Positions 1 to 64,000 of a stretch of DNA of 64,000 nucleotides are shown here, piece by piece. The DNA comes from Gemmatimonadetes bacterium T265 (GTDB taxonomy: Bacteria; Gemmatimonadota; Gemmatimonadetes; Gemmatimonadales; Gemmatimonadaceae): assembly GCA_019973575.1 (NCBI GenBank), contig BPUI01000001.1:2678342-2742341 (forward strand). The letters are read 5' to 3'. How positions within the stretch are numbered: the stretch's first letter is position 1; every line of letters starts with the position of its first letter. Made by a program: the position numbers and the translations under genes. The notes beneath the pieces were generated by a model. It did not search any database. It saw only the letters and a list, made by a program, of their open reading frames with translations, and was not told where the DNA came from.

Positions 1-1
1 G

Positions 2-169
2 GACGCGCTCCTCGGCACGACCGGGACCAAACACCGCGGCGGCACGGTCGGCGTGCTCACCGCGGGGCTTATCGACCGGCGTCAGGCATACGAGGTCATT
101 CTCACCTACGCGCTCGCCCCACTCCTCGCCCCGGACCTGCTGGCCACGTCGGCGCGCGGGCGATCGTGA
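2..169 (+). CDS. C-terminal end of a YjjX-like inosine/xanthosine triphosphatase (partial)
   Basis: Only the last 55 codons are present; the gene begins left of the window. The visible piece has GTKHRGGTVGVLTAG followed by LIDRRQAYE and a hydrophobic helix. This resembles the C-terminus of the YjjX (DUF84) NTPase family, which hydrolyses non-canonical ITP and XTP to keep deaminated purines out of nucleic acids. The catalytic N-terminal part cannot be checked. The TGA stop overlaps the GTG start of the next gene by four bases (GTGA), so the two are probably co-translated. The family call rests on a short stretch; another member of the same fold is possible. Confidence 0.6.
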   Translation, partial: DALLGTTGTKHRGGTVGVLTAGLIDRRQAYEVILTYALAPLLAPDLLATSARGRS

Positions 170-669
170 CGCCGGACACACACCGGTCCGAAACGGCGGG
201 CGCGCCCCCGCCGGGGGCGTTCGAGGTCGCCGTGCGGGCGGAGTGGGCGGACGTGGACCTCGTCGGAATCGTGCGGTACAGCGCCTACCCGCGGCTGTTG
301 GACGTCGCGGAGGCCGAGTGGTTCCGCGCGGCGGGGCTCGCCTTTCCGCGTGTCCAGACCGAGTACGGCGTCGTGCTCGTCCGGCGCGTGCTGCACCTCG
401 AATACCGGGCGCCGGCGCGCTACGACGCGGAGTTGCGCGTGGCGCTCTGGGTCGCGCACGCGGCACGGAGCGCGCTCACGTTCGGCGTTGCCGTACGCGA
501 CGCGATCGGGAAGGGAACACACGTCACCGGGCACGTGGTGGTCGTCGCGGTCGACGAGTCCACGCTCGCGAAGGTCGCGCTCCCGGCGGAGCTCGTCGCC
601 CGCCTGGGCAGCACCGCGCGGACGCACGACGTCGCGCACGAGTCGGCGCGCGGGTCGCCGCCCCGGTAA
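166..669 (+). CDS. Acyl-CoA thioesterase, YbgC/FadM (hotdog) family
   Basis: A 167-residue protein of the 4-hydroxybenzoyl-CoA thioesterase type, which hydrolyses acyl-CoA to free acid and CoA in the cytoplasm. The N-terminal strand and helix region contains AEWADVDLVGIVRYSAYPRL, where the Asp after WADVD matches the catalytic Asp of the family (usually YxDTDxxGxVY). The central beta sheet follows. Length is slightly above the usual 130-150 residues because of a Pro-rich N-terminus and a basic tail. The GTG start is chosen because it overlaps the upstream stop by four bases. The substrate cannot be told from sequence, and no partner gene indicates it. Confidence 0.75.
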   Translation: MTPDTHRSETAGAPPPGAFEVAVRAEWADVDLVGIVRYSAYPRLLDVAEAEWFRAAGLAFPRVQTEYGVVLVRRVLHLEYRAPARYDAELRVALWVAHAARSALTFGVAVRDAIGKGTHVTGHVVVVAVDESTLAKVALPAELVARLGSTARTHDVAHESARGSPPR

Positions 670-688
670 CCACGTCGGCCGGGCGGGG

Positions 689-701
689 TATATTGCTCGT
701 A
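689..701 (+). promoter_or_regulatory. -10-like box TATATT directly before the ispH start codon
   Basis: TATATT at 689-694 is followed by only six bases and then ATG at 701. A transcript starting about seven bases downstream of this box would begin at or next to the A of ATG, so ispH may be leaderless. No Shine-Dalgarno sequence is visible. The -35 region (near 666-671) is a poor match. This is inferred from spacing alone. Confidence 0.4.
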
Positions 702-1969
702 TGGCGACTCTCGATCCGGCGGTGTACGTCCGCAAGGGCTTCGGCCTCAAGGCCGAGGTGCAGGCGACGCTCGCGGCCGACTACGACGGCCGGCTCGTGG
801 ACCTGCTGCGGGCCCGCGACTACACGCTTTCGGCGGGCGGGATGACGGTGCGCCTCGCGCGCGAGTTCGGCTTCTGCTACGGGGTGGAGCGCGCCGTGGA
901 TTACGCGTACCAGACGCGGACGAAGTTCCCGGACCGGCGCGTGTGGCTCGCGGGCGAGATCATCCACAACCCGCACGTGAACGCCCGGCTGCGCGAGATG
1001 GGGGTCGGGTTTCTCGCGCTCGCGCCGGTGGTGCCCGACACGCCGGCGTTCGATTACGGACCGGTCGCGTCGGACGACGTCGTGATCCTGCCGGCGTTCG
1101 GGGTGACCATCCACGACTTCGCGGCGCTGCGCGCGCTGGGGTGCGTCGTCGTCGACACGACGTGCGGGTCGGTGCTCAACGTCTGGAAGCGCGTCGACGC
1201 GTACGCGCGCGACGGGTATACGGCGCTCATCCACGGCAAGTACTCGCACGAGGAGACGCGGGCGACGGCGAGCCAGGTGCAGAAGCACCCGGGCGGGCGC
1301 TGGCTCGTGGTGCGCGACCTCGACGAGGCGCGGCTCGTCTGCGACTACGTGGAGGGGCGGGGCGACCGGGCGGCCTTCCTCGCGCGGTTCGCGCGCGCGG
1401 CGTCGCCCGACTTCGACCCGGACCGCGACCTGTCGCGGGTCGGCGTCGCGAACCAGACGACGATGCTCGCGCGCGAGTCGCTCGCGGTCGCGGACTTGGT
1501 GGGCGCGGCGATGGCGCGCGCCCGGGGCGAGGCGTACCGCGCCGCGAATTTTCGCTCGTTCGACACGATTTGCTCCGCGACGCAGGAGCGGCAGGACGCG
1601 GTCGCCGAGTTGTTAGGCGAGCCGCTCGACGCGATGGTCGTCGTGGGCGGCTACAACTCGAGCAACACGATGTCGCTCGCGGCGCTCTGCGCGGCGCGCG
1701 TGCCGACCTACCACATCGAGAGCCCGGACGCGATCGACCCGGCGCGGGGCGTGGTGCGGTACCGCCCGGCGGGCGCGCACACGCAGGAGGCGGAGGCGGC
1801 CGGGTGGCTCCCGCGCGGCGCGGTGCGCGTGGGGCTGACGGCGGGCGCGAGCACGCCCAACAGCAAGATCGGCGAGACGGTGGCGCGGCTGTTCGCGATG
1901 CGCGGCGTGCAGGCCGAGGCGCTGCTGGCGGCGGCGGACGCGGCGTTAGCCGCGCCCGCTTCGGCGTAG
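701..1969 (+). CDS. ispH: 4-hydroxy-3-methylbut-2-enyl diphosphate reductase (IspH/LytB), long form
   Basis: Last enzyme of the MEP isoprenoid pathway: it reduces HMBPP to IPP and DMAPP with a [4Fe-4S] cluster. The 422-residue protein has the three cluster cysteines at about Cys59 (FGFCYGVERA), Cys155 (DTTCGSVLNVWK) and Cys291 (DTICSATQERQDA). It also has HNPHVN near 89-94 and a HGKYSHEET motif. It carries an N-terminal extension of about 45 residues relative to the E. coli enzyme (about 316 residues), like the cyanobacterial/plant and Bacteroidetes-type enzymes. It is apparently monocistronic. The ATG start follows a TATATT box without a ribosome binding site. No other MEP gene is in the window. 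Confidence 0.95.
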   Translation: MATLDPAVYVRKGFGLKAEVQATLAADYDGRLVDLLRARDYTLSAGGMTVRLAREFGFCYGVERAVDYAYQTRTKFPDRRVWLAGEIIHNPHVNARLREMGVGFLALAPVVPDTPAFDYGPVASDDVVILPAFGVTIHDFAALRALGCVVVDTTCGSVLNVWKRVDAYARDGYTALIHGKYSHEETRATASQVQKHPGGRWLVVRDLDEARLVCDYVEGRGDRAAFLARFARAASPDFDPDRDLSRVGVANQTTMLARESLAVADLVGAAMARARGEAYRAANFRSFDTICSATQERQDAVAELLGEPLDAMVVVGGYNSSNTMSLAALCAARVPTYHIESPDAIDPARGVVRYRPAGAHTQEAEAAGWLPRGAVRVGLTAGASTPNSKIGETVARLFAMRGVQAEALLAAADAALAAPASA

Positions 1970-2301
1970 GCGGTGCGCAAGCGGCGCGCGGACGCTCGCG
2001 CCGCGCAGGTCGAACGCGGGTGTGACGCGCGTGAGGCGGGCGGGGTCTGTCTACGCGTACGCCGGATTATTGTCATTTGTGGTCGTGCCCCGCCGTGTGA
2101 TCGCCACGGCGCCCCCGCGGCGGCACGCACCCTGCAAAAGACGCGGTCGTACGCAAATACCCGATGGGCCCGCTGCGCGCCAGGTGTTTAGCGAAGGCTT
2201 GGAATGCGCGCCCGGCCCGGGTACATTGGGTCCGTTCGCGGGCCGTTCAGCACCGAACGGTTCATTGCGGTCGCAGTACTCACGTCATGCCAGGAGGCTT
2301 C
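1970..2301. other. Gene-free leader region upstream of the beta-barrel gene
   Basis: About 330 bases between ispH and the next gene. Open frames here look like GC-driven shadows. The region holds a good promoter-like pair at 2199-2227 and a strong AGGAGG ribosome binding site at 2292-2297. No terminator-like hairpin was recognised right after ispH. Confidence 0.5.
2199..2227 (+). promoter_or_regulatory. Sigma-70-like promoter, TTGGAA-17-TACATT
   Basis: TTGGAA (2199-2204) and TACATT (2222-2227) are separated by exactly 17 bases in an otherwise GC-rich region. The predicted transcript would start near 2234 and have a leader of about 70 bases before the beta-barrel gene. The match to the consensus is good but not experimentally supported. 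Confidence 0.5.
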
Positions 2302-3126
2302 GTGTCTCGCCGAAATTCGTTGTTGTTCGCTGGTCTTTCTCTCGTCGTCGTGTCGGCGGCCGCCGCGACGCACGCGGATGCCCAGGTCCGTTCTGAACGT
2401 CGTATCCGTCGTGCCGGGAAGCAGCAGCCCACGCCGCCCCGCACCGATACCGTCACCGTCACGCGCTCGGACACGGTCCGCATTCGTGACACCGTGTTCG
2501 TCGATCGTCCGCTGCCGGCCCCGCCCCCGGTGCACGACACCGTCCGCATTCCCCCGCCGCCGCCGCCGGTCCGCCTCGGCTACTTCGGCGTCGTGGGCGG
2601 CGTCGGCCTCCCGCTCTCCAAGACGAAGGACGGCACCGGGTCGAACGGCGTCGGCTACACCGTCGGCCCGTCGGTCTTCGGCTTCATCGGCGCGAACGCT
2701 CGCAGCGGCGTACTCGGCCTGCGCCTTGACGGCGGCTACACGCTCCTGCGCGGCTCGAACATCGGCAACGGCTACAGCGCTCACTCCGGGCTCGATAACC
2801 AGGCCACGCCCGACCTCGCCATCTACCAGGGCACGCTCGACGGCGTGATCCGCGCGCCGTTCGGCCGCGACTCGACCGGCGCCGACCATGGCGGCTTCTA
2901 CATCTTCGGCGGCGGCGGCGTCGCCCACGTCCGCAGCTTCCTGCAGAGCGACCAGGCGCCCGACATCGAGCAGAACCTGACCCGCGCGCTCATCCAGGGC
3001 GGCGCTGGCCTCGAGATCGGCGCGCTCGGCGCCGGCAAGATCTTCGCCGAGGGTCGCTTCGTTTACATCTTCACCCCGGGCCAGAAGATCACCTTCGTCC
3101 CGATCGGCCTCGGCGTCCGCTTCTAA
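2302..3126 (+). CDS. Outer-membrane beta-barrel protein with signal peptide
   Basis: About 274 residues. The N-terminus is a classical Sec signal (SRRNS, then a hydrophobic core, then THADA before Gln). Next come a charged Thr/Asp/Pro-rich linker (TDTVTVTRSDTVRIRDTV and PPPPPPVR) and a region of alternating amphipathic strands ending in GLGVRF, with the terminal Phe typical of barrels folded by BAM. It resembles the OmpA-like/OMP_b-brl group of small barrels, function unknown. The GTG at 2302 is preferred because AGGAGG lies four bases upstream; an in-frame ATG at 2287 has no such site. The linker repeats suggest periplasmic or peptidoglycan contact, which is inference. Confidence 0.75.
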   Translation: MSRRNSLLFAGLSLVVVSAAAATHADAQVRSERRIRRAGKQQPTPPRTDTVTVTRSDTVRIRDTVFVDRPLPAPPPVHDTVRIPPPPPPVRLGYFGVVGGVGLPLSKTKDGTGSNGVGYTVGPSVFGFIGANARSGVLGLRLDGGYTLLRGSNIGNGYSAHSGLDNQATPDLAIYQGTLDGVIRAPFGRDSTGADHGGFYIFGGGGVAHVRSFLQSDQAPDIEQNLTRALIQGGAGLEIGALGAGKIFAEGRFVYIFTPGQKITFVPIGLGVRF

Positions 3127-3137
3127 GCGGAACGTCA

Positions 3138-3229
3138 CCAGCGCGGGGTAACCCACCCGCGCTGGCGCAAAGGCCAGTGCTCCACAACGCGTGAACCGCC
3201 CGCGGCGACCTCGATCGCCGCGGGCGGTT
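3138..3229 (+). terminator. Two GC-rich hairpins after the beta-barrel gene
   Basis: The first hairpin pairs CCAGCGCGGG (3138-3147) with CCCGCGCTGG (3156-3165). The second pairs AACCGCCCGCGGCGA (3194-3208) with TCGCCGCGGGCGGTT (3215-3229) around a six-base loop and is followed by TTC. Together they probably end the beta-barrel transcript before the acyl-CoA dehydrogenase gene. Long U-tracts are absent, as is common in very GC-rich genomes. Confidence 0.6.
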
Positions 3230-3259
3230 TCACGTCCTACCGCGGTGTAGTCTTCGGAC

Positions 3260-4546
3260 GTGTCCGCCCCGATCACCTCCGCCGCGACGCCCGTGACCGC
3301 CCCCACACTCCTCCCCGCCGCGGACGCGCCGCCCGCGCCCGCGACGTCCGAGCCGAGGACTAACCTCGACGCGTTAGTCGACGACGTGCGTGCGTTCCTC
3401 GCCGAGCACGTCCGTCCGCTCGAACCGCGGCTCGTGCAGCACGAGTTCCGCGACCTCCTTCCCGAGCTCGCCGCGCTGCGTCGCGAGGTCAGGGCGCGCG
3501 GGCTCTGGGCGCCGTTCCTCCCGCGCGCCCTCGGCGGACGCGGCCTCACGCTGGCGCAGTACGCCGAGGTCAGCGCGGTACTCGGCGAGAGTCCCGTGGG
3601 GCACTACGTGTTCAACTGTCAGGCGCCGGACGTCGGGAACATGGAGCTGCTCCACGCGCACGGAACGCCGGCACAGCGGGAACGCTGGCTCGCCCCGCTC
3701 GTCGACGGCACGGCGCGCAGTTGCTTCTCGATGACCGAGCCCGAGTACCCGGGGAGTAACCCCGTGTGGCTGGGCACGCGCGCGGTGCGCGACGGCGACG
3801 AATACGTGATCACCGGGCACAAATGGTTCACGTCGAGCGCGGACGGGGCCGCGTTCGCCGTCGTCATGGCCGTCACCGATCCCGACGCGGCCCCGCACCG
3901 GCGCGCGTCGATGTTCCTCGTCCCGCTCGACGCGCCGGGGCTCACGCGCGTGCGTAACGTCAGCATCATGGGCGAGGCCGGCAGCGATTGGGCGAGCCAC
4001 GCCGAGCTGCGCTACGACGGCGCGCGCGTACCGGCCGCCGACCGGCTCGGCCCCGAGGGCGCGGGGTTCGCGCTCGCGCAGGAACGGCTCGGTCCGGGAC
4101 GCATCCACCACTGCATGCGGTGGATCGGCATCTGCGAGCGCGCGTTCGACCTGATGTGCGCGCGCGCCGCCACGCGCGAGCTCGCCCCCGGCCGCCCGCT
4201 CGGGCTCAGCGACACGGTGCAGGGGTGGATCGCCGAGAGCCGCGCGGAGATCGACGCGGCGCGCCTGTACGTGCTCGACACGGCGCGGCGGATCGACGCC
4301 GGCGGCGCGGCGGCGGCACGCGACGCGATTTCGGCGATCAAGTTCTACGTCGCCGGCGTCTTGCAGCGCGTGCTCGACCGTGCCATCCAGACGCACGGCG
4401 CGCTCGGCGTGACGGACGACACGCCGCTCGCGTACTGGTACCGCCACGAGCGCGGCGCGCGCATCTACGACGGCGCGGACGAGGTGCACAAGGCCAGCCT
4501 CGCGCGGCGCATCCTCAAGCGGTACGGGATGGAGTCGGGCGGGTGA
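3260..4546 (+). CDS. Acyl-CoA dehydrogenase, ACAD10/ACAD11 (LvaC) type
   Basis: A 428-residue FAD-dependent dehydrogenase. Family features include YVFNCQAPDVGNMELL, the FAD-binding CFSMTEPEYPGSNP segment, GHKWFTSSADGAAF and a C-terminal YDGADEVHKASLARR helix with the acidic catalytic-site segment. Its four-base GTGA overlap with an APH-type kinase gene recreates the domain pair fused in animal ACAD10/ACAD11 and encoded separately in the Pseudomonas levulinate operon (LvaA/LvaC). In those systems a 4-hydroxyacyl-CoA is 4-phosphorylated and then converted to an enoyl-CoA. By analogy this pair may feed 4-hydroxy acids into beta-oxidation. GTG start; a -10-like TAGTCT lies six bases upstream, so the mRNA may be leaderless. 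Confidence 0.85.
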   Translation: MSAPITSAATPVTAPTLLPAADAPPAPATSEPRTNLDALVDDVRAFLAEHVRPLEPRLVQHEFRDLLPELAALRREVRARGLWAPFLPRALGGRGLTLAQYAEVSAVLGESPVGHYVFNCQAPDVGNMELLHAHGTPAQRERWLAPLVDGTARSCFSMTEPEYPGSNPVWLGTRAVRDGDEYVITGHKWFTSSADGAAFAVVMAVTDPDAAPHRRASMFLVPLDAPGLTRVRNVSIMGEAGSDWASHAELRYDGARVPAADRLGPEGAGFALAQERLGPGRIHHCMRWIGICERAFDLMCARAATRELAPGRPLGLSDTVQGWIAESRAEIDAARLYVLDTARRIDAGGAAAARDAISAIKFYVAGVLQRVLDRAIQTHGALGVTDDTPLAYWYRHERGARIYDGADEVHKASLARRILKRYGMESGG

Positions 4547-5715
4547 GCGGCACGGGCGACGCCCGGCGAACGTTAGGCCCGGCGCCGGACGCGCCGCACC
4601 GGGTCCGCCCGGGCGAGGAACTCGACGTCGCGCGGCTGGCGGGTTTCCTCGCCGCGAACGTCCCCGGGCTCGCCGGCGTCGCCGCGTATGACGTCGAGGT
4701 CACGCAGTTCGGCGGGGGCTTCTCGAACCTCACGTACCTCGTCCGCGTCGCGTCGGGAGACGTCGCGACCAACCTCGTTCTTCGTCGACCCCCGTTCGGC
4801 GTGCGGCGTGCCGTCGGTAGTGGCTTCGCGCACGACGTGTTGCGCGAGTACCGACTCCTCGCCGCGCTCCGACCGGCGCACGGCCGGGCGGCGTTCGCGC
4901 GCGTACCGCGGATCGTCGCGGCATGTGCCGACGACACGGTCCTGGGCGCGCCGTTCTACCTCATGGAGCGCGTACACGGCGTGATCCTGCGCGGGCGACC
5001 GGGCGATACACCGCCGGACGCCGCGACGCTCCGCGGGATGAGCGAGCGATTCGTGTCGGAGCTCGCGTCGCTGCACGCTGTCGACTGGCGCGCGAGCGGC
5101 CTGGGCGAATTCGGCCGACCATCGGGCTACGTCGCGCGCCAGGTATCCGGGTGGACGACGCGCTGGCACGCCGCGCGGACGGAGCACGTGCCCGCTGTCG
5201 AGCGTGTAGCGGCGTGGCTCGCCGACCATCAACCGCCCGAGCCGTGCGACGCGTTCGATCCCGCCGCGCTGCTACACAACGACTTCAAGTACGACAACTT
5301 CGTCCTCGACCCGGCCGACCTCACGCGCGTGGTCGCGGTGCTCGACTGGGAGATGGCGACCGTCGGTGCGCCGCTCATGGACCTCGGCACCGCGCTCGCG
5401 TACTGGCTCGAGGCGGACGACCCGCCGGTGCTGCGTGGGCTCGGGCTCGGCCTCACGGCGGCACCCGGGAACATGACGCGCGCCGAGTTGGTTCACGCGT
5501 ACGGTCGTGCGACGGGGCGCGACGTGAGCGACGCGCTGTTCTACTTCGTTTACGGCGTGTTCAAGCTCGCGGTCGTGGCCCAACAGATCTTTGCGCGGTA
5601 CGTCGCGGGCCACACGCGCGACCCACGTTTCGCGAGGCTGGACGTGGTCGTCCACGCGCTGGGCGGGCTCGCGCAGCGCGCCGTCGACACCGGACGCATC
5701 GACCACCTCGGGTAG
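4543..5715 (+). CDS. APH-family phosphotransferase, ACAD10/11 kinase (LvaA) type
   Basis: A 390-residue aminoglycoside-phosphotransferase-fold kinase. The N-lobe has QFGGGFSNLTYLV and the Lys-equivalent NLVLRRPPFG. The catalytic loop is HNDFKYDNFVLD (Brenner-type HxDxxxxN), followed by the metal-binding VLDWEMATVGAPLMDLG. The closest group is the kinase half of ACAD10/ACAD11 and bacterial LvaA, which phosphorylate the 4-hydroxyl of acyl-CoA esters rather than antibiotics. Translation is coupled to the dehydrogenase through GTGA, which supports a joint role. Antibiotic resistance is unlikely given this context. Downstream lies a 230-base gene-free stretch and a strong palindrome. Confidence 0.85.
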   Translation: MSGTGDARRTLGPAPDAPHRVRPGEELDVARLAGFLAANVPGLAGVAAYDVEVTQFGGGFSNLTYLVRVASGDVATNLVLRRPPFGVRRAVGSGFAHDVLREYRLLAALRPAHGRAAFARVPRIVAACADDTVLGAPFYLMERVHGVILRGRPGDTPPDAATLRGMSERFVSELASLHAVDWRASGLGEFGRPSGYVARQVSGWTTRWHAARTEHVPAVERVAAWLADHQPPEPCDAFDPAALLHNDFKYDNFVLDPADLTRVVAVLDWEMATVGAPLMDLGTALAYWLEADDPPVLRGLGLGLTAAPGNMTRAELVHAYGRATGRDVSDALFYFVYGVFKLAVVAQQIFARYVAGHTRDPRFARLDVVVHALGGLAQRAVDTGRIDHLG

Positions 5716-6011
5716 TCTCTGCCGGCCGGCGCACACGGTTGCGCGGCGCGCATCTCGCTATATTGCGACAGTGTAATACGGCGCGTCGGGAAGACTCCTG
5801 TTTTGACCCGACACTATTGAAGCCGGGGACCGTTCCATATCTCGTCGACGTCATGCCCCAGTGCGGGGAAGGCGGAAGGCGGGGGGCCGGCCACCCAACT
5901 GATGTCACAAGCATCGGGGCTTCAAAACAACCTTCCCGGCGAGCCACCTGCACGACGAAGAGGGGCCCTGATCTCTCAGGGCCCCTCTTCGTCGTGCAGC
6001 CGTCGGGCGAC
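5716..6011. other. Gene-free region between convergent genes; possible small RNA
   Basis: Between the kinase gene and msrB. It holds a TATATT box at 5759-5764, two complementary 8-base segments TTGAAGCC (5817-5824) and GGCTTCAA (5918-5925) about 93 bases apart, and the long palindrome at 5948-5999. A promoter-like box, closing stem and terminator-like palindrome on the + strand would fit a transcript of roughly 230 bases. No known RNA family was recognised. Confidence 0.3.
5948..5999. terminator. Perfect 24-bp palindrome, bidirectional terminator
   Basis: Two perfectly complementary 24-base arms (5948-5971 and 5976-5999) flank the four-base loop TCTC. The site sits between the convergent kinase gene and msrB (stop at 6012), so it can end transcripts from both sides. 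It is unusually long and perfect for this window. Confidence 0.75.
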
Positions 6012-6434
6012 TCAGCCCACGAGCTCGGGCAACGGCTCGCCGTCGGGGACGAACTTGAGCGCCACGCCGTTGTTGCAGTAGCGCTGTCCCGTCGGCTCGG
6101 GACCGTCGTCGAAGACGTGGCCCTGGTGTCCGCTGCAGCGCGTGCAGTGGTACTCCGTGCGCGGCCAGATGAGCTTGAAGTCGCGCTTGGTCTCGACCGT
6201 GCCGGGCATCGGCTCGAAGAAGCTCGGCCAGCCGGTGCCGCTCTCGAACTTCGCGTCGCTGCGGAACAGCGGGTGGTTGCACGCCGCGCAGATGAACGTT
6301 CCCGCGCGCTTCTCCCGGTTGAGCGGGCTCGTGCCGGCACGCTCGGTGCCTTCCTCGAACAGCACGTGGAACGCCTCCGGCGGCAGCGCCTTGCGCCACT
6401 CGGCCTTCGGCCTGTCGATCTTCGTCTCGCTCAT
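6012..6434 (-). CDS. msrB: Peptide-methionine (R)-S-oxide reductase MsrB
   Basis: A 140-residue cytoplasmic repair enzyme that reduces methionine-R-sulfoxide in proteins using thioredoxin. Zinc-binding CxxC pairs are at Cys49/Cys52 (CAAC) and Cys97/Cys100 (CTRC). The catalytic cysteine is Cys120 in RYCNNGVAL, and the substrate loop is SGTGWPSF with GHVFDDGP. The usual motif is RYCINS; here the next residues are Asn-Asn-Gly, a mild deviation. No signal peptide. It lies 88 bases downstream of the thiolase gene in the same direction, so it may share that transcript or have its own promoter. Confidence 0.93.
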   Translation of the reverse strand: MSETKIDRPKAEWRKALPPEAFHVLFEEGTERAGTSPLNREKRAGTFICAACNHPLFRSDAKFESGTGWPSFFEPMPGTVETKRDFKLIWPRTEYHCTRCSGHQGHVFDDGPEPTGQRYCNNGVALKFVPDGEPLPELVG

Positions 6435-6522
6435 CGCGTGTTCTCTGTAGTTAGTCGACCTATGCTCGGCCCCGGATGACGTACGCCGCGACGGCTACTT
6501 AGTTCCGCCCTGGACACAACTC

Positions 6523-7701
<1,179 letters not shown>

Positions 7702-7704
7702 CTA

Positions 7705-10122
7705 TCAGTTCCTCAGCGGCTTGCCGGTCTTGAGGGTGTAGGCGATGCGCTCCTGCGTCTTCTCGTTGCCTAACAGCTTGAGGAACGCCTCGCGCTCGAG
7801 GTCGAGGACGTCCTGCTCGGTCACGAGGCGCGGCGGGCCGTCGCCTCCGCAGAGCACGTAGGCGATGTTGTGCCCGATCGTGACGTCGTACGGGGTCGCC
7901 TGGCCGCTCTCGAGGAAGCTGAAAAGCGCGTACGACAGGTTGCCCATTCCCTCGCGGCCGAGCGCGCGGATGGTCTGCATCTGCGGCGCGACGTAATCGG
8001 GCGCGAGGTCCAGCACGCGGCGCTTCGCGTCGGCGACGAGCCGGTCGCGGTTCATCGTGATCCGGTCGTGGCGCGGGCGCAGGAAGCCCTTCTTCTTCGC
8101 CTCGAGCGCGCTCGTCGTCGGCTGCGGCGCGGCGATGAGGTTGAACGCGCGCTTCACGGCCTCGAACGGGTCGGCCTCGGCGTACGGCTCGAGGTCCTTC
8201 GTAAAGCGGAAGAGCAGCTCCTTCGTCCCGCCCCCACCCGGGAGCAGCCCGACGCCGGCCTCGACGAGGCCCATGTAGAGCTCGGCGTGCGCCTGCACCG
8301 CGTCGGCGTGGAGCGTGAACTCGGCGCCGCCGCCTAACGTCAAGCCGGCCGGCGCGACGACGACGGGGAACGGCGCGTAGCGGATGCTCTGCACCGCGTC
8401 CTGGAAGCGCTTGATGGAGGCGTCGATGACGTCCCACAGGCCGGCCATGACCGCGCCCGTGCTCTCGGAGAGGTCGGCGCCCGCGGAGAAGAACTTCGGG
8501 TCGTCGTTGCCGATGACGAGGCCGGCCATGCCGCGGCGCTCGACCAGCTCCAGCGACGTCGCGAGCGCGTCGAGGACCTTGGCGCCGAGCGTGTTGCTCT
8601 TGGAGCGGAACTCGAGGAGCGCGACGTCGTCGCCGACGTCGAGCAGGCGCGCGCCGTCGTTCTGGAACAGCACGTTGCCCGGCTTCGCGGCGACGAGCGC
8701 GAGGCGGATGTTGCCGTCGATCGGCGCGACGGGGGCGTAGCGGCCGTCGAAGCCGAGGACCTCTTCGCCGTCCGGCCCCACGCGGTAGAACGAGCCCTGC
8801 GCCTGCTCCAGCAACCGCGGTACGCCCATCCCGCGCCGTTCGAACTCCTGCCGCAGGAAGTCGAGGCCGAGCATGTCCATGACGCGGAACGGGCCGGCGT
8901 CGTGGCCGTAGCCCCACTCCATCGCGCGATCGACGCTCGGGACGTCGTAGGCGAGCTCGGGGCTCTTGTCGAGCGCGTAGTGCGCGTTCTGCGCGAGCAC
9001 GCTCCGGACGAAATCGCCGTACCTGCCGCCTAACGCCTTGAGCCCGGCGACCCGTTGTGCGAGCGGCGCCCGCGTCGCCGCCTTGAGCTCGGGCGGCTCG
9101 AAGCGCTGCTGCGGGGCGTAGTCGTTGAGCTTGCGGTCCCAGGTCTGGATGTCCTTGCCGACCTTGCGGTAAAACCCGCCGCCGGTCTTGTCGCCGAGCC
9201 GCTTGCCGCGGACCATGTCGTGGAACCACTCGGGGAGGTCGAAGTTCTCGCCCGTGGTCGCGGCGAGGCCGGCGCTCACGTGGGCCAGGACGTCGAGGCC
9301 CGAGAGGTCGCCGGTGCGAAACGTCGCGCTCTTGGGGCGGCCGAGCAGCGGGCCCGTGAGGCCGTCGACCTCGTCGATCGTGAGGCCGTATTCGTCCATC
9401 GCGCGGAGCGTGCGGTTCATGCCGTGTACGCCTAACCGGTTCGCGATGAAGCCGGGCGCGTCCTTGCAGAGCACGATCCCCTTGCCGAGCATGCGCTCGC
9501 CGAACGCGCGCACGGCGTCGACCACCGCGGGCGCCGTGTCGGGCGTCGGGATGATCTCGAGCAGGTGCATGTAGCGCGCGGGCGCGAAGAAGTGCGTGCC
9601 GAGGAAATGCCGCTTGAAGCGCTCGGAGCGGCCCTCGGTGAGCACGTGCATCGGGATGCCGGACGTGTTGCTCGACACCACGGCCGTCGGCTTGAGTACG
9701 TCCTCGAGGTTCGCGTAGAGCGCCTGCTTCGGGCCGGGCTGCTCGATGATCGCTTCGATAACGAGGTCGCAATCGGCAAGCAGCGCGAGGTCGTCGTCGA
9801 TGTTGCCGGTGCGGATGTAGGCCGCCCGGTCGGGGTCCATCAGGGGTGCGGGCTTGGCCTTCGCCATGCGGGCGACGGCGCCCTGGGCGACCGCCGAGCG
9901 GTCGGCCCCGTCCGCCGCGACGTCGAGAAGAACGACGGGAAGTCCGGCCGATGCGGCGAGCGCAGCGATCCCCGAGCCCATCGTCCCCGCGCCGACGACG
10001 CCGACCCGCTTGATCGCGACGCGGCCGGCCGGCGTTTCGGGGAGCGCGTCGAAGTCGGCGCCGAGGTCGAAGTCGGCGAACGCTGTTCGGCTGCCGACGG
10101 CAGAGGAGGTTTCGGTGGTCAT
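7705..10122 (-). CDS. fadN: 3-hydroxyacyl-CoA dehydrogenase/enoyl-CoA hydratase, FadN type
   Basis: An 805-residue bifunctional beta-oxidation enzyme. The N-terminal half is an NAD-dependent 3-hydroxyacyl-CoA dehydrogenase, with the Rossmann motif GVVGAGTMGSGIA near 41-53 and catalytic His in GTHFFAPARYMH. The C-terminal half is a crotonase-fold hydratase, with an oxyanion-hole segment near SAGADLSE, GLTLGGGAEF, and the Glu-containing GLVEAGVGLLPGGGG. The order (dehydrogenase first, hydratase last) matches Bacillus FadN rather than E. coli FadB. The ATG at 10122 is chosen because the frame further upstream has no family similarity; a GAGGAG lies about 15 bases before it. It forms an operon with fadA. 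Confidence 0.92.
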   Translation of the reverse strand: MTTETSSAVGSRTAFADFDLGADFDALPETPAGRVAIKRVGVVGAGTMGSGIAALAASAGLPVVLLDVAADGADRSAVAQGAVARMAKAKPAPLMDPDRAAYIRTGNIDDDLALLADCDLVIEAIIEQPGPKQALYANLEDVLKPTAVVSSNTSGIPMHVLTEGRSERFKRHFLGTHFFAPARYMHLLEIIPTPDTAPAVVDAVRAFGERMLGKGIVLCKDAPGFIANRLGVHGMNRTLRAMDEYGLTIDEVDGLTGPLLGRPKSATFRTGDLSGLDVLAHVSAGLAATTGENFDLPEWFHDMVRGKRLGDKTGGGFYRKVGKDIQTWDRKLNDYAPQQRFEPPELKAATRAPLAQRVAGLKALGGRYGDFVRSVLAQNAHYALDKSPELAYDVPSVDRAMEWGYGHDAGPFRVMDMLGLDFLRQEFERRGMGVPRLLEQAQGSFYRVGPDGEEVLGFDGRYAPVAPIDGNIRLALVAAKPGNVLFQNDGARLLDVGDDVALLEFRSKSNTLGAKVLDALATSLELVERRGMAGLVIGNDDPKFFSAGADLSESTGAVMAGLWDVIDASIKRFQDAVQSIRYAPFPVVVAPAGLTLGGGAEFTLHADAVQAHAELYMGLVEAGVGLLPGGGGTKELLFRFTKDLEPYAEADPFEAVKRAFNLIAAPQPTTSALEAKKKGFLRPRHDRITMNRDRLVADAKRRVLDLAPDYVAPQMQTIRALGREGMGNLSYALFSFLESGQATPYDVTIGHNIAYVLCGGDGPPRLVTEQDVLDLEREAFLKLLGNEKTQERIAYTLKTGKPLRN

Positions 10123-10361
10123 CAGAGGTTCAAGCTCCTCGGGTGAGTGGACGACGGATGCGCGACCGGTGAGCCGTCGAACGCGAAGTGAACGTCGTAC
10201 CCGGACATCAGGCCAGCGACTCGCGTTCAGGTCGTAACGGCGAAAGCTCGGCGGCTGCGCGCGGCAATACCAGGGGCAGTCGGCGGGCACGACCGTTGCC
10301 CTTTACCTCGGCGGCCGGCGACGCCCCGTCCCCGGCCGCGGCTCTCGACGGAGGACGGAGT

Positions 10362-10619
10362 ATGTCATTGCTCGCGTGGCTCATCGTCGGACTCGTCGCC
10401 GGCGTGCTCGCCTCGATGGTGATGGGCGGCACCGGGTACGGGCTCGTCGGGGATATCATCATCGGCATCGTCGGCGCGTTCGTCGGCGGATGGCTGTTCG
10501 GCGTGCTCGGCGTCGCGTCGCCGGCAGGCGGCCTGGCCGGGACCATCATTACCGCGTTCGTGGGCGCGGTCGTCCTGCTCTTCGTCCTACGGCTGATCCG
10601 CGGTCGACGGCGGGTGTAG
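10362..10619 (+). CDS. GlsB/YeaQ/YmgE-family (transglycosylase-associated) membrane protein
   Basis: An 85-residue integral membrane protein with three hydrophobic helices (LLAWLIVGLVAGVLASMVMG, the Gly-rich IIIGIVGAFVGGWLFGVLG, and IITAFVGAVVLLFVL) and a basic C-terminus. This is the pattern of the YeaQ/YmgE/GlsB family, small stress-induced inner-membrane proteins of unknown mechanism. A GGAGGACGGAG stretch just before ATG gives a good ribosome binding site. Its last 33 bases overlap the convergent Nif3-like gene. It is divergent from fadN across a 240-base promoter region. Confidence 0.85.
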   Translation: MSLLAWLIVGLVAGVLASMVMGGTGYGLVGDIIIGIVGAFVGGWLFGVLGVASPAGGLAGTIITAFVGAVVLLFVLRLIRGRRRV

Positions 10620-11363
10620 GAGTCCGGCCGCGGGCGCGTCGGCGATCGCGACCTGCAGCGCGGGCCAGCGGGAGCCCACGAGGTCGGCGAGCGCGCCGAG
10701 CCCCCAGCGCTCCGATTCCTCGTGGCCGACCGCGGCGACGGCGATCCCGGTCTCGTCGACCGCCGCGCGGGCCGCGGCGCGGAGCTGGCCGGTGACGTAG
10801 AGCCCCGCGCCGCGCGCGGCGGCCTCGCGGACGAGCGCGTCGTTCATCGCGCCGACGACCGCGACCTGCGCGACGGTGCGGGCCGGGGCGGGGAGCACGA
10901 CCGCCTCCACGCCGCCGAAGACGCGCGTCACGAGGGCGAGGGCGTCAGCGACAGGACGCGGCGAAACGTCGCCGAGCATCCCGATCGGGCGCCCCTGCTT
11001 GCGGCCTAACACCTCGCGGGTGCGGAAGCCGAGCGCGGCCGCGAGCGGTGCGTTGTCGCCCGTCGTGAGGTGTTCGTCGAACGGCAGATGCGCGTAGACG
11101 ACGCCGACCTCGGGGCCGAGGGTCCCTTGGGCGAGGCGCCACGGCCGGTGCAGGAACACGGCGTCGAACGCGCCACGGGCGGCCCAGGCACGGAGGCCGG
11201 GCCACGGATCGAGCGCGAGTCCAAGACGTGTGAGCGGGCGCCCTGCCGCGACGCGGGTAGCGGGCGCGTGGAACACGCCGCCGCGCTCCTCGGGCGGGTA
11301 GGCGTCGGCGCCGAGCGCGTCGTGGAGGAAGGCGGCGAGCGCGTCGAGCGTCGGGAGGGACAC
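10587..11363 (-). CDS. Nif3-like dinuclear metal centre protein
   Basis: About 258 residues of the Nif3/YbgI (DUF34) family, hexameric proteins with a dinuclear metal site and no settled function. Visible features are the TRLGLALDPWPG segment, DAVFLHRPWRL in place of the usual HHP metal loop, YAHLPFDEH with the conserved His/Asp pair, and VGHEESER near the C-terminus, matching the family GHxxSE metal ligands. The HRP in place of HHP is unusual and could alter the metal site. A GTG at 11363 is chosen because the N-terminal homology begins there. Its 3' end overlaps the convergent GlsB-type gene by 33 bases. Confidence 0.75.
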   Translation of the reverse strand: MSLPTLDALAAFLHDALGADAYPPEERGGVFHAPATRVAAGRPLTRLGLALDPWPGLRAWAARGAFDAVFLHRPWRLAQGTLGPEVGVVYAHLPFDEHLTTGDNAPLAAALGFRTREVLGRKQGRPIGMLGDVSPRPVADALALVTRVFGGVEAVVLPAPARTVAQVAVVGAMNDALVREAAARGAGLYVTGQLRAAARAAVDETGIAVAAVGHEESERWGLGALADLVGSRWPALQVAIADAPAAGLLHPPSTADQP

Positions 11364-11416
11364 GGGCGAAGAACGCGACGCGGGCGGCAGGAGTTCGCGG
11401 GCGCGACCGCAGGCGG

Positions 11417-12082
11417 TTAGGCCGCGGCCACCACCGTCGCGAACGCGGTGAGCTTCGCCGGGTCGAGCCGCCCGTCGGTGCGGACGCCGCTGCACACGTC
11501 CACCCCGAACGGGCGCACGGCGCGCACCGCGTCACCCACGTTGTCGGCGCGCAACCCGCCGGCGAGAAAAACCGGGACATGCGCCGCGTCGGCGGCCTCG
11601 CGGATGCGACGGCTCAGCGCCCAGTCGTGCACGCGGCCCGTCCCGCCAAGTTCCTTGACCGCGAGCCGCGGATTGCCGGAATCGAGTAGCAGGGCGTGCA
11701 CGTACGGCAGCGCCCCGGCCGCTTCGGCCACGCTCGCGTCGTCGAGCACGTGGATGACCTGGACGACGCGCAGGAAGGGCAGTTCGCGGCGGAGCGCGGT
11801 CAACTCGTGGGCGGCGACGGCATCGACGAGTTGCACCGTCGTCACGCCCGCCGCCCGCGCCTGGGCGGCGATCGACGCCGCGTCGACGCGCGACGTGAGG
11901 AGGAACGTCGCGACCGGCGGGGGTACCCGCGCGGCAATGTCCGCGATCACACGATCCTCGATGACGCCCGGCCCGCTCGGCATCGCCGACACGAGTCCGA
12001 CCGCGTCCGCGCCACGGGCGACCGCGCACCGGGCCTCGTTGGTCGAGGCGATGCAGCAGACCTTGAGTCGCGTCCTCGTCAT
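11417..12082 (-). CDS. trpF: Phosphoribosylanthranilate isomerase TrpF (divergent active-site motif)
   Basis: A 221-residue (beta/alpha)8 barrel for the PRA to CdRP step of tryptophan synthesis. The first strand reads KVCCIAS where TrpF normally has KxCGIT, so the catalytic Cys is kept but the following Gly is Cys. The catalytic Asp is in LLLDSGNPRLAVKELGGTG, and the phosphate-binding segments FLAGGLRADNV and GVDVCSGVRTDGRLDPAKL are present. No other trp gene is nearby. The ATG overlaps the stop of the upstream membrane-protein gene (ATGA). The changed motif leaves room for a related activity, though the overall pattern fits TrpF. Confidence 0.82.
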   Translation of the reverse strand: MTRTRLKVCCIASTNEARCAVARGADAVGLVSAMPSGPGVIEDRVIADIAARVPPPVATFLLTSRVDAASIAAQARAAGVTTVQLVDAVAAHELTALRRELPFLRVVQVIHVLDDASVAEAAGALPYVHALLLDSGNPRLAVKELGGTGRVHDWALSRRIREAADAAHVPVFLAGGLRADNVGDAVRAVRPFGVDVCSGVRTDGRLDPAKLTAFATVVAAA

Positions 12083-12348
12083 CCGTCGCGCCGCCCGGCG
12101 CGCGCGTACCGTGCCCGCACGCGCGTGGCGCGGATGCGTGCGAGCGAGGTCATCACGATCGCGAGCGTGGCGATCATCCACACGGCGGTGAACAGGAGTC
12201 GTCGCTGCGACGGCCACGCGTCGACCACAAGCCGACTCTTGAGCGCGAGGAAGACGGCGTCGAGCACGACGACCGCGAGGACCATGCGGAGCAAGTGGCG
12301 GCGCAGCTCGGGGGCGACGCTGGCGCGGGGCGAACCGGGATTGGACAC
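12079..12348 (-). CDS. Small two-helix membrane protein upstream of trpF
   Basis: An 89-residue protein with two hydrophobic segments, MVLAVVVLDAVFLALK and LLFTAVWMIATLAIVM, and a strongly basic C-terminus, so probably an inner-membrane hairpin with both ends in the cytoplasm. No family was recognised. The GTG at 12348 is a guess; the hydrophobic part begins about 20 residues later. Its TGA overlaps the trpF ATG, which points to co-translation rather than a known functional link. Confidence 0.5.
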   Translation of the reverse strand: MSNPGSPRASVAPELRRHLLRMVLAVVVLDAVFLALKSRLVVDAWPSQRRLLFTAVWMIATLAIVMTSLARIRATRVRARYARAGRRDG

Positions 12349-12445
12349 GCGGGAACGGTGGCGCGCCGCGGCGGCGTGCGGTAGGGGCGGCGGCTCCGGC
12401 GGGTCTGGCGCGGGGCTTGCCGCCGGGACGGCGCACGGTTCCACC

Positions 12446-12473
12446 CAACGCACACCGGCCAACGCACACCGGA
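12446..12473 (+). repeat. Exact tandem repeat of a 14-bp unit before a ribosome binding site
   Basis: The unit CCAACGCACACCGG occurs twice head to tail (12446-12459 and 12460-12473). The second copy ends at the GGAGGT ribosome binding site of the gene starting at 12481. It could be an operator or simply a replication-slippage duplication in the leader. Confidence 0.7.
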
Positions 12474-12480
12474 GGTCCTG

Positions 12481-12891
12481 ATGTCCGAGTATCCGAATCC
12501 CCTGGGCAGCATCACCGAGATGGTGACCGGCAACCCGGGAATCAACATGGGCACGACCGGCAGCATGCGCGACACGCAGTATTACTCGGACGACCTCTGG
12601 AATCGGGACAGCGAGGTGCTGCGCCAGCTCCATCCGACGCGTGCGTACGCGGGCGCCGACCGTCCGTACGAGCACTACGAGCCGGCGTACCGGTACGGGG
12701 CCGCGTCGGCGACGCAGCACGCCGGGCGCGAGTGGCACGACGTCGAGGGCGACATGGAGCGCGGGTGGGACAAGGCGCGCGGGGCGAGCGCGTCGGCATG
12801 GCACGAGGTCAAGGACGCCGCGCGGGACGCGTGGCACCACGTGCGCGGCGGCACCACGGGCGGCACGACGCAGACGACCGTCGTCCGCTGA
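12481..12891 (+). CDS. PAYRYG-motif soluble protein, probable stress-associated
   Basis: A 136-residue hydrophilic protein. It has the segment YEHYEPAYRYGAAS, seen in uncharacterised bacterial proteins often found near general-stress genes. A Trp-spaced amphipathic region follows (REWHDVEGDMERGWDKARG then AWHEVKDAARDAWHHV), reminiscent of late-embryogenesis or YtxH-like helices. No signal peptide or catalytic motif is visible. GGAGGT five bases before the ATG gives a strong start. The metallo-hydrolase gene begins five bases after its stop, so the two form an operon. Function is unknown. Confidence 0.65.
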   Translation: MSEYPNPLGSITEMVTGNPGINMGTTGSMRDTQYYSDDLWNRDSEVLRQLHPTRAYAGADRPYEHYEPAYRYGAASATQHAGREWHDVEGDMERGWDKARGASASAWHEVKDAARDAWHHVRGGTTGGTTQTTVVR

Positions 12892-12896
12892 CGGCC

Positions 12897-13895
12897 ATGG
12901 AGACGCCCGCGTTCGACCTGTCGGCACTCGTCCCGGGACGTCCGCCCGGTGACGACCACGGCGCGCCGATCCAGATCACCGACGACTTGGCGTGGCTCCG
13001 CTGCGGGATCGTCAACGTCGCGTTCCTGGGCCACCCGGACGCCGGCGACCGCGGGTGGGTGCTGGTCGACGCGGGCCTCCCGGGCTTCGCCGGCACGATC
13101 GCACGGGCGGCCGAGGCGCGCTTCGGCGGATCGCGGCCCGCGGCGATCGTGCTCACACACGGGCACTTCGACCACGTCGGCGCCTTGCGCGACCTCGCCG
13201 ACCGGTGGGACGTGCCGGTCTACGCCCACCACCTCGAGCTGCCGTACCTGACGGGTAAGTCGGCCTACCCGCCGCCCGACCCGACGGTCGGCGGGGGCGC
13301 GATGGCGTTCAGCTCGCCGCTCTTCCCGCCGGGGCCGTTCGACTTCGGCGATCGCGTCCGGCGGCTGCCGACCGGGGCCGGCGACGACGACACGTCGGGC
13401 GCGGTGCCGAACGCCGGCGAGTGGCAGTGGCGGCACACGCCGGGGCACGCGCCGGGACACGTGTCGCTCTGGCGCGAGCGCGACCGCGCGCTCGTCGCGG
13501 GCGACGCGTTCGTGACGACGAAGCAGGAGTCGGCGGTCGCGGTCTACGAGCAGCGGCTCGAGATACACGGGCCGCCGATGTACTACACGCCGGACTGGGA
13601 CGCGGCGCGCGCGTCCGTCGCGCAACTCGCCGAGCTCGCGCCCGAGGTCGCGGTGACCGGCCACGGGCTGCCGATGTCCGGGGCGGCGTTGCGCGACGGC
13701 CTGCGCGCGCTCGCGCGCGACTTCGACGTGGTCGCGCGTCCGGCGCGCGGGCGCTACGTGCGCGAGCCCGCGCGGATGGACGACGCGGGCGTGCGCTCGC
13801 TCCCGCCCGCCGTGCCCGACGCGGCGCCGCTCACGCTGGTCGGCGGCGCGCTCGCCGCGGGGGTGCTGCTGGGGAGCGTCGGGCGGCGCCGTTAG
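12897..13895 (+). CDS. Metallo-beta-lactamase-fold hydrolase
   Basis: A 332-residue MBL-fold protein. The zinc ligands are complete: HGHFDHVG (HxHxDH), His in TPGHAPGHVSLW, Asp in VAGDAF and His in VTGHGLPM. The fold ends near residue 280 and is followed by an arginine-rich segment and a final hydrophobic stretch (LTLVGGALAAGVLLGS) that may anchor it in the membrane. It resembles glyoxalase II-like and quorum-quenching-like hydrolases, but the substrate is not predictable. It follows the PAYRYG-type gene directly. The stop TAG is part of a GTTAGGC heptamer. Confidence 0.8.
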   Translation: METPAFDLSALVPGRPPGDDHGAPIQITDDLAWLRCGIVNVAFLGHPDAGDRGWVLVDAGLPGFAGTIARAAEARFGGSRPAAIVLTHGHFDHVGALRDLADRWDVPVYAHHLELPYLTGKSAYPPPDPTVGGGAMAFSSPLFPPGPFDFGDRVRRLPTGAGDDDTSGAVPNAGEWQWRHTPGHAPGHVSLWRERDRALVAGDAFVTTKQESAVAVYEQRLEIHGPPMYYTPDWDAARASVAQLAELAPEVAVTGHGLPMSGAALRDGLRALARDFDVVARPARGRYVREPARMDDAGVRSLPPAVPDAAPLTLVGGALAAGVLLGSVGRRR

Positions 13896-13940
13896 GCAGT
13901 GCGCGCCCGCGCGGCCGCGCGGCCGCCCGGGCGCGTCGCG

Positions 13941-14843
13941 CTACGAGTAGTAGCGCCGCAACCGGGTGGCGACGCCGTCGAGGTCCGGGAAGAGGCGCCG
14001 TTCGTCGATCGTCACGAGGTCGAGCTGGTCGCGCACGCGCGCGACGTCCGCGGCGGGGACGACGAGGCGCGTGAGCGCGTCGGCGAGCCCGTGCGCGTCG
14101 AGGAAGACGTCGAACGCGCGCGAGGTGTCCGAGCAGAGCGTGAAGACGGCCGACTGCGCGGCGATCCGGGCGTCGAGCGTCGGCGGCTCGAACAGGCACG
14201 CGAACGGGGCGACGTCGCCGCCGCGGGCCATCAGCGCCCACGGCGTGAAGTCTCGCGCGCCGCGGAGCGCGTCGAGGTCGGCCGCGAGCAGGGCGAGCGG
14301 GGGCAGGGCGAACGCGTCGTGCACGCGCTGCCAGTCGAGCCGCCAGATCACGCGGTCGCGGCCGCTCCGCCCCGGCCCTTCTCCCTGCGCGGCGTCGTCG
14401 GGCGGCGGCTCGGCGCCGTGGTCGCGCGCCTCGCGGTCGGCGACGCGGTCCGGCCGGCCTTCGCCTAACGCCTCGCGCCGCCCGAGTGTGGCGAAGTGCG
14501 CGGCGACGAACGGCGAGTAGCTCCAGTCGAGCAGTCGCGTGGGGACGCCGTGGTGCTGCGCGGTGGCGAGGAGCTCCCAGTCATTCCGCAGGTCTCTCGC
14601 GACGTGCGGGCGCGAGTAGCGGATGAAGTTGCGGAGGACGTGCTCTTCGAGGCCGCACTTCGTGTGGGGGGGGTCGACGCCGCCGAGTCGGTCGAGGCTC
14701 GTCAGCATCGGCCAGTGCGAGTCGCCGACGCCGCGGTAGACGCCGCTGTCGCGGCGCCGGCCGCTCACGGGGTCGGGTTCGTCCGGCGTGACGTGGTCGA
14801 TGAGTTCGCCGAGCGAACGGATGCAGATGGTCCGGAGGTCCAC
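13941..14843 (-). CDS. FRG-domain protein, candidate effector of a macrodomain operon
   Basis: A 300-residue protein with the hallmarks of the FRG domain: YRGVGDSHWPMLTSLDR near 36-52 and AQHHGVPTRLLDW near 95-107, followed by SPFVAAHFA. The domain is found in many accessory-genome proteins and has no settled activity. The YRG and following motifs recall Arg- and Ser-containing motifs of ADP-ribosyltransferases (my inference). An acidic, charged insert lies near 125-160. It is the last gene of an operon behind a macrodomain protein and a CdiI_2-like protein. The GTG start is buried in an 11-bp inverted repeat and has no visible ribosome binding site, suggesting controlled translation. Confidence 0.75.
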   Translation of the reverse strand: MDLRTICIRSLGELIDHVTPDEPDPVSGRRRDSGVYRGVGDSHWPMLTSLDRLGGVDPPHTKCGLEEHVLRNFIRYSRPHVARDLRNDWELLATAQHHGVPTRLLDWSYSPFVAAHFATLGRREALGEGRPDRVADREARDHGAEPPPDDAAQGEGPGRSGRDRVIWRLDWQRVHDAFALPPLALLAADLDALRGARDFTPWALMARGGDVAPFACLFEPPTLDARIAAQSAVFTLCSDTSRAFDVFLDAHGLADALTRLVVPAADVARVRDQLDLVTIDERRLFPDLDGVATRLRRYYS

Positions 14844-14869
14844 GCGCGTTGGCTAGTGCAACGCGCGTG
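14841..14869 (-). promoter_or_regulatory. Inverted repeat covering the FRG start codon
   Basis: CACGCGCGTTG (14841-14851) and CAACGCGCGTG (14859-14869) are perfect 11-base complements around a 7-base loop. On the minus-strand mRNA the 3' arm ends with the GUG start codon of the FRG gene. It could be a translation-blocking hairpin or a DNA operator in the short macrodomain-FRG gap. Confidence 0.6.
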
Positions 14870-14893
14870 CTGTAGCCGGCGCGCTCACACCGA

Positions 14894-15415
14894 CTACGCC
14901 GCTGCGAGGACTTCCTCGTACACGTGCCGGCTCTCCGCGTCGTACAGGCACGCGACGACGCGCTGGAACGCCCGCTCGTGCTCGCGCATCACGGCGAGCG
15001 CGATTTCGGCCGCGGCGCGCTTCGGGTAGCCGTAGACACCGGTCGAGATCGCGGGGAAGGCGATCGAGCGCACCGGCGGACCCCCGCCCGCGGCGGGATC
15101 GCCGGCCGAAGCGGCGAGCGCGAACGAGCGCTCGTACGCGCGGCGGAGCAGGTCGGGCTCGCCGCGGCCGCCGCCGTACCACACGGGTCCGACCGCGTGG
15201 ATGACGTAGCGCGCCGGCAGCGCGTGCCCGCCGGTGATCACGGCGTCGCCGGTCGCGCAGCCGGGGTAGCGCTTCAGCTCGGCCAGCAGACCGGGGCCGG
15301 CCGCACGATGGATCGCGCCGTCCACGCCGCCGCCGCCGCGCAGTCCGGTGTTCGCGGCGTTGACGATCGCGTCGACCTCGAGCCGCGTGATGTCACCCTG
15401 CACGATTTCGATCAC
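14894..15415 (-). CDS. Macrodomain protein, probable ADP-ribose deacylase/hydrolase
   Basis: A 173-residue single macrodomain of MacroD/YmdB type. VQGDIT, then AIVNAANTGLRGGGGVDGAI near 16-35 supplies the ADP-ribose-binding Asn and Gly loops and the Asp of the catalytic VDGAIH segment; AISTGVYGYP is the distal phosphate loop. Known relatives remove ADP-ribose from acidic residues or hydrolyse O-acetyl-ADP-ribose; DarG-type macrodomains remove it from DNA. It sits between a CdiI_2-like gene (four bases upstream) and the FRG gene (50 bases downstream). The GTG at 15415 follows GGGGTGACCAG. The operon context suggests reversal of an ADP-ribosylation made by a partner. Confidence 0.87.
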   Translation of the reverse strand: MIEIVQGDITRLEVDAIVNAANTGLRGGGGVDGAIHRAAGPGLLAELKRYPGCATGDAVITGGHALPARYVIHAVGPVWYGGGRGEPDLLRRAYERSFALAASAGDPAAGGGPPVRSIAFPAISTGVYGYPKRAAAEIALAVMREHERAFQRVVACLYDAESRHVYEEVLAAA

Positions 15416-15419
15416 CTGG

Positions 15420-15890
15420 TCACCCCGCTGTCTCGAACAGTTCACGCGCGGCGTCGAGGTCCTCGGCGACGCGCGTCCGATGCGGCTCGGCGAGTGCCCC
15501 GACGCCGGCACGCGCTCCGTCGAGCACGCGGCCCAGCGACGCGCGGCGCGCGTCCGTCCACGCCGGGTCGTCCGGGCCGAGGGCGAGCACGGCGCTCAAC
15601 ACGTCGCCCGGGCCGTAGTCGCCGGCGAGGAACGGCTCGCACTCGAGGCGCGCGAGCGCGAGCGGCAACACCCACCGAACCCCGCGCCCGTGCGCGAGCA
15701 GTCGCCGGAGCTCCGCGCCGCCGAGATCGCGCAGTGGCGAGACGAGCGCACGCGCGAGCCACGCGACGCTTCCCATCCCGTACGCCCCTTTCTCGACCGC
15801 GAGCCCGTCGAGCTCGGCGATCGAACGGCCGAGCGTCTCGGCGTCGAACTCGGCCGGGTAGGGCGGTGGGACGAACGCGGGAAGCGCCAT
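15420..15890 (-). CDS. CdiI_2-like immunity protein (contact-dependent inhibition immunity type)
   Basis: About 156 residues. The central and C-terminal part (ELRRLLAHGRGVRWVLPLAL, then FLAGDYGPGDVLSAVL and an aromatic-Asp helix) resembles CdiI_2-type immunity proteins of contact-dependent growth inhibition systems (pattern LRLLxxQxIGLxYLxPLAL, then EGDxYPGDLL). These bind and neutralise a cognate toxin domain. No CdiA/CdiB genes are in the window, so it may be an orphan immunity gene or protect against something else. It is first in the operon with the macrodomain and FRG genes. ATG at 15890 is chosen; an in-frame ATG at 15953 is the alternative. Confidence 0.6.
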   Translation of the reverse strand: MALPAFVPPPYPAEFDAETLGRSIAELDGLAVEKGAYGMGSVAWLARALVSPLRDLGGAELRRLLAHGRGVRWVLPLALARLECEPFLAGDYGPGDVLSAVLALGPDDPAWTDARRASLGRVLDGARAGVGALAEPHRTRVAEDLDAARELFETAG

Positions 15891-15973
15891 CGCCGGAAGA
15901 TGCACCGACGCAGCGGGCGTTGACACCGCGGCGCACCGCGGCGCGTAGGCCACGGCACCCCAGTCCCTCCCCG

Positions 15974-16342
15974 ATGCTCACCATCGTTCGCCTGTTCCTT
16001 CTACGCCGGCTCGCGGCGCGTACGCTCGGCGGGGTCGTCGCCGGCGCGCTCGGCGCGGCGATTTCGCTCGCGGTCGTCCTGAAGTTCGTCGGGCTGCCAT
16101 TCCTCGGCGTGGTCGCGCTCGCCGGCGCGCCGGTCGGGATCGTCCTCGCCGTGCTGCGCCTGCCGATCCGGATCGTGCTCGGCGCCGTGAGCGTCGTCGG
16201 CGGACTCGCCGCGGCCGCGTTCGCGGTCGGCGTGTTCGCGGTGAAGCTCGCCCTCGCGGCACTCGTCTTCTGGCTGTTGGTCCGTTGGTACCGGCGGCGG
16301 CCGCGCGAAGTCGGACCGGTCGTGACGGGGGCGGTGATGTAG
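15974..16342 (+). CDS. Small multi-helix membrane protein, unknown function
   Basis: A 122-residue protein with a basic N-terminus (MLTIVRLFLLRRLAAR) and about four hydrophobic segments rich in Gly, Ala and Val, ending in a cytoplasmic-type basic tail (RWYRRRP). No family recognised. It starts 84 bases from the divergent CdiI_2-like gene and ends 60 bases before hrpB on the same strand. No ribosome binding site is evident. Coding is plausible because a clean hydrophobic pattern is kept across the whole frame. Confidence 0.55.
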   Translation: MLTIVRLFLLRRLAARTLGGVVAGALGAAISLAVVLKFVGLPFLGVVALAGAPVGIVLAVLRLPIRIVLGAVSVVGGLAAAAFAVGVFAVKLALAALVFWLLVRWYRRRPREVGPVVTGAVM

Positions 16343-16401
16343 CGACCGCGCGGGCGCGACGGCGGACGGGCGCGGTGCCGACGTCCGTAGCTTCCGACGT
16401 C

Positions 16402-19095
16402 ATGTCGTCTCCCGCACCCCGGGCGTTCGCGCCCCCGCTCCCCATCGACGCGGCGCTCCCCGCGCTCCGCGCGGCACTCGACGCGGGCCCGCGCGTGGTG
16501 CTGCAGGCGCCACCCGGGGCGGGAAAGACGACCCGCGTCCCGCTCGCCCTGCTGGACGCGGGCTGGCTCGGGGGGCGCACGATCGTGATGCTCGAGCCGC
16601 GGCGCCTCGCCGCGCGCGCCGCCGCGCGGCGCATGGCGACGACGTTAGGCGAACCCGTGGGCGCGACCGTCGGCTTCCGCGTGCGCGCGGAGACGCGCGT
16701 CGGCCCGCGCACGCGCGTCGAGGTCGTCACCGAGGGCGTGCTGACGCGCATGCTGCAGGAGGACGCGGCGCTCGAGCGCGCGGGCGCCGTGCTCTTCGAC
16801 GAGTTCCACGAGCGCTCGCTGCAGGCCGACCTCGGCCTCGCGCTCGTCCTCGAGCTCCAGCAGGTGCTGCGCGACGACCTGCGCGTCCTCGTCATGTCGG
16901 CGACGCTCGACGGCGCGCGCGTCGCGGCGCTGCTCGGCCGGGCGGGCGGCGGGGCGCCCGCGCCGGTCGTCACAAGCGAGGGCCGCGCGTACCCGGTGGA
17001 GGTGCGGTGGCGCGCGCAGCGGCCGCCCGCCGCGCGCGGGGCCGCCGAGGCCGCGGCCGCGGCGACCGTTAGGCGCGCGCTCGACGCGCACGCCGGCGAC
17101 GTGCTCGTCTTCCTCCCCGGGGCCGCGGAAATCCGCCGCGCGGAGGAGGCGCTCGCGGGCGCGCCGCTCCCGCCGGACGTGCGCGTGCGCCCGCTGCACG
17201 GTCTGCTCGCGCCGGCGGAGCAGGACGTCGCGATCGCCCCGTCCGCGCCCGGCGAGCGGAAGGTCGTGCTCGCGACGTCGATCGCGGAGACGAGCCTCAC
17301 GATCGAGGGCGTGCGCGTCGTCGTCGACGCGGGGCTCGCGCGGGTGCCGCGCTTCGCGCCGCGCACCGGGATGACGCACCTCGACACCGTGCGCGTGTCG
17401 CGGGCGGCGGCGGAGCAACGGCGCGGGCGCGCCGGACGCGTCGCGCCGGGCGTCTGCTACCGGCTGTGGCCCGAGGCGGAGCACGCGGGGCTCCTCCCGT
17501 ACGCGCTTCCCGAGATCCTCGAAGCGGACCTCGCGCCGCTCGCGCTCGAACTCGCCGCGGCGGGCGTGCGCGACCCCAGTAGCCTGTTGTGGCTCGACCC
17601 GCCGCCCGCGCCCGCGTACGCCCGCGCACGTGAGCTCCTCGTGCAGCTCGACGCCCTCACCGCGGCCGGCGACGACGGCCGGATCACCGCGCACGGGCGG
17701 CGAATGAACGCGCTCGGGCTGCACCCGCGGCTCGCGCACATGGTGCTCGTCGCGCCGGACGTCGTTCCTCACGCCGCCCCGCCCGGGCCGGTGGGCGCGG
17801 CGGGAGCGGCGGCGTCATGGGCGGCGTGCGCGCTCGCCGCCCTGCTCGCCGAACGCGACGTCATCCGCGGACACCCCGAGCAGCCGGCCGAAGTGGACGT
17901 CGAGTTGCGACTCGCGCTCGTGCACCCGGGCGCGGTGCCCGCGACCGTGCGCGGCGCGGCGGTCGACCGGGCGGGCGTGCACCGCGTGCGCGCCGACCTC
18001 GCCGCCCTCCTGCGGCGCGCGGGCGTCCGGGCCGACGCGGCCCGCGCGGCAACGTCCGGCGGCGAGACGTTAGGCCGGCTCCTCGCGGCCGCGTACCCCG
18101 ACCGCGTCGCGCAGGCGCGCCCGGGTGCGCCCGGGCGCTTCCTGCTCCGCAACGGGCGCGGGGTCGTCGTAGCCGTCGGCGACCCACTCGCCCGCGCGCC
18201 GTACCTCGCCGTCGCGGAACTCGTCGGCACCGCTACCGAGCGGGAGAGCCGCGTCGCGCTCGCCGCGCCGCTGACGCTCGAGCAGATCGAGGCACAGTTC
18301 GCGACGCAGATCGTCCACGAGGACGACGTCGCGTGGGACGCCGCCGCGGACGTCGTACGCGCCCGGCGCGTCGACCGGCTCGGCGCGCTCGTCCTGCGCG
18401 AACGACCCGCGCGCGACCTCGACGTCGCGCGCGTCGCCTCGGTCCTCGCGGACGTCGTTCGGGCGCGGGTCGGTCCGGGGGGGGCCGGAGTCGACGCGCT
18501 GGGTACCGGTGACGCGGCAGCGGCGCTACGGTCGCGTGTCGCGTTTCTGCGACGCCTCGCGGAGGTCGTCGGAGAACCGGGCGCGGTCCGGGCCGGGCCG
18601 TGGCCGGATTGGCGCGACGCGCCACTCGCCCACGACCTCGACGTGTGGCTCGCGCCCCACCTCGCCGGGCTCCGGAGCTGGGCGGAGGTCCGCGCACTCG
18701 ACCTCGGCGCTATCCTCGGCGGCTCGCTCACGCACGCGCAGCGCGCGGCCCTCGACGCGCTCGCGCCCACGCACCTGGTCGTGCCGAGTGGGTCGCGAGT
18801 GCCGATCGACTACACGGATCCGGAGGCGCCGACGCTCGCCGTCCGGTTGCAGGAGCTGTTCGGACTCGCGGAGACACCGCGCGTGGGTGGCGGGCGGGTT
18901 CCGGTCGTGTTGGAGCTGCTCTCGCCGGCGCACCGGCCGGTGCAGGTCACGCGGGACCTCGCCGGCTTCTGGCGGTCGAGCTACTTCGACGTGCGACGAG
19001 AGTTGAGAGGTCGGTATCCCAAGCACTCGTGGCCGGAAGACCCGCTGCACGCGGCGGCGACGCGCAAGGCAAAGCCGAGGAGCGCGGGGCAGTGA
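16402..19095 (+). CDS. hrpB: ATP-dependent helicase HrpB
   Basis: An 897-residue DEAH-type superfamily 2 helicase. Motif I is PPGAGKTTRVPL, motif II is DEFHERSLQADLGLAL (DEFH), motif III is SATLD, and motif VI is QRRGRAGRVAPGVCYRLW. The C-terminus has the HrpB signature region PVVLELLSPAHRPVQVT and the stretch ending SYFDVRRELRGRYPKHSWPE. The length is close to the E. coli protein (about 810-820) with a slightly longer N-terminus. HrpB is widespread but its RNA substrate is unknown. ATG at 16402 follows a -10-like TAGCTT by eight bases, so the transcript may be nearly leaderless. Confidence 0.93.
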   Translation: MSSPAPRAFAPPLPIDAALPALRAALDAGPRVVLQAPPGAGKTTRVPLALLDAGWLGGRTIVMLEPRRLAARAAARRMATTLGEPVGATVGFRVRAETRVGPRTRVEVVTEGVLTRMLQEDAALERAGAVLFDEFHERSLQADLGLALVLELQQVLRDDLRVLVMSATLDGARVAALLGRAGGGAPAPVVTSEGRAYPVEVRWRAQRPPAARGAAEAAAAATVRRALDAHAGDVLVFLPGAAEIRRAEEALAGAPLPPDVRVRPLHGLLAPAEQDVAIAPSAPGERKVVLATSIAETSLTIEGVRVVVDAGLARVPRFAPRTGMTHLDTVRVSRAAAEQRRGRAGRVAPGVCYRLWPEAEHAGLLPYALPEILEADLAPLALELAAAGVRDPSSLLWLDPPPAPAYARARELLVQLDALTAAGDDGRITAHGRRMNALGLHPRLAHMVLVAPDVVPHAAPPGPVGAAGAAASWAACALAALLAERDVIRGHPEQPAEVDVELRLALVHPGAVPATVRGAAVDRAGVHRVRADLAALLRRAGVRADAARAATSGGETLGRLLAAAYPDRVAQARPGAPGRFLLRNGRGVVVAVGDPLARAPYLAVAELVGTATERESRVALAAPLTLEQIEAQFATQIVHEDDVAWDAAADVVRARRVDRLGALVLRERPARDLDVARVASVLADVVRARVGPGGAGVDALGTGDAAAALRSRVAFLRRLAEVVGEPGAVRAGPWPDWRDAPLAHDLDVWLAPHLAGLRSWAEVRALDLGAILGGSLTHAQRAALDALAPTHLVVPSGSRVPIDYTDPEAPTLAVRLQELFGLAETPRVGGGRVPVVLELLSPAHRPVQVTRDLAGFWRSSYFDVRRELRGRYPKHSWPEDPLHAAATRKAKPRSAGQ

Positions 19096-19148
19096 GACCG
19101 GCCCGGCCGGATGAACGATGCAGCGCCCGTGGATCCCGGAAAACGCGA

Positions 19149-19178
19149 GCGGGGCGGGCCCCGAATGGCCCGCCCCGC
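19149..19178. terminator. Bidirectional terminator between hrpB and the L,D-transpeptidase gene
   Basis: GCGGGGCGGGCC (19149-19160) pairs perfectly with GGCCCGCCCCGC (19167-19178) around the loop CCGAAT. It lies between two convergent genes that end at 19095 and 19202. Confidence 0.7.
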
Positions 19179-19201
19179 ATTCGCATCAGCCGCTGGTCAG
19201 C

Positions 19202-20137
19202 TCAGTAGATGTACACCGGCGTCCCGACCGGCACGTGCTGGTACAGCCATTCGATGTCCTCGTCGTAGAGGCGGATACAGCCGTGCGTCGCCGCGTCGCC
19301 GATCGTGTCCTCGTGCGGGGTGCCGTGGAAGTAGTACCCGTCGCCGAGCATGAGCTTGAAGCGGCCCAACTCGCCGTCGATCTTGCGGTTCTCGGTGCCC
19401 GAGGGCGGGATGAATAGCGTGTTGTTGAAGATGATCTCCTCGTCGACCGGCAGCTCTTCGAAGACGCCGTCAGGACCGATCACGCCGGCCCGGCCGCCGC
19501 GGACGGCGAGCCTGCGGCCCTTGCCGATCGAGAGCGTGCCCTTGTCGGGCATGTGGGCGAGCTTGAGACCCATGTTCTTCGCCGTCTCGACGTAGTGCCA
19601 CTCGGGGGGCGTCCAGACCGGATTCTCCTGCTTACCGAGCACCGTCCGACGGCCGCGCGGCGTCTGGAACGTCCACGACTGCTTGCCGAAGGTGATCGTC
19701 GTGTCCATGCCGGTCGCGATCGCGGCGACGAGGAGCGTGTCGTCGCCGTCGAGCACGTGGAGGACGCGGTCTTCGAGCGAGACCGCGACGCGCATCCCGC
19801 GCGCGCGGGCGAGCGCGCGCTCGGCAGCCGCGCCGGCGACACTGTCGCGGACGGAGCGGTAGTGCGTCGTCCGGCGCTCGGCCGCCGGCGCGACCTCCCC
19901 GACGGCGCCGTCGACCATAGACGCCGTGTCGCGCGCCTCGTTGGGTGCGGACGACGTGGTCGCGACGATCGGACCGTGGGACGCCCGCGCCGGGACTGTG
20001 GGACGTGTCGCTTGCTGCGCGCGGGCAACGCTGGCGCCACTCAGGGCGAGGGCGAGCACCGCGGCGGTGGACGCGACGCGGCGCAGCGAACGCGCGGACA
20101 TGGTCACGCGGGGCAGAAGGCGGGAGACGGTGTCCAT
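19202..20137 (-). CDS. Exported L,D-transpeptidase (YkuD domain)
   Basis: About 311 residues. A signal peptide follows the start (SARSLRRVAST, hydrophobic core, SVARAQQ). The C-terminal YkuD domain has the catalytic block with His in YYFHGTPHEDTIGDA and the cysteine in ATHGCIRLYDEDIEWLY. Such enzymes make 3-3 peptidoglycan cross-links or attach proteins to peptidoglycan in the periplasm. The middle (about 60-130) is low-complexity linker. ATG 20137 is preferred because GAGG lies nine bases upstream; 20152 and 20101 are alternatives. The 120-base leader contains two hairpins. The gene is monocistronic, ending at a bidirectional terminator. Confidence 0.88.
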   Translation of the reverse strand: MDTVSRLLPRVTMSARSLRRVASTAAVLALALSGASVARAQQATRPTVPARASHGPIVATTSSAPNEARDTASMVDGAVGEVAPAAERRTTHYRSVRDSVAGAAAERALARARGMRVAVSLEDRVLHVLDGDDTLLVAAIATGMDTTITFGKQSWTFQTPRGRRTVLGKQENPVWTPPEWHYVETAKNMGLKLAHMPDKGTLSIGKGRRLAVRGGRAGVIGPDGVFEELPVDEEIIFNNTLFIPPSGTENRKIDGELGRFKLMLGDGYYFHGTPHEDTIGDAATHGCIRLYDEDIEWLYQHVPVGTPVYIY

Positions 20138-20188
20138 CGGATGCTGCCTCATACAGACAGAAGACGGCGAAAGTTGCGCGGAGGCGTG

Positions 20189-20265
20189 TGTGGCGCAAAC
20201 GCCACGAGGGGATGCCGGTGTGACGGGCATCCCCTCGTTGTGCAACTGACGATCCAAATAATATA
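20189..20265 (-). promoter_or_regulatory. Promoter-like box and two-hairpin leader of the L,D-transpeptidase gene
   Basis: On the minus strand, TATATT (20265 to 20260) is followed by a 12-bp hairpin (CGAGGGGATGCC at 20205-20216 with GGCATCCCCTCG at 20226-20237). A small hairpin follows, GTGGCG/CGCCAC near 20190-20205. These could form a regulatory leader. The larger hairpin could alternatively be the terminator of the small membrane-protein gene upstream. Confidence 0.45.
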
Positions 20266-20329
20266 CGCGTGTTTGCCCGCGGGCCACATGTGGCGCGCGC
20301 ACGACGCGCGCCGCGTTCGCTCGCCGCGT

Positions 20330-20623
20330 TCAGCCATGCGCGACGCCGTAGCCCGCGGCCGCGAGAAGTAGCGCGCCGACGGCACCGACCGCCGCCGCGC
20401 GTGCGCCGTGGCCCGGGCGCATCGGACGGTCGTTCCATTCCGCCCACACGCGCGCCTCCCGGCGGCCGCGCCACGCACCGAGGGCGACCATGACGAGCGC
20501 GAAGATCACTCGGCGGCCCGCGCCCGCGCCGGCCCCGTACGGGGCGAGCGCGTGCCCCGCGATCATCCCGCCACCAACGACGACGAGCGCGGTGGTGAGA
20601 TGCGCGACCGTCGGTGCCGTCAC
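20330..20623 (-). CDS. Small membrane protein, unknown function
   Basis: A 97-residue protein with an N-terminal hydrophobic helix (TALVVVGGGMIAGHALAPYG), a second one (VIFALVMVALGAW), a charged loop (RGRREARVWAEWNDRPMRPG) and a third (AAAVGAVGALLLAAAGYGV). No family recognised. It is third in a minus-strand run behind the pseudouridine synthase and DUF411 genes, 35 bases after the latter. The hydrophobic pattern supports coding; the role is unknown. Confidence 0.5.
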   Translation of the reverse strand: MTAPTVAHLTTALVVVGGGMIAGHALAPYGAGAGAGRRVIFALVMVALGAWRGRREARVWAEWNDRPMRPGHGARAAAVGAVGALLLAAAGYGVAHG

Positions 20624-20658
20624 ACGCGGGCGGCGCGAGCGTCAGCCGGCGCGCCGCC

Positions 20659-21189
20659 TCAGTGTGAGGCGAACCGCGTCGTCGCGCCTGCCGGGTCGAA
20701 CGCAAAGACAGTGTACGCCTCCGTGCGGTTCGACTCCATCCCCGGCGACCCCGCGGGCATGCCGGGCACGGCGAGCCCGCGCACGGCGCGTGCGCCGACC
20801 GGCGAGCGGTCGCGCAGCAGCCGGCGCACGTCGGCCGCCGGGACGTGGCCTTCGATCACGTATCCGTTCACCACCGCCGTGTGGCAGGCGTGGAGCGATG
20901 CCGGCACGCCGTAACGCTGCTTGACGGCGTCGAGGTCGGCGACGTCCTGCACCGCGGGGCGGAAGCCGGCCGCGGCCATGTGCGTGACCCACTGCTGACA
21001 GCAGCCGCACAACGGGTCCTTGAACACGGTGATGAGCGTCCGCGCGTCAGGCGCGGGCAGTTCACCGCGGGCGCGAGACGTCAGGGCGCCGAACGCGCGA
21101 CGCGGGAAGACGACAGCGACGACGGCACTCCCGGCCGCGGTGAGCCAGGCGCGACGGGAGAGGACGACGGGGTCACAGGCGGGGATCAT
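20659..21189 (-). CDS. Exported DUF411 metal-binding-type protein
   Basis: A 176-residue protein. The N-terminus has SRRAWLTAAGSAVVAVVF, a twin-arginine-like export signal. The DUF411 domain follows: TVFKDPLCGCCQQWVTHM with the CGCC cysteines, then HACHTAVVNGYVIEGHVPA and GLAVPGMPAGSPGME. DUF411 proteins are often found near copper-handling genes and are thought to bind metal in the periplasm. No copper gene is nearby here. Its ATG lies within the last 17 bases of the pseudouridine synthase gene, so translation is probably coupled. Confidence 0.85.
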   Translation of the reverse strand: MIPACDPVVLSRRAWLTAAGSAVVAVVFPRRAFGALTSRARGELPAPDARTLITVFKDPLCGCCQQWVTHMAAAGFRPAVQDVADLDAVKQRYGVPASLHACHTAVVNGYVIEGHVPAADVRRLLRDRSPVGARAVRGLAVPGMPAGSPGMESNRTEAYTVFAFDPAGATTRFASH

Positions 21190-22042
21190 GACCCGGACGG
21201 TGCCCTACGCCCGCCGCGCGCGCAAGAGCGTCGCGCTCGGCGTCGGCGAGCGGGCGCAGCGCGCCGCGGGCGAGGGACCCCAGGGCGAGCGGGCCGACGG
21301 CCACCCGGATCAGCCGGCGCACCTCGACGTCGGCGGCGGCGAGCATGCGCCGGATGTGCCGGTTTCGGCCCTCGTGCAGGACGAGCTCCAGCCAGCCGCT
21401 CCGGTCGGCCGCGCGCAGCACGCGCGCGGCGGCGGCCGCGAGACGTTCGCCCTCTGGCGTGTCGAGTCCGGCCAGGAGCCGGGCGACGAGGGCGTCGTGG
21501 GGGCGCACGTCGACCTGCACGTGGTACGTCTTGGGCACGTGCGACGACGGCGCGAGGAGCGCGTTTGCCCAGCGCGTGTCGTTCGTGAAGAGGAGCAGCC
21601 CTTCGCTGGCCCGGTCGAGTCGGCCGACGGGAGCGACGAACTCCGCGACGTCGGGCGGCAGCAGGCTGTAGACGCTCGGCGCCCCGCGTTCGTCGACGCG
21701 CGACACCACCACGCCGCGGGGTTTGTGCAGGGCGTAGTAGCGTCGCGTGGCGGCGCGCACGGGCGCGCCGTCGAGCGTGAGGCGGTCGCGGCGCGGATCG
21801 ATGCGGAGGGTCGGGTCGTGCACGAGGCGGCCGTTGACGCGCACGCGCCCGGCCTCGACCCACCGCTCGCCGTCGCGGCGGGAGCCGGCGCCGAGCTTCG
21901 AGAGCGCGCGGGCGACGCCGACGCGGTCCCCATGCGCCGGGTCGGCCGCGGTCCGGGGCGGGCCGCCCGGCGCGTCCCGCCGGTAGCTTTGGGTGTCCGA
22001 GCGCCTGCGTCGCGCCCCGCCGTCCCGCTCCCGATGAGTCAT
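21173..22042 (-). CDS. Pseudouridine synthase, RluB/RsuA family
   Basis: About 289 residues. After a disordered, Arg-rich start comes an S4 RNA-binding domain (ARALSKLGAGSRRDGERWVE then AGRVRVNGRLV), then the catalytic domain with RYYALHKPRGVV and the active-site Asp in PVGRLDRASEGLLLFTND. LHEGRNRHIRRMLAA is the conserved C-terminal motif. It isomerises uridine in rRNA (23S for RluB/E/F, 16S for RsuA); the exact site cannot be told. The only start before the S4 domain is the ATG at 22042, which overlaps the divergent PYP gene start by nine bases. Its 3' end overlaps the DUF411 gene. Confidence 0.87.
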   Translation of the reverse strand: MTHRERDGGARRRRSDTQSYRRDAPGGPPRTAADPAHGDRVGVARALSKLGAGSRRDGERWVEAGRVRVNGRLVHDPTLRIDPRRDRLTLDGAPVRAATRRYYALHKPRGVVVSRVDERGAPSVYSLLPPDVAEFVAPVGRLDRASEGLLLFTNDTRWANALLAPSSHVPKTYHVQVDVRPHDALVARLLAGLDTPEGERLAAAAARVLRAADRSGWLELVLHEGRNRHIRRMLAAADVEVRRLIRVAVGPLALGSLARGALRPLADAERDALARAAGVGHRPGHDPRL

Positions 22043-22501
22043 TCGCCGTCTGATTTGCCGTCCCACACGCCGCCCGCCCCGCCGTCGACCGTGCGCTTCC
22101 CCGTTGATGCGGGCCGAGCGAGCGAGGTGCTCGAGGCCGCCGACGCGATGGCGCCCGAGGAACTCGACGCGCTGCCGTACGGGATGATCCAGCTCGACGC
22201 GTCCGGGCGCATTCTCAAGTACAACGCCGTCGAGTCGCGGCTGGCGTCGCTGCCGCAGGCACAGGCGATCGGGAAGCAGTTCTTCACCGAGGTCGCGCCG
22301 TGTACCAAGGTGCAGCAGTTCTACGGGCGCTTCAAGGACGGCGTGGTGCGCGAGTCGCTCGACGCGACGTTCGAGTTCCACTTCGCGTTCAAGCAGGAGC
22401 CGCGCGACGTTACCGTGCGGCTATTCTACTCGCGGCGGACGCGGAGCGTGTGGGTGATGATCTCGGACCACCAGCGAGTACCCGCGGCCGCGGCGGCGTA
22501 G
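22034..22501 (+). CDS. Photoactive yellow protein homologue (PAS-fold blue-light sensor)
   Basis: A 155-residue protein whose residues 45-150 match photoactive yellow protein along its length: ALPYGMIQLDASGRILKYN, AIGKQFFTEVAPCT, QQFYGRFKDGV and the final strand RSVWVMISD. Key residues are kept: Cys90 in APCT (attachment site of p-coumaric acid, Cys69 in Halorhodospira), Glu67 (Glu46) and Tyr63 (Tyr42). The residues matching Thr50 and Arg52 are Ala and Leu. An extra 40-residue disordered N-terminus replaces the usual cap. No tyrosine ammonia lyase or coumaroyl-CoA ligase gene is in the window. A PAS protein without chromophore is the alternative. Confidence 0.85.
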   Translation: MSHSPSDLPSHTPPAPPSTVRFPVDAGRASEVLEAADAMAPEELDALPYGMIQLDASGRILKYNAVESRLASLPQAQAIGKQFFTEVAPCTKVQQFYGRFKDGVVRESLDATFEFHFAFKQEPRDVTVRLFYSRRTRSVWVMISDHQRVPAAAAA

Positions 22502-22530
22502 GCGCGAGACGGGCACCCGCGTCCGCGCCC

Positions 22531-23643
22531 TCACCACGGTCGCACGGCGTCGGCGACCCGCCCGGCTGCGACGAGTTCGCGCAGTTCGTCGCCTAACGCC
22601 GCGCTCGCCTCCACGACGCGCTGCCACCGGCGCACCCGCTCGGCCTCGGGGAGCGCGTAGAAGTCCTGCCGGTCGGGGATCTTGCCGCCCGGCAGCGAAG
22701 CGACGAACGCCTCGGACGGCGCGATCAGCAGCGCGCGGCGGAAGTTTGCGCGCCCGGCCGCGCCCGTGACGCGGCGCCAGCCGAGCTGGCGGTCGAACCA
22801 CCCCGGCACGAGGTGGGCGTAGAAGTGCGGGTAGAGCACGAGGCCGCCCCCGCCGACCGGGGGCGGGCCGAAGTCGAGGTCGGGGTGGTAGTCGAGGATG
22901 CCGCCGTCCCAGAAGGTGCCCGGGAGTGCGGTGCCGTCCGCGCCCGGGATGCGCACGCCCTCCATGAGCAGCGGGATCGACCCGGACGCCGCGAGCGCGG
23001 GGCGGAGCGTGTCCGCGGTCAGCGCGCGGTGCGCGGTCGGAAGGTCGGCGAGGCCCGCGAACGGCGTCGCGTCTCCCGCGGTGTGGAAGATGACCCGGCG
23101 GAACTGGAGGGCGAGCGAGCGACGCGTGAGCACGTTCGCCGCCGCGGCGAGCCCGAAGCCGGCGAGCAGCGCGCCGCGCCGCGCGCCCGCGGCGAGCCCG
23201 CGCGCCTGGGTCGTGAGCACGTGCAGCCGCGCCCACGGGTGCGCGAGGATTTCGTCCGCGCCGGTCGGGCCTAACAGCCGGTCGAGCGCCGCGCCGAGCA
23301 CGGACGAGACCTCGTGCGGGGTGGCGCGCCGCGACGAGTAGCGCTGCTCGTGCACGTAGTACCGGTGCCCGCGGTCGAGCGCAGCGGCCGGGTCGCGTTG
23401 CGCGAGACACGCCATCCGCCACGAGCCGATCGACGAGCCGATGAGGTGCAGCGGGCGGTCGCGGGACGCACGCAGGAACTCGCCGAACAGGTAGCGATCG
23501 AGCCCCGCGAGGACGAGCCATTTGGCGCCACCGGACGCCGCGGGCAGGACGTCGACGTCCTCCGCGCGGAAGCCCCGCTCGCGGATCAGGGCGAGCGCCT
23601 CGGGACCGGCGCGGAGCACGAGGGCGGAGGGCACACGGTACAA
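22531..23643 (-). CDS. Patatin-like phospholipase family protein
   Basis: A 370-residue serine lipase-type protein. The nucleophile elbow is GSSIGSWRMA (GxSxG), the oxyanion-type Gly-rich stretch is AASGGAKWLVL, and the catalytic Asp is in FWDGGILDYHPD (DGG). No signal peptide is visible, so it is likely cytoplasmic and may act on membrane lipids. The first codon would be TTG at 23643; GTG at 23634 is an equally good start. The next minus-strand gene upstream (DUF4377) ends 42 bases away, so they may be co-transcribed. Confidence 0.85.
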   Translation of the reverse strand: MYRVPSALVLRAGPEALALIRERGFRAEDVDVLPAASGGAKWLVLAGLDRYLFGEFLRASRDRPLHLIGSSIGSWRMACLAQRDPAAALDRGHRYYVHEQRYSSRRATPHEVSSVLGAALDRLLGPTGADEILAHPWARLHVLTTQARGLAAGARRGALLAGFGLAAAANVLTRRSLALQFRRVIFHTAGDATPFAGLADLPTAHRALTADTLRPALAASGSIPLLMEGVRIPGADGTALPGTFWDGGILDYHPDLDFGPPPVGGGGLVLYPHFYAHLVPGWFDRQLGWRRVTGAAGRANFRRALLIAPSEAFVASLPGGKIPDRQDFYALPEAERVRRWQRVVEASAALGDELRELVAAGRVADAVRPW

Positions 23644-23685
23644 TCTGGTGCCGCCCGGGCGCGGCGACGTAGCCGCGCGCCCCGG

Positions 23686-24045
23686 TCACGACGTGGCCGG
23701 CACCTTGGACAGGACGGCGACGAGTCGGTAGCCTGCGGTCGAGCCGTCGGGCGTCGGGCGGTCGACCGCGCGGCGGGCGACCTGCAGCAGGTAGCGATAC
23801 CCGGGCTCGTACGCGAAGCCGCTGATCGTGTCGTAGAAGAGCGCGAACGGCGCGTCGGCCCGCTCGCGGACGCGCAGGCACTCCTGCGCGTCGGGCCCCG
23901 GGGACCGCACGCGCGTGGCGTCCACCTCGAACACGTAGAGCCGCTCCGCAGGCGCGCTCGCCGCACGGTACGCGCAGGCCACGGCGAGCCCGCCCGCCGC
24001 CGCGACGAACGTGAGGACCCGGACGGCGAGATCGGCGAAGAGCAT
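23686..24045 (-). CDS. DUF4377-type envelope protein
   Basis: A 119-residue protein with an N-terminal hydrophobic segment (LTFVAAAGGLAVACAYRA, an Ala-Cys that could be a lipobox). It is followed by a small domain with CLRVRERADAPFALFYDTI, GFAYEPGYRYLLQVARR and YRLVAVLSKV. This pattern matches DUF4377, a short domain often attached to META/HslJ-type lipoproteins; function unknown. It lies in a minus-strand run of small envelope proteins. Confidence 0.65.
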   Translation of the reverse strand: MLFADLAVRVLTFVAAAGGLAVACAYRAASAPAERLYVFEVDATRVRSPGPDAQECLRVRERADAPFALFYDTISGFAYEPGYRYLLQVARRAVDRPTPDGSTAGYRLVAVLSKVPATS

Positions 24046-24084
24046 CGTGACGTCGGCGGCGGATGCGGTGGGAAACGTCGCGCG

Positions 24085-24459
24085 TCAGTACACCCGGATC
24101 GTGTCCTCGATCGTCGGTGCCCGCACCGTGTGATGGGAGACGACGATCGCCTCGCCGCGCGCAACGGCCCTGAACTGAAAGCGCTGCCGTTCGCCCGCGG
24201 GTTCGTTCGGCCCGACGTCGTTGACGGTCACGTACTCCACGACGGCCGGCGCGGAGATCGTCGGCGGCGCCGTGTAGTTGCCGGGGCCGACCGTCGCCAA
24301 GGTGACGGTGAACGCGGCCCCGGCTGGAACGCGCGCGGTCTGACTTCGGGTGTCAGTCACGGCCACCGACACCGGATCGGTGCCGCACCCGACGAGAAGC
24401 AGAGCGGCGACGGTTCGCACGGACCTCCGGAACCGCATCCGACGTGGTGGCTGCGTCAT
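24085..24459 (-). CDS. Small lipoprotein, unknown function
   Basis: A 124-residue predicted lipoprotein: basic start, short hydrophobic core and lipobox LLLVGCG, so Cys would be lipidated and the protein anchored in the envelope. The rest (about 95 residues) is beta-rich (AFTVTLATVGPGNYTAPP, FQFRAVARGEAIVVSHHT), consistent with an Ig-like or protease-inhibitor-like sandwich. No specific family assigned. It is 39 bases upstream of the DUF4377 gene in the same direction. Confidence 0.65.
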   Translation of the reverse strand: MTQPPRRMRFRRSVRTVAALLLVGCGTDPVSVAVTDTRSQTARVPAGAAFTVTLATVGPGNYTAPPTISAPAVVEYVTVNDVGPNEPAGERQRFQFRAVARGEAIVVSHHTVRAPTIEDTIRVY

Positions 24460-24568
24460 GACGTGCGCACCTACGCTGTGCGTGTGGGCTTGCCCTCGGC
24501 GGGGTGGAATGACCTCCGCGTTACCCCCACCGCGCGGCCGGTGTCACACCGGCCCCCGCCGCGTTCGT

Positions 24569-25885
24569 TCAGGGAACGACGACGAGCCCGACCTGCCCGC
24601 CGAAGCCGTCGTCGACGGCTGGCACGTTGGCCGGCACCCGCCACACGCCGTCGTCGATCCGGATTGCGACGTGGTGGGCGCCCGCCGGCCACGCGAGCGC
24701 GACGACCCAGTCGCCGTCGGCGGTGCGGGCGAGGTCGACCGGGCGCCACCCCGTGGCCGCCCCCCGCAGTTGCACGCGACCCGCGCCGGGTGCCGCGACG
24801 TGCAGGACGCGCTCACCGTCGGATGTCACGGCGACGCGGACCGTTGACTCGCTCAGCGCAGACACCGAAGCGCCGCGCCCCGGGCGCGGGGCGCCCGGCA
24901 GGCCGCCGGGCGGAGCGGCAGTCCAGGCGCGCGGCCTCAGACGCAAGGTGAGCGCGACGTGCCGTACCGCGGGCAGCCCGCGCGCCGGGTCGGCCGGCTG
25001 CGCGCCGGCGCCGGCGACAAGCGCGACGCCCGGGCGTAGCCACCACGTGACCGCGCCGATCGCGAGCGCTCCCCATCCGCCGCCCGGCACCGCGCCCGGG
25101 TCCGCACCGAGGGCCGTGTGGCGGGCCCCCACCGATCCGGTGAGTTCGACCCGGCCGCCGAGGCGCTCGATGGCGGCGGTCAGATCGAGCGTCCGCACGC
25201 GCGAACTCACGGGCACGAGCGCCCCGAAGCTCGGCCGAGCGGCGGCTGCCGCGAAGAGCGCGGCGGAGTCGGCCCGGGTCGCGGTCCAGACGGCCGCGGC
25301 GACGAGGCGCGTGGCGCCGGGCAGGGCGCGCCACGCGCCCGCGTCGAGTCCGTACACGGGCGCGGCCCCGGCGGCCGCACCGGTCGTCACGCCGCCGAGT
25401 CCGCCCGCCCACACGCCGCCTACCGTGCGCAGCGGTTCGCCGAAGGTGAGATGGCGACGCGCGTTCCCGAGCAGTTGCACCGTCGCGGGTGTGGCCGGAG
25501 CATGGACGAAGCGGGCACGCAGACCCAACTCGACCGGACCGTCGACGTCGCCCACGAACTGGGCCGCGCTGGCGGCGATCTGCCCGGCCCACGCGCTCGC
25601 GCCCGCGGCGACGACCCCGTCCGCGCGGACCGCCGTGCGCGCGCCGTCCCACGTCCAGGCGGCACCGAGCGTCGGGGCGATGAGCGCGGCGACCCCCGGT
25701 TGGCGGACGACCGCCGCGCCGGCCTCGGCGTCGAACCGGGAGCCCAGGGCCGCCTGCGCGAGCAGCGGGCGCGGTGGGGCGCCGGCCGCGAGACCCAACG
25801 CGATCGCGCCTAACGCGGGCGCGCGTCCGGTCCGGCCGCCGGCGGCGCGGCAGGCAGCGCGGGCGGGCCACACGCGGCGGGGCAT
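24569..25885 (-). CDS. Putative envelope protein with C-terminal CBM48/AMPK-type glycogen-binding domain
   Basis: A 438-residue protein. A basic and hydrophobic N-terminus (ALGAIALGLAAGAPPRPLLA) looks like a signal. Residues about 50-330 are repeats of short alternating strands, barrel-like. The last 90 residues form a carbohydrate-binding-like domain: VRVAVTSDGERVLHVAAPGA, GWRPVDLARTADGDWVVALA, WPAGAHHVAIRIDDGVWRVP. This is the isoamylase-N/CBM48 fold also present in the anti-sigma-like protein of the same operon. It is the last gene downstream of an ECF sigma factor. The sugar ligand is unknown. Confidence 0.6.
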   Translation of the reverse strand: MPRRVWPARAACRAAGGRTGRAPALGAIALGLAAGAPPRPLLAQAALGSRFDAEAGAAVVRQPGVAALIAPTLGAAWTWDGARTAVRADGVVAAGASAWAGQIAASAAQFVGDVDGPVELGLRARFVHAPATPATVQLLGNARRHLTFGEPLRTVGGVWAGGLGGVTTGAAAGAAPVYGLDAGAWRALPGATRLVAAAVWTATRADSAALFAAAAARPSFGALVPVSSRVRTLDLTAAIERLGGRVELTGSVGARHTALGADPGAVPGGGWGALAIGAVTWWLRPGVALVAGAGAQPADPARGLPAVRHVALTLRLRPRAWTAAPPGGLPGAPRPGRGASVSALSESTVRVAVTSDGERVLHVAAPGAGRVQLRGAATGWRPVDLARTADGDWVVALAWPAGAHHVAIRIDDGVWRVPANVPAVDDGFGGQVGLVVVP

Positions 25886-25961
25886 GCGGCCAAGCTAGGG
25901 CATGCGCAGGAACGCCGCGCCCATGGTGTCGACCGTTGCGAGCGCGTGGACGCCGCCCCGC

Positions 25962-26738
25962 TCAGGGCTTCGGAGGAGCGGCCGGGTGGGACGTCGGCTG
26001 ATCGGTGCCCGTGGTCGTGAGGCCGCCGGTGGTGCCGGGCGTCCTGGTCGGGGACAGGAGCAGGCCGCCGGCGAGCGTGCGCGCGCGGCTGTCGAGCGCC
26101 GCGGCGGCCGGGACTCCCGCAGCGACGTCGAGGCGCACCGCGTCGTCGAGCGCGACGAGTTGCGCGGCGCGCGCGCCGCGCCGCAGCAGCGTCGTGACCG
26201 CGTCCGCGGCGCGAGCGGGCGGAACACCGCGCGCGACGAGTTGCGCGAGAACGCCGAGCGCGACGGCCGCCGATCGGCCGGGCGAGAGCGCGCGCACGCG
26301 CCGGAGCGCCTCCGCAGGCACCCCCGCCGCGAGCGCGTCGGCACCGGCGACCAGCTCGGCGTCGCCCACGACGGGGGCCAGGGCGACGCGCGCGGTGGCG
26401 AGCCGCGCGAGCAGGGCACGCACCGCCGCGTCGATCCGGTCGGGCGCGGCGCCGAGCTCCACACCTTCGAGCGCCTTCGCGACGAGCGGCTCGACGGGGA
26501 GGCCGGCGCGCGCGGCGTCGGCGAAATGAGCCGCGATCGCGGCGCGCGCGCCTGGCGCGAGCGCGCCCGCGAGGCGGGGCTCCGCCGCGGCGAGCGCCGG
26601 CGGTGCGGCAACGGGGACGGTCGCCGCGTCCGCCGCCGACGCCGGCTTGGCGGGATGCGCGTCGCGCACGGGTTGCCCCCTCACCGGAACGGCCGCGAAG
26701 AGGACGACGGTGACACTCGTTGCCACTCTCCCGCGCAT
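25962..26738 (-). CDS. Exported Ala-rich helical protein in an ECF-sigma operon
   Basis: About 258 residues. The signal peptide (MRGRVATSVTVVLFAAVPVRG) is followed by Ala/Arg-rich amphipathic helices containing repeated LVARGVPP- and AALDSRA-like segments, then a Gly/Thr/Pro-rich tail. No family recognised. The ATG overlaps the upstream stop by one base (TGATG), so it is coupled to the anti-sigma-like gene. Two ECF-linked CBM48 proteins flank it, suggesting an extracytoplasmic partner, but no function can be assigned. Confidence 0.6.
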   Translation of the reverse strand: MRGRVATSVTVVLFAAVPVRGQPVRDAHPAKPASAADAATVPVAAPPALAAAEPRLAGALAPGARAAIAAHFADAARAGLPVEPLVAKALEGVELGAAPDRIDAAVRALLARLATARVALAPVVGDAELVAGADALAAGVPAEALRRVRALSPGRSAAVALGVLAQLVARGVPPARAADAVTTLLRRGARAAQLVALDDAVRLDVAAGVPAAAALDSRARTLAGGLLLSPTRTPGTTGGLTTTGTDQPTSHPAAPPKP

Positions 26739-27421
26739 CACGGCGTCCCGACGACGACGATCGAGCGCGCCACGCCGAGTTCGGCGTCGCGCTCCGCCGG
26801 TGCGCGCGGGTCGAGGACGCGCAGCGAGTCGTCGATGACGAAGCGGTACGCGTGGCGGCCGGGCGTCAGCGCGAGCGTCACCGCCCACGCGCCGTCCGGC
26901 CGTCGCGCGAGTGGGGCCGCGCGCGCGTCCCAGCGGTTGAAGTCGCCGACCACGGCAACGGCCCGCGCGTCCGGCCGCGCGAGTACAAAGGTCACGGGCC
27001 GCGGTGCCTCGCCCGACGCTGCGTCGCCCGACGCTGCGTCGCCCGATGCGGCGTCGGCCGCCGAGCCGACCGCGGGGAGGAGCGGGACGTGCGCGCCACG
27101 CGTCTCGGTCGCGCGGGCGATCGGAACGGGCGTCGGCGAGGCGACGCGTGCCCGCCAGCGTTCCGTCACGACGAGCAGGCCGCCGACGGCCGCCGCCGCC
27201 GCGAGCGCACCGATCACCCGCCGGCGCCCGCGCGCCCTATTGGTACGACTCGGGCGCGCGGCGCGGTCCGCTGCGGCAGCGGCGACGACGCGCGCGACGG
27301 CCTCGGGCGACGTCGGCGGGAGCTGGCGGAGCGCGTCGACCGCTCGGCGCACCTCGGGCGAGAGTGCCATGTCCGGGGCGTCCGGCTCGTCGCCGGTCCG
27401 ACTCGCGGCGGGGCCCGTCAC
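26738..27421 (-). CDS. Anti-sigma-like membrane protein with C-terminal CBM48-type domain
   Basis: A 227-residue protein. The cytoplasmic part is short and helical (SPEVRRAVDALRQLPPTSPE), like a minimal anti-sigma region. One transmembrane helix follows (VIGALAAAAAVGGLLVV), then a periplasmic linker with three DAASG units and a C-terminal isoamylase-N/CBM48-like domain (VTFVLARPDARAVAVVGDFN and TPGRHAYRFVIDD). Its GTG start overlaps the sigma factor stop by four bases (GTGA), the usual sigma/anti-sigma arrangement. A carbohydrate-sensing sigma switch is plausible but inferred. Confidence 0.65.
   Translation of the reverse strand: MTGPAASRTGDEPDAPDMALSPEVRRAVDALRQLPPTSPEAVARVVAAAAADRAARPSRTNRARGRRRVIGALAAAAAVGGLLVVTERWRARVASPTPVPIARATETRGAHVPLLPAVGSAADAASGDAASGDAASGEAPRPVTFVLARPDARAVAVVGDFNRWDARAAPLARRPDGAWAVTLALTPGRHAYRFVIDDSLRVLDPRAPAERDAELGVARSIVVVGTP
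27011..27055. repeat. Three tandem 15-bp units inside the anti-sigma-like gene
   Basis: The unit GCCCGACGCTGCGTC occurs exactly at 27011-27025 and 27026-27040, and with two mismatches at 27041-27055. It encodes the repeated Asp-Ala-Ala-Ser-Gly linker of the periplasmic part. Copy number may vary between strains by slippage. Confidence 0.85.
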
Positions 27422-28062
27422 AACACCCCCTCGCGCCGCAGCCGCGCGTGCACCGCGTCGCAGGCCCGCTTCACGCGCATGCGGAGGGTCGAGAGCCGGG
27501 CGCCGGTCGCACGCGCGATTTCTTCGTACGAGAGCTGTTCGACGTGCCGCAGCAGGAACGCCTCGCGCTGTTCGGGCGACAACTCGGCGAGCGTCCGCGC
27601 GACGAGGTCGCGCAGCGCCTCCGCGTCGAGGTCCGCGGCGGCGTCGTCCGACGCCGCGCAGCCGGCGAGCCGCGCGTCGCCGTCGGGGACGGCGCGGCGG
27701 CGCCAGCGGGCGCGCGCGTGGGTGCTCCGGCACCGATTAGCCAACACGCGAAAGAGCCACGGTTCGAAGGGCGAGTCCTCGCGGAAGCGCGGCAGGGCGC
27801 GGTGTACACGGACGAACGCGTCCTGGACCGCCTCCTCCGCGTCCTCGCGGTCGAGGCCCATGTTGCGCGCGAATCGAACGCACCGGGCGTGGTAGCGCTC
27901 GACGAGGACGGTGAACGCGCGCGCGTCGCCCGCGCCCGCGAGGCGCGCGAGCACCTCGGGCGGGCGCGCGTCGAACGCATCCCGCGCCGGGTCCCACGCT
28001 GCGCGCGCGTCGTCAGCGGCGGTCGACGGCACGCGCGCGAGTGCGGGGGCAGCGCCGTGCAC
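27418..28062 (-). CDS. ECF-type RNA polymerase sigma factor
   Basis: A 214-residue group IV sigma factor. Region 2 is visible in FTVLVERYHARCVRFARNM and DAEEAVQDAFVRVHRAL, ending in FEPWLFRVLANRC. Region 4 is in LAELSPEQREAFLLRHVEQL followed by SYEEIARATGARLSTLRMRV, a helix-turn-helix for the -35 element. The GTG start is preceded by AAAGGGGGAC. It is the first gene of a minus-strand operon with the anti-sigma-like CBM48 protein, the exported helical protein and the barrel-CBM48 protein, which are its likely regulators and targets. Confidence 0.9.
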   Translation of the reverse strand: MHGAAPALARVPSTAADDARAAWDPARDAFDARPPEVLARLAGAGDARAFTVLVERYHARCVRFARNMGLDREDAEEAVQDAFVRVHRALPRFREDSPFEPWLFRVLANRCRSTHARARWRRRAVPDGDARLAGCAASDDAAADLDAEALRDLVARTLAELSPEQREAFLLRHVEQLSYEEIARATGARLSTLRMRVKRACDAVHARLRREGVL

Positions 28063-28093
28063 GTCCCCCTTTACCCCGCCACGGCCGCGCGCG

Positions 28094-29308
28094 TCACGCG
28101 GCCCGCGCGGCCGGCGCGGCGGGCGCGTTCGCCGCGCCGGCCCCGAGCGCGATCAGGAGCGCGAACGCCGCGACGACGCCGAGCGCGAGCGGCAGGCTGC
28201 CGAGGAGCGTCGAGAGGCCGCCGATCGTCGGCGGGCCGATGACGAATCCGAAGTAGCCGAGCGTCGACACCGCCGCGATCCCGGCGCTGCCGGCGCGGCG
28301 CCCACTCGCGCTGAAGAGGATCGGGACGAGGTTCGCGTAGCCGAGACCGACCGCGGCGAAGCCGAGCACGGCGGCCACGTACGGCGAGACCAGCGCGACC
28401 GTGAGTCCCGCCGCGGCGACGAGCCCGCTCGCGCGCAGCGTCCGGCCGCGGCCGAGGCGCGCGATCACCATGTCGCCCGAGAAGCGGCCGAGGGTCATCG
28501 CGATCGAGAACGCCGCGTAGCCGAGCGCCGCGGCGGCGGGCGCGACGCCGGTCGTCCGTTGGAGGAGCAGCGCGCTCCAGTCGCTCATCGCGCCCTCGCC
28601 GAAGAGGCCGCAGAAGGCGAGCGCGCCGAGCGCGAGCAGCGTTCGGTCGCGGGCGAGGGTCGCGAGCGAGGGCCGCGCGGCCCGCTCGGCCGTCGTGTGC
28701 AGTGCGGCGGGCGTCTCGCGCAGGAGCGAGCGGCTGACGACGGCCGAGATCACCGCGCAGGCCACGCCCGCAGCGGGGAGCGTGACGCGCGGCGTATCGC
28801 CGTGCCGGAGGAGGAGCGCCGCGAGGGCGGAGCCGAGGAAGCCGCCGAGACTGAAGCAGCCGTGGAACGAGGACATGCGCGGCCGCGCGTCGCGCGCCTC
28901 GAGCAGCGTCGCCTGCGCGTTCATCGGCACCTCGGTCGCGCCCCGCGTGAAGCCGAGTAGCGCGGTCGACGCGATGAGGAGCGGGAGGCTCGGCGCAAAA
29001 GCGGGCACGCCGAGCGCGAGGCAGGCGACGACCGAGGCGACGCGCGTGACGCGGCGGCTGCCGGCGCGCGTGGCGAGCGCGCCGGCGAGCGGCTGGGCGA
29101 CGAACGCGCCGCCGACCATTCCGGCGAGCGCGCTCGCGAAGGCGAGGTCGGTGAGGTGCAGGCCGCCCTTGATGAGCGGCAGGTGCGCGACCCAGAGGCC
29201 GAAGGTCAGGCCGTCGAGCAGGAAGATCGCGGCGATGGCGACGCGCGGCGCGTCCCACGCCCGGCCCGCCGCCTCGCCGCTGCCTAACGCCACGCCGCCT
29301 GCGCTCAC
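28094..29308 (-). CDS. MFS transporter
   Basis: A 404-residue major-facilitator protein with about twelve hydrophobic helices. It starts VAIAAIFLLDGLTFGLWVAH and has the MFS loop region with GALATRAGSRRVTR between helices 2 and 3. Family features resemble the YbjJ-like group of small-molecule exporters; the substrate is unknown. GTG 29308 overlaps the stop of the DUF885 peptidase gene by four bases (GTGA), so both are made from one mRNA. A peptide- or amino-acid-related substrate would fit but is inference. Confidence 0.8.
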   Translation of the reverse strand: MSAGGVALGSGEAAGRAWDAPRVAIAAIFLLDGLTFGLWVAHLPLIKGGLHLTDLAFASALAGMVGGAFVAQPLAGALATRAGSRRVTRVASVVACLALGVPAFAPSLPLLIASTALLGFTRGATEVPMNAQATLLEARDARPRMSSFHGCFSLGGFLGSALAALLLRHGDTPRVTLPAAGVACAVISAVVSRSLLRETPAALHTTAERAARPSLATLARDRTLLALGALAFCGLFGEGAMSDWSALLLQRTTGVAPAAAALGYAAFSIAMTLGRFSGDMVIARLGRGRTLRASGLVAAAGLTVALVSPYVAAVLGFAAVGLGYANLVPILFSASGRRAGSAGIAAVSTLGYFGFVIGPPTIGGLSTLLGSLPLALGVVAAFALLIALGAGAANAPAAPAARAA

Positions 29309-31143
29309 TCGGCCCGCCCGTCCCCGGCGCCCCCGCGCGCGACCCAGGCGCGCATCCGCGCCTCGAACACGTCCATCGGAAGCGCGCCGGCGCCGAGCAC
29401 CTCGTCGTGGAAGGCGCGGAGGTCGAAGCGGGGGCCTAACGCCTGGCGGGCCGCGTCGCGGAGGCGGAGGATCGTGAGCTGGCCGACCTTGTAGGCGAGC
29501 GCCTGGCCGGGCCAGGCGATGTAGCGGTCGGTCTCGCTCTGGACCAGCGGCTCGCTCTCGCTCGAGTGGGCGCGGAAAAAGGCGACGGCCTCGTCGCGCG
29601 TCCAGTGGCGGTCGTGGATGCCCGTGTCGAGCACCAGCCGGATCGCGCGGAGCATCTCGTCGTCGAGGCGGCCGTAGTCGTTGTACGGGTCCTGGTAGAA
29701 GCCCACCTCCTTGCCGAGCCGCTCGGAGTAGAGCGCCCAGCCCTCGACGTAGGCGGTGTACTGCGCCTGCTGGCGGAAGGGCGGAAGTGAGGGGAGCTCC
29801 TGGGCGATCGAGATCTGCATGTGGTGCCCGGGGACGCCCTCGTGGTAGGCGGTCGACTCGTTGTTGATCGTCAGCTGCTTGGCGAAGTCGTAGGTGTTGA
29901 CGAAGACGTGGCCGGGGCGCGAGCCGTCCGGGGTGCCCTGGTTGTAGGCCGTCGAGGCCTCCTTTTCGCGGAAGGGCTCGACGGGGAGCACCTCGAGCTT
30001 GGCCTTGGGCAGGCGGCCGAAGAGCGTCGGCAGCTTGGCGTACATCTGCCCGATGTACTTCCGGTACTCGTCGAGGATCTGCTCGCGCGACGCGGGGTGC
30101 AGCGCGGGCATCTTGGGGAGCGAGTCGCGCATGGCCTGCACGCTCGCGAAGCCCAACCGCCGGGCGATCGCGAGCTGCTCGCCCTCGATGCGGGCGACCT
30201 CGCGGAGGCCTAACTCGTGGATCTCGCGCGGCGTGAGGGTCGTCGTGGTCTGGCGCCGGACCGCGTAGGCGTACCGCGCCTGGCCGTCGGGGAGGGCCCA
30301 CGTGCCGATCGAGTCGCGGCCGTGGGGGGCGTACTCGTCGCGGAGGAAGGCGGTGAAGCGGACGTAGGCCGGGAGCACCGAGTCGCGGATCGCGGCGAGC
30401 ACCGCGCCGTGCAGGCGGTCGCGGTCAGCCGGGCCGAAGCTGTTGGGCGTCTGCCCGAGCGGCACCGCGAAAGGTGACGAGTCGGGCTGCTGGCGGGCGA
30501 GACGCTCGCTCTGCGCGACGGCCTGCGCGAGCAAAATCTTGGGCGGCATGAGCCCGTCGCGCATGCCGCGGCGCATCTGATCGGTGACCTGCTGGAAGGC
30601 GAGCGGCGTCGCCCGCAGCCGCGCGACGTAATCGTCGTAATCCTTGACGGTCTCGAACGGGAGCGAGGTGACGAGCTGCGGCAGGTCGATGTGCAGCCCC
30701 TGCATCTGCGTGACGGGCGTCTCCCACTCGCGGAAGCGCGCGCCCTCGAGCGCCGTCCGCAGGTTGAGCAGCATGAGGTCGCGGTTGAGGCGCTCCTGCT
30801 CGGGGAAGCCGGCGGGGTCGATCGCGGCGAAGCGGCGCTCGAAGTCGCGGGTGGCGGCGAGGTCGCGCTCGACGGCCGCGGGGGAGTAGTCGCTCAACCG
30901 GTCGTTGTAGCGCCGATCGCCGAGGATCGAGGCGAACTCGGGCTGGGTGCGGAGCGTGTATTCCCACTGCTCGCCGAGCAGGGCGTGGAGCGCGCGCACG
31001 CGCTCGACGACGGGGCGCGACGCGGTCGGGGACGCGGTCGGCAGGGCGGGCGCGGCGGTGGCGGGCGCGGATTGCGCGACCACGGGCGAGACGAGGGGTC
31101 CGGCGACGAACGCGGTCGCGGCGAGCAGGCGAAGAGCGCGCAT
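29305..31143 (-). CDS. Secreted DUF885 family peptidase-like protein
   Basis: A 612-residue protein with a signal peptide (RALRLLAATAFVAGPLVSPV, then VAQ). The DUF885 region carries the zinc-type motif AYHEGVPGHHMQI with Glu and two His, plus YVEGWALYSERLGKEVGFY, a hallmark of this family. Members are thought to be metallopeptidases in the periplasm or envelope. ATG 31143 is chosen because the signal begins there; 48 bases further upstream is an in-frame alternative. It overlaps the MFS gene by GTGA. rsmD ends 51 bases upstream. Confidence 0.87.
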   Translation of the reverse strand: MRALRLLAATAFVAGPLVSPVVAQSAPATAAPALPTASPTASRPVVERVRALHALLGEQWEYTLRTQPEFASILGDRRYNDRLSDYSPAAVERDLAATRDFERRFAAIDPAGFPEQERLNRDLMLLNLRTALEGARFREWETPVTQMQGLHIDLPQLVTSLPFETVKDYDDYVARLRATPLAFQQVTDQMRRGMRDGLMPPKILLAQAVAQSERLARQQPDSSPFAVPLGQTPNSFGPADRDRLHGAVLAAIRDSVLPAYVRFTAFLRDEYAPHGRDSIGTWALPDGQARYAYAVRRQTTTTLTPREIHELGLREVARIEGEQLAIARRLGFASVQAMRDSLPKMPALHPASREQILDEYRKYIGQMYAKLPTLFGRLPKAKLEVLPVEPFREKEASTAYNQGTPDGSRPGHVFVNTYDFAKQLTINNESTAYHEGVPGHHMQISIAQELPSLPPFRQQAQYTAYVEGWALYSERLGKEVGFYQDPYNDYGRLDDEMLRAIRLVLDTGIHDRHWTRDEAVAFFRAHSSESEPLVQSETDRYIAWPGQALAYKVGQLTILRLRDAARQALGPRFDLRAFHDEVLGAGALPMDVFEARMRAWVARGGAGDGRAE

Positions 31144-31194
31144 GAGGGCGGCGTAGGGATGGAACGGCACGCCGGAAAGCTCGCCCGGCACCGG

Positions 31195-31710
31195 TCAACG
31201 CCGGTAGATGGTCACCACCGTTTCGTCGAACGCGAGGCGGTCCGCGGCGGGCGGGAGCGGGTGGCCGCGGGCGTGCTCGGCCGCCAGCACGCGCGCGAAG
31301 CCCGTGGCGCGCCACGTGTCGAGCACGCGGTCCAGCATGCGCGACTCGTACGGCGGGTCGGCGAAGGCGACGTCGTAGCTGTCGGGCGCGAGCGCGGCCG
31401 CGAAGGGGAGCGCGTCGCGCTTGAAGACGCGCGTGCGGTCGCGCAGGCGGAGCGCCGCCACGTTGGCGCGGAGCGCGTGCAGGCTGGCCGGGCGGAATTC
31501 GACGAAGTCGGCGCGCGCCGCCCCGCGCGAGATCGCCTCGAGGCCGAGCGCGCCGGTGCCGGCGAAGAGGTCGAGGACGCGGGCGCGCGGGAGGTCCGCG
31601 CCTAACGCGTCGAGGAGCGCCGCGCGGACGTGCTCGGCGGTCGGGCGGACGCGGAAGTCGTTCGGCGACGTCAGGTCGCGGCCGGCGAAGGCGCCGGCGA
31701 CGATCCTCAC
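31195..31710 (-). CDS. rsmD: 16S rRNA (guanine966-N2)-methyltransferase RsmD
   Basis: A 171-residue Rossmann-fold methyltransferase using SAM. VRIVAGAFAGRDL is the typical start, DLFAGTGALGLEAISRGA the SAM-binding loop, and FADPPYE the catalytic DPPY motif. It modifies G966 of 16S rRNA during 30S assembly. GTG 31710 overlaps the GH9 stop by four bases (GTGA), which is odd company for an rRNA enzyme and probably reflects compact packing rather than shared function. In many genomes rsmD is next to coaD, absent here. Confidence 0.92.
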   Translation of the reverse strand: MRIVAGAFAGRDLTSPNDFRVRPTAEHVRAALLDALGADLPRARVLDLFAGTGALGLEAISRGAARADFVEFRPASLHALRANVAALRLRDRTRVFKRDALPFAAALAPDSYDVAFADPPYESRMLDRVLDTWRATGFARVLAAEHARGHPLPPAADRLAFDETVVTIYRR

Positions 31711-33563
31711 CGGGCCGGTCCCCGCGTCGGCTCCGCCGGGGGATCGGCGGCCGGCGCGCCGTACAGGACGTCGACGGCGGCGGCGAGGTAGGCGAGCGGG
31801 GCGTTCCAGTTGATCGCCACTTCGTTCGCCGCGTAGGCGCACGTGCTGTCGACGTACGACCGGGCGGGGAGGCGCGACGGGTACCCGGGGCAATGGTCCT
31901 GCTGCCCGGGGTTCGGGCCGCCGACGAGGAACCCCGGGACGGGCGCGACGACGGTGTCGGCGGCCGAGGGGCGGTGGTGCAGGAAGCGCGGCGGACGGGC
32001 GCCGAACCCGGTGACGAACGAGTAGCCCGTCGCGTTGCGGCCGAGCAGGTAGTCGAGCACCGCGGCGGCGGCGCGGAGGAACAACGGGTCGCGCGTTAGG
32101 CGGTACGCCTGGACCAGCAGCACGCCCTGGTTGGCCGCGACCGCGTTGCTCCCCCAGACGAAGTCGCCGGGCGCGCCGACCGGCACGCCGTACGCGGACT
32201 CCCGCGCGCGGGCCGCGAGCGCGCGCGCCGGCGCGAGCAGCACCTCGCGGAGCGCGTCGGCGCCGCGCGGCAGCTCGCCCCGGTGTTCGAGCAGCGAGTA
32301 GACGCCGAGCATGGCGACCGCGCCCCAGTCCGGGACCCCGGGCGCGGGGGGCGCGAGCGGGGCGGCGGCGACGAAGAAGCTGTCCCGACGCGTCGCGAGG
32401 TAAAGTTCGGCCGCCGCCCAGCGGAATTCGTCCGTTAGGCTCGTGTCGGCGTACGCGCCGGTGTGGACGGGCGGGGCGTAGCGCCGGTTCAGTCTTTCCT
32501 GGTCGTAGACCGAGTCGGGGTGCTGGCGCGCCCACCGCCACGCGGCGACCGCCTCACCGACGAGCGAGTCGGCGAGCCCCGGCAGCGCGCGCGGGTAGCG
32601 GCGCACGAGGAGCGCCGCGTGCGCCGCCGTCGCCGCGAAGTCGAGGGTCGCGGCCGTACTCTTCTGCACCACGTAGCGCGGCCCCGACGCGGCCGCCGCG
32701 GGCATGACGAACCGGTCGAACTCCGCGTTGGTCAGCTTGTGGTAGACGCCGCCGTCGGCCGGGTCCTGCATGGCGCGCATCCAGCCGAGGTTCCAGAGCG
32801 CCTCGTCGAGCACGTCCGGGAGCGCGTTCCCGCTCTCGGGGATTCGCGTGTCGAGCGCCGCCGCGTACGCCGGGAACCGCTCGGCGAGGGCGAGCAGCGT
32901 GTACGTGCTGATGCCGGAGTTGACGACGTACTTGTTGTAGTCGCCCGCGTCGTACCACCCGCGCGGGGCGGCGATCCGCGTGCCGGCGGGGCGTCCCGGG
33001 CCGGCCGCGGAGGGGTGGACGAGGACGACGTCGTCCGGGTGGCCCGCGGCGCGGGCCCACAGCCCCGCGAACTGCGCCGGGAGGGCCGTCGAGGCGCGCT
33101 GGAAGTAGAACGCCTTGAGTGACGCGCGGGCGAGCTCGCGCAACACGCCTCGCCCGACGGTGAAGGCGTCCGAGCGCCCGACGCCCGCGACCGCGAGCAC
33201 GTACCGCCCCGGCCGCGACAGGGCGCTGAAGTCGGCCTGGCGCACGACCTCGTCCGACGGGCCCCACCGGCGTGCGGCTGAGAGGGTTCCCGTGAACACC
33301 GTATCGCCGCGATCGGCGGTGAGCACGGCGAACGTCGCCGGCGCGGAGTCCGCGGCGACGACGGCCACCTTCGGGCCGTTCGGGTAGTAGCCGATCTGGT
33401 TGACGCGGACGCGCGGCGCGGGTGCTGGCGCGTCCTGCGCGCGCGCCGGCGTGTCGCGGCCCAAGAGGAGCGCGGCGACGCCCGCGAGCGCCCGCCGCAA
33501 CCGCGCGCGCGGTGTCACGCGGTTGAACTGCTTGATGTGCAGCAGGTTCGACCCGGTCAGCAT
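31707..33563 (-). CDS. Glycoside hydrolase family 9 endoglucanase with N-terminal Ig-like domain
   Basis: A 618-residue secreted enzyme. After a signal peptide (ALAGVAALLLGRD, then ARAQD), the CelD_N-type Ig-like domain begins with RVRVNQIGYYPNGPKVAVVA. The (alpha/alpha)6 catalytic domain has GWYDAGDYNKYVVNSG with the catalytic Asp pair, FLHHRPSA, and the acid/base Glu in ANEVAINWNAPL. GH9 enzymes cut beta-1,4-glucans such as cellulose. The annotated ATG encodes an odd start (LLHIKQFNR); GTG at 33518 would begin directly at the signal peptide. Other polysaccharide genes follow on the opposite strand. Confidence 0.92.
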   Translation of the reverse strand: MLTGSNLLHIKQFNRVTPRARLRRALAGVAALLLGRDTPARAQDAPAPAPRVRVNQIGYYPNGPKVAVVAADSAPATFAVLTADRGDTVFTGTLSAARRWGPSDEVVRQADFSALSRPGRYVLAVAGVGRSDAFTVGRGVLRELARASLKAFYFQRASTALPAQFAGLWARAAGHPDDVVLVHPSAAGPGRPAGTRIAAPRGWYDAGDYNKYVVNSGISTYTLLALAERFPAYAAALDTRIPESGNALPDVLDEALWNLGWMRAMQDPADGGVYHKLTNAEFDRFVMPAAAASGPRYVVQKSTAATLDFAATAAHAALLVRRYPRALPGLADSLVGEAVAAWRWARQHPDSVYDQERLNRRYAPPVHTGAYADTSLTDEFRWAAAELYLATRRDSFFVAAAPLAPPAPGVPDWGAVAMLGVYSLLEHRGELPRGADALREVLLAPARALAARARESAYGVPVGAPGDFVWGSNAVAANQGVLLVQAYRLTRDPLFLRAAAAVLDYLLGRNATGYSFVTGFGARPPRFLHHRPSAADTVVAPVPGFLVGGPNPGQQDHCPGYPSRLPARSYVDSTCAYAANEVAINWNAPLAYLAAAVDVLYGAPAADPPAEPTRGPAR

Positions 33564-33787
33564 GGGCGCGGCGCGGACGGCCAGGGACGGCGGACGGTCG
33601 GCGAGGCCGCCCGCAGGCGGCGACGAACGTTAACGCGCGCGGGCTTCTGCGATCGGCTTGAAGAACGAATGCACGCACACCAGCATTGTCGTCCCACCAC
33701 GCGCCGTCCGCCTACTCCTCCGGCGTCTTCGCGTCGGGGGCCGACGACCTCGTGCGCGACCCCGGCCTGTCCCCTCCCGCCCCCGCG

Positions 33788-35254
33788 ATGATCGACCGCC
33801 GTGCATTCCTGGGCCGTGCCGCGTCCGCGGCCGGGCTCGTCCTGCTCCCCGGCGCCCGGGCGATCGGCGGCGCCCCGGCCGCGCAGCCGCGCACGTTCGA
33901 CGCGCTCCGCTACGGCGCCAAGGGCGACGGGATCACCGACGACGCGGCGGCGATCCAGCGCGCCGTCGACGCGTGCGCTGCCGCGGGTGGCGGCGAAGTC
34001 ACGCTCCCGCCGGGTCGCGTGTACCTGAGCGGCACCGTCAGCCTCAAGTCGCACGTCACGCTCCGCGTCGAACCCGGCGCCACCCTCCGCGCGACCGGCA
34101 GCCGGGAAGGGTTCCGCGCGTTAGGCGCGCTGATCTTCGCGAAGGACGCGGTCAACGTCGGCGTGACCGGCGGCGGGCTGATCGACGGCAACTTCCACGC
34201 GTACCTCACGACGCGCGGGGAGGGGGGCTACAACGTCACACACCCCTTCCTCGGACCGTACGACCCGCTCTACCCGCTGCCGGCGACGTTCCACCCGGAC
34301 GGCCGGCCCCGCATCATCCTCATGGTCGGGTGCCGCGACGTGCGGCTGCACGCCTTCACGATCCGCGACGCGCCGACGTGGACCGTGCACCCGATCGGCT
34401 GCGAGGACCTGTGGATCGAGGGGATCACGATCGACAACAGCCTCCTCGTCCCCAACTGCGACGGGATCGACGTCGACCACTGCCGCAACGTCCGCATCGC
34501 CAACTGCCGCATTTCGGCCGGCGACGACTGCATCATCCTCAAGGCGTCGCGGAATTTTCCACAGTACGGCCCGTGCGAGAACGTCACCGTGACCGGCTGC
34601 ACGCTCGTCTCCAGTTCGGCGGCGATCAAGGTCGAGCCCGAGGGGCCGGACGCGGTGCGCAACGCGGTCGTCGCCGACTGCACGATCACGAACAGCAACC
34701 GCGGCATCGCGGTCCTCAACCGCGACGGCGCGACGGTCGAGAACATCGTCTGTTCCAACCTCGTCATCGACACCGCCCTGCGGCACGCGATGTGGTGGGG
34801 CGTGGGCGAGCCGGTGCACGTCTCCAACCTGCCGCGCGACAAGGCGACGAAGCCCGGCGTCGTGCGCGGGCTGCAGTTCAACAATATCGTCGCGCACGGC
34901 GAGAGCGGGCTCTTCGTACACGGGTGGTCCGACAGCCCCGTCGCCGACGTGGTGTTCGACAACGTGCAGCTGACCGTGCGGCGCGTGTCGCAGTACGCGT
35001 GCGGGCAGTACGACCTGCGCCCGAACGACGACTACCAGGGGTTGTACCGGCACCGCATCGCCGGCGTGTACGCGAAGTGGGCGTCCGACCTCACGCTGCG
35101 CGACGTGCGCGTGCGCTGGGCCGACGGCCTGCCCGATTGCTACGGCCCGGCGCTGGAAGCCGAGGGCGTGCGCGGACTCGCGCTCGAGAACTTCGCCGGG
35201 CGCGGGGCGCACGCGACCGACCCGGCGCAGCTGATCGACGGCGTCGGCCGGTGA
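33788..35254 (+). CDS. Tat-exported glycoside hydrolase family 28 (polygalacturonase-like)
   Basis: A 488-residue right-handed beta-helix enzyme. The start IDRRAFLGRAASAAGLVLL is a twin-arginine signal. The body opens with the pectate-lyase-superfamily segment YGAKGDGITDDAAAIQRAVD. The GH28-type active-site stretches are NCDGIDVDHC and SAGDDCIILKAS; the position of the usual GHG motif reads CTLVSSSAAIKVE, so it is a divergent member that may not act on simple polygalacturonate. It starts a plus-strand operon with a small frame, an aldo/keto reductase and a NIPSNAP protein. No clear ribosome binding site at this ATG. Confidence 0.85.
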   Translation: MIDRRAFLGRAASAAGLVLLPGARAIGGAPAAQPRTFDALRYGAKGDGITDDAAAIQRAVDACAAAGGGEVTLPPGRVYLSGTVSLKSHVTLRVEPGATLRATGSREGFRALGALIFAKDAVNVGVTGGGLIDGNFHAYLTTRGEGGYNVTHPFLGPYDPLYPLPATFHPDGRPRIILMVGCRDVRLHAFTIRDAPTWTVHPIGCEDLWIEGITIDNSLLVPNCDGIDVDHCRNVRIANCRISAGDDCIILKASRNFPQYGPCENVTVTGCTLVSSSAAIKVEPEGPDAVRNAVVADCTITNSNRGIAVLNRDGATVENIVCSNLVIDTALRHAMWWGVGEPVHVSNLPRDKATKPGVVRGLQFNNIVAHGESGLFVHGWSDSPVADVVFDNVQLTVRRVSQYACGQYDLRPNDDYQGLYRHRIAGVYAKWASDLTLRDVRVRWADGLPDCYGPALEAEGVRGLALENFAGRGAHATDPAQLIDGVGR

Positions 35255-35352
35255 GCCGGGCCGCGCGGGAGCAAACGTTCGACGGCCCCGCGACGGTCGT
35301 CCCGTCGCACGGCGTGCTCGTGGTACGACTCCGGCGGATGGACGGCGCATGA
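35251..35352 (+). CDS. 33-codon bridging frame, possible remnant of a glycosidase C-terminus
   Basis: A short frame between GH28 and the aldo/keto reductase, beginning with GTG in the GTGA of the GH28 stop and ending in the ATGA of the next start. Its sequence TFDGPATVVPSHGVLVVRLR resembles the last beta-strand of GH27/alpha-galactosidase-type C-terminal domains (pattern PxHGVVLLRL). It may be what is left of a deleted glycosidase, kept because it preserves translational coupling, or a free small protein. Evidence is weak either way. Confidence 0.35.
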   Translation: MSRAAREQTFDGPATVVPSHGVLVVRLRRMDGA

Positions 35353-36362
35353 CCGTCACCGACCGCTACACCCAGATCCCGTACCGGCGCTGCGGCCGGA
35401 GCGGACTCCACCTGCCGGCCATCTCGCTCGGCCTCTGGCACAACTTCGGGAGCGTCGACCCGTATGAGACGTCGCGGGCGATGCTCGTGCACGCCTTCGA
35501 CCGGGGCGTGACGCACTTCGACCTCGCCAACAACTACGGCCCCGAGCCGGGATCCGCGGAGGAGACCTTCGGCCGCGTCCTCGCGACCGACCTCGCCGGG
35601 CACCGCGACGAGCTGATCATCTCGACCAAGGCGGGCTACCGCATGTGGCCCGGCCCGTACGGCGAGTGGGGGTCGCGCAAGTACCTGCTCGCGAGCCTCG
35701 ACCAGAGCCTCGACCGCATGGGGCTCGACTACGTCGACATCTTCTACTCGCACCGCCCCGACCCCGACACGCCGCTCGAGGAGACGATGGGCGCGCTCGA
35801 CCACGCGGTGCGGAGCGGGCGCGCGCTCTACGTCGGGCTCTCCAACTACTCGGCGGAGCAGACGCGCGCCGCCGCGGCGATCCTCCGCGCGCTCGGCACG
35901 CCGTGCCTGATCCACCAGCCCAAGTACAGCATGTTCGTGCGCGACCCGGAGGACGGGTTGTTCGACGTGCTCCGCGACGAGGGGATCGGGTGCATCGCGT
36001 TCTCGCCGCTCGCGCAGGGGCTGCTCACCGACCGTTACCTGCGCGACATCCCGGCCGACTCGCGCGCGGCCAAGCCGCACGGCTTCCTCCAGCGCGACGC
36101 GGTGACCGACGAGCGGCGCGCGCAGATCGCGCGGCTCAACGAGATCGCGCGCGCGCGCGGACAGTCGCTCGCGCAGCTCGCGCTCGTCTGGGTGCTGCGC
36201 GATCCGGTCGTCACCTCCGCGCTCATCGGCGCAAGCCGCGTCGCGCAGCTCGCCGACAACCTCGCCGCGCTCGAGAAGCTCTCGCTCGCCGCCGACGAGG
36301 TCGCGGCGATCGAGGGCGTGCTCGCCGACGAGCGCGTCGCGGCCGAGGGGGCGCGGGCGTGA
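35349..36362 (+). CDS. Aldo/keto reductase, L-glyceraldehyde-3-phosphate reductase (YghZ) type
   Basis: A 337-residue NADPH-dependent reductase with a TIM barrel. The catalytic tetrad is visible: Asp and Tyr in HFDLANNYGPEPG, Lys in IISTKAGYRMW, His in FYSHRPDPDTP. The NADPH-binding end has LALVWVLRDPVVTSALIGAS. The insert MWPGPYGEWGSRKYLLASLD is typical of the YghZ/GPR subgroup, which reduces L-glyceraldehyde 3-phosphate and methylglyoxal. It lies in the sugar operon behind GH28, where it may handle reactive sugar aldehydes. The ATG overlaps the previous small frame (ATGA). Confidence 0.92.
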   Translation: MTVTDRYTQIPYRRCGRSGLHLPAISLGLWHNFGSVDPYETSRAMLVHAFDRGVTHFDLANNYGPEPGSAEETFGRVLATDLAGHRDELIISTKAGYRMWPGPYGEWGSRKYLLASLDQSLDRMGLDYVDIFYSHRPDPDTPLEETMGALDHAVRSGRALYVGLSNYSAEQTRAAAAILRALGTPCLIHQPKYSMFVRDPEDGLFDVLRDEGIGCIAFSPLAQGLLTDRYLRDIPADSRAAKPHGFLQRDAVTDERRAQIARLNEIARARGQSLAQLALVWVLRDPVVTSALIGASRVAQLADNLAALEKLSLAADEVAAIEGVLADERVAAEGARA

Positions 36363-37249
36363 GCGGCGCCAATCCGCGCGGCCGGCGCGCCGGCGCCGGC
36401 CGGCCGGTCCCGCGACGCCAGTTCCTCGCGACCGGGCTAGCGGGGGCGGCCCTCGGCGCCGCCGGCGTCGCGGCGCCCGCGACCGCGGCACGCGCCGACG
36501 TCGCCGGGGCGCCGAACGAGCGGATGGTCTACGAACTCCGCACCTACGAGCTGCGCAACGACCTCGACGTCGCCCGCGCGCACGAGTTCTTCGCGCAGCA
36601 CCTCGTCCCCGCGCTCCGCCGTGCGGGCGCCGGACCGGTCGGCGCGTTCGCGCCCGACTCGGGGCTACCGCTCCCCTCGGTCGTCCTGCTCGTGCCGTAC
36701 CCCTCGCTTACCGCGCTCGGCGCCGCGGGCGAGCGCCTCGCCGCCGACCCGGCGCTCCGCGCGGCGTCCGACGCGTGGGAGGGCAGGGGGGAGGGTAGGG
36801 GAACTCCGGGGCCCGCGCACGGCCTGCCGTACGTCCGCTACGACGTCGCGGTCTACCGCGCGTTCCCCGGGCAGCCCGCGCTCGAGGTCCCGCCCGCGGC
36901 GGCGGGGCGCGCGCCGCGGCTGTTCGAGTTGCGCACGTACGAGGCGCCGTCCGATGCGGGGCTGCGCGCGAAGGTGGCGATGTTCGACGAGGCGGAGGTG
37001 CGCATCTTCCGCGAGAGCGGCTTCGCGCCGGTCATGTTCGGCACGGCGATCGCCGGCGCGCGGCTGCCGCACCTCACGTACCTCGTCGGCTTCGACGACA
37101 TGGCGGCGCGCGGCGCGGCGTGGGCGCGCTTCGGCGCGAACCCCGACTGGCAGCGGATCCGCGTGCGCCCGGGGTGGACCGACCCCGAGACGGTGTCGGT
37201 CATCCGGTCCGCGTTCCTGCGGCCGACGGCGTACTCCGACGTCCGTTAG
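36359..37249 (+). CDS. Exported NIPSNAP-family protein
   Basis: A 296-residue protein with a twin-arginine-like start (PRRQFLATGLAGAALGAAGV) and two NIPSNAP ferredoxin-like domains: YELRTYELRNDLDVARAHEF near 60 and LFELRTYEAPSDAGLRAKVA near 190. A Gly/Arg-rich linker (EGRGEGRGTPGPAHG) separates them. NIPSNAP proteins are widespread in sugar- and plant-polymer-degrading bacteria; their function is unknown. GTGA overlap with the reductase gene shows co-translation. The stop TAG is part of a GTTAGGC heptamer. Confidence 0.85.
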   Translation: MSGANPRGRRAGAGRPVPRRQFLATGLAGAALGAAGVAAPATAARADVAGAPNERMVYELRTYELRNDLDVARAHEFFAQHLVPALRRAGAGPVGAFAPDSGLPLPSVVLLVPYPSLTALGAAGERLAADPALRAASDAWEGRGEGRGTPGPAHGLPYVRYDVAVYRAFPGQPALEVPPAAAGRAPRLFELRTYEAPSDAGLRAKVAMFDEAEVRIFRESGFAPVMFGTAIAGARLPHLTYLVGFDDMAARGAAWARFGANPDWQRIRVRPGWTDPETVSVIRSAFLRPTAYSDVR

Positions 37250-37270
37250 GCCGCCGCGGCGCCCGGCGGC

Positions 37271-37999
37271 GTGGCGGTGCACATCGGCACGTCCGGCTGG
37301 AGCTACGCGCACTGGACCGGCGTGCTCTACCCGGACGGGCTGCCGCCGCGGCGGCGCCTCGACTACTACCTGCCGCACTTCCGCACGGCGGAGCTCAACA
37401 GCAGCTACTACCGCTGGCCGCGCGACGCCGCGTTCGCGCGCTGGCGGCGTCGCCTCCCGCCCGGGTTCCTGCTCGGCGTGAAGGCGCCCGGGCTGCTCAC
37501 CCACGTGCAGCGGCTCTACGCGCCCGAGCGCTGGCTCGCGCGCATCGGCCGCGCGCTCGGGCGGTTAGGCGACCGGCGCGGCGTGCTGCTCGTCCAGCTC
37601 TCGCCCGAGTTCCCCGTCGACGAGCCGCACCTCGCCTACTTCCTCGCGTGCGTCCCCGCGGGGCTCCGCGTCGCGGTCGAGATGCGGCACGCGAGCTGGC
37701 ACCGCGAGTCCGTCTTTGCGATCCTCGAACACTACGGCGCGGCCTACGCGGTGATGAGCGGCGCCGGGCTGCCGTGCCTGCTGCGCGCGACCGCGCGCGT
37801 CGTCTACGTGCGCCTCCACGGCCCCGACCCGCACCACCTGTACGCCGGTTCGTACAGCGACGCCGACCTGCGCTGGTGGGCCGCACGCGTCCTTGAATGG
37901 GACCGGGCCGGGCACGACGTGTTCGTCTACTTCAACAACGACGGCGAGGGACACGCCGTGCGCAACGCGCTCGGGCTCCGGCGGCTCGTCGGCGCGTGA
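37271..37999 (+). CDS. DUF72 domain protein
   Basis: A 242-residue (alpha/beta) barrel protein of the DUF72/YecE family. Typical blocks are VHIGTSGWSYAHWTGVLYP, FRTAELNSSYYRWPR, FLLGVKAPGLLTHVQRL, VAVEMRHASWHRES, VYVRLHGPD and FVYFNNDGEGHAVRNAL. DUF72 proteins have a TIM-barrel-like fold and no proven activity. GTG start at 37271, 21 bases after the NIPSNAP gene, so probably the last gene of the sugar operon. The region after it holds a promoter for proC. Confidence 0.9.
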   Translation: MAVHIGTSGWSYAHWTGVLYPDGLPPRRRLDYYLPHFRTAELNSSYYRWPRDAAFARWRRRLPPGFLLGVKAPGLLTHVQRLYAPERWLARIGRALGRLGDRRGVLLVQLSPEFPVDEPHLAYFLACVPAGLRVAVEMRHASWHRESVFAILEHYGAAYAVMSGAGLPCLLRATARVVYVRLHGPDPHHLYAGSYSDADLRWWAARVLEWDRAGHDVFVYFNNDGEGHAVRNALGLRRLVGA

Positions 38000-38076
38000 A
38001 CGGGCCAGGCTCGGTCACCGACGGAGGCGCGTGCGCGGACAGCATGCGGACCGCCCCGCGCCACCAACGGTCCGAC

Positions 38077-38105
38077 TTGACACGATCTTCGTGGCCCCGT
38101 ATGCA
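38077..38105 (+). promoter_or_regulatory. Sigma-70-like promoter, TTGACA-17-TATGCA
   Basis: A perfect -35 consensus TTGACA (38077-38082) is followed after 17 bases by TATGCA (38100-38105), one of the best promoter matches in the window. The next gene in this direction is proC, about 250 bases downstream. Confidence 0.6.
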
Positions 38106-38270
38106 TGCCGGTCGATGTCCTCCCACGCGTTCCCCTTCGCATGCACGCCCGCGCCGCGACCGCGACCGTCGTCGATCCGCCATCGACGCCGGACGACGGT
38201 CGCGCACGCGCCCGTGCGGCGCCCGTAGCGACCGAACGCGCGAGAGCTGGCCCGCCCGGGCCGAGCCCGC

Positions 38271-38303
38271 CGCCCCGTCCGTGCTCACGCGCCGGACGGG
38301 GCG
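38271..38303 (+). terminator. GC-rich hairpin in the proC leader
   Basis: CGCCCCGTCCG (38271-38281) pairs perfectly with CGGACGGGGCG (38293-38303) around an 11-base loop and is followed by ATTTG. It is either the terminator of the sugar operon or an attenuator-like element 50 bases before proC. Confidence 0.5.
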
Positions 38304-38353
38304 ATTTGCGTTCCGCACCCGGTGCTCCCCACACCCTTTCGGAGAACCGGTTC

Positions 38354-39256
38354 ATGACCCTCGCCCCAACGCCCGACGCGTTCCGCGCCGCATCGCCGGA
38401 CGCGACCGCCGACGCCGACCTCACCGCGCTCGCCGGCCGACGCCTCGCGCTCATCGGCGCGGGCACGATGGGGTCGGCCATCGCGGGCGGGCTGGCCCGC
38501 GCCGGCGCGTTCCCGGACGTCGAGCTCCGCGTCGTCGACCGACACGGCGTCACGGCGCGGGCGCTGGCCGCCCGCGCGACCGGCGCGCGCGCGACCGACG
38601 TCGTGACGGCGTGCGCCGACGCGGATATCGTGCTCCTCTGCGTCAAACCGCGCGACGTCGCGGGCGTGCTGGCCGACCTCGCCGCCGCCGGCGCGCTCGC
38701 GCGGGCAGGCGCCGCCGCGCCGCTCGTGATCTCGATCGCGGCGGGGGTGTCGATCGCGGCGATCGAGGCCGCGGTCGGCGAGCACGTCCCCGTCGTCCGC
38801 GCGATGCCCAACACGGCGAGCGTGATCGGCCTCGGGTGCACGGTGCTCTCCGCGGGCGCGCGCGCCACGGCCGACCACATGGCCGCGGCAACGGCCATCT
38901 TCTCGGCCGTCGGCCGCTGCCTCGCGCTCGACGAGCGCCACCTCGACGCCGTGACCGCGGTGTCGGCGAGCGGCCCCGCGTTCATCTACGTCGTGCTCGA
39001 GGCGCTCACCGACGGCGCCGTGTCGTGCGGCCTGCCGCGCGCGGCCGCGACCGAACTGGTCGCGCGCATGACCCGCGGTGCGGCGGAGATGGTGCTCGCC
39101 ACCGGGCGCCACCCCGCCGCCCTCAAGGACGACGTGACGACGCCCGGCGGCTGCACGATCGCGGGCCTCATGGTACTCGAGGACGGGCGCGCCCGCTCGG
39201 TGCTGGCGCGTACGATCGAGACGACCGCGCGCGTCGCGGCGGGGCTGAGCCGCTGA
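38354..39256 (+). CDS. proC: Pyrroline-5-carboxylate reductase ProC
   Basis: A 300-residue NAD(P)H-dependent enzyme for the last step of proline synthesis. The Rossmann motif LALIGAGTMGSAIAGGLARA is near residues 31-50. The family signatures VRAMPNTASVIGLG and SGPAFIYVVLEALTDGAV are present, and DDVTTPGGCTIAGLMVLED lies near the C-terminus. It carries about 25 extra N-terminal residues. ATG 38354 has GGAGAA seven bases upstream. It is monocistronic and convergent with the lipoprotein gene 33 bases further on. Confidence 0.95.
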   Translation: MTLAPTPDAFRAASPDATADADLTALAGRRLALIGAGTMGSAIAGGLARAGAFPDVELRVVDRHGVTARALAARATGARATDVVTACADADIVLLCVKPRDVAGVLADLAAAGALARAGAAAPLVISIAAGVSIAAIEAAVGEHVPVVRAMPNTASVIGLGCTVLSAGARATADHMAAATAIFSAVGRCLALDERHLDAVTAVSASGPAFIYVVLEALTDGAVSCGLPRAAATELVARMTRGAAEMVLATGRHPAALKDDVTTPGGCTIAGLMVLEDGRARSVLARTIETTARVAAGLSR

Positions 39257-39289
39257 CGCGCGCGGCCGCACGGCGTCGGTCGGGGAGCG

Positions 39290-40684
39290 TTACGGCACGC
39301 GCATCCCGCGGCCGTCGGACACGTGTTCGCAGGTCGCGCGGATCGTGTACGCGCCGCCGCTCAGCGCCTGCGTCGGCGTGAACGTGACGACGTTGGGGTT
39401 GTCCTCGACCCGCGTGAAGGGAATCGCCACCGGCCCGCTCGCGTTCGAGGCCGACCACGTGCACGCGACGCCGCGCACCGGCGTCGCGCGCGACCCGTCG
39501 TAGGGCACGGCGGTGACCCGGACCGGCACGCCGACCGGCGCGACGAACGGGTTGGCGTACGTCGGGACGCGCCCGGCGCTGTCGACCAGCAGCCCGACGC
39601 CGGTTACGGCGAACGTCGTGTCGCGGACGGGGACGAAGCCGCTCAGGAGGTTGGACTTTCCGCCCACGCCGCTGTCCCACGCGTAGAGCGACTGCGGCCC
39701 CAACGCCGCCGCGACCGCGGTGCCGAACCGCCCGAACGTGGCGAGGAGGTCGCCGCGGCGGGTGCCGAAGAGGCCGTAGCCGCCCGGCGGCGCGTCCGCC
39801 CACGGCGTGCACTTCACGAGCGCCACCGGCGCGAGCGGCAGCACGCCGCTCGGCAGCGCGACGGTGTCGCCGGGGTCGCGCACGCGAAGAATCCGCAGCG
39901 TCGCCACGCTCGGGTGCGGCACGCCGGTCTCCAGGTCGCCGGGGCAGACGACGACGCGCGCGGTCGGCGCGTTAGGCCCGAGCACCGCCAGGCCGTAGTT
40001 GGTAAGCGCCGATTCGGGCGAGACGTAGACGCGGTAGCGCGGCGGGTACTCCGGCATCGCCTGCTGGAACGGCACCGCGTCGGGCTGCCGCGCGACCACG
40101 ACGAGCGCGCGCGCCTTGAAAAAGTCGCTCGGCCAGTCGGTCGCGAAGTCCTTCGAGGTCGAGATGATCGTGTCGGCCTTCCCCGGCCTCGCGACCTTCG
40201 CGCCGCCGTCCCACACCGCGCGCGCGAGGGCGTCGGACGGCAGGTTGAGCTCCGGCGTCAGCCCGACGAAGGTGAACAGGCGGTCGACGAGCGCCGTCGC
40301 GGCCGCGTTGGTGGTCGCGGGCACCGGACCGCCGACGTTCTGCGGCCGGGGGAGCAGCTGCCCCGTGACGAGCCGCGTGACCACGAGGTCGACGAGGTCG
40401 AGCATCTGCGCCCGGCCGCCCACCGAGTCGCGGCGGACGCAGTACAGGTCGTAGACGATCGTGAAGCGCTGCTGCGGGTCCGCGACGGTCGCCGCGGGAA
40501 CGATCGCGCCGATCAGCCGGCGGATCGCCGTCGAATCGCGACACGCGGGACGTGTCGGCGCGGGGGTGATGTCCGCCGTCGGACCGCCGACCGTCGCGCG
40601 GGCGGGTGCGGCAGGTTCGCTGCCCGTGCACGCAGCGATGGCAAGAGGCACCGCCGCGGAAATGAACGCACGTCGAAGTCGCAT
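39290..40684 (-). CDS. Large lipoprotein with C-terminal Ig-like domain, unknown function
   Basis: A 464-residue predicted lipoprotein. The start RRAFISAAVPLAIAACTGSE has a lipobox (IAAC). The middle is a beta-rich region of unknown fold with few repeats. The last 90 residues look like an Ig-type bacterial domain (VGVPVRVTAVPYDGSRATPV, CTWSASNASGPVAIPF and CEHVSDG). No enzyme motif. GGAG nine bases before ATG 40684. It lies 145 bases downstream of the Ser/Thr kinase gene in the same direction. Gemmatimonadota-type genomes often carry such large surface lipoproteins. Confidence 0.65.
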   Translation of the reverse strand: MRLRRAFISAAVPLAIAACTGSEPAAPARATVGGPTADITPAPTRPACRDSTAIRRLIGAIVPAATVADPQQRFTIVYDLYCVRRDSVGGRAQMLDLVDLVVTRLVTGQLLPRPQNVGGPVPATTNAAATALVDRLFTFVGLTPELNLPSDALARAVWDGGAKVARPGKADTIISTSKDFATDWPSDFFKARALVVVARQPDAVPFQQAMPEYPPRYRVYVSPESALTNYGLAVLGPNAPTARVVVCPGDLETGVPHPSVATLRILRVRDPGDTVALPSGVLPLAPVALVKCTPWADAPPGGYGLFGTRRGDLLATFGRFGTAVAAALGPQSLYAWDSGVGGKSNLLSGFVPVRDTTFAVTGVGLLVDSAGRVPTYANPFVAPVGVPVRVTAVPYDGSRATPVRGVACTWSASNASGPVAIPFTRVEDNPNVVTFTPTQALSGGAYTIRATCEHVSDGRGMRVP

Positions 40685-40829
40685 CAGAGGATCTCCAAGC
40701 GCGCCGGAGCGGGGGACGCGCGCCGCCCCGGCGCGGAGCGGGGGCGCGGACTTCGCGGAATGGATACGGCTACCGGCGCGCGCCGAACGTACGCCGGGCC
40801 CGCCGTCCTGCAACGGTCGTGAGGCGACG

Positions 40830-43376
<2,547 letters not shown>

Positions 43377-43518
43377 TCGCGGGTCGGGCGACGCCAGTAT
43401 CTAACGGAAAACAACACCGCGCCAGATCACGCGGCAGCGCAGGCGACCCGCGGGGCGCCCGACGCGGGCGGGAAACGACGCGCGCCGGACTCGGCGCGGG
43501 AATCTGGTGCGCTCAAAT

Positions 43519-46500
43519 ATGAACAGAACGTGTAATTGGCGCAGGTGGCGAGCGCTCGCGCCGACTCGTCAGTTTACGGGACGAAGTGAGCGTTGTGCAT
43601 TCATCCCGCCCGCGCGCCCTCCGCCTTCCGCAGTTCCCGCCTACTTGTCGACCCCCGCACGTCGCCTCGGCAGCCCCGTCGTGCTCGCGACCGCGCTCTA
43701 CGTGCTCGTCCACGCCGTGTGGCTCGCCACGCACTGGGGCGGCGCGGCGAACCGCGTGCTCATCGCGGACGCGTTCATCCTCCCGACGTTCTTCGTCACG
43801 GCGATCGCGGCCGGTCGGAACGCGCGCTGCCCGGCCCTCGACCCGCGCGTGCGACGGGCGTGGGCGTGGCTCACGGCGTCGTTCGTCCTGCTCTGGTTCG
43901 CCAACCTCGTGTGGACGTGGCGCGACCTCGTGCCCGACGCGCCGGCGGCGCTCAACACGTGGGGGCGGAACTTCGTCATCCTCTCATACGCGCCGCTGCT
44001 GACCGGATTGCTCGTCTTTCCGAGCGCCCCGCGCACGCGCGCCGACCGCCGCCGGTTCGCCCTCGACGTGGCGACGACCGTGCTCGGCGCCGGGCTCGTG
44101 CTCTGGATCCTCGTCATCGGGCCGGCGACGCTCGAACCGTCGAAGGGCTTCGTCCCCGACCTGCTCGCGCACGCGGCCGCGGTGCTCGACTTCGCCGTCG
44201 TCGCGGTGATCGTCGCCCTCCTGCTCGGCCAGGTCGACGCCGGCAGCCGGCTCGCGCTACGGGTCCTCGCGGCCGGGCAACTCCTCAGCGTCACCGCGGG
44301 CGTCGTCGTCACCGTGCTGAGCCGGACGGGGACCGTCGCGCCCGGCGACTGGGTGGACGGCCTCTGGATGCTCTCCGACGCGCTGATCTTCGTCGCCGCC
44401 GACCTCCAGTACCGCCGCGCGACCGGCGCGGAGTCCAGCACGCCGCGTGTCACGCGGGAGGGCGGCTTCACCCTCCTGCCCTACGCCGGCGTCGCGCTCG
44501 GCTACGCGCTGCTCCTGTTCGTGAGCCGTCCGTGGTGGGGGCAGGCGCTCGGCGTCGTGATCTTCGGGGGCGTCGCGCTGAGCGCGCTCGTTGTCGTCCG
44601 CCAGGTCGCCGCGTTGCGCGAGAACCGCCGGCTCGTCGCCGAGCGCCTCGCCCAGGACGAGTATTTCCGGGGGCTCATCGAGCACGCCTCCGACATCGTC
44701 TACGTCGCCGACGTCGAGGGACGGCTCACGTACGCGAGCCCGTCGGCCGACCGCGCGTTCGGATACCCGCCGCGCTTCGGCATGGGGCGGCCCGGCCTCG
44801 AGTTCGTGCACCCCGATGACGTCGCGCGCGCGCACGCGGCACTGGCGGCGGCCGCGGCGGGCACGCGCTCCGTGGTCGAGTTGCGCGCGCAGCACGCGAG
44901 TGGCCGCTGGGTCGTCATCGAAGTCGCCGTCGGCCCGCTGCCGGGGCGCGAGACGCAGGTCGTGCTCAACGTGCGCGACGTGACCGAGCGCGTCGAGGCC
45001 GCCGCCGCGCTGCGCGAGAGCCAGCGCGCGCTCGAGACGCTCCTCGGCAACCTGCCCGGGATGGCGTACCGCTGCGCGAACACGCCCGAGTGGCCGTTCG
45101 AGTTCGCGAGCGACGGCTGCGCGGCGCTCACGGGGTACGCCGCCGCCCAGCTCACCGCACACGCCGGGGCGCCGCCCCGCGTCTCGTACGGCAGTCTGAT
45201 TCACCCCGACGACCGGGCGCCCATCTGGCACGCGGTGCAGGCGGCGATCGCGGTGCGGCGTCCGTTTCAGCTCGACTACCGCATCACGACGGCGGACGGC
45301 CGCGAGCGCTACGTGTCGGAGCGCGGGCGCGCCGTGTTCGACGAGCACGGGACGTTCCGGGCGCTCGAAGGCTTCGTCATGGACGTCACCGAGCGCACGC
45401 TCATCGAGGTCGAGCGCGCGCGGCTCGTGGCGCAGCGCGACGCCGAGCGCGCGCTGCTCGACGCCGTGCTGGAGCAGATGCCGGCGGCGGTCGTCATCGC
45501 CGAGGCGCCCACGGGGCGGCTCCTCGTCGGGAACGGGCTCGTGGACCGCATCTTCGACGGCGCGCTCGCGCCTGACGACGCCGCGACCCCCGACGGAACG
45601 GTGACGGACGCCTCGGCGGTAGTCGCGTTCCACCCCGACGGGCGGCGCGTGGCGCCGAAGGACTGGCCGCTCGCCCGCGCCGTGGCCGGCGAGCAGGTGT
45701 TGGGCGAGGAGCTGCGCATCGCACGTGCGCGCGACGACGCGGCATGGGTGCGGATCAGCGCCGGCCCGGTGCGCGACCGCGAGGGGCGGATCGTCGCCGG
45801 CGTCGCCGTGGCCGAAGATGTCACGGAGCGCAAGCGACTCGAGTCGCGGCTCGAACACCAGGCATTCCACGACCCGCTCACCGCTCTCGCCAACCGCGCG
45901 CTCTTCCGGGACCGGGTCGCGCACGCGCTCGCGAGCGGGCGCCGCGACCGCACGCGCCCGACGGTGCTCTTCCTCGACCTCGACGACTTCAAGGCCGTCA
46001 ACGACTCGCTCGGCCACGGCGAGGGCGACCGCCTGCTCGTGCAGGTAGCGGCGCGCCTGCTCGACGCGACCCGGGGCTGCGACACGGTCGCGCGCCTCGG
46101 CGGCGACGAATTCGCCGTCCTCCTCGACGCGACGCACGGGCCGGAGGACGCGGTCGTCGTCGCCGAGCGGATCGTCCGCGTGCTGTCGCAGCCGGTCGCG
46201 CTGGCCGCGCGCGAGGTGCTCGTCGGGACGAGCATCGGGATCGCCGCCGCAGAGGCGGAGGACGGCGCCGACGAGCTGCTCCGTAACGCGGACCTCGCGA
46301 TGTACCGCGCGAAGGCGCGCGGCAAGGGCACGTACGAGATCTTCGCCCCCCAGCTCTACGAGGAGATGCACGACCGCGTGGTGCTCGAGGTGGACCTCCG
46401 GCGCGGGCTGGAGCGCGGCGAGTTCTGGCTCGCCTACCAGCCGATCGTCGACCTCGCCTCCGAGCGCGTCGTCGGCGCGGAGGCGTTGGCCCGCTGGACG

Positions 46501-47163
46501 CACCCCGAGCGCGGGGCCGTCCCGCCGACGCGCTTCATCGCGATCGCGGAGGACTCGGGCCTCATCCTGCCGCTCGGCCGCTTCGTGCTCGACGAGGCGT
46601 GCCGGCAGGCGGCGGCGTGGCGGCGCGCGGGCGCGCCGGCGACCGAGCGCGCGCCGTACGTCACGGTGAACATCTCGGGGCGCCAGCTCCAGGACGCCGG
46701 CTTCGTGGCGGAGGTGGCGGCCGCGCTCGGCCGTTGGGAGCTCGCGCCGGACGCGCTCGTCCTCGAGATCACCGAGGGCGTGGTCATGCAGGACACCGAG
46801 GCCAACCTCGCGCGCCTCGCCGAGCTCAAGACGTTAGGCGTCCGCCTCGCGATCGACGACTTCGGGACGGGCTACTCGAGCCTCAGCTACCTGCAGCGCT
46901 TCCCGGTCGACGTGCTGAAGATCGACAAGAGCTTCGTCGACGGCGTGCACGACCGCGAGAGCAGCGAGGCCCTCGCGCGCACGATCGTCGCGCTGGGCCG
47001 CACGCTGTCGCTCTGCACGGTGGCCGAGGGGATCGAGCACGCGGGGCAGCGCGACGCGCTGCGCGCACTCGGCTGCACGCTCGGGCAGGGCTACCTGTTC
47101 GCGCGGCCGCTGCCGCCGGGCGAGGTCGAGCTGATGTTCGCCGGGGCGGGCTGCGCGGCCTGA
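43519..47163 (+). CDS. Membrane PAS-GGDEF-EAL cyclic-di-GMP protein
   Basis: About 1,214 residues. The N-terminus has roughly ten hydrophobic helices (VVLATALYVLVHAVWLATHW onward), not a MASE type I recognise. Then come three PAS domains (near 395-510, 520-650 and 660-780). The diguanylate cyclase domain has RLGGDEFAVLL with the product-inhibition RxxD in RGCDTVARL. The EAL phosphodiesterase domain has GAEALARWTHPERG, DDFGTGYSSLSYL and LKIDKSF. Both catalytic motifs are intact, so it may switch between making and breaking c-di-GMP. The true start is uncertain: GTG 43507, ATG 43519 and TTG 43645 are all possible; helix 1 begins near 43680. Confidence 0.88.
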   Translation: MNRTCNWRRWRALAPTRQFTGRSERCAFIPPARPPPSAVPAYLSTPARRLGSPVVLATALYVLVHAVWLATHWGGAANRVLIADAFILPTFFVTAIAAGRNARCPALDPRVRRAWAWLTASFVLLWFANLVWTWRDLVPDAPAALNTWGRNFVILSYAPLLTGLLVFPSAPRTRADRRRFALDVATTVLGAGLVLWILVIGPATLEPSKGFVPDLLAHAAAVLDFAVVAVIVALLLGQVDAGSRLALRVLAAGQLLSVTAGVVVTVLSRTGTVAPGDWVDGLWMLSDALIFVAADLQYRRATGAESSTPRVTREGGFTLLPYAGVALGYALLLFVSRPWWGQALGVVIFGGVALSALVVVRQVAALRENRRLVAERLAQDEYFRGLIEHASDIVYVADVEGRLTYASPSADRAFGYPPRFGMGRPGLEFVHPDDVARAHAALAAAAAGTRSVVELRAQHASGRWVVIEVAVGPLPGRETQVVLNVRDVTERVEAAAALRESQRALETLLGNLPGMAYRCANTPEWPFEFASDGCAALTGYAAAQLTAHAGAPPRVSYGSLIHPDDRAPIWHAVQAAIAVRRPFQLDYRITTADGRERYVSERGRAVFDEHGTFRALEGFVMDVTERTLIEVERARLVAQRDAERALLDAVLEQMPAAVVIAEAPTGRLLVGNGLVDRIFDGALAPDDAATPDGTVTDASAVVAFHPDGRRVAPKDWPLARAVAGEQVLGEELRIARARDDAAWVRISAGPVRDREGRIVAGVAVAEDVTERKRLESRLEHQAFHDPLTALANRALFRDRVAHALASGRRDRTRPTVLFLDLDDFKAVNDSLGHGEGDRLLVQVAARLLDATRGCDTVARLGGDEFAVLLDATHGPEDAVVVAERIVRVLSQPVALAAREVLVGTSIGIAAAEAEDGADELLRNADLAMYRAKARGKGTYEIFAPQLYEEMHDRVVLEVDLRRGLERGEFWLAYQPIVDLASERVVGAEALARWTHPERGAVPPTRFIAIAEDSGLILPLGRFVLDEACRQAAAWRRAGAPATERAPYVTVNISGRQLQDAGFVAEVAAALGRWELAPDALVLEITEGVVMQDTEANLARLAELKTLGVRLAIDDFGTGYSSLSYLQRFPVDVLKIDKSFVDGVHDRESSEALARTIVALGRTLSLCTVAEGIEHAGQRDALRALGCTLGQGYLFARPLPPGEVELMFAGAGCAA

Positions 47164-47189
47164 CGTTTCCCGTCGTGCGCGCACCGGAT

Positions 47190-47195
47190 TAGAAT
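47190..47195 (+). promoter_or_regulatory. Possible -10 box TAGAAT for the sugar porter gene
   Basis: TAGAAT at 47190-47195 with a weak -35-like TTTCCC (47166-47171) 18 bases upstream, in the 100-base gap between the c-di-GMP gene and the sugar porter gene. It would give a leader of about 60 bases before GTG 47263. Confidence 0.35.
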
Positions 47196-47262
47196 CGGCC
47201 GGGTCGGCGCGCCGCGGTCGCGCGCGCCGCGGTCCCGCCCACCCCCGGCCTCGCCTCCGCCC

Positions 47263-48666
47263 GTGACCGCCCGCACCTCCGTCGTCTTCAGCGCGCTCGT
47301 CGCGGCCCTCGGCGGGCTGCTGTTCGGCTTCGACACGGCCGTGATCTCGGGGACCGACCAGGCGCTCCAGCGCGTCTTCGCGCTCGACGCCTCGGGACTC
47401 GGCACGGTCGTGACCTGGGCCATCCTCGGCACCATCGTCGGCGCGTTCACCGCAGGGCCGCCGGCCGAACGCCTCGGCCGGCGGCGTGTGCTCTTCGTGC
47501 TTGCGCTCGGCTTCTTCGTCGCGGCCGTCGGGACCGCCCTCGCGTCGAGCCTCGCGATGTTCGTCGCGTTCCGCTTCCTCGGCGGGCTCGCCGTCGGCGG
47601 CGCGTCGGTCGTCTCGCCGCTCTACATCGCCGAGATCGCGCCCGCGCGCCTCCGCGGGCGGCTGGTCGCTCTCAACCAGCTCAACATCGTCGCCGGCATC
47701 CTCATCGCCTTTCTGTCGAATTTCGTGATCGCGCGGGCGATCCCGGGCGACACCGCGTGGCGGTGGATGCTCGGCGTCCAGGCCTTCCCGGCCGCCGCGT
47801 TCTTCCTGCTGCTCTTCGCCATCCCCGAGAGCCCGCGCTGGCTCGCCAAGCAGGGGCGCACGGACGAGGCGCGGCGCGTGCTCGCGCGCGTCGCCGACGG
47901 CGGCGAGGCAGGCGCGGACGCGGAGCTCGGCGCGATCACCGCCTCGCTCGCCGAAGACAATGCGACCGGCGTGCACCTGCACGAGCGGCTCTTCCAGCGC
48001 CGCTACGCGCGCCCGATCCTGCTCGCCGTCGTGATCGCGGTGCTCAACCAGCTCTCCGGCATCAACGCGGTGCTCTACTACGCGCCGCGCGTCTTCCGGC
48101 AGGCCGGCTCGGGAACCGACTCGGCGCTGCTCCAGTCGGTGCTCGTCGGCGGGACGAACCTCGTGTTCACCGTGCTCGCGCTCTTCATCATCGACCGCTT
48201 CGGGCGCCGGCCGCTGCTCGCGGCCGGCGGGATCGGGGCGGCCGCGTCGCTCGGGCTGACGGCGTTAGGCTTCGCCCACCCCGCGGCGCCGAGCGTCGGG
48301 CTGGTCCTCGCCGGGCTCGTCGGGTTCATCGCGAGCCACGCCATCGGCCAGGGCGCGGTGATCTGGGTGTTCATCTCGGAGATCTTCCCCAACGCGGTGC
48401 GCGAGAAGGGCGGCGCGCTGGGCAGCTTCACGCACTGGGTGATGGCGGCGCTCGTGACGCGCTTCTTCCCCGTCGTGGCGCAGTCGTCCGGGACGATGGT
48501 GTTCGCCTTCTTCGCGCTGATGATGTTCCTGCAGTTCTTCTTCGCCTGGCGCGTGATGCCGGAGACCAAGGGTTTCTCGCTCGAGGCGCTCCAGACGCGC
48601 CTCGGCATGGACGCGGCGGAGTCGGGCGCGGTGCCGGCCGCGCCCGCGTCGGCGCGTGTGGGCTAG
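47263..48666 (+). CDS. Sugar porter family MFS transporter (XylE/GalP-like)
   Basis: A 467-residue carrier with twelve predicted helices. Sugar-porter signatures are present: GGLLFGFDTAVISGT in helix 1, LGRRRVLF between helices 2 and 3, VSPLYIAEIAPARLRGRLVA, PESPRWLAKQGR, the QLSGINAVLYYAPRVF helix 7 motif, IDRFGRRPLL and the final PETKGFSLEAL. It imports a hexose or pentose, probably with protons. It has its own promoter-like box and a GTG start. Polysaccharide-degrading enzymes elsewhere in the window could supply its substrate. Confidence 0.92.
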   Translation: MTARTSVVFSALVAALGGLLFGFDTAVISGTDQALQRVFALDASGLGTVVTWAILGTIVGAFTAGPPAERLGRRRVLFVLALGFFVAAVGTALASSLAMFVAFRFLGGLAVGGASVVSPLYIAEIAPARLRGRLVALNQLNIVAGILIAFLSNFVIARAIPGDTAWRWMLGVQAFPAAAFFLLLFAIPESPRWLAKQGRTDEARRVLARVADGGEAGADAELGAITASLAEDNATGVHLHERLFQRRYARPILLAVVIAVLNQLSGINAVLYYAPRVFRQAGSGTDSALLQSVLVGGTNLVFTVLALFIIDRFGRRPLLAAGGIGAAASLGLTALGFAHPAAPSVGLVLAGLVGFIASHAIGQGAVIWVFISEIFPNAVREKGGALGSFTHWVMAALVTRFFPVVAQSSGTMVFAFFALMMFLQFFFAWRVMPETKGFSLEALQTRLGMDAAESGAVPAAPASARVG

Positions 48667-48707
48667 GCGCGCGGCACACGCCGGGCCGCCCGCTCCGCCG
48701 CAGGTAG

Positions 48708-48728
48708 CCCCCGCGCCGCGCGCGGGGG
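48708..48728. terminator. Hairpin between convergent sugar porter and dioxygenase genes
   Basis: CCCCCGCGC (48708-48716) pairs with GCGCGGGGG (48720-48728) around a three-base loop, between convergent genes that end at 48666 and 48774. There is no U-tract. Confidence 0.4.
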
Positions 48729-48773
48729 GCCACCGCCGCGCTTCGTCACACCTCGACGCAGGCGCGAACGGTC

Positions 48774-49730
48774 CTATCCCACCCGCACGCCGAGGTTGAT
48801 CACGCCGGCGTAGCCGCCGCCCTGCGGCGCCGCCCGGAGCGTCAGCGCGGGCCGCTCGGCCGCGCTCAGGCTGTCGTAGATGCCGTCGTCCGAGTTGCGC
48901 ATGTCCCGCGCGCCGCGGGTGTTGTACGGCGCGTGCGCGTGGACCGCGTCGGTGAGCCCGTCGTCGAAGAAGAACTGCGACGTGAACTCGTACGACTTCG
49001 TCGACCCGGCGCGGAGGCGCAGCTTGAAATGGATGTGCACCGCGCGTCCGTTGTACCAGCCCGGGTAGACGGTCCGGAACTGCGCCGCGCCGTGCGCGTC
49101 GGTGACCTGATACCCGCGCAGGAACTTCTTGCCCGTGGTCCCCGCGCGCGGGTCCCCGTCGTGCGACGGCGCGCCGGCGACCGAGTCGCGCGGCCGGTTA
49201 GGCGGCGCGCCGGGTGGCGCCCCCGGTGGCGCCCCCGGTGGCGGCCCCGGTGGCGGCCCGGGCGGCATGCCGCCGCCGGGCGGCGGCCCCGGAGGCGGTC
49301 CGAGCGACGACACGTCCGAGTACTCCCCGGCCGGGTCGGCGTGCCACACGTCGAGGTAGGCGCCCGTGAGGGGCGCGCACGAGCGGTCGCCCACGCGCGA
49401 GACCGCGAACTGCAGCGAGAGCGGCACCCCGGCGACCACGAGCCCCGTCGACGGGTCCGGGCGGATGTCGGAGCGCAACAGGTGTTCGTCGACGAAGAAC
49501 GGTCCCTCGGTCAGGGCCGCGGTGAGCACGCACGACGGACCGGCGTCGGGCACCGTCCCGCCCGCGGCCGCCGCGCGCCTTGCATCGTTGGTCTCGCGAG
49601 TCGCCGCCGGCTTCGCGACGCAGCCGGCAACGGACTGCGAGACGATCACGCTTGCGGCGCCCCGGACGGCAAAGCCGAGGAGGTCGCGGCGGGTCAGATG
49701 AGAGCGCAAGTCGGGACGAGAGAACGGCAT
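48774..49730 (-). CDS. Tat-exported intradiol ring-cleavage dioxygenase with Pro/Gly-rich insert
   Basis: A 318-residue protein. The start has TRRDLLGFAVRGAASVIVSQ, a twin-arginine signal. The core matches extracellular protocatechuate/catechol dioxygenases: LTEGPFFVDEHLLRSDIRP, AYLDVWHADPAGEYSD (first Tyr ligand), TVYPGWYNGRAVHIHFKLRL (second Tyr and two His ligands of Fe3+). Between the ligands sits a collagen-like insert of about 35 residues in GPPPG/APPG units, encoded by a GC-rich repeat at about 49200-49310. These enzymes open aromatic diols. The substrate and location (envelope) are inferred. Confidence 0.88.
   Translation of the reverse strand: MPFSRPDLRSHLTRRDLLGFAVRGAASVIVSQSVAGCVAKPAATRETNDARRAAAAGGTVPDAGPSCVLTAALTEGPFFVDEHLLRSDIRPDPSTGLVVAGVPLSLQFAVSRVGDRSCAPLTGAYLDVWHADPAGEYSDVSSLGPPPGPPPGGGMPPGPPPGPPPGAPPGAPPGAPPNRPRDSVAGAPSHDGDPRAGTTGKKFLRGYQVTDAHGAAQFRTVYPGWYNGRAVHIHFKLRLRAGSTKSYEFTSQFFFDDGLTDAVHAHAPYNTRGARDMRNSDDGIYDSLSAAERPALTLRAAPQGGGYAGVINLGVRVG
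49205..49302. repeat. GC-rich repeat encoding a Pro/Gly insert in the dioxygenase
   Basis: Imperfect tandem units such as GGTGGCGCCCCC and GGTGGCGGCCCC repeat through this stretch inside the dioxygenase gene and give the GAPPGAPPG/GPPPG pattern. Length probably varies between strains. Confidence 0.75.
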
Positions 49731-50083
49731 GGGCGGACGGGGCAGGGGGCGGGAACGCGCGACCTCGGGCGGGGATCTGGACGTCCGAGTCTACCGGCGT
49801 GCGCGCACCGCGCGCCCCCGTCCCGTTCCGAACGGCACCGTCGTGTTCCGAAGCGCGAGCGCCGACTCGGAGACATAAGAACGGGATGGCTCCGGCCGCC
49901 GGCCGCGTGGACGTGTCGACAGGATCCGCCGCCGTCCCGGACGCGCTCGTAACGCGTGGACCGACGTTCGCGACACCGACGTGCAGTTCGGCACCTGACC
50001 GCAACGGTTCCGGCGATGTCGCGCGTGTTCTTCGCGAAGGTCAACGGCCGGCGTCGTCCGGCCCTCCCCGCTCGGAGTGAAGT
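49731..50083. other. Divergent intergenic region, dioxygenase/histidine kinase
   Basis: About 350 bases with no convincing gene. It contains two GTTCCGAA copies about 25 bases apart near 49825-49855, an A/T-richer patch around 49870-49885 that could hold promoters for both directions, and GGAG nine bases before the kinase ATG. Confidence 0.4.
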
Positions 50084-51619
50084 ATGCGCCGTCATCCGCC
50101 CCCGACCGTGAGCACGATGAACGCGCGAGGCGGGCCGGGCGGTGCCGCGCTGCCCCCGGGTCGGTGGGATCTGCACTCCCGCCTCTCGGCCGCCTCGGCC
50201 GCGTTCGTGCTGCTCGCGCTCGCGGCCCTCGTCGCGACACCGCTCGTCACGTTCCGCCGCCTCGAGGCGCTCCACCGCGCGTCCGAGGCGACGACCGTCG
50301 CGGCGGCGACGGACCTTGCCGACCTGCGGGTCTTGTTCACCGAGGAGATCGTGCTGCGCCAGCTCCTCCGCGAGGGCGACGATTCGACGGCGGCGCTGCG
50401 CTACGACACCACGCGCGCGCACATCGAATCGGTGATGGCGCACCTCGCGCGGATCGCGCCCCAGATCGGCCCCGCGGTCCCCGGGCGCGTCGCGGCGCTC
50501 GCGCGGTGCCTCGAACGCTGGCACGCCGCCGCGGACAGCGCCGTGATCGGGCGGGTGACCACGCGCCTCGCCGGCGCACGCCTGTCGCGGCTCCGGGCGC
50601 TCCGCGACTCGACCCTCGCCGCGCACGCGCACCTCGCGGCCGAGGTCCAGCGGATCGACGCCCACGACCACTGGGTCGGGACGCGCGCCGTGGCGGACCA
50701 GCGCTACCTGTCGACCGTGCTTGGCGCGCTGGCCGCGGTGGCGGCGGCCGTGGTCGCGGGCTTCGCGCGGCGCGAGCGCCGCCTCACGCGCGCGCTCGCG
50801 CGCGCCGTCGACGAGGAGCACCGCCTGCGGGCCGCGGCCGAGCGGCAGCGCGAAGCGGTGGTGCGGCTCGGGGAGAGCAAGGCGCGCCTGGTGCGCGGGT
50901 TCACGCACGACGTGAAGAATCCGATCGGGGCCGCCGACGGCTACCTCGGCCTCCTCGAGGACGGCATCCCCGACCCGCCGAGCGAAGCCCAGCGCCGGAG
51001 CCTCGAGCGGGCGCGCCGCTCGCTCCGGGCCGCGCTCCACCTCATCGGCGACCTGCTGGAGGTGTCGCGCGCGGAGTCCGGCGCGATCGACGTCCGGCCC
51101 ACGCCGACCGACCTCGCCGCGGTCGCCCGCGACGCCGCCGAAGAGTACCGCGCCCAGGCGGACGCCAAGGGACTTCGGCTGCACGTCGCCGTCGACGACG
51201 GCGTGCCGTGCGTCACGACCGACCCCGTGCGCGTCCGCCAGGTGTTAGGCAACCTGGTCGCGAACGCGGTCAAGTACACCGACCGCGGGCAGGTCGTCGT
51301 GCGCCTGCTCGGGGCCGACGCCGGCCGCCGCGCGAACCGCGCCCCGCGGTACGCGATCGAGGTCGCCGACACGGGGCCGGGCATCGCCCCGGAGCACCAG
51401 GCGCGGCTCTTCGAGGAGTTCGTCCGCCTCGACCCGGAGGCCGCGCCCGGCGTCGGCATCGGGCTCGCGATCAGCCGGCGGATCGCGCAGGCGCTCGGCG
51501 GCGACATCGCCGTCCGCAGCGCCGTAGGCCGGGGGAGCACGTTCGTGCTCTGGCTTCCGGGCACGCCGGACCGGCCCGCGATCGAGAGACCATCGCGTGT
51601 TCCGGCGGCGCTCGTCTGA
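50084..51619 (+). CDS. Sensor histidine kinase
   Basis: A 511-residue membrane kinase. One helix near 37-58 (ASAAFVLLALAALVATPLVT) and one near 215-232 enclose a periplasmic region of about 150 residues rich in helices, without a recognised sensor domain. The dimerisation domain has the H-box FTHDVKNPIGAADGYLGLLE, followed by the ATPase domain with NLVANAVKYTDRG (N box), DTGPGIAPEH (G1) and GVGIGLAISRRIAQALGG (G2). GGAGTGAAGT precedes ATG. No response regulator is adjacent; one with a degenerate Hpt tail lies 2.3 kb downstream on the other strand. Confidence 0.9.
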   Translation: MRRHPPPTVSTMNARGGPGGAALPPGRWDLHSRLSAASAAFVLLALAALVATPLVTFRRLEALHRASEATTVAAATDLADLRVLFTEEIVLRQLLREGDDSTAALRYDTTRAHIESVMAHLARIAPQIGPAVPGRVAALARCLERWHAAADSAVIGRVTTRLAGARLSRLRALRDSTLAAHAHLAAEVQRIDAHDHWVGTRAVADQRYLSTVLGALAAVAAAVVAGFARRERRLTRALARAVDEEHRLRAAAERQREAVVRLGESKARLVRGFTHDVKNPIGAADGYLGLLEDGIPDPPSEAQRRSLERARRSLRAALHLIGDLLEVSRAESGAIDVRPTPTDLAAVARDAAEEYRAQADAKGLRLHVAVDDGVPCVTTDPVRVRQVLGNLVANAVKYTDRGQVVVRLLGADAGRRANRAPRYAIEVADTGPGIAPEHQARLFEEFVRLDPEAAPGVGIGLAISRRIAQALGGDIAVRSAVGRGSTFVLWLPGTPDRPAIERPSRVPAALV

Positions 51620-51706
51620 CCACCGCGCGGCGGCGGAGGGTCCGCACGGCACGGCGCGGACGACGCAGATTGCACGACTGTCGCGCCCACCCCACGCGCC
51701 CCCGCC

Positions 51707-53134
51707 ATGTCCCGCCTCAGGACCGCCCGACGCCTCGCGCGCGCCGCGCCGATCGCCCTCGCGCTCGCCGCGCCGGCACACGCTCAGCCGGTACTCACTC
51801 CCTACCAGTCGCTCGGCCGCGACCTGCTCCGCGAACTGGTCGAGACGAACACGACCTACTCCGCCGGGAGTACGACGAAGGCCGCCGACGCGCTGGCGGC
51901 GCGCTTCCGCGCGGCCGGCTTTCCGGCCGCGGACATCCAGATCGTCGGGCCCGACACGGGGCGCGACGCGAAGGACCGGAGCCTCGTCGTGCGCTACCGC
52001 GGGCGCGGACGGCGCCGCCCCATCCTGCTCCTCGGCCACCTCGACGTCGTCGAGGCGCGGCGCGCGGACTGGGTGCTCGACCCGTTCACGCTCGCCGAGC
52101 GCGACGGCCACTTCTACGGCCGCGGCACGCTCGACATGAAGAACGGCGACGCGGCGTGGACGGCCGCGCTGCTCCGCATGAAGCAGGAAGGCGTCGTGCC
52201 CGACGGCGACTACATCCTCGCGCTCACCGCCGGGGAGGAGGGCGGCGGCGGCTACAACGGCGCCGAGTGGCTCCGCGAGCGGAGGCCGGACCTCGTCGAC
52301 GCGCAGTACGCGCTCAACGCGGACGGCGGGGGGGGCGAACTCCGCGGCACCACCCCCGTCGCCCTCGACGTCGACGCGGCGGAGAAGGTGTTCCACTCGG
52401 TGCACCTCACGGCACGCAACCCCGGCGGCCACAGCTCGCTCCCGACCAAGGACAACGCGATCTACCGCGTCGCCGCCGCGTTAGGCCGCGTGGCCGCCTA
52501 CGACTTCCCGGTGCAGACCAACGCGGTCACGCGGGCCTACTTCGCCCGCACGGCCGCGCTCGGCCGCGACGCGCTCGCGGCGGACATGCGCGCCGTGGGC
52601 GCGGCCGAGACGCCCGACAGCGCGGCGGCCGCGCGCCTCGCCGCGCGCTCCCCGTTCTACAACGCGCTCCTCCGCACGACCTGCGTCGCTACCCTCGTCG
52701 AGGGCGGGCACGCCGTCAACGCGCTACCGCAGCGGGCGCAGGCCACCGTCAACTGTCGCATCCTTCCCGGCGTCGACCCGGCCGCGGTCGAGCGCACGCT
52801 GCGCGACGTCGTCGCCGACACGGCGGTCGCCGTCACGCCCGCGGACTCGGCCCACCCGATCCCGCCGTCCCCGCTGCCGGCCGCGCTCGAGCGGACCCTG
52901 CACGCGGTCGCGGCGTCGCTCTGGGGGCCGCTCCCCGTCATCCCGGACATGGCGACCGGCGCCTCCGACGCCGTGTACCTCACGGCCCGGATGCCCGTGT
53001 ACGGCGTGAGCGGCCTCTTCGCGGACCCGAACAACGCGGACGACACGCGGGCGCACGGGCTAAACGAGCGCATCGGCGTGCGCGCGTTCTACGACCAGCT
53101 CGAGTTCACGTACCGGCTGCTGCGCGCGCTCTGA
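51707..53134 (+). CDS. Secreted M20 family metallopeptidase
   Basis: A 475-residue peptidase with a signal (ARRLARAAPIALALAAPAHA, then QP). Zinc and catalytic motifs: LLLGHLDVVEARRADW (His and Asp), YGRGTLDMKNGD (bridging Asp), ALTAGEEGGGGYNG (general base Glu) and the C-terminal IPDMATGASDAVYL segment. It is the carboxypeptidase/dipeptidase group with an inserted dimerisation domain (HLTARNPGGHSSLP). It probably trims peptides in the periplasm. It follows the histidine kinase gene by 87 bases, probably with its own promoter. Confidence 0.9.
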   Translation: MSRLRTARRLARAAPIALALAAPAHAQPVLTPYQSLGRDLLRELVETNTTYSAGSTTKAADALAARFRAAGFPAADIQIVGPDTGRDAKDRSLVVRYRGRGRRRPILLLGHLDVVEARRADWVLDPFTLAERDGHFYGRGTLDMKNGDAAWTAALLRMKQEGVVPDGDYILALTAGEEGGGGYNGAEWLRERRPDLVDAQYALNADGGGGELRGTTPVALDVDAAEKVFHSVHLTARNPGGHSSLPTKDNAIYRVAAALGRVAAYDFPVQTNAVTRAYFARTAALGRDALAADMRAVGAAETPDSAAAARLAARSPFYNALLRTTCVATLVEGGHAVNALPQRAQATVNCRILPGVDPAAVERTLRDVVADTAVAVTPADSAHPIPPSPLPAALERTLHAVAASLWGPLPVIPDMATGASDAVYLTARMPVYGVSGLFADPNNADDTRAHGLNERIGVRAFYDQLEFTYRLLRAL

Positions 53135-53260
53135 CGGGGGAGCGCCTAACGTCCGGAGCCGGCGCGCCCGTCCGGCGCGGATGGTGTCGCGCGTCACCCC
53201 GCGCGCGACGCCGACGCGCGCGCCCCCTCGTGCCGCGTCGGGGTCCGGGTAAGCTCGCGG

Positions 53261-53776
53261 GTGTTGCTCGCGTCCAGTGATTCGCGCGCCGCCGCCCCCG
53301 ACCGACCCCGCCTAGCCCGCCGCCCGGTGCCTCGGCAATCGTCCGACGTGCAACAGCTGATCGCCGCCATCTCGCGGCAGCTCGCCGAACGGGCGCGCGT
53401 CACCGAGTGGCTGCTCCTTCCGGACCGCGACGGCACGCCGCGCGAAGTCGACGTCCTCGTCGACGTCACGACGCGCTCGCGTCCGGTTCGCATCGCGATC
53501 GAGTACGGCGCCGGCACCCGCCCCGTCGGCGTCGGGTGGATCGAACAGCTCCACGGCAAGTATCGCGACCTCCCAGTCGACCACGTGGTCGCCGTCGCGA
53601 AGGGGGGGTTCACCCCGGCCGCCCGGACGACGGCTGCGGTGCGCCAGATCCGCCTCCTTACCCTCGCGGAAGCGCGTCGCGCCGATTGGGCGCGGGCGTT
53701 CGACGACGCGGCGCGCTCACCACGCGCGGGACCGCTGATGACCTCGAGCAGGGATGCCGACGTACCTGCTGCGTGA
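53261..53776 (+). CDS. Small PD-(D/E)XK nuclease-like protein
   Basis: A 171-residue protein. From about residue 30 it shows a restriction-endonuclease-like pattern: helix VQQLIAAISRQLAERARV, strand EVDVLVDV (acidic), strand RIAIEYGAG where the E-x-K motif would lie (Tyr-Gly instead of x-Lys), VGWIEQLHGKYRDLP and VVAVAKGGFTPAA. Comparable small Mrr/Hjc-like proteins exist, but the catalytic Lys is not obvious, so it may be inactive or bind DNA only. GTG 53261 or GTG 53327 could be the start. No neighbour shows its role. Confidence 0.5.
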   Translation: MLLASSDSRAAAPDRPRLARRPVPRQSSDVQQLIAAISRQLAERARVTEWLLLPDRDGTPREVDVLVDVTTRSRPVRIAIEYGAGTRPVGVGWIEQLHGKYRDLPVDHVVAVAKGGFTPAARTTAAVRQIRLLTLAEARRADWARAFDDAARSPRAGPLMTSSRDADVPAA

Positions 53777-53950
53777 CTCGCACGAATGCGCCGTGAGCCG
53801 GGCGCCGGTACGACGACCACCGGCTGCTGCGCAGCACTCCCCGGGCACGGTCGAGACGTTCGGGGATGCCTGCCCACGTCGCTCGTGAGCGAACGGGGCG
53901 CCGGCGCGGCTACCGACCGCGCCGCGGAAGGCCCTACGCCGCGCCTATGC

Positions 53951-54841
53951 TCACGACTGCGGTCGCCGCGCCTGCGCCCACGGCGCCAGCGATCGCGGGT
54001 CCCACGCCCGCCGTTGCGGCGCGTGACGCCGCGCCATCGCGGATTCCGTCACGACGAACATGGAGCTGCGGTTCGCCAACGCCTGGTTCAAGGCCGACAG
54101 CTCGATCCTCAGACCGGAGCGAAGTTGGGCGAGGCCCTCGGCATCCTCGAGCTGCGACGAGAAAAAATCCACGAGATGGACCGTGCGGATTGCGCCGACG
54201 TTCGACGCGGCACCACGCATGCGCAGCACCTGCGACCGCAGGTGTGTCCGCGCGTCCTCGTTCGCCTCGGCCGCGTCGCCCTGGGCGTGCTCGAGTGCCG
54301 TCAGGAGGTCCGCGAGCTGCTCGCGCGCGAGTTCGAGCATCGGGCGGAAGTTGCGGCTGTCGACGCGCAGGCGGTACGCGACGTCGCGCCAGCTCTCCCA
54401 GCGGGCGGGCGCTCGCTCGAGGGCGCGCCGGATGCGGTCCGCGAATCGCTCCACGACTATGGGCTTCGCGAGGACGTCGACGCAGCCAATCGCGTGCGCA
54501 CGCTCGACGGCCTGCGTGTCCGCGTTGGCCGTGCACACGACCACGGGGACGTCCTGCAGGTACGGTTTGACGAGCAGCTGCTCGACCAGGTCGAGGCCGT
54601 GCGTGTCGGGAAGGAGCAGGTCGACGATGACGAGGTCGACCGGTTCGCTGTCGAGGCGTTCGACGGCCTCGGCGCCGGTGTGGACGACCGCGTGCGGCTG
54701 GCCCATGCGCTTGAGCAGCGCCGTCACGATGTGACACGTGACGAGATCGTCTTCAACGAGTAGGATCACGTCGGTGTGTCCCGTGAGCGGAGGTTGCGCG
54801 GCCGGCGCGCGGGGGGCATGCTCCGATTGTCGGCGCGACAC
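53951..54841 (-). CDS. Response regulator with degenerate Hpt-like C-terminal domain
   Basis: About 296 residues. The receiver domain (about 22-145) has ILLVEDDLVTCHIV, the phospho-acceptor region VDLVIVDLLLPDTHGLDL and the conserved Lys in DVLAKPIVVERF. The rest is a helical bundle with RMRGAASNVGAIRTVHLVDF, which lines up with the Hpt motif HxLKGxxxNLGA except that the phospho-accepting His is Leu. It may therefore be a pseudo-Hpt module binding partners without phosphotransfer. GTG 54841 is a chosen start; a GTG next to the ILLVEDD strand is possible. Confidence 0.8.
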   Translation of the reverse strand: MSRRQSEHAPRAPAAQPPLTGHTDVILLVEDDLVTCHIVTALLKRMGQPHAVVHTGAEAVERLDSEPVDLVIVDLLLPDTHGLDLVEQLLVKPYLQDVPVVVCTANADTQAVERAHAIGCVDVLAKPIVVERFADRIRRALERAPARWESWRDVAYRLRVDSRNFRPMLELAREQLADLLTALEHAQGDAAEANEDARTHLRSQVLRMRGAASNVGAIRTVHLVDFFSSQLEDAEGLAQLRSGLRIELSALNQALANRSSMFVVTESAMARRHAPQRRAWDPRSLAPWAQARRPQS

Positions 54842-54888
54842 GCCGATGCGTTGAGCGCCTGCCCCCACCGCCTCCCCCGAGCAACCGC

Positions 54889-55197
54889 GTGAACCGGCGC
54901 CGTGCCGCCATGGCCGCCGTGTTCGCGCGGAGCGTCGGGGCGATCGCGCAAGCACCGGTCGATCGCGTGCGCGTGTTCGCGGGTACGTCGAACTCGCGCT
55001 GGCAACGCTATCCCGGCGCGGCGGTGCCGTTCGGCATGGTCAAGCTCAGCCCGGACAACCAGGGCAACGTGTGGAACCTGACGCCGATGTGGACGTTGCT
55101 CGCGCGGCAGGTCGCGCACGCCGCGCTGGTCGGGGGCGGCGTGCTGCACTCCGTGCTCGGGGCGACGCCCAACACACACTGGGGGGTGGGGCCGTGA
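54889..55197 (+). pseudogene. Truncated GH92 alpha-mannosidase N-terminus
   Basis: A 102-codon frame. VDRVRVFAGTSNSRWQRYPG followed by AAVPFGMVKLSPDNQGNVWN is the start of GH92 alpha-mannosidases (pattern V-x-x-F-I-GT-S-N ... PGA-x-V-PFGM-V-x-LSPD). Family members are about 700-800 residues. After about 50 residues the sequence departs into an unrelated stretch and stops. The catalytic part is gone. The stop overlaps the GTG of the esterase gene (GTGA), so the remnant may act only as a translational leader. Confidence 0.7.
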
Positions 55198-56372
55198 CGG
55201 GCGCCGGTGCGGGCTGGTGGTCGGATCGCGCCGTGACACGCCGCGCCGCACTGGCCGGGCTGTCGCGCCTCGCGGCCGGGTCGGCGCTGGCCGTCCGGCC
55301 GTCGTCGGCGCGGGCGGGCGCGGGGACCGCGGCGGCTCCGGACTTCGTGCGGGCCGACGACCCACGCCTCACGGTCGAGGGGCGCACCGCGCCCGGGCCG
55401 GACGGCGCGCTCCGGGTCGGCTATCCTGGCGTCGCGCTCCGGTTTCGCGCAGACGCGCCGCGGGTGACGCTGCGCGTGACCGCGTCGAGCGAAGACTGCT
55501 ACGTCGACGTGGTGGTCGGCGACGGGGCCACGGCCGCCGGGGCGCCGCGCCGCGTGCCGCTCGCGCGCGGCGCGCAGGAACTCGTCCTTCACGACGGCGC
55601 GGCCGGGCGGCGTACCTTCGAGGTGCTCAAGCGTACCGAGAGCTGGCAGGGGACGCTGGAGGTCGCCGGGATCGGCGGCGTGGGGTCGATCGAGCCGGTC
55701 CCGCTCCCCGCACGACGGCTGCTGTTCGTCGGCGACTCGATCACCTGCGGCGCGTCGAGCGACGTGCCGGACGCGTCGAGCACGGAGGACGGCGCCCAGA
55801 CCAGCGACGGCGCGAAGAGCTTCGGGCGCGTGCTGGCCGCGCGGTTAGGCGCGGCGTGCCACCTCGTGGGCTACGGCGGCCGCGGGGTGATCCGCGATTG
55901 GCGGGGGATCCGCGACGTCGCCAACGCGCCCGTGTTCTACGAGCGCGCGATGCCGGACGACGCCGCGACGCCGTGGGACCACCGCCGGTTCGTCCCACAT
56001 GGCGTCGGCGTCTGCCTCGGCACGAACGACTTCAACCAGGGCGTTCCCGACGAGAACGAGTTCGTCAACGCGTACGTCGAATTCCTGCGCAAGATGACGC
56101 GCGACGCGCCCGACGCCCCGGTGTTCGTGATCGACTCGCCCATCGTCGCCGACACGCCCGCGCTCGGCCACCGCGCGACGATCCTCCGGGACTACCTGGA
56201 CGAGGTCGTGCGGCGCGTGGACGAGGGGAGCGCGGGCGCGCGCGTCCGGCGCGCGCACGTCGGCCACTACCCGGGCCGCCGGGTGAACAGCCACCCGATC
56301 GCGAGCGAGCACGTCGCGATGGCGCGCGAGCTCGAGCCCCAGTTCCGCGCCGCGCTCGGGTGGGAGCGGTGA
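55194..56372 (+). CDS. CE2-type SGNH carbohydrate esterase (acetyl-xylan esterase family)
   Basis: A 392-residue exported protein. A twin-arginine-like start (VTRRAALAGLSRLAAGSALA) is followed by a beta-sandwich domain (about 55-160: GVALRFRADAPRVTLRVTAS) typical of CE2 N-termini. Then comes the SGNH hydrolase domain with LLFVGDSITCGASS (nucleophile Ser), GTNDFNQG and SHPIASEHVAMAREL (His). CE2 enzymes remove acetyl groups from xylan and other hemicelluloses. It lies between a GH92 remnant and a truncated 20-codon fragment, suggesting a rearranged polysaccharide locus. Confidence 0.88.
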   Translation: MTGAGAGWWSDRAVTRRAALAGLSRLAAGSALAVRPSSARAGAGTAAAPDFVRADDPRLTVEGRTAPGPDGALRVGYPGVALRFRADAPRVTLRVTASSEDCYVDVVVGDGATAAGAPRRVPLARGAQELVLHDGAAGRRTFEVLKRTESWQGTLEVAGIGGVGSIEPVPLPARRLLFVGDSITCGASSDVPDASSTEDGAQTSDGAKSFGRVLAARLGAACHLVGYGGRGVIRDWRGIRDVANAPVFYERAMPDDAATPWDHRRFVPHGVGVCLGTNDFNQGVPDENEFVNAYVEFLRKMTRDAPDAPVFVIDSPIVADTPALGHRATILRDYLDEVVRRVDEGSAGARVRRAHVGHYPGRRVNSHPIASEHVAMARELEPQFRAALGWER

Positions 56373-56431
56373 AGCGGCGCTTCTACCTCGGCCTTCTCGG
56401 GCTCGTCTGCTTCGAGGCCGCCGCGGCGTAA
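56369..56431 (+). pseudogene. 20-codon fragment of a membrane-protein start
   Basis: GTG overlaps the esterase stop (GTGA). The frame KRRFYLGLLGLVCFEAAAA looks like the first transmembrane helix of a longer membrane protein, cut short by TAA after 20 residues. A remnant is likelier than a free peptide; the parent family is not identifiable. Confidence 0.4.
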
Positions 56432-56707
56432 TTCCTCACGCCGTCGCGCGGGCGTCAACGCATGCGCAGCCTCGCCGTGGCGTCGGCGCTCGATCGGTAG
56501 CGCCGGGCCCCGCACGGACGCCCTGAGTAATCGAGGCGCCACGGGGCATCTCGTCCCGCGGCGCACCTCGCAGGAGTTCTGGCATGGTTGGCGCACGTAC
56601 CAACCCGGCACGATCACGTCCCGACTGCGCACGCGCCGCGCGCGCGGCTTCCCCCTCCCCGCGGCTCGACCCGCGATCGCCCGATGCCGAACGGGCAGGA
56701 GACGATG
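56432..56707. other. Gene-free region upstream of the oxidoreductase
   Basis: About 275 bases. Frames here look like GC shadows. It contains the ribosome binding site AGGAG at 56697-56701 for the oxidoreductase. Nothing else was recognised. Confidence 0.4.
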
Positions 56708-57631
56708 ATGGCGAACAATCGCGCCGTGCGGCTGCACGGCTACGGCGGCCCCGACACCGTCACGGTCGACGACGTGCCCGCGCCGCGGGCGGGGCCTGGC
56801 GAGGTGACCGTTCGCGTCGCGGTGGCGGGCATGAACCCGTTCGACCGCAAGCTGCGCTCGGGCGCACTCCGGGACGAACTCCCGCTGACGTTTCCCGTCA
56901 CGCTCGGGGCGGAGCTCGCGGGCACGGTCGAGGCACTCGGCGACGGCGTCGGCGGCCTGACGGTCGGCCAGCGCGTTGTGGGGTGGACCGGCAACCTGGG
57001 CGCGTACGCCCGCCTCGTTGCGTTAGGCGCCGCCGCGCTGGTGCCGGTGCCGGACGGGTTGGGCGACGCCGAGGCGGCGGCGGTCCCGGTCGCGGGGCTC
57101 ACGGCGTCGCAGGCGCTGTTCGAGCACGGCGGGCTCGTCGCCGGGCGGACGGTGCTGATCCACGGCGGGTCGGGCGCCGTGGGGAGCTTCGCGGTCCAGT
57201 TGGCCGCGCGGGCCGGTGCGACGGTGATCGCGACCGCGTCGGCGCCGAACCTCGCGTACGTCCGCGAGCTGGGGGCCGCGCGGGCGGTCGACTACGCCGA
57301 CGCGGCGGCGCTCGCGCAGGTCTCGGCGGTCGACCTCGTCCTCGACCTCGCCGGGCGCGGACTCGACCAGCTCTGGCCGACGCTGAAGCCGGGCGGGACC
57401 CTGATCAGCACGGCCGCGTTCGACGTCGCGGCGCGCGCGCCGGCCTCGCTCACCGCGCGCGCGATCCAGATGCACGCCGACGCCGGCCAACTCGCCGCGC
57501 TCGTCCGCCGCGTCGCGGATGGCGAGCTCCGCGCGACCGTCGGACGGACGGTCGCGTTCGACGACGCCGCGGCGGTCATCGAGGGGCTCGGCGCGGGGCC
57601 GCCGGGCAAGACGGTGCTCGCCGTGCGCTGA
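56708..57631 (+). CDS. Zinc-independent quinone oxidoreductase-type alcohol dehydrogenase
   Basis: A 307-residue MDR-superfamily enzyme. It has the GroES-like start (AVRLHGYGGPDTVTVDDVPA), MNPFDRKLRSG, the conserved VTLGAELAGTVEALGDGVGG, and the NADPH Rossmann motif LIHGGSGAVGSFAVQLAARA. No zinc-ligand cysteines are visible, so it fits the NADPH quinone reductase subgroup. ATG 56708 is chosen because AGGAG is six bases upstream; the ATG three bases earlier is only three bases from it. It stands alone; the following gene is convergent. Confidence 0.88.
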   Translation: MANNRAVRLHGYGGPDTVTVDDVPAPRAGPGEVTVRVAVAGMNPFDRKLRSGALRDELPLTFPVTLGAELAGTVEALGDGVGGLTVGQRVVGWTGNLGAYARLVALGAAALVPVPDGLGDAEAAAVPVAGLTASQALFEHGGLVAGRTVLIHGGSGAVGSFAVQLAARAGATVIATASAPNLAYVRELGAARAVDYADAAALAQVSAVDLVLDLAGRGLDQLWPTLKPGGTLISTAAFDVAARAPASLTARAIQMHADAGQLAALVRRVADGELRATVGRTVAFDDAAAVIEGLGAGPPGKTVLAVR

Positions 57632-57856
57632 CCCGGGCGCGTGACGAGCGCGTTGAGGGCGAAGGCGACTGCCCACGTCACCTCGCCGCGGAGTGGCCGA
57701 AGGGGACGTTACGTACCGTCGTTGGCGCGGCGTTTACGTCTTCGCCACCTCCGGTGCCGCCCGCGGGCCGCGCCGCTCGCACCACACGTCCCGACCGGAC
57801 GCCGCGCGGGGCGTCGTCGCCTGACGTCGGCCGCATCCCCGCCGCACGCACGCTGC
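57632..57856. other. Intergenic region between convergent oxidoreductase and MarC genes
   Basis: About 225 bases with scattered shadow frames. No clear terminator hairpin with good geometry was recognised; weak GC-rich pairing is present throughout. Confidence 0.3.
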
Positions 57857-58444
57857 TCAGCGGCGGAGATACTCCGCGATGCCCGCCATCAGCATCTCGA
57901 CGCCCACGACGACGAGCAGCATTCCCATCAGCCGTTCCACCGCCGTGAGGCCGCGCTCGCCGAGGACGCGGCGCAGGTCGGACGCGAAGTAGAGGATCAC
58001 CGCCGAGGCGAGCCACGCGAGGCAGACCGCGCCGAGCCACACCGGCCAGCGCTCGGGTTCGCGGGTCATGAACAGCAATTCGGTGGCGAGCATCGACGGC
58101 CCCGCCGTGTACGGGACCGCGAGCGGGACGACGAGGGGTTCCCCGGCCACGTCCTCGCGGAGCGAATGCTCGGCCGTGGGGAACACCATGCGGAGCGCGA
58201 TGAGGAGCAGCACGAAGCCGCCGCCCGCCGTAAGCGCCGCGCGTGAGACGTGGAGCAGCTCGAGCACGTAGCGGCCCACGAAGAGGAACGCGACGAGGAT
58301 GCCGAGCGCGATGCACAGCTCGCGCACGATCACGGCGCGGGACCGGTCCGGCTCCACGTGCCGCAGCGCGGCGAGGAAGAGCGGCACGTTCCCGAGCGGG
58401 TCCATGACGAAGAAGAGCAGCACGGCGGCGGAGCCGAGGGTCAC
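57857..58444 (-). CDS. MarC family integral membrane protein
   Basis: A 195-residue six-helix protein. The family signature appears in VLLFFVMDPLGNVPLFLAAL, GGGFVLLLIALRMVF, VVPLAVPYTAGPSMLATELL and LMGMLLVVVGVEMLMAGI. MarC-like proteins sit in the inner membrane; their transport role is not established despite the name (multiple antibiotic resistance). GTG start at 58444. It stands apart from its neighbours and faces the TRIC gene divergently across about 150 bases. Confidence 0.9.
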   Translation of the reverse strand: MTLGSAAVLLFFVMDPLGNVPLFLAALRHVEPDRSRAVIVRELCIALGILVAFLFVGRYVLELLHVSRAALTAGGGFVLLLIALRMVFPTAEHSLREDVAGEPLVVPLAVPYTAGPSMLATELLFMTREPERWPVWLGAVCLAWLASAVILYFASDLRRVLGERGLTAVERLMGMLLVVVGVEMLMAGIAEYLRR

Positions 58445-58597
58445 GACCGATCCCTCGCGCCCGCGCGGTCGCGTCCACGCATGCGGGCGGTTTCAGGTGG
58501 GTTGACGTGTACGGGGCCGATCCGGCGGGGACGCTGTACAGTAGCGCGACGGGGCGCCGGCGCTGGGGGCGAACGCGGCAGGTGGCTACGTTCGGAC

Positions 58598-59293
58598 GTG
58601 CTCCTGACTGCTCTCGACCTCCTCGGGACCGCCGTGTTCGCCGTCTCGGGCGCGCTCGCCGCGGGACGCAAGCAGCTCGACCTCCTCGGCGTGCTCGTCC
58701 TCGCGCTCGTCACCGCCGTGGGCGGCGGGACACTTCGCGACGTGCTGCTCGGGCGGAATCCGATCTTCTGGCTTGCCAGCCCGCGCTACGTGGCGGCGAT
58801 CGCGGTGGCGGCGCTCCTCACGGTCGCGTACACGCGTCGCTTCCGCCCGCCCGAGAACGCGCTCCTCGTCGCCGACGCGGTCGGACTTGGGGCCTACGCG
58901 ATCGTCGGCGCGCGCATCGCCGAACGGGCGGGGCTCCCGCCGGCGAGCGCGGTGCTGTTGGGTGCGGTGACCGGGGCCGCAGGCGGCGCGATCCGCGATG
59001 TCCTCTGCGCCGAGATCCCGTACGTGCTGCGGCGCGGCAACCTGTACGCGAGCGCCGCGCTCGCCGGTACGGCGGCGTACGTCGGCCTCGAGGCGGCGGG
59101 CGTGGCGCGCGACGCAGCCGCCCTCGCAGGTGCGGCGCTCACGATCCTGGTGCGCCTCGGCTCGCTGCGCTGGCAGCTTCAGTTGCCCGTGTACCGCCTG
59201 GAGGAGCCGCGCGAGCGCCCGTTGTTCCCGCGGCACGTCACGGCACGTGTCACGGGCGAACACGTCATCCCGGGTCCGCCGCCGGCGCGCTGA
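58598..59293 (+). CDS. TRIC-type trimeric intracellular cation channel homologue (UPF0126/YadS)
   Basis: A 231-residue membrane protein with the duplicated glycine-hinge motif of the family: AVGGGTLRDVLLGRNPIFWL in the first half and TGAAGGAIRDVLCAEIPYVL in the second. Bacterial members conduct K+ or related cations as trimers. The GTG at 58598 follows a -10-like TACGTT by five bases, another possible leaderless start. The 3' end overlaps the convergent methyltransferase gene by 29 bases, a compact arrangement. Confidence 0.9.
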   Translation: MLLTALDLLGTAVFAVSGALAAGRKQLDLLGVLVLALVTAVGGGTLRDVLLGRNPIFWLASPRYVAAIAVAALLTVAYTRRFRPPENALLVADAVGLGAYAIVGARIAERAGLPPASAVLLGAVTGAAGGAIRDVLCAEIPYVLRRGNLYASAALAGTAAYVGLEAAGVARDAAALAGAALTILVRLGSLRWQLQLPVYRLEEPRERPLFPRHVTARVTGEHVIPGPPPAR

Positions 59294-59966
59294 GTGGGTT
59301 GCCAGTGAGCGGCCCGGCGGGCGGCCGCACCGCGCGCCCTCCGCGGTACGCGCACACCCCTTCGCTCGCGTCGTACAGCAGCAACAACGCGTCCGGCCGC
59401 CCGTAGCGCCGCATGAGGTCGTGCATCAGCGCTTCCTCGCCACCCCAGGGGTACCCGAACACCACGTCGAAGTCGTCGAGCGCCCGCCCGAGCTGCAGAT
59501 AGCCGGACGGTCCCTCGCCGATCGTGCCGGTACGCCGGTCGCCGTCGGGCGCGCGCCACGTGTACCCGGTTGGGAGGAAGCTGCCGACCGCGAACCGCGC
59601 CGCCGACTCGTGGCGCGCCGCGAGCGCGCGCGCCGCGGCGACCAGCGACGGGTCGAGCTCGATCCCACAGGCCTCGAAGCCCATGAGGTCGGCCATCACG
59701 GTGATGACGCCCGTGGCCGAGCCCCATTCGAGGCAGCGGCGTCCCGGGCGCCGAAGCGGCAGGAGCGCCGCGCGCACGGCCGCGTAGTCGGCCGCCACGA
59801 ACGGATGAAATGTCGCGCGCCCGGAGCGCCCACCCGTGGGCGCCCGCACGGTCCCGTCGAACTGCTCCCAGAGCGCCCAGCCGTCGTCGCAGAGCCGGTC
59901 GAGGCGGCCCGCCAGACGGGCGTCCGCGTCCTCGACGTCCTTGGTCGCCGACGCGTCCGGGCCCAT
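59265..59966 (-). CDS. SAM-dependent class I methyltransferase
   Basis: A 233-residue protein with the Rossmann SAM-binding motif CLEWGSATGVITVMADLMG, acidic loop GIELDPSLVAAARALA and a later FDVVFGYPWGGEEAL strand. The substrate is unknown. It is 17 bases downstream of the small DALLEAA-type gene and overlaps the TRIC gene at its 3' end. The usual DxGxGxG is written EWGSATG, seen in some subfamilies. No further context. Confidence 0.75.
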   Translation of the reverse strand: MGPDASATKDVEDADARLAGRLDRLCDDGWALWEQFDGTVRAPTGGRSGRATFHPFVAADYAAVRAALLPLRRPGRRCLEWGSATGVITVMADLMGFEACGIELDPSLVAAARALAARHESAARFAVGSFLPTGYTWRAPDGDRRTGTIGEGPSGYLQLGRALDDFDVVFGYPWGGEEALMHDLMRRYGRPDALLLLYDASEGVCAYRGGRAVRPPAGPLTGNPLSAPAADPG

Positions 59967-59983
59967 GTCGTCGTCGGGGCGCT

Positions 59984-60256
59984 TCAGCGCAGGAACCGCC
60001 GCGCGACCTGCGCCAGGCGCTCGTCCCCGGCGGCCTCGGCCGCACCGAGCGCTGCTTCGACGTACGGCCGGAGCCGGGGCTCGCCCCAGTAGTAGCCGGT
60101 CGCCCGCTCGGCGAGCTGCGTCTCGCTCACCCGGGCCGCCTCAAGCAGGGCGTGCGCGGCCGCGCGATCGAACGCCGGGTCGTCGCGCCCGGGGAGCGCA
60201 TAGTTGCGGCGGGGCATCTCGCCCTCGGCGTCGTCCCGCAGAAAAGCTCGTGACAT
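59984..60256 (-). CDS. Conserved small hypothetical protein upstream of the methyltransferase
   Basis: A 90-residue soluble protein beginning SRAFLRDDAEGEMPRR, followed by YALPGRDDPAFDRAAAHALL, ERATGYYWGEPRLRPYVEA and a short C-terminal helix. I have seen similar short proteins as conserved hypotheticals in several phyla, but no function is known. Its SRAF start resembles the beginning of GreA/B-like proteins but nothing else does. ATG is clean; the methyltransferase gene follows after 17 bases, so the two are probably linked. Confidence 0.6.
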   Translation of the reverse strand: MSRAFLRDDAEGEMPRRNYALPGRDDPAFDRAAAHALLEAARVSETQLAERATGYYWGEPRLRPYVEAALGAAEAAGDERLAQVARRFLR

Positions 60257-60419
60257 GGACCGGGAAGATAGCGCCGCCCGGGCGCCGGACCCGATGGCGT
60301 GGGACATGGGCCGGCCGTTTCGCCCGTTCGGCGCGCGGCGGCTACCTTGCGGGGCGCCGCTGGCGCACGTGCCGGCGGGTTCGGCACCCCTGTCGAGTCC
60401 TGACCTGTCGGGAGCCGCC

Positions 60420-61433
60420 ATGTTGAGCAGACGCGCATTCCTCGCCGCCGGCGCCGCCGCGGCCGCACTCGGCACCACGGGCAGGGCCGCCGCGACACCG
60501 CCCGGCGCGGTGGTGCTCGATCCGTCGCGGGGCGGCCGCGGGCCGACCCACGCCGACCATCTCGACCGGCTCGGCGTCGGCCTCTTTACGCTGCCCAAGT
60601 CGCTGGAGCGGGACTTCGACGGCACGCTCGCGATGATGGCAGCGCTCGGCTACCAGGAGGTCGAACTGTTCGGGCCGTACCCGTTCAGCACGCCCGCGGC
60701 GCAGGCGGGGTGGAAAGCCGCCGGCGCCACGCTCGGCTTCTCGGGGAGTGGCTTCTTTGGACGCACGGCGGCGCAGGTGCGCGAGAGCCTCGACCGCCAC
60801 GGGCTGACGTCACCGTCGATGCACGTGGACCTCGACACGCTGCGCGACCGGCTGGACCAGGTCGGGGAGGCGGCGCACGCGGTCGGGTGGCAGTACGCGG
60901 GCATCGCGATGATCCCGCCCGAGCGCCGGCGCACGCTCGACGACTACCGCCGGATGGCCGACGAGCTGAACGCGATCGGCCGACGCGCGCAGCCGATGGG
61001 CTTCAAGGTGCTCTACCACAACCACGGTTACGGGCTCACGCCGATGGCGGGGCAGATCCCCGTGCGCCTGCTCTTCGACCGGCTCGATCCCGAGGTGGTG
61101 GCGCTCGAGATGGACGTGTTCTGGACGGTGGCCGGCGGCGCCGACCCAGTCGAGTTGCTCGACGCGTACCCGCGGCTCTACCGGCTCATGCACGTCAAGG
61201 ACATGACCAAGCAGGCCCGCTTTACACGCGGGGGCGACATGCAGGACGTCATGGGGCTGTTCCCGCTCATGACGACGGCCGGCGCCGGGGTGCTCGACCT
61301 GCCGCGCATCCTCGGTCACGCGCAGCGCAACGGCGTCACGCACTTCTACGTCGAGCAGGACCTCGCGGCCGACCCGCCGGCGCAGCTCGGCGCTAGCTAC
61401 CAGTACCTGCGCCGGATGACGCTCGCCGTGTAA
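60420..61433 (+). CDS. Tat-exported sugar phosphate isomerase/epimerase-type TIM barrel
   Basis: A 337-residue protein. The start LSRRAFLAAGAAAAALGTT is a twin-arginine signal. The TIM barrel has YQEVELFGPYP, MHVDLDTLRD, FKVLYHNHGYGLTPMAG (HNH), VALEMDVFWTVAGGADPVEL and MHVKDMTKQARF, matching the AP-endonuclease-2/xylose-isomerase-like family with a divalent metal site. Such exported members are abundant in plant-polymer degraders and may isomerise or epimerise sugars in the periplasm. GGGAG six bases before ATG. It stands alone, downstream of the divergent small gene. Confidence 0.88.
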   Translation: MLSRRAFLAAGAAAAALGTTGRAAATPPGAVVLDPSRGGRGPTHADHLDRLGVGLFTLPKSLERDFDGTLAMMAALGYQEVELFGPYPFSTPAAQAGWKAAGATLGFSGSGFFGRTAAQVRESLDRHGLTSPSMHVDLDTLRDRLDQVGEAAHAVGWQYAGIAMIPPERRRTLDDYRRMADELNAIGRRAQPMGFKVLYHNHGYGLTPMAGQIPVRLLFDRLDPEVVALEMDVFWTVAGGADPVELLDAYPRLYRLMHVKDMTKQARFTRGGDMQDVMGLFPLMTTAGAGVLDLPRILGHAQRNGVTHFYVEQDLAADPPAQLGASYQYLRRMTLAV

Positions 61434-61586
61434 CGGCTGGGGTCTGGCTCGGGCCGTCGGCGTCGTCGAACACGCGCTACGACCCGATCGGCACCGGGCG
61501 CGCCGTTCGGGAGGTGGTCGGACGTCGACGAGGGATCGGCACGCCGTTGTTTCCAGCGCTAAACTTCCATTGCTATCGTCGTTGAG

Positions 61587-61808
61587 GTGCTAGAGCGTCC
61601 CGTGCGTTGCGAGACGCTCGCGGACGACGTGCTGCGCGCGCGAATGGCGGCGCGCGGCACGCCGGGGTACGTCACCGACCTCGTGCTCGGCCTCTACGTC
61701 GCGAGTCGGGCGGGCGAGTTCGCGGCCGTCGATCCGACGCTCGAACAGCGGCTGGGGCGTCGTCCGACCGCGATGCGCGACGTCATCGCGGAGGAGATTC
61801 GCACCTGA
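61587..61808 (+). pseudogene. C-terminal remnant of an NmrA-type SDR oxidoreductase
   Basis: A 73-codon frame preceded by a stop. GTPGYVTDLVLGLYVASRAG followed by EFAAVDPTLEQRLGRRPTAM and RDVIAEEI resembles the C-terminal 55-60 residues of NmrA-like NAD(P)-binding proteins (pattern FAxVDPTLExLLGRxPTxxRDVIA). The Rossmann N-terminus (about 220 residues) is missing. It is probably a dead fragment, one of several in this region. Confidence 0.6.
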
Positions 61809-61861
61809 CGCCGTTGGGGAACGAGCCCGCGCCGGTGCGCACGGGCTCGGTCGCGTAGCGG

Positions 61862-61960
61862 ATTCTCCAGTTCGACCCCGCGCTGCCGCTGGACCAGGCG
61901 GCCGACGGCTACCGCGCCAGGGACGATGGCCGCGCCATCAACACGCTGCTCACGGTCTGA
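61862..61960 (+). pseudogene. C-terminal remnant of an alcohol dehydrogenase-type protein
   Basis: Only about 30 codons in one frame, with an in-frame TAG (61856-61858) just upstream: FDPALPLDQAADGYRARDDG then AINTLLTV and TGA. The segment LPLDQAADGYRA...I...LL is the C-terminal end of zinc-type alcohol dehydrogenases (pattern LPLDEAPEGYRMF). No start codon is present. It is a deletion remnant directly before the RibD-like gene. Confidence 0.5.
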
Positions 61961-61968
61961 GGAGACTG

Positions 61969-62682
61969 ATGACTTCGACCACCCGCCGCCCGCGCGTGAT
62001 CTGCCACATGATGGCGTCCCTCGACGGGCGTATCGTCACCGAGGGGTGGCCGCTCTCGCCCGAGGGGCGGCGGCAGTACGAGGCGGTGCACGCCACGTAC
62101 GCACCCGACGCCTGGCTCTGCGGGCGCGTGACGATGGAGGCGCACTTCGCCGCGGGCACGCGGCCGGATGCCGAGGTGGCACGCGCGTACGCGGGTCCGG
62201 CACGCGAAGACTTCGTCGCGCCGGGCGAGCACGCGTCGTTCGCCATCGCGGTTGACCCGCGCGGGAAGCTCCTCTGGGATTCGGGCGAGGCGGACGGGGA
62301 CCACGTCGTCGCCGTGCTCACACACCGCGTGTCGGACGACTACCTGGCGACGCTGCGCGAGCGGGGCGTGTCGTACCTGCTGGCGGGGCACGACGACGTC
62401 GACCTTCCGCTCGCCGTCGAGTTGATCGGCGCGCGCCTGGGCGTGCAGACGCTCATGCTCGAAGGCGGCGGCGGGATCAACGGCAGCTTCCTGCGTTCGG
62501 GACTCATCGACGAGGTGAGCCTGCTGGTCGCGCCGGTCGCCGACGGCCGGGTCGGGACGCCGGGCGTCTTCGACGTGGCCGTCGGGGACTTCGCGCCGTG
62601 CCGGCTCGCGCTCGAGCACGTGGAGCGGCGGGCGGACGACGTGCTCTGGCTGCGTTACCGCGTGGAGGCGCGACCGTCCTGA
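61969..62682 (+). CDS. RibD C-terminal/dihydrofolate reductase-like reductase
   Basis: A 237-residue DHFR-fold protein of the RibD-C type: VICHMMASLDGRIVTEGWPL, DAWLCGRVTMEAHF, VLTHRVSDDYLATLRERGVS and the NADP-binding LMLEGGGGINGSFLRSGLID. Stand-alone members reduce small carbonyl or pteridine substrates; in riboflavin synthesis it would be the reductase step, but no rib gene is near. GAGGAG five bases before ATG is strong. It is the one intact gene in a stretch of fragments. Confidence 0.88.
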   Translation: MTSTTRRPRVICHMMASLDGRIVTEGWPLSPEGRRQYEAVHATYAPDAWLCGRVTMEAHFAAGTRPDAEVARAYAGPAREDFVAPGEHASFAIAVDPRGKLLWDSGEADGDHVVAVLTHRVSDDYLATLRERGVSYLLAGHDDVDLPLAVELIGARLGVQTLMLEGGGGINGSFLRSGLIDEVSLLVAPVADGRVGTPGVFDVAVGDFAPCRLALEHVERRADDVLWLRYRVEARPS

Positions 62683-62726
62683 GCGACCGCCGCGGAGGCG
62701 TGCGCGCGTCCTTGCGCGCCTAACGG

Positions 62727-62826
62727 TTAACGCGCCTCGAACCGCGGGTGGTCGGGTGTCGGCCGCGCGAGCTCGAAGCTGTACGGGCACAACCCGTACG
62801 TTCGCGAGACGGCCTTGCTGGCGCCG
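62727..62826 (-). pseudogene. Short open remnant, C-terminal-like tail
   Basis: Between two in-frame stops on the minus strand runs SKAVSRTYGLCPYSFELARP followed by TPDHPRFEAR and TAA. It has the look of a real protein tail rather than a GC shadow (Phe, Tyr and Cys rich, no long Arg/Ala runs), but there is no start and the parent family is not identified. Listed with low confidence as part of the decayed region. Confidence 0.25.
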
Positions 62827-62966
62827 CGTTAGGCCCCGCAGTCGATTACGAGACGCGTCGTGCGACGCTCGCAAACGACCGGGCACAGGAATCCGTCGCG
62901 ATTCACCCGGTCTGGCGATCCCGCTGACGAGCGCACTCGCCGCCCGTTGCATTGTGGTCGGCGCTG

Positions 62967-63410
62967 TCAGCGGCGCCGGCTCGTCAAGTCGATCCGGAAG
63001 ATCGGCGTCGCGACCGGGCTCGTGGTCGGGGCGAGCGCGCCGTCGTCGGCGAGCCGGTCGTAGCCGCTCGCCGCGATGTAGTAGAACGCGTCGCCCACGA
63101 CGGCGCCGGTCGTCGGCTTGCGCCACCCAGGGCGCGCGCGCTCGAGCACGTCGGCGGCGGTCACGCGTCGGCCCGAGGCGTCGAGATCGAAGCGGACGAC
63201 CCGCGTCATCGTCGCGATCGTCTGCACCGCGATCAGGTCGCCGCGGTACCAGGCGAGCCCGTCGACGCCTTCGGTGGTCACGTCGCGCCGAAGATCCACG
63301 TACGCGACCGCCCGGGTCGCGAGCTCCACCACGGCGACCGCCTGCGCGAACGCGACGTACAACCGTCACCCGTCGCCCGACAGCGCGATCCCGTTCGGGT
63401 CGCATAGCCC
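62967..63410 (-). pseudogene. Beta-propeller (SMP-30/NHL-like) pseudogene with in-frame TGA
   Basis: On the minus strand the sequence reads GLCDPNGIALSGDG, then TGA (63368-63366), then RLYVAFAQAVAVVELAT and a further 120 residues (VTTEGVDGLAWYRGDLIAVQ, RVVRFDLDASGRRV, FYYIAASGYDRLAD) to TGA at 62967. The pattern fits the C-terminal blades of an SMP-30/gluconolactonase-like propeller. The stop interrupts a conserved-looking strand, and the N-terminal half is replaced by the epoxide hydrolase gene end, so this is a truncated, dead gene. Confidence 0.65.
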
Positions 63411-63429
63411 ACCCCACGCGACGCGAGAT

Positions 63430-64000
63430 CTACCGCAAGGCGCTGAAGAATGCGGCGAGATCGTCGGCCAGCAGCCCGGGCTGCTCCATGGCCGCGAAGT
63501 GCCCGCCGGCGGGCATCGCCGTCCAGCGCCGGATGTTGTACCCCTGCTCGACCTCGGCGCGGGGCGGTGTCGGGAGCTCCCGCGGGAACTGGGCGAACGC
63601 CGTCGGGACCCGCACGTAGTCCCCCGGCCCGAACGCCAGCGGGCGGCGGGCGTTCCCCCGGTAGATGGCCATCGACGTATAGATGCTCTGGGTGACCCAG
63701 TACAGGGTCACGTTGGCCAGCAGCGCGTCCGGCGTGAACGGCAGGCGCTGGTCGGGCCCGTGGTCGCTCCAGCTGTAGAACTTCTCCACGATCCACGCGC
63801 ACAGCCCCACGGGCGAGTCGTTGAGCCCATAGGCGGCCGTCAGCGGCTTCGTGCCGTGCAGCGCGGCGTAGGCGCCCTCCCGGGCCGTCCAGTCCTGCTT
63901 GCGCGCAGCGTAGGCGACGGCCTCCGACGACGGCGTCGCACCCGGCGGCCGGTAGGGCGCGTACGACCCGGGGATGTAGTTCAGGTGCAGCCCGAGTACG
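63430..64000 (-). CDS. Epoxide hydrolase-type alpha/beta hydrolase (C-terminal part, partial)
   Basis: About 190 codons; the gene begins right of the window. The visible part has GLHLNYIPGSYAPYRPPGAT, YGLNDSPVGLCAWIVEKFYS, WSDHGPD and the catalytic His segment MPAGGHFAAMEQPGLL near the end, typical of EHN-type epoxide hydrolases. These hydrolyse epoxides to diols via an Asp nucleophile, which lies outside the window. The stop is 20 bases from the decayed propeller gene. Confidence 0.8.
   Translation of the reverse strand, partial: VLGLHLNYIPGSYAPYRPPGATPSSEAVAYAARKQDWTAREGAYAALHGTKPLTAAYGLNDSPVGLCAWIVEKFYSWSDHGPDQRLPFTPDALLANVTLYWVTQSIYTSMAIYRGNARRPLAFGPGDYVRVPTAFAQFPRELPTPPRAEVEQGYNIRRWTAMPAGGHFAAMEQPGLLADDLAAFFSALR

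Follow-up and report, generated by a model that had tools for sequence, protein, structure and literature searches.

A photoactive yellow protein in a Gemmatimonadota genome without tyrosine ammonia lyase, and the conserved DNA-damage neighbours of its orthologues

The pyp gene considered here, which lies in a 64,000-nucleotide stretch of the genome of Gemmatimonadetes bacterium T265 (the window), encodes a genuine but ordinary photoactive yellow protein (PYP) from a lineage already known for PYP. What is new are two conserved gene linkages, of pyp to dnaE2 and of pyp to uvsE, and the value of the analysis lies in these and in the genome-wide lack of a tyrosine ammonia lyase (TAL). The window PYP is best explained, and probably correctly so, as a PYP of the working type that carries p-coumarate not made by TAL on Cys90 and passes a blue-light signal to a partner. 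For the clade to which it belongs, gene linkage suggests a role in light-linked DNA-damage tolerance. Features of the locus and two sets of related loci are collected in Table 1.

Table 1. Features of the pyp locus (window coordinates) and sets of related loci. Hhal, Halorhodospira halophila PYP.
Feature	Position or loci	Strand	Remark
S4 + RNA pseudouridylate synthase (RsuA/RluB-type), divergent neighbour	21173..21930 (5' end approximate)	-	PF00849, PF01479
pyp gene	22034..22501	+	155 aa, single-domain photoactive yellow protein, ATG start
Disordered Pro/Ser-rich N-terminal extension, codons 1-24	22034..22105	+	predicted; pLDDT about 40-54
Two N-terminal cap helices, codons 26-45	22109..22168	+	predicted; DSSP on model: 26-36, 41-45
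Tyr63 = Hhal Tyr42	22220..22222	+	alignment to Hhal
Glu67 = Hhal Glu46	22232..22234	+	alignment to Hhal
Cys90 (in APCT) = Hhal Cys69, chromophore-attachment cysteine	22301..22303	+	alignment to Hhal
Patatin-like phospholipase, convergent neighbour	22531..23634	-	PF01734
Cys69-less paralogues	L120, L124, L127, L130-L133, L136, L137, L140, L142-L145
TTCGG-N6-TTCGG intergenic loci	L088, L089, L091, L093-L096, L098, L100, L104, L106, L114, L118

The sole NCBIfam match of the protein is TIGR02373 (E=1.5e-31, 109 bits, residues 31-143), whereas Pfam recognizes it through generic PAS models only (PF00989, 1.6e-7). All confident PDB sequence matches are PYPs or PYP-derived proteins, led by 1mzu (E=9.8e-26), with 1gsx at 2.1e-24, and together with the TIGR02373 match they uphold the first-pass annotation of the gene as a PYP homologue. 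The PYP family has been defined by a PYP-clade PAS domain with a conserved Cys69 (PMC9664959), and the window protein has PYP-specific homology above that to other PAS domains. Its score lies below the curated TIGR02373 cut-off of 143 bits, which is an NCBI equivalog naming threshold and not a defining feature of the family, and which PYPs reach in none of 395 Gemmatimonadota genomes; the model catches about 20% of PYP homologues (PMC9664959). The best PDB match, the PYP domain of Rhodospirillum centenum Ppr, is 43% identical over 114 residues, but Ppr is a multidomain phytochrome-histidine kinase and the window PYP stands alone. Translation might instead begin at a GTG at 22091; the orthologue at L203 likewise has the N-terminus MSHS that the window PYP has when read from the ATG. 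The same first-pass annotation had placed the protein outside the usual hosts of PYP, which does not hold, as Gemmatimonadota PYPs had already been reported by both published surveys (PMC9664959, PMC12826048) and 67 PYPs of at least 70 bits are present in 51 of the 395 sampled genomes of the phylum.

In an AlphaFold2 model built with 34 relatives, the core of the window PYP has pLDDT values above 90. The first 37 places in a structure comparison are taken by solved PYPs or PYP-derived proteins (Z 14.7-18.7, with full-length PYPs at 17-18.7), while other PAS domains reach at most 12.1. It had been proposed that a disordered N-terminus of 40 residues replaces the normal cap. Disorder in the model extends only to about residue 24, through an extension that is weakly conserved among relatives; two helices are predicted beyond it, and when the model is superposed on Hhal, residues 25-146 match 5-125 together with the cap (Z 18.4, 36% identity), so that in the predicted fold the cap has not been replaced. 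Judged from the model, the window PYP and Hhal, both single-domain proteins, are alike in fold and cap and differ by an N-terminal extension of about 20 residues in the former.

The chromophore site is where the first-pass annotation had put it: Tyr63, Glu67 and Cys90 align with residues that the window PYP has in common with the solved Hhal structures (2phy, 1nwz), and an intact site keeps a blue-light sensor plausible. The Thr50 and Arg52 positions of Hhal are occupied by Ala71 and Leu73, and at Hhal positions 94, 98 and 100 the window PYP has Phe, Phe and Gln where Hhal has Tyr, Tyr and Met. That Ala and Leu stand at positions 50 and 52 had been read correctly, but they are not unusual, since both are the consensus residues of the PYP family (PMC12826048), and they therefore do not point to an unusual tuning; for Ala50 PYPs, the absorption measured to date lies at 435-465 nm (PMC12826048). 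In alignment, the Glu46 equivalent is kept in all 67 Gemmatimonadota PYP loci, the Cys69 equivalent without exception in the 31 PYPs of the window's clade and the 8 of a sister-family group, and position 42 in these two groups holds Tyr, or Phe in some, and nothing else. The p-coumarate pocket thus seems to be under selection. The lack of a pigment route combined with an exchangeable cysteine in relatives had been named as grounds for giving up the sensor reading; a TAL route is indeed lacking, but within the window's clade the cysteine never varies, and those grounds do not apply.

The absence of TAL and of a coumaroyl ligase from the window was confirmed, and the genome search that had been called for extends it to the whole genome (5.63 Mb in 6 contigs). 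The single aromatic amino-acid lyase is a HutH (702 bits, cut-off 539) with a Ser-His selectivity motif, and profile searches combined with this motif reveal no TAL in the window or anywhere in the assembly, which is 97.6% complete. The Ser-His motif we take to mark HAL and His-Leu to mark TAL, and from such known lyase specificity HutH was set aside as an unlikely source of p-coumaric acid. No genome-wide match to TIGR02372, the PYP-type 4-coumarate-CoA ligase (pCL), exceeds 63 bits (cut-off 334.7); that best match is C-terminal only, and none extends over a whole protein. The genome's stand-alone acyl-CoA ligases have their best scores with acetate, acetoacetate, MenE and fatty-acid types. 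Side activity of such general ligases on p-coumarate may occur, and broad-specificity lyases or ligases could escape detection by sequence alone. The arrangement differs from the Hhal-type operon, pyp-pCL-TAL, in that the window PYP has neither enzyme beside it and its genome has neither at all. At least one lyase is found in 49 of the 51 PYP-bearing Gemmatimonadota genomes, yet the TAL-type His-Leu motif occurs in only three of the lyases examined by motif (G039, G281, G244), those of about 14 genomes having been classed by score alone. PYP genomes without a recognizable TAL are therefore the rule in this phylum, as far as sequence motifs and scores can tell, and TAL is found in only 5% of pyp operons elsewhere surveyed, where p-coumarate uptake was raised as a possibility (PMC12826048). 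This systematic lack makes chromophore scavenging a testable idea. Two of the three lyases with the TAL-type motif are encoded 2-4 kb from members of a different PYP clade (L112, L097, L085), which shares Tyr98 and Met100 with Hhal; these two of its three members also have small, repeated, alpha-helical-looking neighbours without Pfam match.

On the working-type reading, Cys90 most likely carries a p-coumaroyl thioester, and the cell would probably import the p-coumarate from soil or plant material and activate it with a general acyl-CoA ligase, unless it is obtained by some unrecognised route. By analogy with known PYPs, absorption of blue light would lead to isomerisation of the chromophore, with Glu67 as the proton donor and a loosening of the cap that yields a signalling state. 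As the window PYP has no output domain, it would have to act on a partner protein. Against this reading, the window PYP could stay apo without TAL, and the assembly is incomplete, at the percentage given above. An apo or neofunctionalised protein, one that stays free of p-coumarate and uses Cys90 to sense some other small molecule or redox, is considered unlikely. It would suit a genome without TAL and PYP-type pCL, and redox neofunctionalisation has been proposed for methylobacterial PYPs (PMC9664959); the invariant Cys69 and Glu46 and the restricted position 42 of the orthologues and the sister family are what selection on the pocket would produce, and argue against it. PYPs that do not use p-coumarate do exist in the same family, as shown by a paralogous clade without Cys69, which lends this alternative some weight. 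The clade consists of 14 paralogues from genus g4 (SH-aLRT 99), in which Cys69 is replaced by Ser or Gly and Thr70 by Ala, Glu46 is kept, and the chromophore-gateway position 98 (Hhal numbering) is always Cys; its genes are often divergent from a sodium:solute symporter gene. Loss of Cys69 among Gemmatimonadota PYPs is confined to this one separate clade, and its Cys98-bearing members offer a natural test of pocket re-use.

The PYP signal transduction chain has been described as an important knowledge gap (PMC12826048), and the gene neighbourhoods of the orthologues bear on it. In all 30 orthologues from other Gemmatimonadaceae genomes, which span 8 genera, the gene of the error-prone DNA polymerase DnaE2 is located upstream in divergent orientation, at 111-255 bp from the PYP domain in 27 and at 3.6-4.5 kb in three. 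Two of these pyp-adjacent genes were called as dnaE2 by NF004225 at 1272 and 1231 bits (cut-off 939); a census with this model at E 1e-270 does not serve as a presence/absence table, because the pyp-adjacent DnaE2 proteins match it in two stretches and drop out. Nine orthologues have an ImuB-like gene less than 600 bp away on the other side of pyp, and at these nine loci pyp is therefore antisense between imuB and dnaE2. Relatives that lack pyp and have the clade's dnaE2 lineage show imuB and dnaE2 contiguous or another antisense gene between them. The GTDB named records (L200-L229) repeat the pyp-dnaE2 arrangement and are not independent, since in many cases they come from those very genomes. 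Within a second family of this class, the UV endonuclease gene uvsE (TIGR00629, 155 bits, cut-off 124) lies 3' of pyp on the same strand in 7 of 8 sister-clade PYPs. The main texts of the two published surveys (PMC9664959, PMC12826048) mention neither DNA repair nor a polymerase nor an endonuclease, and a literature search for PYP with dnaE2 gave nothing beyond a review with single mentions of each.

Since the clade is bound to dnaE2 and imuB, and the sister family to uvsE, the ancestral PYP probably fed into a light-linked response to DNA damage or UV. A wider proposal, which is offered tentatively and with some doubt, is that PYP acts as a light input to DNA-damage tolerance in Gemmatimonadota, with blue light standing in for solar UV and tuning mutagenic translesion synthesis by ImuB-DnaE2 in one family and UvsE repair in another; the chromophore would be environmental throughout, and the window PYP would be a member detached when its genome lost or lacked the clade's dnaE2. 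Light control of translesion mutagenesis, if true, would be a new kind of regulation. Divergent genes that share a promoter region can also stay together through chance and descent with no functional tie, and this passive retention remains a strong rival, to which we give appreciable though less than even weight. A single ancestral arrangement would account for every case within the family, PYP lacks a DNA-binding domain, a candidate damage box is on the dnaE2 side of the intergenic region, and the pair was kept despite the wide gap at three loci. Chance and descent fit less well with the PYP tree, on which the other flank of pyp has changed at least nine times and the dnaE2 side once, and with the fixed presence of a different DNA-damage gene, uvsE, in the second family. 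A further point against passive retention is a more distant PYP gene, from an uncultured bacterium (L243, 34-5629), that lies between genes for a PD-(D/E)XK nuclease and a UvrD-type helicase/nuclease; with this exception, DNA-repair neighbours outside Gemmatimonadota were sought by eye among close Acidobacteriota and Myxococcota loci and none was seen. As fixed neighbours of pyp, the dnaE2 cassette in 8 genera of one family and uvsE in another are testable candidates for the output.

The candidate box is a direct repeat, TTCGG-N6-TTCGG (TTCGGTGTATATTCGG). In genus g4 it lies at a distance of 10-48 bp from dnaE2, and in the window's genome it also precedes imuA (L186, about 14034). It is a candidate for the Gemmatimonadota SOS (LexA) box. 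A damage box shared by the window pyp was considered and rejected, the repeat being absent upstream of that gene.

The window PYP is 65-74% identical to its orthologues and branches among the dnaE2-linked ones (support 85, with no starred branch holding it), although its exact place within the clade is unsettled because the tree has too few columns. Compared with Gemmatimonadaceae PYPs that stand head-to-head with dnaE2 (for example L081, L105 and L087), the pocket residues are the same; those genes are transcribed away from dnaE2 and often have imuB further along, whereas the window copy has neither arrangement. No dnaE2 is present in the window region around pyp, and the only DnaE2 of the genome is of another lineage, 45% identical, encoded on a different contig, at C2:868253, in an imuA-imuB-dnaE2 cassette without pyp. 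The window copy is thus the sole one of the 31 orthologues away from dnaE2, in a genome without that dnaE2 lineage, and its lack of a link to dnaE2 or to any signalling gene counts against the working-type reading. The gene might instead be a functionless relic parted from its partner, an idea that draws on this isolation, on neighbours that are unrelated housekeeping genes and on the better-looking signalling context of a second PYP in the genome. Such decay is held to be quite improbable, given an intact frame, the retention of every pocket residue, the identity to the orthologues and a short end branch of 0.21-0.41 changes per column, against 1.76 for the second copy.

The second PYP (L012 9420-9839), 50% identical to the window PYP, has Ser43 in place of Asn43 and lies directly upstream of a PAS-GGDEF-EAL gene (the pair at L012 7661-9839; G000:C1 about 1874160-1876338). 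It resembles the 29 operons of PYP with GGDEF/EAL genes that have been reported (PMC12826048), and so follows a known association of PYP with c-di-GMP; the window PYP has no such neighbour. Beyond the divergent neighbour, positions 20659-21189 of the window (minus strand) encode a small protein with a signal peptide and a CGCC motif that is DUF411-like by eye and has no NCBIfam match. About 23 kb downstream of the window pyp (about 45,600-46,000, plus strand) there is a GGDEF-EAL-type stretch that is 49% identical to the one linked to the second PYP, with a PAS match nearby at G000:C1:2723003.
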